Source: a virus
Virus record (IMG/VR): IMGVR_UViG_3300007799_000092
Location: 1 to 20,438 of that record
Length of the DNA stretch: 20,438 nt
Direction: 5' to 3' (one strand)
Every line of letters starts with the position of its first letter. The stretch's first letter is position 1. Positions 1-20,438 of this stretch are shown one piece after another. The notes below the pieces were generated by a model. It had not been told where the DNA came from and ran no database searches. It saw only the letters and a program-made list of their open reading frames with translations. The position numbers were made by a program, and so were the translations under genes.

Positions 1-22
1 TCGGGTCCATCTTCTCGTTCAT
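1..22 (-). CDS. Start of an unknown gene, cut off by the window edge
   Basis: An ATG on the minus strand at 22-20 overlaps the TGA stop of the VWA gene (19-21) as ATGA. A strong Shine-Dalgarno sequence (GGAGG, six bases before the ATG) lies within the end of the VWA gene. Only seven codons are visible (MNEKMDP), so nothing can be said about function. The overlap shows it is the next gene of the MoxR/VWA operon. Confidence 0.6.
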
Positions 23-1353
23 GCTGCCCTCCGGTTGTCGTTGTCGTCCACGTGTATCACGTCACCCCACGGGGCCGGCCGCTCCGCGTTGCGGCCGATC
101 ACCACCCAGATCATCTTCACGCCGGGCGGCTGCGGTCCAGGGTCACCGATGTAACCGTCGGTCAGGCACACCAGGACCTCCGCCGGCAGCTTGCCGCGCG
201 TGTTAGTCACCGCTTCGACGGCGGGGCGCATGTCCGTACCGCCGCCGCCTTTGAACTCCCGAACGGCCTCTTGCCAGGTCGCGCACTCCCTCACCGCGTG
301 TACTTCCGCGTCGCAGGCCACGATGGTCACCGTGCTGTTCACGGCCTTCAGGATGCCGGCCACCTCGGCAGCAGCCCGCTCCAGCGCGTCGCCCATCATG
401 GACCCGGAGGTGTCGACGATCACCGTCACGCGGGGGACCGGGTTCCGCCACCGGGGCGTCATCGGCCGACCGGCTCCGAACCCCAGGGCCGCCTGCTTGC
501 GGCCGAATCCAGACCAGGTCGTGGTCACCGCCCCGGCCCGGTACGCGCACGCCGACCGGATGGCCGCGGAGAGCTTCTGGCGCCAGTCCACCTTCGGGGG
601 CTGGATCTCCGCCTCAGCCCACGCCAGGAAGCCGGCCGGGACCGACCCGCGCCCCTTGGTCTGGACGTGCTTCACAGCCGCGGCGGCCACCGACTTCCGG
701 ATTCGGGCCCCCTCGGCCTCACTCCGGCCCTCCGCCTCGCCGCCAGGGCTGCCCTGTGCGCCCTCCTTCGGGTTCGGGCGTCCAGCACAACCCCCGCACC
801 AGCCCGCGCCAGCTTTGGGTACCTCAGCGCCGTCAGCGCCACCGCTCTGGGCCTTCTGGGCGGAGTTACGCAGCGCGGCGTAGTAGACCTCGGCGATGTT
901 GCCGTCCGCCATCGGCGTGCCGTCTGAGCCCTGGATCGAGGAGGCCCACACGCACTCGTCGGGCAGGGTCAGACCCATGTCGCGGATGTCGTCGTTGATC
1001 TCGGCGTCGGCGGCGTAGTTCCACATCTGGGGGTTGAAGCCAGCCTTGCACCGCTTCGAGTGGTCGCGGAGGTTGTGCATGATCTCGTGCATCAGGCTGG
1101 CCGCGCAGTTCGCCAGCGTCTCGCGCTCCACCACCGCGGGGTCGTAGAGCAGCGTCCAGCTCGCGGACATCGCGTAGGTGCCCAGCCCGGGCATCGCCCG
1201 GTAGACCGTGCCGAACAGCGCTGACTTGAAGTACGGGAGCTGGTCTCGGAGGATCATCCGCGCGGCGGTCAGCATCCGCGCGGCGGACATCTTCTGGGCA
1301 ACGGTCACGCTCATTTGTGCCTCCTGCATCTCAGTCTGTTCCGTGTTTTCCAT
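19..1353 (-). CDS. VWA-domain protein with N-terminal HExxH metallopeptidase-like domain
   Basis: This 444-aa protein has the layout of the COG3864/DUF2201 family. The N-terminal half carries HEIMH at residues 89-93 followed by another His at 98, a zinc-peptidase-like motif, and NYAADAEIND at 112-121, typical of this family. A low-complexity Gly/Ala/Glu linker (about 165-215) leads to a C-terminal von Willebrand A domain with the MIDAS metal site: DTSGS at 314-318, GGGTD near 371-375 and LTDG at 397-400. Such proteins usually work with a MoxR AAA+ ATPase, here encoded just upstream. The pair probably remodels or matures a target protein, but the target is unknown. The start at 1353 is chosen because a -10 box (TAGAGT) ends six bases before it, fitting leaderless translation. 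A second Met at residue 14 is possible but has no better signal. Family is fairly certain; role is inferred. Confidence 0.9.
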   Translation of the reverse strand: MENTEQTEMQEAQMSVTVAQKMSAARMLTAARMILRDQLPYFKSALFGTVYRAMPGLGTYAMSASWTLLYDPAVVERETLANCAASLMHEIMHNLRDHSKRCKAGFNPQMWNYAADAEINDDIRDMGLTLPDECVWASSIQGSDGTPMADGNIAEVYYAALRNSAQKAQSGGADGAEVPKAGAGWCGGCAGRPNPKEGAQGSPGGEAEGRSEAEGARIRKSVAAAAVKHVQTKGRGSVPAGFLAWAEAEIQPPKVDWRQKLSAAIRSACAYRAGAVTTTWSGFGRKQAALGFGAGRPMTPRWRNPVPRVTVIVDTSGSMMGDALERAAAEVAGILKAVNSTVTIVACDAEVHAVRECATWQEAVREFKGGGGTDMRPAVEAVTNTRGKLPAEVLVCLTDGYIGDPGPQPPGVKMIWVVIGRNAERPAPWGDVIHVDDNDNRRAA

Positions 1354-1418
1354 GTCCTTACTCTACGCTTGACCTGTATCTTTTGCAAGAGCAAAAGAAC
1401 AAAAAAACAAAACTTATA
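1327..1418 (-). repeat. Duplicated promoter cassette, copy 1 (VWA gene)
   Basis: The first 31 bases (1327-1357) are identical to 2809-2839. They cover the first nine codons (MENTEQTEM) and the bases before the ATG. Similarity continues through the -10 box, the operator palindrome and an A-rich tract ending in CTTATA, with a few substitutions and an eight-base insertion in the A-rich tract of this copy. Confidence 0.85.
1360..1397 (-). promoter_or_regulatory. Leaderless-type promoter with palindromic operator, VWA gene
   Basis: Read on the minus strand, TTGCAA (1388-1383) and TAGAGT (1365-1360) are separated by 17 bases, and the VWA ATG follows six bases after the -10 box. The -35 box lies inside a perfect palindrome, CTTTTGC-AAGA-GCAAAAG at 1380-1397, with seven-base arms. 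A repressor or activator binding there would cover the -35 region. The start codon position suggests the transcript begins at or next to the ATG. Promoter function is inferred from sequence only. Confidence 0.7.
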
Positions 1419-1442
1419 ACATCACCGGCGTGGTTCAGACAC

Positions 1443-2636
1443 CTAGTCCTCGTGCTTCGCGTTGGGGTCGTAGGAGATACCCGCCGCGCGCAGGAGGGGC
1501 AACATCTTGGCGAGGACCCCGTACGCATCCTTCGTCGCGTGGAGCCTCGCGTGGACCAGCGCCCGCACGGAGCCGAAGGCCACGTCCATCGCCTCGTCCA
1601 GCAGCTGCTTGTCCGCCAGCATCTGCCACAGCTTCGACGTCCGCTCGCGGCGCTTCTCCGCCGCGGCGGGGACGACCAGGGCGTGGCAGCTGCTGAGGAC
1701 CGCAGCCGTGCGGTCGAGCCGCCTGGGGTCGTGCTTGAAGGTCACCCGGCCATCCAGCACGTCAGCCGGGTTCGGCAGGTCCAACTTGTCGGCGTACGCA
1801 AACAGCTCACCGGCGGAGCCCTGGCCGACAAATGCGGAGACGAAGCTCTCGGTGTCCTCAGCGTCGAGGTTGTGGACTGCTGCGGACGCCTTCGCCCGGC
1901 ACGCCATCTCCCACGTGCGCGGGGACCCCCAGGATCGCCCCAGGTCGGGCGATCCCGCGGGGGGCATCTTGTGGAGCAGCTCGCCGCGGGCGCGGATGAA
2001 TCCGGCCACGAGGCCGCGTGCGTGGGCGTGGGGGGCCGACCAGGCCGCCAGCACGCGGGCCTCCTCAGCCTCAGCGGTCACCTCACCGGACGCGGTGTCG
2101 AGGGACGTGTCACTCAGCAGCCACGTGGCCCAGTCGTCCGGGGCGGCGTCGGGCCACGGCAGGTGACCCATACGGTTGGCGACTGGCGGGGCGAAGTCGT
2201 AGCCGCCAGCGGCCTGGTCGGTCGGGTTCGCGGCGCAGAGGGTCCGGACCCGGCCCCCCAGGTAGTGGCCGCCGACCCGCTTGCCGAGCAGGATTCCCAT
2301 GATCGCCGCCTGCATCGGGGGAGGGGCCTGGTTGACCTCGTCCAGCAGGAGGACGCCGCCGTCAACCAGCTCGATCACCCAGTCTGGCGCGGGGTAGTTG
2401 AGGACCTTGTTGCCGGGGGACGGCACCGGGGTGACGCCAAACGCCCCCTCGCCGCGCTCACCGGGGCTCAGGACCTCCAGCCAGAAGTTGTAGGCTCTGG
2501 CCAGCCCACTCAGCCGGTAGGTCTTGCCGAGGCCCGGACCGCCCCAAAAGCAGATCGGCAGGCCCCAGTTGACGCCCCCCCTGTGATCGGTCCCTGCGGG
2601 GGTGAAGATCGTAGCGCGGACCACATCGATGATCAT
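1443..2636 (-). CDS. MoxR-type AAA+ ATPase
   Basis: This 397-aa protein is a MoxR-like AAA+ ATPase. Walker A is GGPGLGKT at residues 32-39, Walker B is LLLDE at 96-100 and is followed by VNQAPPPMQ as in MoxR proteins, and a sensor-1-like CAANP lies near 134-138. The region after about residue 150 is less conserved and would hold the lid and substrate-contact parts. MoxR ATPases act as chaperones with VWA proteins, and the VWA gene lies 89 bases downstream. The start at 2636 is preferred over a longer frame reaching 2723 because AGGAGA stands five bases before it and the longer version overlaps the 55-aa gene upstream. A CAAGTACCA element shared with two other gene starts lies just before the Shine-Dalgarno sequence. 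The substrate is unknown. Confidence 0.9.
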   Translation of the reverse strand: MIIDVVRATIFTPAGTDHRGGVNWGLPICFWGGPGLGKTYRLSGLARAYNFWLEVLSPGERGEGAFGVTPVPSPGNKVLNYPAPDWVIELVDGGVLLLDEVNQAPPPMQAAIMGILLGKRVGGHYLGGRVRTLCAANPTDQAAGGYDFAPPVANRMGHLPWPDAAPDDWATWLLSDTSLDTASGEVTAEAEEARVLAAWSAPHAHARGLVAGFIRARGELLHKMPPAGSPDLGRSWGSPRTWEMACRAKASAAVHNLDAEDTESFVSAFVGQGSAGELFAYADKLDLPNPADVLDGRVTFKHDPRRLDRTAAVLSSCHALVVPAAAEKRRERTSKLWQMLADKQLLDEAMDVAFGSVRALVHARLHATKDAYGVLAKMLPLLRAAGISYDPNAKHED

Positions 2637-2645
2637 GTTGTCTCC

Positions 2646-2657
2646 TGGTACTTGTGC
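2646..2657 (-). repeat. CAAGTACCA start-associated element, copy 1
   Basis: On the minus strand this reads GCACAAGTACCA and ends nine bases before the MoxR ATG, directly abutting its Shine-Dalgarno sequence. Near-identical twelve-base elements occur at 13224-13235 and 19424-19435, also ahead of gene starts. Confidence 0.5.
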
Positions 2658-2667
2658 GGGAAGGGGT

Positions 2668-2835
2668 TTAGCGGCGGTTGCGGAGCAGCTTGACTCCACG
2701 GAGCACCACCGGGTCAGTGTCACTCGTGAGCGCCATCATATTTAGGGCCATCTCGTACGAGATGCGGCACATCCGGGCGCATTCACGCAGGTACCGGCGG
2801 GCCGCATCCATCTCAGTCTGTTCCGTGTTTTCCAT
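2668..2835 (-). CDS. 55-aa small protein sharing its N-terminus with the VWA protein
   Basis: This frame starts at the ATG of the second promoter cassette and encodes 55 residues, beginning MENTEQTEM exactly as the VWA protein does and then diverging. The rest is a basic helical stretch with several Cys and Met residues and ends in RNRR. The -10 box TAGAGT lies six bases before the ATG, as for the VWA gene, so the same leaderless initiation is likely. The gene is first in the small-protein/MoxR pair, 31 bases before the MoxR start. I do not recognise a family. It may be an accessory subunit of the MoxR/VWA pair or a leader that couples translation; both are guesses. Confidence 0.65.
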   Translation of the reverse strand: MENTEQTEMDAARRYLRECARMCRISYEMALNMMALTSDTDPVVLRGVKLLRNRR

Positions 2836-2993
2836 GTCCCCACTCTACGTAGCCCTGCATTCTTTGCAAGAGCAAAAGAACAAAACTTATAGCCGCAGAC
2901 CACGAAGCCTGCGATGTGCCGATCCCACAGAGGTGGGTGCCACGAGGCGAACTCAGTCAACAGCAGCAGTTGTTGACGCTCCAGGTCAGTCAT
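2742..2993 (-). CDS. Doubtful 83-aa frame running into a promoter cassette
   Basis: An ATG at 2993 overlaps the stop of the 94-aa gene upstream by eight bases. The first 37 codons have the G/C-rich third positions expected of a real gene (MTDLERQQLLLLTEF...). After that the frame runs through the A/T-rich operator and promoter of the 55-aa gene and then antiparallel-free but out of frame through that gene, where the translation looks random. Insertion of the promoter cassette may have destroyed the 3' end of an older gene. It could equally be chance. Confidence 0.3.
   Translation of the reverse strand: MTDLERQQLLLLTEFASWHPPLWDRHIAGFVVCGYKFCSFALAKNAGLRRVGTWKTRNRLRWMRPAGTCVNAPGCAASRTRWP
2809..2891 (-). 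repeat. Duplicated promoter cassette, copy 2 (55-aa gene)
   Basis: This is the second copy of the cassette at 1327-1418. It has the same first nine codons, the same -10 box, the operator core and the A-rich tract ending in CTTATA. This copy has a 16-base rather than a 17-base spacer and lacks the eight-base A-rich insertion. Confidence 0.85.
2842..2876 (-). promoter_or_regulatory. Leaderless-type promoter with operator, 55-aa/MoxR genes
   Basis: On the minus strand TTGCAA (2869-2864) and TAGAGT (2847-2842) are 16 bases apart, and the ATG at 2835 follows six bases later. The palindrome TTTGC-AAGA-GCAAA at 2863-2876 covers the -35 box. It should drive the 55-aa gene and MoxR. Confidence 0.65.
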
Positions 2994-3270
2994 TGACGGC
3001 CCCGCAGATCACCACGGCTACCGCCTGCAACCCACCCACGGCGAACGCGGCGTCAGTAGCCGCGCGCAGCTCGATGACCGTCGTGGTCCAGCGCGACAGC
3101 CGGATGAAGCACCGCGGACAGATCCCGGCGTCGACAGACACGAACGGCAGCGTGGCGTCCGTCCACCAGACGTCTATCAGTCGACCACCGATCCACCTCG
3201 GCTCGTTCACAGAGCACGTGCAGATCCACCAGCCGGGCCACCGCTTGTTTCTGACGGGTTGTCTGGTCAC
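2986..3270 (-). CDS. 94-aa Cys-containing protein of unknown function
   Basis: This frame has strongly G/C-biased third codon positions, which supports real coding. It contains CTC near residues 18-20 and CPRC near 51-54, a spacing that could bind one zinc ion, and its N-terminal third is rich in Trp. The start is a GTG at 3270 without a Shine-Dalgarno sequence; a TAGTGT box ends seven bases before it, which fits leaderless translation. It diverges from the 292-aa gene at 3392. The C-terminal part is hydrophobic and alanine-rich (AVGGLQAVAVVICGAV), but is short for a membrane segment. I do not recognise a family. Confidence 0.55.
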   Translation of the reverse strand: MTRQPVRNKRWPGWWICTCSVNEPRWIGGRLIDVWWTDATLPFVSVDAGICPRCFIRLSRWTTTVIELRAATDAAFAVGGLQAVAVVICGAVND

Positions 3271-3277
3271 GCAGCCA

Positions 3278-3306
3278 ACACTACGGGAGGTCCGTGATCA
3301 GGGCAA
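3278..3306 (-). promoter_or_regulatory. Divergent leaderless-type promoter for the 94-aa gene
   Basis: On the minus strand TTGCCC (3306-3301) and TAGTGT (3283-3278) are 17 bases apart, and the GTG at 3270 follows seven bases later. GGGCAA at 3301-3306 forms an inverted repeat with TTGCCC at 3318-3323, which is part of the neighbouring operator, so both directions may share control. Confidence 0.5.
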
Positions 3307-3316
3307 GATTCTTACT

Positions 3317-3353
3317 TTTGCCCTTGCAAATGATTCCGATCAAGCCCACAAAT
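3317..3353 (+). promoter_or_regulatory. Operator palindrome and probable promoter for the 292-aa gene
   Basis: TTTGC-CCTT-GCAAA at 3317-3330 matches the operator core seen before three other genes. TTGCAA at 3324-3329 could be the -35 box, with only a poor -10 (ACAAAT at 3348-3353, 18-base spacer). Unlike the other three sites, the gene here has a normal leader with AAGGAG before its ATG. The operator is better supported than the exact promoter. Confidence 0.5.
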
Positions 3354-3391
3354 GGGGTGTACTAAAACCCTTGAGTACGAAGGAGACACAG

Positions 3392-4270
3392 ATGGTTGCT
3401 ACTACACAGATTCAGAACGTGATTGCAGTTGACTCGGCCGACGGTGCCGGAGCTGTGACCTGGTGGCGCTGCTCGGACGTCGACCACACGGCACTGTGCG
3501 AGAAGCTCACCGCGCTGGGCGTGGACGCCAAGCACCACCCGGTGATGGTGGACGACGCCCAGCTGCTGACCCGCGGCCTCAACCACCTGGCCACCCACGG
3601 CAACCTCCGGAGCGGCGGCAAGCTGAAGGTCATCCCGCTGGGCGACACCAGCTGCTACTCGCTGGAGCGCACGACGGTGGTCAACCGGGACGTCCACCAC
3701 ACCACCGTGCTGAAGGTCCTGTTGAAGGACGGCTCGCTCCACTGCTGGGAGGACGAGACCGGAGCGGCCGAGCAGCTGGCCGCGTCCGTCGACAAGTTCC
3801 GCGGCGTGCTGGACGGCTACGACGTGGGCATGTGGTTGGCCGGCGTGGTCCTGCCGTCCATGAACGCGCTGACCCTCCGCGACAGGGGCGGTGTCTACTA
3901 CGTCCCGCCGACCACGATCGCCCGCTACCGCGAGATCGCCGGAGCGCTGGCCGACCTGAGCAAGTGCCGCATCTTCGAGATGCCGGCGATGGAGTGCGAG
4001 CAGGCGTGCGCGGCGATCCTGGACGCGGTCCAGCGCGAGGCCGAGAAGGCCGCCCGCAAGATGGAGGACGAGCTGATCGACGGCGACCTCAGCCCACGCG
4101 CCCTGAAGAACCGGACCCGGGACATCGACAAGGTGCTGAGCAAGGTCGCCAGCTACGAGGCGATGCTGGGCGCCAGCCTGACCACGCTCCACGAGCGCTT
4201 CGAGCTGCTGTCCGCCCAGGTGGCCGCGGCGATCCTGACGGCGTCCGCGCCGGAAGCGGAGGCCGCGTGA
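3392..4270 (+). CDS. 292-aa conserved phage-type protein, function unknown
   Basis: The start at 3392 follows a strong AAGGAG Shine-Dalgarno sequence; the reading frame is open further upstream but that part crosses the divergent regulatory region. The protein begins with a compact N-terminal part (VTWWRCSDVDHTALCEKL) and ends with a long helical, charged segment (about residues 205-285) that could form a coiled coil. No catalytic motif is obvious. It vaguely resembles DUF6744-type proteins found in phages near MoxR/VWA genes, but I cannot confirm this without a profile search. It heads the rightward operon and shares the operator type of the MoxR and VWA genes, so it may act in the same system. 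Confidence 0.8.
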   Translation: MVATTQIQNVIAVDSADGAGAVTWWRCSDVDHTALCEKLTALGVDAKHHPVMVDDAQLLTRGLNHLATHGNLRSGGKLKVIPLGDTSCYSLERTTVVNRDVHHTTVLKVLLKDGSLHCWEDETGAAEQLAASVDKFRGVLDGYDVGMWLAGVVLPSMNALTLRDRGGVYYVPPTTIARYREIAGALADLSKCRIFEMPAMECEQACAAILDAVQREAEKAARKMEDELIDGDLSPRALKNRTRDIDKVLSKVASYEAMLGASLTTLHERFELLSAQVAAAILTASAPEAEAA

Positions 4271-4368
4271 AGAAAGCTGATCGAATCCTGTACGTGAAGG
4301 GCGGGCTCAAAGCCTACGCGCTGCTGAACGAGCGCTCCCGCCAGCGCACCACCCCGGAGGCTGCGTGA
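4267..4368 (+). CDS. 33-aa small ORF coupled to both neighbours
   Basis: A GTG at 4267 overlaps the previous stop as GTGA, with GGAGG four bases before it. The frame ends in TGA at 4366-4368, where the next ATG begins. It encodes a short basic peptide (KKADRILYVKGGLKAYALLN...). No family is recognised. The exact overlaps at both ends and the Shine-Dalgarno sequence favour a translated ORF. Confidence 0.5.
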   Translation: MKKADRILYVKGGLKAYALLNERSRQRTTPEAA

Positions 4369-5033
4369 TGGCTACCCCCGAGAAACCCAAGCTGACCTTC
4401 GCGCAGGCCATCGCCGCGCTGGACATGGCGCTGGCGCCGTCCGACGAGGAGGCGAAGCGCCCGCTGTTCCGCGAGCCTAAGCACGCGCCCCCCGGCTTCG
4501 ACCTGTCCGAGGACACGGCCGGGGAGCACCACGAGCACAAGTTCACCGACGAGCGTGACTACTACGGGTCGCTGGGCAGCACGGCCGGTCAGTACCGCGT
4601 GTGTGCCATCTGCGGCGTGTCTGAGCCCGTGCTGCCCGCACCCCGCACCCAGGAGATCCGCGTGGTCAAACCGGAGCACCAGCACCTGGTCAAGCGCTGC
4701 CCGTGCGGCGGCGAAGCCAAGCGTGACGGTGTCGCGCTGTGGGTCTGCGCGAAGTGCGCCCGCAAGCTGTTCGACTGGGAGCTGGCTGACCCAGTGGTCC
4801 CCGCCCCTGCGCCCGAACCAGCCACGCCCGTCGCCGCGCTGGCTGAGGCGTACGGCCGGGCGAAGGTCCGCGCGATGCAGGCGAAGCAGCGCGAGGACGA
4901 GCTGAACCGGCAACTCGGTATTGCCCTCAACGAGACGATCGCGTCCCGCAAGGACGCCGAGCTTGCCCTCGACCTGCTGGAGCTGTCCGTCACCGAGGAG
5001 CTGGCGTCCAAAGCGTCCGCAGATCGCAAGTAA
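4368..5033 (+). CDS. Zinc-ribbon protein of unknown function
   Basis: This 221-aa protein contains CAIC near residues 79-82, then CPCGG and CAKC (about 110-133), arranged like one or two zinc ribbons. A Pro/Ala linker follows, then a charged helical C-terminal segment (about 160-221) that could be a coiled coil. The start ATG overlaps the preceding stop as TGATG, with GGAGG seven bases upstream; a GTG one codon earlier is less likely. It ends three bases before an operator palindrome. It may bind nucleic acid or another protein, which is inferred only from the zinc motifs. Confidence 0.75.
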   Translation: MATPEKPKLTFAQAIAALDMALAPSDEEAKRPLFREPKHAPPGFDLSEDTAGEHHEHKFTDERDYYGSLGSTAGQYRVCAICGVSEPVLPAPRTQEIRVVKPEHQHLVKRCPCGGEAKRDGVALWVCAKCARKLFDWELADPVVPAPAPEPATPVAALAEAYGRAKVRAMQAKQREDELNRQLGIALNETIASRKDAELALDLLELSVTEELASKASADRK

Positions 5034-5035
5034 GC

Positions 5036-5071
5036 TTTGCGCTTGCAAAAGATACACCCAAATGCTAGACA
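5036..5071 (+). promoter_or_regulatory. Promoter with operator palindrome before the sigma-like gene
   Basis: TTTGC-GCTT-GCAAA at 5036-5049 matches the shared operator. TTGCAA (5043-5048) and TAGACA (5066-5071) are 17 bases apart, and the ATG at 5080 follows eight bases later. The stretch CTTGCAAAAGATACA is identical to that of the VWA-gene promoter. Confidence 0.6.
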
Positions 5072-5079
5072 GGTGGAGC

Positions 5080-5652
5080 ATGCTGGATGACACAGTGCGA
5101 GACGTCCCGAGGACGGTGGCTGACAAGCTGGCCCGGCGCTGCTGGTCGGTGAGCCGCGACGACCTACGCCAGGAGGCCGAGGTGGCCGCGCTCCACGCGA
5201 GCCGCAACTTCGACCCGCTGAAGGGCGACCTCCGCGGCTACCTGTGGAGGTCCGTGGCGAGGCACCTGACCAACTTCATGTGGGAGGCCGGCTCCCCGGT
5301 GAGCTACAAGCACCGCCGCTCGGAGCTGCGCGAGGCGCTGGCGGTGGGGGTCGACAACGCCGTGGAGCTGCCGTCCGACAGCTCCCCCGTGGCCGAGGTC
5401 GGGTGCGCACGCTGGCGGGCTGCCGTGGCCGGCCGGCTGACGACGATCGCAGAGATCGAAGGGGAGCACTCCAGCTTCGACCCCGAGCTGGTGATCCCGT
5501 GTCTGCTGGACGACGTCACCCCGCTGGCCGTGTCCCGCGCGACCAGCACCCCGCTGACCCACGTGCTGTGGGCCGTCGGGCGGGTGAGGGCTGCGGCGGC
5601 GTCTGACCCTATTGTGCACAACCTGTGGCGAGAACTGAAGGAGACCCCGTGA
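5080..5652 (+). CDS. Sigma-70 region-2-like protein
   Basis: In this 190-aa protein, residues 20-70 look like region 2 of a sigma factor: DDLRQEAEVAALHASRNFDP, then GDLRGYLWRSVARHL, followed by GSPVS. This region normally binds RNA polymerase and melts the -10 box. The C-terminal half does not show a clear region 4 helix-turn-helix, so recognition of a -35 box may be absent or divergent. The start at 5080 fits the upstream TAGACA box; a Met six codons earlier (5062) lies inside the promoter. The gene has its own promoter of the shared operator type and could direct host polymerase to phage promoters, which is inferred. A DNA-binding protein with only partial sigma likeness is the alternative. 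Confidence 0.6.
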   Translation: MLDDTVRDVPRTVADKLARRCWSVSRDDLRQEAEVAALHASRNFDPLKGDLRGYLWRSVARHLTNFMWEAGSPVSYKHRRSELREALAVGVDNAVELPSDSSPVAEVGCARWRAAVAGRLTTIAEIEGEHSSFDPELVIPCLLDDVTPLAVSRATSTPLTHVLWAVGRVRAAAASDPIVHNLWRELKETP

Positions 5653-5906
5653 TGGCGAAGACCAAGACACGACCCTACCTGCCGGACGAGACCGCCCTGA
5701 TGGCGAAGGCCGGCTACGTCACCGCGCGTGCTGCGGCCGAGGCTGCCAAGGTGCGGACCGACCGGGTGTACCGAGCGATCATCGCCAAGCAGGTCCGCGT
5801 GAAGCTCGGGACCAACGGCTACACCCGCTACGTCAACCGCGCGGACTGGCTGAAGCTGATCGGAGCTGCCAGAGACCGCGTGATGCAGGGGCTGGGTCTA
5901 CGGTGA
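5652..5906 (+). CDS. Small helix-turn-helix DNA-binding protein
   Basis: This 84-aa protein has a helix-turn-helix of the MerR/excisionase type (GYVTARAAAEAAKVRTDRVYRAI) followed by a likely beta wing ending in TRYVNRADWLKLI. Proteins of this size and form act as excisionases or small transcription regulators. The ATG overlaps the previous stop as TGATG, with AAGGAG nine bases upstream, so it is translated with the sigma-like gene. It is a candidate for binding the repeated TTTGC-N4-GCAAA sites, but nothing in the sequence proves that. Confidence 0.7.
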   Translation: MAKTKTRPYLPDETALMAKAGYVTARAAAEAAKVRTDRVYRAIIAKQVRVKLGTNGYTRYVNRADWLKLIGAARDRVMQGLGLR

Positions 5907-5949
5907 TCGAGATCCAACCACACGGTCTACGCTTCCAACGGAGGCTGTG

Positions 5950-7347
5950 ATGGAGGTCGAGCTGCACAACGTCCGCGCCCGCGTGGTCTCCGCGACCGAC
6001 GACGAGCACGCGTGGCTCACCGAGTTCCTGAGCTGGCCTGACGACAAGGCGTGGGTGATGCGGTCCCGCGGCATCCGCGTCCCGGAGTACACCCGGCTCT
6101 ACACCCGGGTTGACGACACCTACCCGGCAGGGTTCACCCGCATGCTGGTCGAGGCGGCGAAGAAGGCCGGCCACGCGATCAAGGTGATCGACGCCAGGAC
6201 CCGGCCGCAGACCGCGCACCTGCCGCTCCCCAGCTACCTGCGGCCCTACCAGGTCGACGCCGTCACAGCGACGACCAAGCGCACCCGGGGCGTGATCTGG
6301 GCCGCCACCGGCTCCGGTAAGACGCAGGTCGCGATGGGCCTCGTGGAGTCGATCCCCGCGCGCTGGCTGTTCCTGGTCAACCTGACCCAGCTCGGGCTCC
6401 AGGCGCGGGATCGCTACCGCCAGTTCGGCGGCATGGAGGCCGGCGTGGTCGCCGAGGGCAAGTGGACGCCCGACCTGTCGCCGCACGGGCTGACGGTCGC
6501 CACGTTCCAGACGCTGCACGCGCGGTTCAGGAGGGGCGGCGACCCGGCTGACCGGCTGGAGGCGGAGAAGTTCCTGGCGTCGATCGAGGGCGTGATCGTC
6601 GACGAGGCCCACGTGCTGCCGGCAGACAGCTTCCGCGGCGTGATCGACCGGATGCCGAACGCGTACTGGAGGATCGGCCTGTCCGCGACGCCGCTGCTGC
6701 GCGGCGACCGGAAGTCGATGCACCTGGTCGGCTGTCTAGGCTCCGTGACCTACCGGATCGGCGCCAAGATTTTGGTCGAGGCCGGGGTGCTGGCCAAGCC
6801 GAACATCCGGATGGTCAAGCACGATGAGATCAGCGACAAGAAGACCTGGCAGGGCGCCTACAGCGAGCTGGTCTGCCGGTCCAAGTCCCGCAACGAGCTA
6901 GTCTGCCGGCTGGCCCGCGAGGCGGTCAAGCCGTGCGTGGTGTTCGTCCGCAGCTGCGACCACGGCAAGCTGATCACCAAGGCGCTGACCAAGGCCGGGG
7001 TCAAGACCGAGTACCTGGACGGCGGGGCGTCGACCCCGGAGCGCCAGGCGGCTGTGATCCGGCTGGAGCGCGGCGACACCGACGTGATCGTCGCGACGGT
7101 GATCATGAACCAGGGGATCGACATCCCCAACCTGCGCTCGATGGTCATGGCGGCTGGCGGGGCGTCGAGCATCGAGGCGCTCCAGCGCGTCGGCCGCGGC
7201 ATGCGCGTGGTCAACGGCAAGACCGAGGTAGACGTCTACGACGTCTACGACACCGGCAACAAGTGGACCGAGCGGCACTCGAGGGCGCGAAAGCGCTCGT
7301 ACAAGATCGAGGAGTACGACGTCGAGATCGTCGACCCGGGAGCGTAA
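5950..7347 (+). CDS. Superfamily II DNA/RNA helicase
   Basis: This 465-aa protein has the full set of SF2 helicase motifs: a Q/R-type YLRPYQ near 96-101, motif I ATGSGKT at 119-125, motif II DEAH at 218-221, motif III SATP at 245-248, and QRVGRGMR in motif VI near the C-terminus. An N-terminal domain of about 95 residues precedes the motor core. The order and size match phage UvsW- or RadD-like helicases, which remodel branched DNA and recombination intermediates. The start has GGAGG five bases before ATG. A 15-codon frame (GTG at 5903) fills the gap from the previous gene and overlaps this ATG; it may only couple translation. The peptide ELVCR occurs twice 12 residues apart around residues 300-318, a possible small internal duplication. 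Confidence 0.9.
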   Translation: MEVELHNVRARVVSATDDEHAWLTEFLSWPDDKAWVMRSRGIRVPEYTRLYTRVDDTYPAGFTRMLVEAAKKAGHAIKVIDARTRPQTAHLPLPSYLRPYQVDAVTATTKRTRGVIWAATGSGKTQVAMGLVESIPARWLFLVNLTQLGLQARDRYRQFGGMEAGVVAEGKWTPDLSPHGLTVATFQTLHARFRRGGDPADRLEAEKFLASIEGVIVDEAHVLPADSFRGVIDRMPNAYWRIGLSATPLLRGDRKSMHLVGCLGSVTYRIGAKILVEAGVLAKPNIRMVKHDEISDKKTWQGAYSELVCRSKSRNELVCRLAREAVKPCVVFVRSCDHGKLITKALTKAGVKTEYLDGGASTPERQAAVIRLERGDTDVIVATVIMNQGIDIPNLRSMVMAAGGASSIEALQRVGRGMRVVNGKTEVDVYDVYDTGNKWTERHSRARKRSYKIEEYDVEIVDPGA

Positions 7348-7359
7348 GGTCCCGGCGGC

Positions 7360-7581
7360 TCAGCGTGCGATCTCGCCAGTGCTGTCACGCACTCGGTACA
7401 AATACGAGGCCTCGTTCGCCCTGATCGCCATGAACAGGCGCTCCACGGCCACCAGGTACATTTGAGCCTGCGTAGACAGCTTCCCGCTACCAAACAGCAG
7501 GACGATGTCTCGCGCCTCCTGGAGGCGAACCGTGGCGATATGTTCGAGGGTAGCGATGTCGATGGCGGGCGATCTGCGCAT
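7360..7581 (-). CDS. 73-aa helical protein of unknown function
   Basis: A minus-strand frame converging on the helicase gene encodes a protein of natural, amphipathic composition (e.g. LEHIATVRLQEARDIVLLF), with G/C-rich third positions. The ATG at 7581 has no Shine-Dalgarno sequence; TAGGTC ends seven bases before it and CTGACA lies 18 bases further up, which again suggests a leaderless promoter. A TTG at 7599 is an alternative start. Its 5' end overlaps a candidate plus-strand ORF, and at most one of them is likely to be real over that overlap. No family is recognised. Confidence 0.5.
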   Translation of the reverse strand: MRRSPAIDIATLEHIATVRLQEARDIVLLFGSGKLSTQAQMYLVAVERLFMAIRANEASYLYRVRDSTGEIAR

Positions 7582-7729
7582 GGTCGCGGACCTAAGCAAT
7601 CGGCGTGCTCGGTGTCAGAACAGGACGCCGCCGACGGAGAAGGACCGGCGACTCGCCCTCCAGCGCGCGAGAAACGTGGCCTACACCGCTCGCCGCCGGG
7701 CGGTGGATGCCTGGCAACACAGTGGCTGA
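7556..7729 (+). CDS. Possible 57-aa Arg-rich protein
   Basis: An ATG at 7556 preceded by GAGGG at five bases opens a 57-codon frame rich in Arg and with an ordinary C-terminus (AYTARRRAVDAWQHSG). It ends exactly where the 33-bp repeats begin. It overlaps the start of the minus-strand 73-aa frame, and its third-position bias is only moderate. A basic peptide of this kind could bind nucleic acid, but chance is a serious alternative. Confidence 0.3.
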   Translation: MSMAGDLRMVADLSNRRARCQNRTPPTEKDRRLALQRARNVAYTARRRAVDAWQHSG

Positions 7730-7828
7730 GCACGCTACCGGTGGTGTGGTGCGAGCGGCTGAGCACGCTACCGGTGGTGTGGTGCGAGGAAAAGCGCACG
7801 CTACCGGTGGTGTGGTGCGAGGAAAAGC
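7730..7828 (+). repeat. Three tandem 33-bp repeats in non-coding DNA
   Basis: A 25-base core (GCACGCTACCGGTGG followed by TGTGGTGCGA) is identical at 7730, 7763 and 7796. Eight-base spacers give an exact 33-base period; the last two are followed by GGAAAAGC. Each core is an imperfect palindrome, since GCAC...ACC faces GGT...GTGC around ACCGGT. The array lies between the helicase and the initiator gene, so iterons of an origin or an operator array are the likely roles. Confidence 0.9.
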
Positions 7829-7959
7829 TACACCAGGGAGCTGGGCGCTTGCGCCTGGACTGGGCGCTCTGGTAGCTGTGGTCCCGATACGTTTACACAC
7901 AGCACAGCAACGCGGCCTCCCAAGTCGAAGTGGGAGGCCATTGACAGACGAGGACTGAT
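7829..7959. other. Non-coding region with two inverted repeats upstream of the initiator gene
   Basis: No convincing gene is seen here. It contains a perfect hairpin GGCGC-TT-GCGCC at 7844-7855 and a perfect nine-base inverted repeat GGCCTCCCA/TGGGAGGCC at 7914-7939 with an eight-base loop. The second could be a U-tract-less terminator of the actinobacterial kind or an operator. A TTGACA at 7941 has no well-placed -10 box before the initiator ATG. Confidence 0.6.
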
Positions 7960-9513
7960 ATGATGATTTTACGTGCAGCGACGCCTTCTAGCGAGGTTCG
8001 GCTCGTTGTGGGTTCCCGCCTTCCAAGTCCGGGCGGTGAGCCCCTTCGACCCGAGCCGAGCCTCACTAGAGGGCGTCGCTTCTCCCAGCCCTGGCCGGAG
8101 TGTCGGCCGACGCTGGGAGTGCTCAGCGCTGACAGCGGCGACATCGGCGTGGTGCTGGAGCCGGAGCAGATCCGGAAGCTGGGACCGTCAGCGCTGACGC
8201 TGTGGCGGTGGCTGGCCGCCGAGCGCGGCTACGGTCCCCGCCGCGTCGACGTCCCGCGGCTCGACCAGCTGGGAGCGCTGCTGAAGCTGGGTGTTCGACG
8301 GCTGAAGCGGGCGCTGAGCCGGCTTCGCGACGTCGGCCTGGTCGACTGCTACTACTGGTCGAAGCAGACCGGGAGTGGGCGTCGCGACTGGAAGCGCCGC
8401 GTCAAAGTCAACGTCTGGGGCGGCGAGGTGGCGCTCCGGAGTGGACCGGAGTTCTGGGTCCCGACCAGCGCCGGGAGTGCCTTGAGTTCTATGTCGGGCC
8501 GGGGCGGAAAACGTACGGCGAAAAGCGTCCGTCCAGCGGCGGAAAGCGGAGGTCAAAGTGTCCCCGACCCCCGTTTGAACCTGGTTCAAACCGTCCCCGA
8601 GCACGACAGGAACAACGGGTTAGCCAGGCAAAGTGTCCCGTCCTCTAAGAAGCATATAGCTGTATGTACTTCCTTTCCTTTACAAGGAAAGGAAACCCGC
8701 CAGTCCCGGCGGGAGACTTTTTTGATGATGAACAAAGCCAGTGGAGGGAGCAACCAACCAGCGTCTCCCCACACGGCTCCGGGTCTCCCCATCCAGACGG
8801 CTCCGGGTCTCCCCATCCAGACGGTCGACCTCAAGACCGTCCCGCGGAAGACCACCAGCCTCCCCAAGCTCACCGGCGATCCGGATGACCCGGACGAGCG
8901 GATCCGCAGGCGGCTCACCCATGAGTGGCTGAAGCTCCTGGTTGACGCGTACAGCGCTGCATATCGCGCGCGGGGTGTTACCACCTGGCTGACGCTCCCC
9001 GGCGCCAGAAGGCAGGACGTTGCGTTCTGCACGGTGCTGGCGGACGGGACAGTGAAGCCTGCTGTCCAGACCGGCCCGCCGCTGGAGAAGTGGAAGCACT
9101 ACGCGAAGCTGATGGAGTGCGCGCGTGCTCTCCAAGACCACAACATCCCGCCGCACGCGTGGGCCGCCTGGGCTGTCGGTCGCGGCACCCACGGCCGGAC
9201 GCTGCCGGCGACCAGCGTGTTCGTCGCCGCGCACGTCAACTCCAGGGCCCACCGCGGCATCTTCCGCAAGGAGAGCGGCTACGGCCACGGTGACGGCAGC
9301 CTGGCGCTGACGCCGACCCCCAACCACTTCGAGCAGCTCTACCGCGCGCAGGAGGCCCGCCGGCTGCGCGACGGCCGCGGCGACCCGACCACCGGGTGCC
9401 TGTGGGGGTTCCCGCCGTGGTACTTCGAGCTGCGCCGGGAGGAGATCCGCCAGGGCGTCGAGGACCCGATGGAGCGCTACCCGCAGATCAAGCCGCTGGC
9501 GGTGCAGCCGTGA
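7960..9513 (+). CDS. Winged-helix protein, probable replication initiator
   Basis: The frame encodes 517 residues. Residues about 68-130 form a helix-rich winged-helix region (SALTLWRWLAAERGYG, LGVRRLKRALSRLRDVGLVD), as in replisome-organiser proteins of phages. A low-complexity linker (about 185-300) repeats QSVP/QTVP, and its DNA contains phased repeats, an inverted repeat and an AT-rich hairpin region. The C-terminal 200 residues are well composed (e.g. WLTLPGARRQDVAF, HAWAAWAVG) but not recognised. The gene stands directly before the DnaB-like helicase operon, the usual place for an initiator. GAGGA precedes the ATG at 7960. A terminator-like hairpin inside the linker raises the alternative that two genes are present, the second starting at ATG 8725 or 8728. 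I favour one gene because the frame is continuous. Confidence 0.65.
   Translation: MMILRAATPSSEVRLVVGSRLPSPGGEPLRPEPSLTRGRRFSQPWPECRPTLGVLSADSGDIGVVLEPEQIRKLGPSALTLWRWLAAERGYGPRRVDVPRLDQLGALLKLGVRRLKRALSRLRDVGLVDCYYWSKQTGSGRRDWKRRVKVNVWGGEVALRSGPEFWVPTSAGSALSSMSGRGGKRTAKSVRPAAESGGQSVPDPRLNLVQTVPEHDRNNGLARQSVPSSKKHIAVCTSFPLQGKETRQSRRETFLMMNKASGGSNQPASPHTAPGLPIQTAPGLPIQTVDLKTVPRKTTSLPKLTGDPDDPDERIRRRLTHEWLKLLVDAYSAAYRARGVTTWLTLPGARRQDVAFCTVLADGTVKPAVQTGPPLEKWKHYAKLMECARALQDHNIPPHAWAAWAVGRGTHGRTLPATSVFVAAHVNSRAHRGIFRKESGYGHGDGSLALTPTPNHFEQLYRAQEARRLRDGRGDPTTGCLWGFPPWYFELRREEIRQGVEDPMERYPQIKPLAVQP
8521..8641 (+). repeat. Four phased iteron-like repeats inside the initiator gene
   Basis: Related 12-15-base elements begin at 8521 (AAAAGCGTCCGTC), 8554 (CAAAGTGTCCCCGAC), 8587 (CAAACCGTCCCCGAG) and 8629 (CAAAGTGTCCCGTCC). 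The spacings are 33, 33 and 42 bases, near whole numbers of helix turns for the first two. In protein they give KSVR, QSVP, QTVP, QSVP. Repeats in an initiator linker followed by AT-rich DNA match the plan of the lambda O origin. Confidence 0.6.
8573..8591. repeat. Perfect inverted repeat GTTTGAAC-CTG-GTTCAAAC
   Basis: Eight-base arms flank a three-base loop between the second and third iteron-like repeats. It may be a binding site for a dimeric protein or part of the origin structure. Confidence 0.7.
8641..8723. other. AT-rich segment with long hairpin, candidate unwinding element
   Basis: This is the most AT-rich segment of the initiator gene and of the right half of the window; the first 55 bases are roughly one third G+C. 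It holds a perfect 11-base stem, TTCCTTTCCTT/AAGGAAAGGAA with loop TAC at 8670-8694, followed by the terminator-like hairpin. Its position just after the repeats suits a DNA unwinding element. Confidence 0.45.
8696..8723 (+). terminator. Rho-independent terminator-like hairpin inside an open frame
   Basis: CCCGCC and GGCGGG form a six-base G/C stem with loop AGTCCC, followed after four bases by six T residues (8718-8723). By form it is an intrinsic terminator on the plus strand, yet it lies inside the continuous 7960-9513 frame. It could limit expression of the C-terminal part or belong to the origin. Confidence 0.5.
8773..8820 (+). repeat. Tandem 24-bp direct repeat (two copies)
   Basis: Two identical 24-base units at 8773-8796 and 8797-8820 encode TAPGLPIQ twice. 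The repeat lies in the linker of the initiator and keeps the frame. Confidence 0.9.
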
Positions 9514-9680
9514 CCTCAACCTGCGAGGCCCCGCACTGCCCGACCTGCGGTCAGCTGGTCGTCACCGACGAGCGGGGGATGATCAAGGTGCACTTCGCGA
9601 CGGTGGCCGACACGCGACCGTGTCTGGCGAGCTGGTGCGACCTGACTAAGCTGCTCGCCGCGCAAGGGGCTACCAAGTGA
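9510..9680 (+). CDS. 56-aa Cys-rich putative zinc-binding protein
   Basis: A GTG at 9510 overlaps the preceding stop as GTGA. The protein has CEAPHCPTCG in its first 15 residues and two further Cys (RPCLASWC), enough for one zinc site. It also overlaps the helicase start at its 3' end. No specific family is recognised; small zinc proteins of this sort are common in phage operons. Confidence 0.6.
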   Translation: MTSTCEAPHCPTCGQLVVTDERGMIKVHFATVADTRPCLASWCDLTKLLAAQGATK

Positions 9681-11011
9681 CCCCCCGTAAGACCTACCCG
9701 ATCACCAGACAGGCCGCGATGCAGGCCGCCTACGCGTGCGTCACCGACCCCAGGTTCTTCGAGATCCTGGGGCTGGCCATGGAGCCCGACCGGCTGCAAG
9801 ACGAGGACGTCAAGCTGCTGGTGTGGGCCGCGCAGGAGATCTACCGGGTCAACGACGCCCCCTGCGCCTCGTCGGTGGCCGCGATCCAGCAGCTGCGGCT
9901 TCGGGTCAACGCCGGCAAGACCACGATGGAGTCGCTCCAGCTGGCGTCCGACCTACTCGACGCTGTCGAAGACGCCGGGGGGATCGTCGACCTGGAGGGC
10001 CTGATCAACACCGTCGCCCCGGCGGTCCGCGCGGTCGCCCACATGGTCGCCGTGGAGGAGACCATCCAGAAGGTCGGCGCGCAGGGGGACCCCGGCGAGG
10101 CCGCCGACAAGTTCTCCACCGTCGCGGCGATCGGCAAGGCCCGGGTGAGCCGCGGCATCGAGCTGAGCTGGTCGGAGGAGCAGGTGACGGCTGCGGCCGT
10201 CACGACGATCACTGACCCGCTGCCGACCGGGATACCGGAGCTGGACGTGGTGCTGGGTGGCGGCACCGAGCGCGAGAGCCTCGGCGTGTTCCTCGGCAAC
10301 TCCGGTGACGGCAAGAGCCTGGCGCTGTGCCACGTGGCGGCGGAGGCGATCTGGGACGGCCGCCGCGTCGCCTACGTGACTGCGGAGCTGTCCGAGCTAC
10401 AGGTCGCGCAGCGCGTGATGTGCAACGTGGTCAACCTGACCCCCACCGAGCTGGCTGCGACGCCCAAGGAGGCGGTCCGGCGACGCGCGTTGCTCAACGG
10501 GTTCTTCCACACCCACGCGCTGGGCGACTTCCGGTGCCTGTACGTGACGCCGAAGGTCGGCACCGTCGCGCAGATCAAGCGCTGGCTGGTGGACGTGGCC
10601 CGTGACGGGTTCGTCCCCGACGTGCTGCTGGTGGACTACGCCGACAAGCTGGCTGCTAAGGCGTCCGGCGACGCGAAGTCGAGCTACGTCGAGCAGGGTG
10701 CCGTCTACCAGCAGCTGCGGAACCTGGTGGTCGAGCTGAAGATCTACGGCTGGACTGCCAGCCAGACGACTGGACGACAGGGGCGCAAGAAGAAGCTGGA
10801 CCTGGAGGACGTGAGTGACAGCATGGAGAAAGTACGAATCGCAGACACGGTCGTGGCACTGATGCGCGACGACAACGACGTGCAAGCCGGGCTGATCAGG
10901 TTCCGGCTGCCGAAGCGTCGCAACGGTCAAGCGCACGTGGAGGTGGGCCCCTGCGTGATGGACCCGGAGCACGGCCGCATCGTGACGGTCAGCCGGGTGG
11001 TGCCGTGGTGA
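9677..11011 (+). CDS. DnaB-like replicative helicase
   Basis: This 444-aa protein has the RecA-fold core of the DnaB family: Walker A GNSGDGKS at 207-214, a likely catalytic Glu in TAELSE near 237, Walker B VLLVDY ending near 321, TASQT after it, and FRLPKRRNGQ near the C-terminus in place of the DnaB arginine-finger/KNR region. The N-terminal 150 residues resemble the helical collar and linker. It should unwind DNA at the fork together with the primase encoded 950 bases downstream. It starts with a GTG overlapping the previous stop as GTGA. It is shorter and more divergent than bacterial DnaB, as usual in phages. Confidence 0.9.
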   Translation: MTPRKTYPITRQAAMQAAYACVTDPRFFEILGLAMEPDRLQDEDVKLLVWAAQEIYRVNDAPCASSVAAIQQLRLRVNAGKTTMESLQLASDLLDAVEDAGGIVDLEGLINTVAPAVRAVAHMVAVEETIQKVGAQGDPGEAADKFSTVAAIGKARVSRGIELSWSEEQVTAAAVTTITDPLPTGIPELDVVLGGGTERESLGVFLGNSGDGKSLALCHVAAEAIWDGRRVAYVTAELSELQVAQRVMCNVVNLTPTELAATPKEAVRRRALLNGFFHTHALGDFRCLYVTPKVGTVAQIKRWLVDVARDGFVPDVLLVDYADKLAAKASGDAKSSYVEQGAVYQQLRNLVVELKIYGWTASQTTGRQGRKKKLDLEDVSDSMEKVRIADTVVALMRDDNDVQAGLIRFRLPKRRNGQAHVEVGPCVMDPEHGRIVTVSRVVPW

Positions 11012-11145
11012 AGTTTATGGGCAACGATCGGAACAGGGGCGCGACATACGCCTCGACCCCTCAAAAGGACCGACGGGTGAAAGCTCAACAGGGAATGCAC
11101 GTGCTGAGAGCAAGTAGCTGCCCACCTATTCGGAGAGACGCGTGA
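11008..11145 (+). CDS. 45-aa small ORF bridging helicase and next gene
   Basis: A GTG at 11008 overlaps the helicase stop, and the TGA at 11143-11145 overlaps the next GTG, so the ORF fills the gap exactly. The peptide is basic and polar (e.g. RRVKAQQGMHVLRASS) with no recognisable domain. The stop-start overlaps at both ends are the main support; its composition is not strongly gene-like. Confidence 0.4.
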   Translation: MKFMGNDRNRGATYASTPQKDRRVKAQQGMHVLRASSCPPIRRDA

Positions 11146-11417
11146 TCGCCCTGTCGTCCAGCTGGGTGATCTGCCGTGGCGAGGTCGACGAGGTGACGTG
11201 GACACCGGAGCAGCTGGTGTTGACGCGCCTGAAGTTCAGCTACCAAGACAACGAGCTGTTCGTCGCCGCCGTCCACGCGCTCCGGGCGGCTGCCAGGCAG
11301 GGTCACATCCTGTCTAGGCGCCACCCCGAGCACGGGTTCTGGGAGTATGGCCCGAGCTGGCGCGACAAGGACTTCGTCACCAAGCTCGACCTGCCACGAC
11401 CGAAGGTACACATATGA
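11142..11417 (+). CDS. 91-aa protein of unknown function
   Basis: This frame starts at GTG 11142 with GGAGA about five bases upstream, and its stop overlaps the ATG of the dCTP deaminase gene. The protein has ordinary composition, with a central helix (NELFVAAVHALRAAARQG) and a C-terminus rich in aromatic residues. No family is recognised. Its position suggests it is translated with the nucleotide-metabolism gene that follows. Confidence 0.7.
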   Translation: MIALSSSWVICRGEVDEVTWTPEQLVLTRLKFSYQDNELFVAAVHALRAAARQGHILSRRHPEHGFWEYGPSWRDKDFVTKLDLPRPKVHI

Positions 11418-11959
11418 TCCTGAGTGACAGCGCGATCGTGGAGGCCGTCAAACGCGGCGCGATCGTCATAGGCCCGTGGGACCCGGCGGCGTGCTTGGGC
11501 GGAAACTCCTACGACGTCCACCTCGGGCCGACGCTGCTGACCTACCACTACGGCCTGCTCGACGCGAAGGCGGTGAACGACGTCGGAGAGTGGCATATTG
11601 AGCCAGTTGGGATCGTGTTGGAGCCGGGTGAGCTGTACCTGGCGTCGACCGTCGAGTACACGGAGTCGCACGAGCACGTGCCCTACTTGGACGGTAAGAG
11701 CAGCGTGGGTCGGCTGGGGATCAGCATCCACGCGACCGCTGGCCGCGGTGACGTTGATTTCTGTGGACACTGGACGATGGAGCTGTCGGTGATCAGGCCG
11801 GTGCGGGTCTACGCCGGGATGCCGATCGGTCAGCTGACGTGGCACACGGTGGAGGGCGAGGTCCGCACCAAGTACGCGTCCAAGACCAGCGCGAAGTACG
11901 CGAGCGACCCGTATGACCCGAGGCCGCGGCCGAGCGCGATGTGGAAGAACTTCCGGTGA
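11414..11959 (+). CDS. dcd: dCTP deaminase
   Basis: This 181-aa protein matches the Dcd/dUTPase fold: SYDVHLG at 32-38, DGKSSVGRLGISIH at 93-106, and GHWTMEL at 118-124, where E123 corresponds to the catalytic glutamate. Dcd turns dCTP into dUTP; some actinobacterial members also cleave dUTP to dUMP, and which of these this enzyme does cannot be told from sequence by eye. It feeds thymidylate synthesis and could raise dUTP. Two UDG-superfamily modules are encoded less than 3 kb downstream in the same operon. The ATG overlaps the previous stop as ATGA. Confidence 0.92.
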   Translation: MILSDSAIVEAVKRGAIVIGPWDPAACLGGNSYDVHLGPTLLTYHYGLLDAKAVNDVGEWHIEPVGIVLEPGELYLASTVEYTESHEHVPYLDGKSSVGRLGISIHATAGRGDVDFCGHWTMELSVIRPVRVYAGMPIGQLTWHTVEGEVRTKYASKTSAKYASDPYDPRPRPSAMWKNFR

Positions 11960-12822
11960 CGTTTCGGGGCGTTCAAGTGAGTGACCGCGACCGCATCAAG
12001 CGCACCGTCGCCCAGTTGGTCCAGGGGGCCCGACAGTCGGGCACCGGGTGGTGGCGGGCGAACTGTCCCGAGTGCGCCGCCCGGACTGGCAAGATCGACT
12101 ACAAGCAGTGCCTGGCGATCAGCTCGAAGCACGGCGTCTTCAAGTGCTGGAAGTGCGGGCTCCGTGGGCGGCTCGACGGTTTCGACGCCTTCGACACTGA
12201 CGAGGCGGAGGAGCGGCCGGTCGACGAGATGCCCCCGCCCGACGGCTTCATCTCCGCGCACCTCGGCGCAGCTGAGAACCTCAGCATGGGGCCCGCGTTC
12301 AACTACCTGCGGACCCGCGTCCCCGAGGAGCTGTGGGAGGAGACCGAGGTCGGTGCGTGCGCCTCCGGGATCTACGCCGGCCGCGTGATCATCCCCGTGC
12401 TGAGCCCGCGCCGCGCGTGGCTGGGCTGGGTCGGCCGCACCTGGTATCCCAGTGACCGGACGTACACCTACCCGCCGGGCATGAACCGCGGGGCGCTGCT
12501 CTACAACTCGGCGGTGCTCGACCTGGTGACCGACGTTCCGGTGCTGGTGGTCGAGGGCGTGTTCGACGCGCTGCACCTCTGGCCCGACGCGGTGGCCTTG
12601 TTCGGCAAGGCCAGCGAGGAGCAGGTCGAGGCGCTCAAGGCGACGAACCGGCCGGTGGTCGTGGTGCTCGACGGCGACGCCTGGACGGAGGGGTACGCGC
12701 TCGCCACCAGGCTCAAGCTCCACGGCCGCCGGGCCGGGTACGTCAGACTGCCGCCGACGCTGGACCCCGACGAGGTTCCCCGCGACTGGCTCGCTGACGA
12801 GGTCGCGCGCAGCCTGTGGTGA
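11956..12822 (+). CDS. DNA primase (zinc-binding plus Toprim)
   Basis: This 288-aa protein begins with a zinc-binding domain, CPEC at 37-40 and CWKC at 64-67, of the CHC2 type. The Toprim domain includes VVEGVFDAL from 198 with E200, and VVLDGDA with D239 and D241. This short layout is like the primase half of T7 gp4 and similar phage primases that make RNA primers for the replicative helicase. The start is a GTG overlapping the dcd stop; a second GTG at 11977 is possible. There is no helicase domain, which fits the separate DnaB-like gene. Confidence 0.85.
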   Translation: MTFRGVQVSDRDRIKRTVAQLVQGARQSGTGWWRANCPECAARTGKIDYKQCLAISSKHGVFKCWKCGLRGRLDGFDAFDTDEAEERPVDEMPPPDGFISAHLGAAENLSMGPAFNYLRTRVPEELWEETEVGACASGIYAGRVIIPVLSPRRAWLGWVGRTWYPSDRTYTYPPGMNRGALLYNSAVLDLVTDVPVLVVEGVFDALHLWPDAVALFGKASEEQVEALKATNRPVVVVLDGDAWTEGYALATRLKLHGRRAGYVRLPPTLDPDEVPRDWLADEVARSLW

Positions 12823-13250
12823 GCCCGTACCCGAAGCGAAGAAGGTCGCCAGGTGGTCTGAAGGCCATCCCGACCGTCATCTGTCACGGCTGCGGTCGCC
12901 CGCTGCCGCGGCTGCTGGGACAGGTGATCCCGGAGTCGCTGGTGGTCGAGTGGTCGGATCTAATGCTGACCGAGAAGCAGCTGCTGGCCGGCGTCATGCT
13001 GGACCACGTGCGGGGCAACCCGTTCTCGACCTGGGACCCGCAACGCGCCGCCGAGATGGCTGGGCTCAAGTACCGCCAGGTGCAGAACGCCCTTCGCCGG
13101 CTGGTTCCCTGCCGCTGGGTCGCGCGACTGTCGCGGGGGAGGTATAGGCTCACCGAGCGCACGGTGGAGATCGTCCGCCCGATGATCACGAGCGGCCGGA
13201 TGACGGTGACGAAACTCCGTGACGCGCAAGTACCACAGGAGAAACCATGA
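12819..13250 (+). CDS. Winged-helix protein with an N-terminal CxxC
   Basis: This 143-aa protein has CHGC near residue 24 and a winged-helix-like region at about 50-115 (LTEKQLLAGVMLDHV, AAEMAGLKYRQVQNALRRL, then RGRYRLTERTVEIV). It is probably a DNA-binding protein working with the replication complex or controlling the operon. The GTG at 12819 overlaps the primase stop as GTGA; a GTG one codon upstream is an alternative. No specific family is recognised. Confidence 0.7.
   Translation: MSPYPKRRRSPGGLKAIPTVICHGCGRPLPRLLGQVIPESLVVEWSDLMLTEKQLLAGVMLDHVRGNPFSTWDPQRAAEMAGLKYRQVQNALRRLVPCRWVARLSRGRYRLTERTVEIVRPMITSGRMTVTKLRDAQVPQEKP
13224..13235 (+). repeat. CAAGTACCA start-associated element, copy 2
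   Basis: GCGCAAGTACCA ends 11 bases before the ATG at 13247 and is followed by AGGAGA, in the same arrangement as before the MoxR gene. Confidence 0.5.
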
Positions 13251-13870
13251 AGATTATCATCAGCGTAGAGTGCGAGAGTCCGGCAGAGGCGAAGGAGGTG
13301 ATCACCAAGATCGGTGCCTCCGCCTGGATCGCCGTAGAGGTGGCCGGTACCCCAGCCGGGCTGCCAGCCGAAGTTCCGGCAGCTGCGCCGAAGCCGGCCG
13401 CCCCCAAGCCCAAGAAGAAGGAGCTGGAGCAGCTGCCGCCCCCTCCTACCGCTCCGCCGGTGGCCGAGACCGCTCCAGCTGCGCCGCCGCCGCCCCCTCC
13501 TACCGCTCCGCCGGTGGCCGAGACCGCTCCAGCTGCGCCGCCGCCGAAGCCCAAGGCAGCGAAGACCAAGACCAACGGTGACCGGCGCGATGAGCTGTTC
13601 TGCAGTGGTCGCGTCGGCGCGTCGGCGATCAAGCTGCCGGACGAGGTGATCAACACCTCGTCCATGCGGGAGCTGCTCAGCTACCTGGCCGACAACGGCG
13701 TGACGACCGTGGACCAGATGGTGGAGGAGTGCCTGGCGCTGAAGACGACCGTGCCGATCCTGGGGAAGATCCCGGACGTAGACAGCCGCGTCCGCAGGGC
13801 CTCCGAGGTGCTCGGGCTGTTCGCCCTCGCCGACGGTGCCGTCGACGCTGATCAATCCCCGGACGCCTGA
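13247..13870 (+). CDS. Protein with a Pro/Ala-rich repeat linker, function unknown
   Basis: This 207-aa protein has a short N-terminal domain (MKIIISVECESPAEAKEVITKIG), a Pro/Ala/Lys-rich linker from about 38 to 110, and a helical C-terminal domain (about 115-200) with RRDELFCSGRVGASAIKL and MRELLSYLADNGVTTVDQM. The linker contains an 18-residue unit present twice. The ATG overlaps the previous stop as ATGA and has a strong AGGAGA. The two ordered ends joined by a flexible arm suggest a tethering or adaptor protein in the replisome operon, but I do not recognise a family. Confidence 0.75.
   Translation: MKIIISVECESPAEAKEVITKIGASAWIAVEVAGTPAGLPAEVPAAAPKPAAPKPKKKELEQLPPPPTAPPVAETAPAAPPPPPPTAPPVAETAPAAPPPKPKAAKTKTNGDRRDELFCSGRVGASAIKLPDEVINTSSMRELLSYLADNGVTTVDQMVEECLALKTTVPILGKIPDVDSRVRRASEVLGLFALADGAVDADQSPDA
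13441..13548 (+). repeat. 54-bp tandem duplication in the Pro/Ala linker
   Basis: A 54-base unit beginning CCCTCCTACCGCTCC at 13441 is repeated at 13495 with near-perfect identity at DNA level, differing only at the very end. It encodes PPVAETAPAAPP-type units of 18 residues and keeps the frame. Identity at synonymous positions points to a recent duplication. Confidence 0.9.
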
Positions 13871-13873
13871 CAC

Positions 13874-14386
13874 GTGGGTCAGCCAGCCGGTCGGCGTTGG
13901 CACCTGGGCGCAGTCAGTGACGGCTCCCCGGATGATCCGCCGGGCCGTCACAGGGTCCTGCTGGTCGGCGAGGACAACCCGCAGACGGCGGATATGGCTC
14001 GCGCGCTGTGGCCGTTCCCGGTCGGCGTAGCGGGTGACCGCCTGGCTCACCGCATCTTGCGTTTGAAGACGTCGACGTACCTCCAGCTGTGGCGGACGAA
14101 CCTTTGCAACCCGCGGTGGTCCGCTCCCCTCGCCGCCCGTCGCGCGCAGGTCCTGCTGGCCGCGATCGGCGAGCTGTGGGACGTCATCGTGCTGCTGGGC
14201 AGGAAGGTCGCCACGATGTTCGACTACCGCCGCGGTTTTTACACCTACCAGGGCCCGCTGGTCAGCATCCCTCACCCGAGCGGGGTGAGTCGCGAGTGGA
14301 ACGACCCGGACGCCGCGCAAGTAGCGAGGATGATGCTCTACCAGGTTGCTCCCGCGGTCCCGTGGGGGGAGGCTGACGTCACGTGA
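13874..14386 (+). CDS. Uracil-DNA glycosylase superfamily protein
   Basis: This 170-aa protein shows the two signature places of the UDG fold: LLVGEDNP at 29-36, in the position of the GxxPG/GQDPY motif, and IPHPSGVSREWN at 132-143, like the HPSPxS motif. VIVLLGRKVA near 104-113 matches the strand-helix common to the family. Members remove uracil or other damaged bases from DNA. The motif I residues are unusual, so the substrate is uncertain. The GTG start lies three bases after the previous stop and lacks a good Shine-Dalgarno sequence. The stop overlaps the polymerase start, and the polymerase itself begins with a second UDG-like domain. Confidence 0.7.
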   Translation: MGQPAGRRWHLGAVSDGSPDDPPGRHRVLLVGEDNPQTADMARALWPFPVGVAGDRLAHRILRLKTSTYLQLWRTNLCNPRWSAPLAARRAQVLLAAIGELWDVIVLLGRKVATMFDYRRGFYTYQGPLVSIPHPSGVSREWNDPDAAQVARMMLYQVAPAVPWGEADVT

Positions 14387-17300
14387 GACGCCTCGCCTTG
14401 TACCCCGGCGATCTGCGGGCCCCGGTGGAGCGCGTCACAGCGCTCGACTACAACAACACCTGCGGTCGCTGCGAGCTGGGCCTGGTCGGCCAGAGCACGT
14501 GTCTACCACCGGCTGGGACAGGACCCGGAGGCGTGGTGGTCGTCGTCGACCAGATCACCGCTGAGGACGACCGCGTCGGTGCCCAGGCGCAGGGCAACCT
14601 GAACAAGATGCTCGCCTACCTGGTCAACAAGTACGCGCGCCGGCCGTTCCTGCTGGACGCCGCGATCAAGTGCCACGCCGGGGCGAAGATCGACGACGAG
14701 CACGTGGAGCAGTGCCGCCCCTACCTGCGCCAGACCATCGAGCAGGCGAAGCCCGACCGGATCATCGTCACCGGCCCCAAGGCAGCCCGCGCCGTGCTGG
14801 GGCGCAGCCCGCACCTCCAGTCGGTGCGCAAGGGCTACGGCTGGCTCTGGACCGCGAGCTGGGCTGACGCGGTCCAGCTGGCAGACGGCCGCACGTGTCG
14901 CCCGGTCCCGGTGTTTTTGGTGATGTCACCGTGGGTGACCGCGACTAACGCGTTCATGAAGCAGTGGCTCTCCGCCGACCTGGAGTGGGCGTGCAACACG
15001 CCGGTCCCGGCGCTGCCGCCGTGGGACGACCACACCGAGGTGGTCGAGACCGCGCAGGACGCCGAGGTTGCCGCCCAGTACCTGCGGGCTGCCGAGGCTG
15101 TGACCATCGACGTGGAGACGTCCGGCCAGATGCACTCCGGCGGGATGCGGGTGGTGTCGCTGGCGATGGCCGCTGCCGGCCGGAGCTGGGTGTGGGACCG
15201 CGTGGCTCTCGCTGACGGTGGTTGCTTCGAGGTGGCTGCGGAGCTGCTGGAGGACGCGACCGTCCCGAAGATCGGGCAGTCCATCAAATACGACATGCAG
15301 GCGATCGAGCAGGGGATGGGGATCACCGTCCGCGGGCTGGCTGGCGACACCCGCGTGTGGCACCGGCAGCTGGAGAGCGACAGCCTCTCCGACCTGTCGA
15401 CGATGGCGGAGCTGGTCGGCATGGGCGGCGACAGCTGGGAGGTCGACGGGATCATCGCTGACCTGGCGAAGCAGGCGGCGCAGGCCGCGCAGTCCACGAA
15501 GCGGGCGCTGATCAAGGCGCGACCTGAGATCGCCGCCGCTCTCAAGGGGACGAAGGACCAGGTGGAGATCCTGTTGTCCGAGTTCGGCTCCACGCTGTCC
15601 GCCGCTGACCTGACCACGCTCAAGCGTGGGTACAACCCGCGCCAGTACGTCTACGGCGACGTGCCGACCGACATCCTCTCCCGCTACAACGCGGCTGACA
15701 CGGTGATCACCGCGGCGGTGGCGGACCACCTGCGCCCGCAGATGGTCGAGCGTGACCTGATGTACACGTGGGACACACTGTGGGGCCCGGCTACTGACGC
15801 CCTCGTGCAGGTCGAGACCTGGGGGTTCCCGGTCGACCGCGGGCGGGTCGAGATGATGTCCAGACACTTCGGTGCGCAGCTTGACGCGCTGAGAGTCAAG
15901 TTCGCCATCTACCCGGAGCTTGACCCGAACAGCCCGCCGTCCGTCGCGAAGCTGCTGTTCGACAAGCTCAAGCTGAAGCCCACCAAGACGTCGGAGAAGA
16001 CCGGGGCGCCGAGCACAGACAAGGTCTCGCTGGACGCGCTCCTCGGTAGACACCCGGTGGTGGAGGACCTGATCGAGTGGCGCCACGTGTCCAAGCTCAA
16101 GAGCCAGTACGCCGACGGGTTGCTCCTGCACATCGCCCCCGACGGCCGCATCCACACGACCTACAACGTGGACGGCGCGAGGTCCGGGCGCGTGTCTTGC
16201 GTTGCTGCCTGGACGCCCGTAGTGACAGCTCGGGGCGTGCTGCCGATCTCCGACGTGGTTGTGGGCGACGCCGTGTTCACACACAAGGAGCGGTGGAGGG
16301 CGGTCACCCGGAGCTGGATCAAAGGCACAGAGGAGATGTACGAGGTCCGGCTGAGCAACGGGGAGGTTTTAACTTGCACCGCCGACCATAGGGTGCTAGC
16401 TGCTGATCAGCGATGGGTAGCCTTGCGAGTGATCATCAATGAGCATTTCCCGTACTTGGGTGTCGGACCCTTTGAACCAGGGCGAGGTCCTGCGGCTCTA
16501 CAAGAGCGCGGAGCTGCTGACCGCCTCTCAGATTGCGGGCCTGTTGGGTACGACGTGCCAGAACGTCCAGCACGTGCTGAGGTCCAAGATCCCCTCAGCG
16601 ACCTACGCGGCGTTGAAGGCTGCGCGCTACTCCGCTTCCAAGACGGGTTCGCGGAACCCCATGAAGGGGAAGGCGCGGGAGGCTCACCCGCGTTGGCAGG
16701 GGGAGTGCTCGGATGGGAACGGGTACCTGACCTGTCTACACCTGGGCCGACGCACCTTCGTGCATCGCCTGGTGATGGCCCGAGCGCTCGGCTTGGAGGG
16801 TTTGCCCGAGGCCCTCGTAGTTCACCACATCGACGGCAACCCGCTGAACAACACGTTGGACAACCTGGCCCTGGTGACGCAGGCGGGTCATCAAGTTGTT
16901 CACTCCATGCAGGAGCAGGACTCCGCAGCGTTGAGATTACGGCGATCCACCGTTGCGGAAGCTATCCGGTATATGACCTCACCGTAGAGGAGGACGAGAG
17001 CTATCTCGCCCACGGGGTCTTTTCCCACAACTCCGAAAATCCGAACATGCAGAACATCCCGTCCGAGGACCGGGGTGCTGACGGCAAGCTGGTGAAGGAC
17101 TGCTTCATCGCCCGTCCCGGCTACATGCTGGTCGCCGCCGACTACAAGCAGCTGGAGTTCCGAGTCGCCGCCGACCTGGCCGGTGATGCCGCGATGCGCG
17201 CCGTGTTCGAGTCCGGGATCGACTTCCACCAGGCGACCGCGGAGTTCATCGCCCCGATCGTGTGGAAGATCCCGGCGGCTGCCGTGACGAAGCTGCACAG

Positions 17301-18960
17301 ATCTCGGGCGAAGTCCTTCAACTTTGGGATCATGTACGGGATGCAGGACGGCGGCATCGCCAGCCGCGCGGGGTGCTCGATCGAGGAGGCCCGGGCGATC
17401 AGACAGGCCGTGCTCGGCAAGTTCCGCCGGTTCGCAGCGTGGGTGCAGGAGTGCCTCGCGTACACCCGCAAGACCGGTCTCGCCTGGACGTACTGGGGCG
17501 GACGCAAGGCCCACTGCCGCCAGCTCTACCGGGTGCTGGACGCGGACGACGGCAAGCGGATCAACGCGGAGAACAGCAGCTTCAACTGCCTAGACGCCGA
17601 GACCGAGGCCCTGACCGAGCGTGGGTGGGTACGCGGCTTCGACCTGTTGCGCGAGGACGTGCTGTTGACCAAGAATCCGGTCACCGGCGCTCTAGAGTGG
17701 CAGGGCATGACGGACCTGAAGCAGTGGCCTGACTACGAGGGCCCGTTGGTGGAATTCAAGAGCCGGTCGTTTAGCGCTGTGTCCACACCAGACCACCGAT
17801 GGCTGGTCCAGGACAAGCACAGCGGAGCCGTCCGGGAGAAGACTACAGCCACCCTGTCCACGCACGGCGACCATCGCATCCACCGAACCGGGGACTACAG
17901 GCCGGCTGTGACAGGCTCGCCGTCCGGCGACGAGGCAGAGTTGCTCGGGTGGTTCGTCACCGACGGCTCTCTCAGTATGGCCAAGGGCGGCTCGCGCGGA
18001 CCCAGACCTCACCCGCGCTGCAGCCTGGTTCAGAGTCCAACAGGTAACCCTGTCAAGCACGCCAGGATCGTGGCGCTCTTAGCGAGGCTGGATACCGCCG
18101 GCGAGGTCCGTGTTCAACCACCGTCTGCCGCGCACGGCTGTACGACGTGGCGGCTCGGTCGGCGGTTGTCTGCGTTGCTGTACGGGTTGGCGCCCGACCG
18201 CCGCCTCACGATGGGGGCCTTGCTGAGGCAGGACCGCGTTGCCCTAGACCGTCTGCGCGAGGCCATGCTACTGGGGGACGGGAGTCGAAGGGGTGCTAGT
18301 TGGGCGTTTACCTCAGGCACCCGTGGGCAGGCGGAGGCGTTTCAGGTCCTCTGCACACTGACCGGGTCGGCCGCCTCCATCGTGTGGCGTGACATGTCCG
18401 GCTACGCCCCGACCTCTGCGAAGATGACCAACGTCCCCCGCATGACCGGGGTGTGGATTGTGACGATTTTGGCTAGGGGCACTGTGCAGGTGCTGGCCGG
18501 CCACCGCCGGGAGTTTCAGTCCAGGCAAGGTGTCTGGTGCCCCGTCGTCCCCAACACGTTTTTCGTGATGCGTCGAGCTGGTCAAGTAGCCATCACCGGC
18601 AACACGCCGGTGCAGGGGACCGCGAGCTTCTACTGTCTGGCGTCCGTCACCGCGCTGGTCCACTGGATCAGACGTACCCGGTTGGACGTTAAGGTGGCGG
18701 CCACGGTCCACGACAGTATCGTGCTGGAGGTCCGTGAGGACCTGGTGCTGACCGCCGCGCGGGAGCTGTCCAAGACGATGACGGGCTGGCCGACCATGAC
18801 GAACGTCCCGCTGGACATCGACGTGACCACCGGCCGCTCCTGGGGCTCGATGAAGGAGTACCTGCTTCCGGAGGCCGAGGCGGCGCTCCTGCTCGGTGGT
18901 CACGGCGCCGCCTCGCAAGTGATGCGCGCCCAGATGACAGACACACCTGCTACAAGCTAG
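14383..18960 (+). CDS. polA: Family A DNA polymerase precursor with UDG-like domain and two inteins
   Basis: The 1525-aa precursor starts at a GTG overlapping the previous stop, with GGGGGAGG upstream. Residues 1-210 resemble a family 4 uracil-DNA glycosylase, with Cys27, Cys30, Cys97 and Cys111 placed like Fe-S ligands. A 3'-5' exonuclease follows: DVETS at 243-247, then IGQSIKYDMQ and YNAADTV. The polymerase domain has motif A VAADYKQLEFR (D920), motif B RSRAKSFNFGIMYG, and motif C TVHDS (D1444). There is no 5' nuclease domain. One intein (residues 606-883) interrupts GRVS/SENPNMQNIP and another (1069-1407) interrupts SSFN/TPVQGTA; both are conserved substrate-contact regions. After splicing the enzyme would have 908 residues. 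It should be the phage replicative polymerase. Confidence 0.93.
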   Translation: MRRLALYPGDLRAPVERVTALDYNNTCGRCELGLVGQSTCLPPAGTGPGGVVVVVDQITAEDDRVGAQAQGNLNKMLAYLVNKYARRPFLLDAAIKCHAGAKIDDEHVEQCRPYLRQTIEQAKPDRIIVTGPKAARAVLGRSPHLQSVRKGYGWLWTASWADAVQLADGRTCRPVPVFLVMSPWVTATNAFMKQWLSADLEWACNTPVPALPPWDDHTEVVETAQDAEVAAQYLRAAEAVTIDVETSGQMHSGGMRVVSLAMAAAGRSWVWDRVALADGGCFEVAAELLEDATVPKIGQSIKYDMQAIEQGMGITVRGLAGDTRVWHRQLESDSLSDLSTMAELVGMGGDSWEVDGIIADLAKQAAQAAQSTKRALIKARPEIAAALKGTKDQVEILLSEFGSTLSAADLTTLKRGYNPRQYVYGDVPTDILSRYNAADTVITAAVADHLRPQMVERDLMYTWDTLWGPATDALVQVETWGFPVDRGRVEMMSRHFGAQLDALRVKFAIYPELDPNSPPSVAKLLFDKLKLKPTKTSEKTGAPSTDKVSLDALLGRHPVVEDLIEWRHVSKLKSQYADGLLLHIAPDGRIHTTYNVDGARSGRVSCVAAWTPVVTARGVLPISDVVVGDAVFTHKERWRAVTRSWIKGTEEMYEVRLSNGEVLTCTADHRVLAADQRWVALRVIINEHFPYLGVGPFEPGRGPAALQERGAADRLSDCGPVGYDVPERPARAEVQDPLSDLRGVEGCALLRFQDGFAEPHEGEGAGGSPALAGGVLGWERVPDLSTPGPTHLRASPGDGPSARLGGFARGPRSSPHRRQPAEQHVGQPGPGDAGGSSSCSLHAGAGLRSVEITAIHRCGSYPVYDLTVEEDESYLAHGVFSHNSENPNMQNIPSEDRGADGKLVKDCFIARPGYMLVAADYKQLEFRVAADLAGDAAMRAVFESGIDFHQATAEFIAPIVWKIPAAAVTKLHRSRAKSFNFGIMYGMQDGGIASRAGCSIEEARAIRQAVLGKFRRFAAWVQECLAYTRKTGLAWTYWGGRKAHCRQLYRVLDADDGKRINAENSSFNCLDAETEALTERGWVRGFDLLREDVLLTKNPVTGALEWQGMTDLKQWPDYEGPLVEFKSRSFSAVSTPDHRWLVQDKHSGAVREKTTATLSTHGDHRIHRTGDYRPAVTGSPSGDEAELLGWFVTDGSLSMAKGGSRGPRPHPRCSLVQSPTGNPVKHARIVALLARLDTAGEVRVQPPSAAHGCTTWRLGRRLSALLYGLAPDRRLTMGALLRQDRVALDRLREAMLLGDGSRRGASWAFTSGTRGQAEAFQVLCTLTGSAASIVWRDMSGYAPTSAKMTNVPRMTGVWIVTILARGTVQVLAGHRREFQSRQGVWCPVVPNTFFVMRRAGQVAITGNTPVQGTASFYCLASVTALVHWIRRTRLDVKVAATVHDSIVLEVREDLVLTAARELSKTMTGWPTMTNVPLDIDVTTGRSWGSMKEYLLPEAEAALLLGGHGAASQVMRAQMTDTPATS
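16198..17031 (+). mobile_element. Intein 1 (class 1) in the polymerase
   Basis: This 278-residue intein begins with Cys606 and ends in His-Asn before Ser884. Block A reads CVAAWTPVVTARG, block B has TADH, block F has VYDLTV, and the end is FSHN. These are complete class 1 splicing blocks. The middle, in the polymerase frame, is Pro/Gly/Arg/Ala-rich and does not look like a folded endonuclease. In the +1 frame the same DNA encodes a full HNH endonuclease, so the homing gene is nested out of frame. Confidence 0.92.
16439..16987 (+). CDS. HNH homing endonuclease nested out of frame in intein 1
   Basis: The frame runs in +1 relative to the polymerase and encodes 182 residues. An N-terminal helix-turn-helix part (LRLYKSAELLTASQIAGLLG) is followed by a standard HNH_3 nuclease region: FVHRLVMARALG, VVHHIDGNPLNN, and LDNLALVT. 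Stops lie just upstream in this frame (TGA at 16430), so it starts by itself at ATG 16439; no good Shine-Dalgarno sequence is visible. Third positions are G/C-rich in this frame. The last 20 or so codons overlap the intein's C-terminal splicing block and are probably not functional protein. It should cut the intein-free polymerase allele and spread the intein. Confidence 0.8.
   Translation: MSISRTWVSDPLNQGEVLRLYKSAELLTASQIAGLLGTTCQNVQHVLRSKIPSATYAALKAARYSASKTGSRNPMKGKAREAHPRWQGECSDGNGYLTCLHLGRRTFVHRLVMARALGLEGLPEALVVHHIDGNPLNNTLDNLALVTQAGHQVVHSMQEQDSAALRLRRSTVAEAIRYMTSP
17587..18603 (+). mobile_element. Intein 2 with LAGLIDADG endonuclease and class 3 signature
   Basis: This 339-residue intein begins with Cys1069 and ends in Gly-Asn before Thr1408. 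Block B is STPDHRW, block F is GVWCPVV, and the residue after the intein is Thr: the Trp, Cys and Thr of the class 3 W-C-T signature. Class 3 inteins typically lack a nucleophile at position 1, but Cys is present here. The middle holds a LAGLIDADG-type endonuclease with ELLGWFVTDGSL and AMLLGDGSR. The penultimate His is replaced by Gly. Confidence 0.88.
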
Positions 18961-18971
18961 GAGACACGATC

Positions 18972-19418
18972 ATGGAGATGAGCGACTACACCGACGCCGA
19001 AGACGAGGACGCGTACCTCAAGCAGTCCGTCGACATCCTGCCGGAGGCGATCCGTGAGGAGTTCGTGCGCGTCCCGGCCGACCTCGCCTACTGGGGCGAG
19101 AAGTACGCCGAGGCTGTGAAGGCCCACCTGCTGGCTGCCCACCACACGAAGCGGATGCGGGCGCAGCTCAGCATCCAGGTACGCGAGCTAGCCCACGCGA
19201 AGGACCAGAAGCTGACCGTCGACCAGGTGGAGGCGTGGGTCGAGCAGGCCCCGGACTACCAGTCGATGCGTCTGCAAGAGATCGAGGCGGAGGCCGCGAA
19301 GGTCTCCGCGCGCTGCCGGCTCGACGCGGTGTCAGCCAAGAAAGATATGGTCGTCAGCCTCGGCAGCCACATGCGGGCCGAGATGTCGCCGACCCAGCTC
19401 AACACTCACAAGCGCTAA
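18972..19418 (+). CDS. UvsY-like recombination mediator candidate
   Basis: This 148-aa protein is largely helical and charged, with DLAYWGEKYAEAVKAHL, a middle with many Lys/Arg/Glu, and an end with VVSLGSHMRAEM. Size, composition and the C-terminal pattern resemble the UvsY-type mediators of T4-like phages, which load the UvsX recombinase on SSB-coated DNA. The genes after it encode a gp32-like SSB and a RecA/UvsX-like protein, the partners a mediator needs. Good Shine-Dalgarno (AGGAG) stands before ATG 18972. The assignment depends strongly on context. Confidence 0.5.
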   Translation: MEMSDYTDAEDEDAYLKQSVDILPEAIREEFVRVPADLAYWGEKYAEAVKAHLLAAHHTKRMRAQLSIQVRELAHAKDQKLTVDQVEAWVEQAPDYQSMRLQEIEAEAAKVSARCRLDAVSAKKDMVVSLGSHMRAEMSPTQLNTHKR

Positions 19419-19423
19419 TGAGC

Positions 19424-19435
19424 GCGCAAGTACCA
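19424..19435 (+). repeat. CAAGTACCA start-associated element, copy 3
   Basis: GCGCAAGTACCA lies 58 bases before the SSB ATG in the 75-base gap after the UvsY-like gene. It is identical to the copy at 13224 and differs from the one at 2646 by one base. Confidence 0.45.
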
Positions 19436-19493
19436 GACGGCAGACGGCACACGGCACTTCCGCCACACGCCAATCTCAAACCACGGAGCGACT

Positions 19494-20294
19494 ATGAGCA
19501 TCGACAACAGCAAGATCAAGTACACCCCGATGAACCTCGACGAGCTGGACGCGCAGGCGCGGCAGATCGGGTTCGGTGCGTCCAACAGCCAGTTCTTCCA
19601 GTTCAAAGACGGCCGTAACGTCGTCCGGTTCCTCCCCGGCATGGGTGGGCGACAGCCGTTCATCATGTTTTGGAAGCACTTCGTCAAAGACTCGGGCGCC
19701 GGCAAGATGTACGGCGGACTGTGCCCCAACAAGATGGCGCGGCTGCCGTGCGCGGTCTGCGCCGTGGCCGCCAAGTTGTCCCGCGGCGGTGACGCTGACC
19801 GCAACGTCGCCCAGGACATCAGCGCCCGGTCCAAGATCGTCGCCGCGCTGATCGACCGCTCGTCGCCCGACCTGGGCCCCCAGGTGGTGGAGTTCGGCGC
19901 GCGGATCTTCCGCGCGCTGACGGACTACATGAAGGCGATGGGGGAGGACCCGACCAACCCGGACGACGGCTTCGACATGATCGTCGAGAGGCAGGGGTCC
20001 GGCCTGAAGACCGAGTACAATGTCACCGCGGTCCGCAAGAACAGCCCGCTTCACACCGACCAGCGTCAGGCGGACGAGTGGCTGGAGTCGATCCCGGACC
20101 TGTCGACCTACGTGGTGCTGCCCTCCGAGTCGGAGCAGGTGCTGAGGTTGGCGAACACCGTCGTCGGCCACATGCTGAGCGAGGCTCCGGCGGCTCCCCG
20201 CGCGAAGCAGCTGCCGACCAAGCAGCCGGTACGGGCGTCCGCGAAGGCCGCCATGGTGGACGTCGACGCTGACGAAGACGACGGCGCCTACTAG
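19494..20294 (+). CDS. gp32-like single-stranded DNA-binding protein
   Basis: This 266-aa protein has the arrangement of phage gp32-type SSBs: an N-terminal part with GRNVVRFLPG, a zinc site with CPNKM...CAVC and an upstream His (WKHF), a C-terminal core with FDMIVERQGSG and YNVTAVRKNSPLH, and an acidic tail (VDVDADEDDGAY). The tail of such SSBs contacts the polymerase, helicase and recombination proteins. It coats single-stranded DNA at the fork. GGAG stands five bases before ATG 19494. The gene sits between the UvsY-like and RecA-like genes. Confidence 0.85.
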   Translation: MSIDNSKIKYTPMNLDELDAQARQIGFGASNSQFFQFKDGRNVVRFLPGMGGRQPFIMFWKHFVKDSGAGKMYGGLCPNKMARLPCAVCAVAAKLSRGGDADRNVAQDISARSKIVAALIDRSSPDLGPQVVEFGARIFRALTDYMKAMGEDPTNPDDGFDMIVERQGSGLKTEYNVTAVRKNSPLHTDQRQADEWLESIPDLSTYVVLPSESEQVLRLANTVVGHMLSEAPAAPRAKQLPTKQPVRASAKAAMVDVDADEDDGAY

Positions 20295-20296
20295 AC

Positions 20297-20438
20297 ATGG
20301 CCAAGCCCAAGGATGACCGGGCGACCGCGATCATCGCCGCGATCAACAAGGGGTTCAAGGGTGCGGCGACCCGCCTCAGCGGCGGTGCCCGCTCCGACGT
20401 CAAGGAGGTGATCCCGACCGGGATCGCCGTGCTCGACA
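20297..20438 (+). CDS. RecA/UvsX-like recombinase, 5' part only
   Basis: The frame starts at ATG 20297, two bases after the SSB stop, and runs off the window end after 47 codons. The visible part has an N-terminal helix and VKEVIPTGIAVLD, which is the typical run-up to the Walker A motif of RecA-like recombinases (TGI..LD). The ATPase motifs lie beyond the window. The start has no clear Shine-Dalgarno sequence and is probably coupled to the SSB gene. Confidence 0.7.
   Translation, partial: MAKPKDDRATAIIAAINKGFKGAATRLSGGARSDVKEVIPTGIAVLD

Follow-up and report, generated by a model that had tools for sequence, protein, structure and literature searches.

The window, i.e., the whole stretch of DNA analysed (20,438 bases), is a viral contig, the DNA of which gave no match in a phage collection. 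It carries a family A DNA polymerase gene interrupted by two inteins, the first of which harbours an HNH endonuclease ORF in another reading frame. The features concerned are the following:

14383..18960, plus strand: family A DNA polymerase precursor ORF, with a UDG-like N-terminal part, a 3'-5' exonuclease and a polymerase, interrupted by two inteins

16198..17031, plus strand: intein 1, 278 codons, from Cys1 to His-Asn, with Ser as the +1 residue

16198..16434, plus strand: N-terminal splicing part of intein 1, with Cys1 and a TADH motif (TIGR01445; Hint fold with pLDDT 88-93)

16425..16432, plus strand: weak ribosome-binding-like stretch gcgagtga, 5' of the ATG at 16439, overlapping the HNH-frame stop TGA at 16430-16432

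16439..16987, plus strand: nested HTH-HNH_3 endonuclease ORF, 182 amino acids, with its own ATG and TAG, in the +1 frame relative to the polymerase

16459..16896, plus strand: shadow stretch of the HNH gene in the intein frame (intein residues 88-233), predicted to be disordered and with few conserved columns

16523..16588, plus strand: predicted helix-turn-helix of the nested endonuclease (helices 29-36 and 40-50; AlphaFold2 model)

16757..16894, plus strand: HNH_3 catalytic domain, VVHHIDGNPLNN...DNL...GH, based on a Pfam match and invariant residues

16927..16987, plus strand: double-coding zone, shared by intein block F and the end of the HNH ORF (last codons and stop; C-block match and flatter divergence)

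16930..17031, plus strand: C-terminal splicing part of intein 1, VYDLTVEEDESY...HN (TIGR01443)

17587..18603, plus strand: intein 2 of the same polymerase, 339 amino acids, Cys ... Gly-Asn^Thr, in frame, with intein-like ends

Intein 1 is inserted in a conserved polymerase segment (SGRVS^SENPNMQNIP). All elements of a Hint-type intein were retrieved, namely an N-terminal Cys, a block B TxxH, a C-terminal His-Asn and a +1 residue, together with both splicing profiles in the polymerase frame (TIGR01445 at residues 1-67 and TIGR01443 at residues 257-278, out of 278). As an earlier note on this DNA had stated, the polymerase frame remains open and resumes in splicing block F. Because Cys1, the Thr and His of block B and the terminal His-Asn are invariant in an alignment of 12 diverged inteins, intein 1 is, as judged from its sequence, splicing-competent. 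AlphaFold2 modelling (alignment of 12 inteins) gave pLDDT values of mostly 85-93 for the two ends of intein 1 and of about 25-32 for its middle, which is the shadow translation of the HNH gene; the best solved match of the intein model was the NpuDnaE intein (E 5e-7, TM 0.82 by target). Intein 2, searched alone against Pfam, PHROG and NCBIfam, gave no match. In addition, a UDG-superfamily-like ORF lies directly 5' of the polymerase gene (13874-14386), and a second UDG-like stretch (14383-14850) is fused to the polymerase N-terminus.

The nested ORF was rightly located in the earlier note, with respect to both its coordinates and its +1 frame, and its description there as a full HNH_3 endonuclease with a helix-turn-helix part, an ATG and a stop was confirmed. 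Indeed, searches of both translations with profiles, as recommended in that note, assigned HNH_3 (PF13392, E=3e-12) and phrog_7545 (residues 18-164, E=2e-19) to the nested ORF and the two splicing profiles to the intein, and the helix-turn-helix was predicted by AlphaFold2. The His, Asp, Asn and His columns of the HNH_3 motif are invariant in the family. The AlphaFold2 model of the nested HNH was of medium quality (pLDDT 74), and its top match, the intron homing endonuclease I-HmuI, was weak (Foldseek E 0.63; profile E 0.024).

The start of the nested ORF is conserved as well, being ATG in 29, GTG in three and TTG in one of 33 aligned loci. The mean length of the upstream Shine-Dalgarno matches exceeded that of every one of 300 shuffles, and a match of at least four bases preceded 85% of the starts versus 33% of the control windows. 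The ribosome-binding-like site of the window itself is weak, the matches being far stronger in its relatives, such as locus L003, with AAGGAGG a few bases 5' of the ATG. Because an ATG, GTG or TTG start is conserved, with Shine-Dalgarno matches, the nested endonuclease is probably made without splicing, in line with what the earlier note had supposed. Alternatively, programmed +1 ribosomal frameshifting from the intein frame could yield a fusion of the N-intein and the HNH, which would agree with an HNH frame that is +1 relative to the host and that begins just past the N-terminal splicing part. This is, however, quite unlikely, given that 33 out of 33 aligned loci have a start codon, which in most of them follows a Shine-Dalgarno match, and that HNH-frame stops lie directly upstream of it, both in the window (16430-16432) and in L003; moreover, the terminase inteins described below would require a shift in the opposite direction.

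Relatives were retrieved through an IMG/VR protein search and wider searches, followed by a systematic classification of frames. The IMG/VR search yielded relatives at 43-56% identity, the layout being identical in all of them. At least 31 distinct viral polymerase loci, on contigs from many metagenomes, were found to contain a nested HNH, in the +1 frame in 31 out of 31, although these counts are not frequencies, as the searches were seeded with nested HNHs and inteins. Relatives with the HNH in frame with the intein, which would have contradicted the reading of the earlier note, were not encountered; all intein-borne relatives of this HNH family are +1. The same note had considered two compensating indels that mask an ordinary in-frame HNH, i.e., a sequencing or assembly artefact. 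The probability of such an artefact is negligible, since the identical +1 layout occurs on at least 31 distinct contigs, the HNH family begins at a conserved start codon and not at an indel, and the terminase class dealt with below includes named phage records (TJE1, Highwayman and LS06-2018-MD07). Hence, an artefact was rejected on the basis of conservation, and a chance ORF was rejected too, on the basis of the 31 loci and their avoidance of stops.

This avoidance of stops is moderately improbable in the window alone, the polymerase frame of which stays open with a P of about 0.006 upon synonymous shuffling of the GC-rich HNH codons. Across the loci, the intein frame beneath the HNH contained no stops in 31 out of 31 cases, as compared with about 199 expected from synonymous shuffling, these values describing a set of related loci and not independent-sample probabilities; the third frame contained five to 19 stops in the full-length nested polymerase loci. 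The intein frame acquires a stop solely when the last base of an HNH codon is T and the next codon begins with AA, AG or GA. At the junctions in front of such next codons in the 31 loci, T was used in 0 out of 1343 cases, whereas it was used elsewhere in 887 out of 3691 (24%). In contrast, 14 non-nested HNH relatives contained 245 stops in the same frame, with 241 expected by shuffling. Because the nested loci lack stops, and lack T at these junctions, while the non-nested relatives match the shuffled rate, selection holds the intein frame open. The HNH frame is in turn conserved as a protein, as indicated by pairwise divergences in the HNH body of 0.33, 0.25 and 0.50 at codon positions 1, 2 and 3, respectively, which are least at position 2 and most at position 3. 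The claim of the earlier note that both frames are under selection is thus upheld by the lack of stops in the one and by the divergence pattern of the other. In the HNH tail that overlaps block F, the divergence is flatter (0.29, 0.32 and 0.39), as expected for two constrained frames, and the N and C parts of the intein display the usual codon-position pattern in the polymerase frame.

As found by tblastn, the named-phage sequences nearest to the nested HNH reside in introns of DNA polymerase genes. The enzyme of phage Pf-WMP3, I-PfoP3I, has been shown experimentally to be a nicking enzyme; the group IA2 intron in which it is located separates a Pro codon from an Asn codon, and the intron of phage phiL7 (gp45) follows two codons further (PMC3428280). 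These sequence relatives resemble the nested HNH in that each has its own start and is housed in a splicing element. The insertion points of the introns (P^N or PNL^) almost coincide with that of intein 1, the intein site being four to six codons upstream of both intron sites. Unlike intein 1, however, group I introns leave as RNA, so that the host frame need not be open; intron-borne relatives contain seven to 28 stops in it. Given such relatives in introns of the same gene, the nested segment could itself be an RNA intron that is removed before translation, in which case the intein frame need not be read. This is very improbable, as the intein frame is free of stops in every polymerase locus tested and the window and loci L002-L004 gave no Rfam intron match, the latter search having a low power, since intron loci L082, L083 and L086 also reached only weak, sub-threshold Intron_gpI scores.

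In a tree of 47 HNH sequences, which is unrooted and in which the nested loci need two changes, the intron-borne HNHs form one well-supported group adjoining the nested HNHs of L318, L320 and L325, and three non-nested HNHs fall inside another branch that holds nested ones. On this sequence evidence, one endonuclease lineage has used both inteins and introns near the same target codons. The nested HNH of L325 and L326 is located in an intein at a different polymerase site (PNLQQ^C). The earlier note had also proposed that a free-standing homing gene invaded a mini-intein. This is plausible in view of relatives that occur in neighbouring introns and as free genes, the unrooted tree being compatible with a transfer in either direction. 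Further arrangements were encountered around the same polymerase codons. The polymerase of L102 (2700-4600) displays a split-intein-like structure at GRMS^C and, a few codons further, at SADP^NLQ, an insert resembling an intron, the HNH of which belongs to the same family. In the bacterial contigs L157 (a Verrucomicrobia MAG) and L158 (Erythrobacter), a polymerase fragment that breaks off near these codons precedes the HNH (around 3300-4040), and a second polymerase half was not found nearby.

Several observations concern the mobility of the element. The polymerase of L394, which is 79% identical to that of the nested locus L091, has a precise, uninterrupted site (DAGRYA^CRSPNLQQVP), and more distant relatives of L091 are also uninterrupted at that polymerase site; a search for an intein-less close relative of the polymerase of the window found none. 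HNH distance tracked intein distance (r 0.63, partial 0.60, Mantel P 0.001), the partial correlation with polymerase distance being 0.21, and the likeness among nested loci was 29% for the polymerases, 45% for the HNHs and 42% for the inteins. The HNH and the intein hence seem to travel as a pair. Locus L260 (3501-3965) contains a polymerase intein of about 155 residues from which the HNH core has been deleted, with an open intein frame and with the leftover HNH start and end readable in one frame, as a cycle of gain and loss of a homing gene predicts. At the same polymerase site, L166 and L259 (3501-4004) contain an intein of about 167 codons without HNH and with two in-frame stops in the middle, which is probably a split intein. 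In L089 (4190-5437), a second intein is located only about 30 codons 3' of the nested intein, before the rest of the polymerase.

A scan of intein loci for any out-of-frame HNH revealed 11 loci of a different kind, which constitute a second class. These inteins interrupt the terminase large subunit (Pfam Terminase_6N, Terminase_6C or Terminase_3, combined with Hint or Intein_splicing), and their nested ORF encodes an HNH-zinc-finger protein in the +2 frame. A further scan brought this class to 88 distinct loci (L340, L334, L364, L552 of TJE1, L553 of Highwayman and about 80 more), with an open host frame in 87 out of 88. The 86 loci tested (GC content of 31-67%) contained no stops as compared with about 182 expected. 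The +1 frame can always be opened by synonymous changes, whereas the +2 frame requires that Met does not precede a codon starting with A. Indeed, Met followed by Ile, Met, Thr, Asn or Lys would force a host-frame stop in this class, and these combinations occurred for 0 out of 101 Met residues, versus 39 out of 157 in the polymerase class. A general rule whereby only +1 is free of cost was rejected, the terminase class being +2. Three named records belong to the class, namely Tetrasphaera phage TJE1, Acinetobacter phage vB_AbaM_Highwayman and Rhodobacteraceae phage LS06-2018-MD07. In these records, such as those of TJE1 and Highwayman, the terminase is the only one of the two genes that is annotated. 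Since the layout is shared by at least 31 polymerase inteins and, independently, by more than 80 terminase inteins, mobile elements are genuinely and recurrently built in this manner.

Two loci of the terminase class show that stops appear once the frame is free. L502 (2720-3682) has 12 host-frame stops under an intact HNH, and L555 (Vibrio phage 1.238.A; 2100-3500) has an N-intein, an HNH and a separate Hint C gene in succession, with a closed host frame. L555, and probably L502, look like a broken, split state.

Phage HNH proteins encoded beside terminase genes can have roles in DNA packaging, and some free-standing relatives of the terminase class do adjoin terminase genes (Acinetobacter phage BP10 and Salmonella phage Shemara). 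The nested HNH may accordingly have been domesticated for phage biology, such as DNA packaging or replication, and not serve homing. This is unlikely, however, as the empty sites in close relatives of L091 and the HEG-deleted intein of L260 fit a selfish homing cycle, and the HNH is co-inherited with the intein rather than with the polymerase. Intein 1 is best read as a shelter for a homing gene with its own start, the frame of the intein having to remain free of stops.

In canonical homing inteins, with a LAGLIDADG or in-frame HNH endonuclease, a Hint domain, an endonuclease between blocks B and F and a conserved insertion site are found, as is the case here. Their endonuclease is part of the precursor and is released by splicing, whereas that of the window would be a separate product from another frame; an in-frame position was not found in any of the 31 polymerase loci. 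In-frame HNH inteins do occur in the polymerases of gut phages L238 and L239, and one has been described in the dCTP deaminase of CL131 (PMC6293099). The closest precedent is the ShiLan domain, a complete out-of-frame HNH in a methylase gene without a splicing element (PMC11855218). Similarly to the window, the frame of the host gene is kept open, and the patchy distribution of the ShiLan domain has been read as homing (PMC11855218). Unlike in intein 1, a splicing domain is lacking and the shadow peptide remains in the methylase. In addition, the ShiLan HNH is in the +2 frame and has zinc fingers and a GTG start, as checked on ShiLan gp65, whereas the HNH of the window is +1, has a helix-turn-helix and lies between intein splicing blocks. 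Mycobacterium phage Pacc40 gp60, which is named in the ShiLan paper and matched an intein query, turned out to have an ordinary in-frame intein at the matched place.

Fractured genes, reportedly described by Dassa et al. in 2009, are said to consist of split inteins with a free-standing endonuclease between the halves. The order of N-intein, endonuclease gene and C-intein is the same in the window. Intein 1 is, however, contiguous, with an open frame, and the single open frame of 14383-18960 implies that the polymerase and intein 1 are not broken into two genes; it is L555, and probably L502, that resemble the broken state.

In-frame HNH inteins, introns with their own HNH ORFs and the out-of-frame HNH of ShiLan are thus already known. 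A description of an out-of-frame homing gene inside an intein was not found in the literature searched, the scope of which did not include a 2025 preprint on actinobacteriophage inteins with a 'non-canonical architecture' (bioRxiv 10.1101/2025.01.02.630785), which, as far as can be judged from its citation in the ShiLan paper, may overlap with the present findings. The remark in the earlier note that no standard description of this layout exists was hence nearly right, apart from the ShiLan domain, which is a close precedent without an intein (PMC11855218).

Taken together, intein 1 is very probably a mobile intein with a homing endonuclease gene nested in its +1 frame, which has its own start and stop and is not fused to the intein. 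Translation of a free HTH-HNH endonuclease would start internally, and the enzyme would introduce a cut or nick into polymerase alleles devoid of the intein, at the conserved GR(L/V)SxxxPNLQNIP codons, after which repair would copy the intein together with the gene; the intein itself would be translated with the polymerase and removed by splicing. We lean towards the broader view that bi-frame inteins make up a general class of phage mobile elements that has formed repeatedly, whereby a free homing gene settles between the splicing blocks in the other frame, selection keeps the intein frame free of stops, and breakage of this frame results in a split intein with the endonuclease between its halves. 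The two independent classes, the HEG-deleted L260 and the broken L502 and L555 fit this evolutionary order. Such inteins are probably under-reported, because annotation drops one of the two genes.

An intein is usually described as a fusion of two activities within a single reading frame. In the present case, one stretch of DNA encodes the loop of a splicing protein and a homing enzyme in different frames, across very diverged phages. This indicates that an intein can carry a homing gene that would be made without splicing, and suggests, in a manner that can be tested, how contiguous inteins may give rise to split ones. Furthermore, homing by inteins and by introns at the same polymerase codons is connected through one endonuclease family, and the nested loci represent natural overprinted gene pairs with clear and separable constraints.
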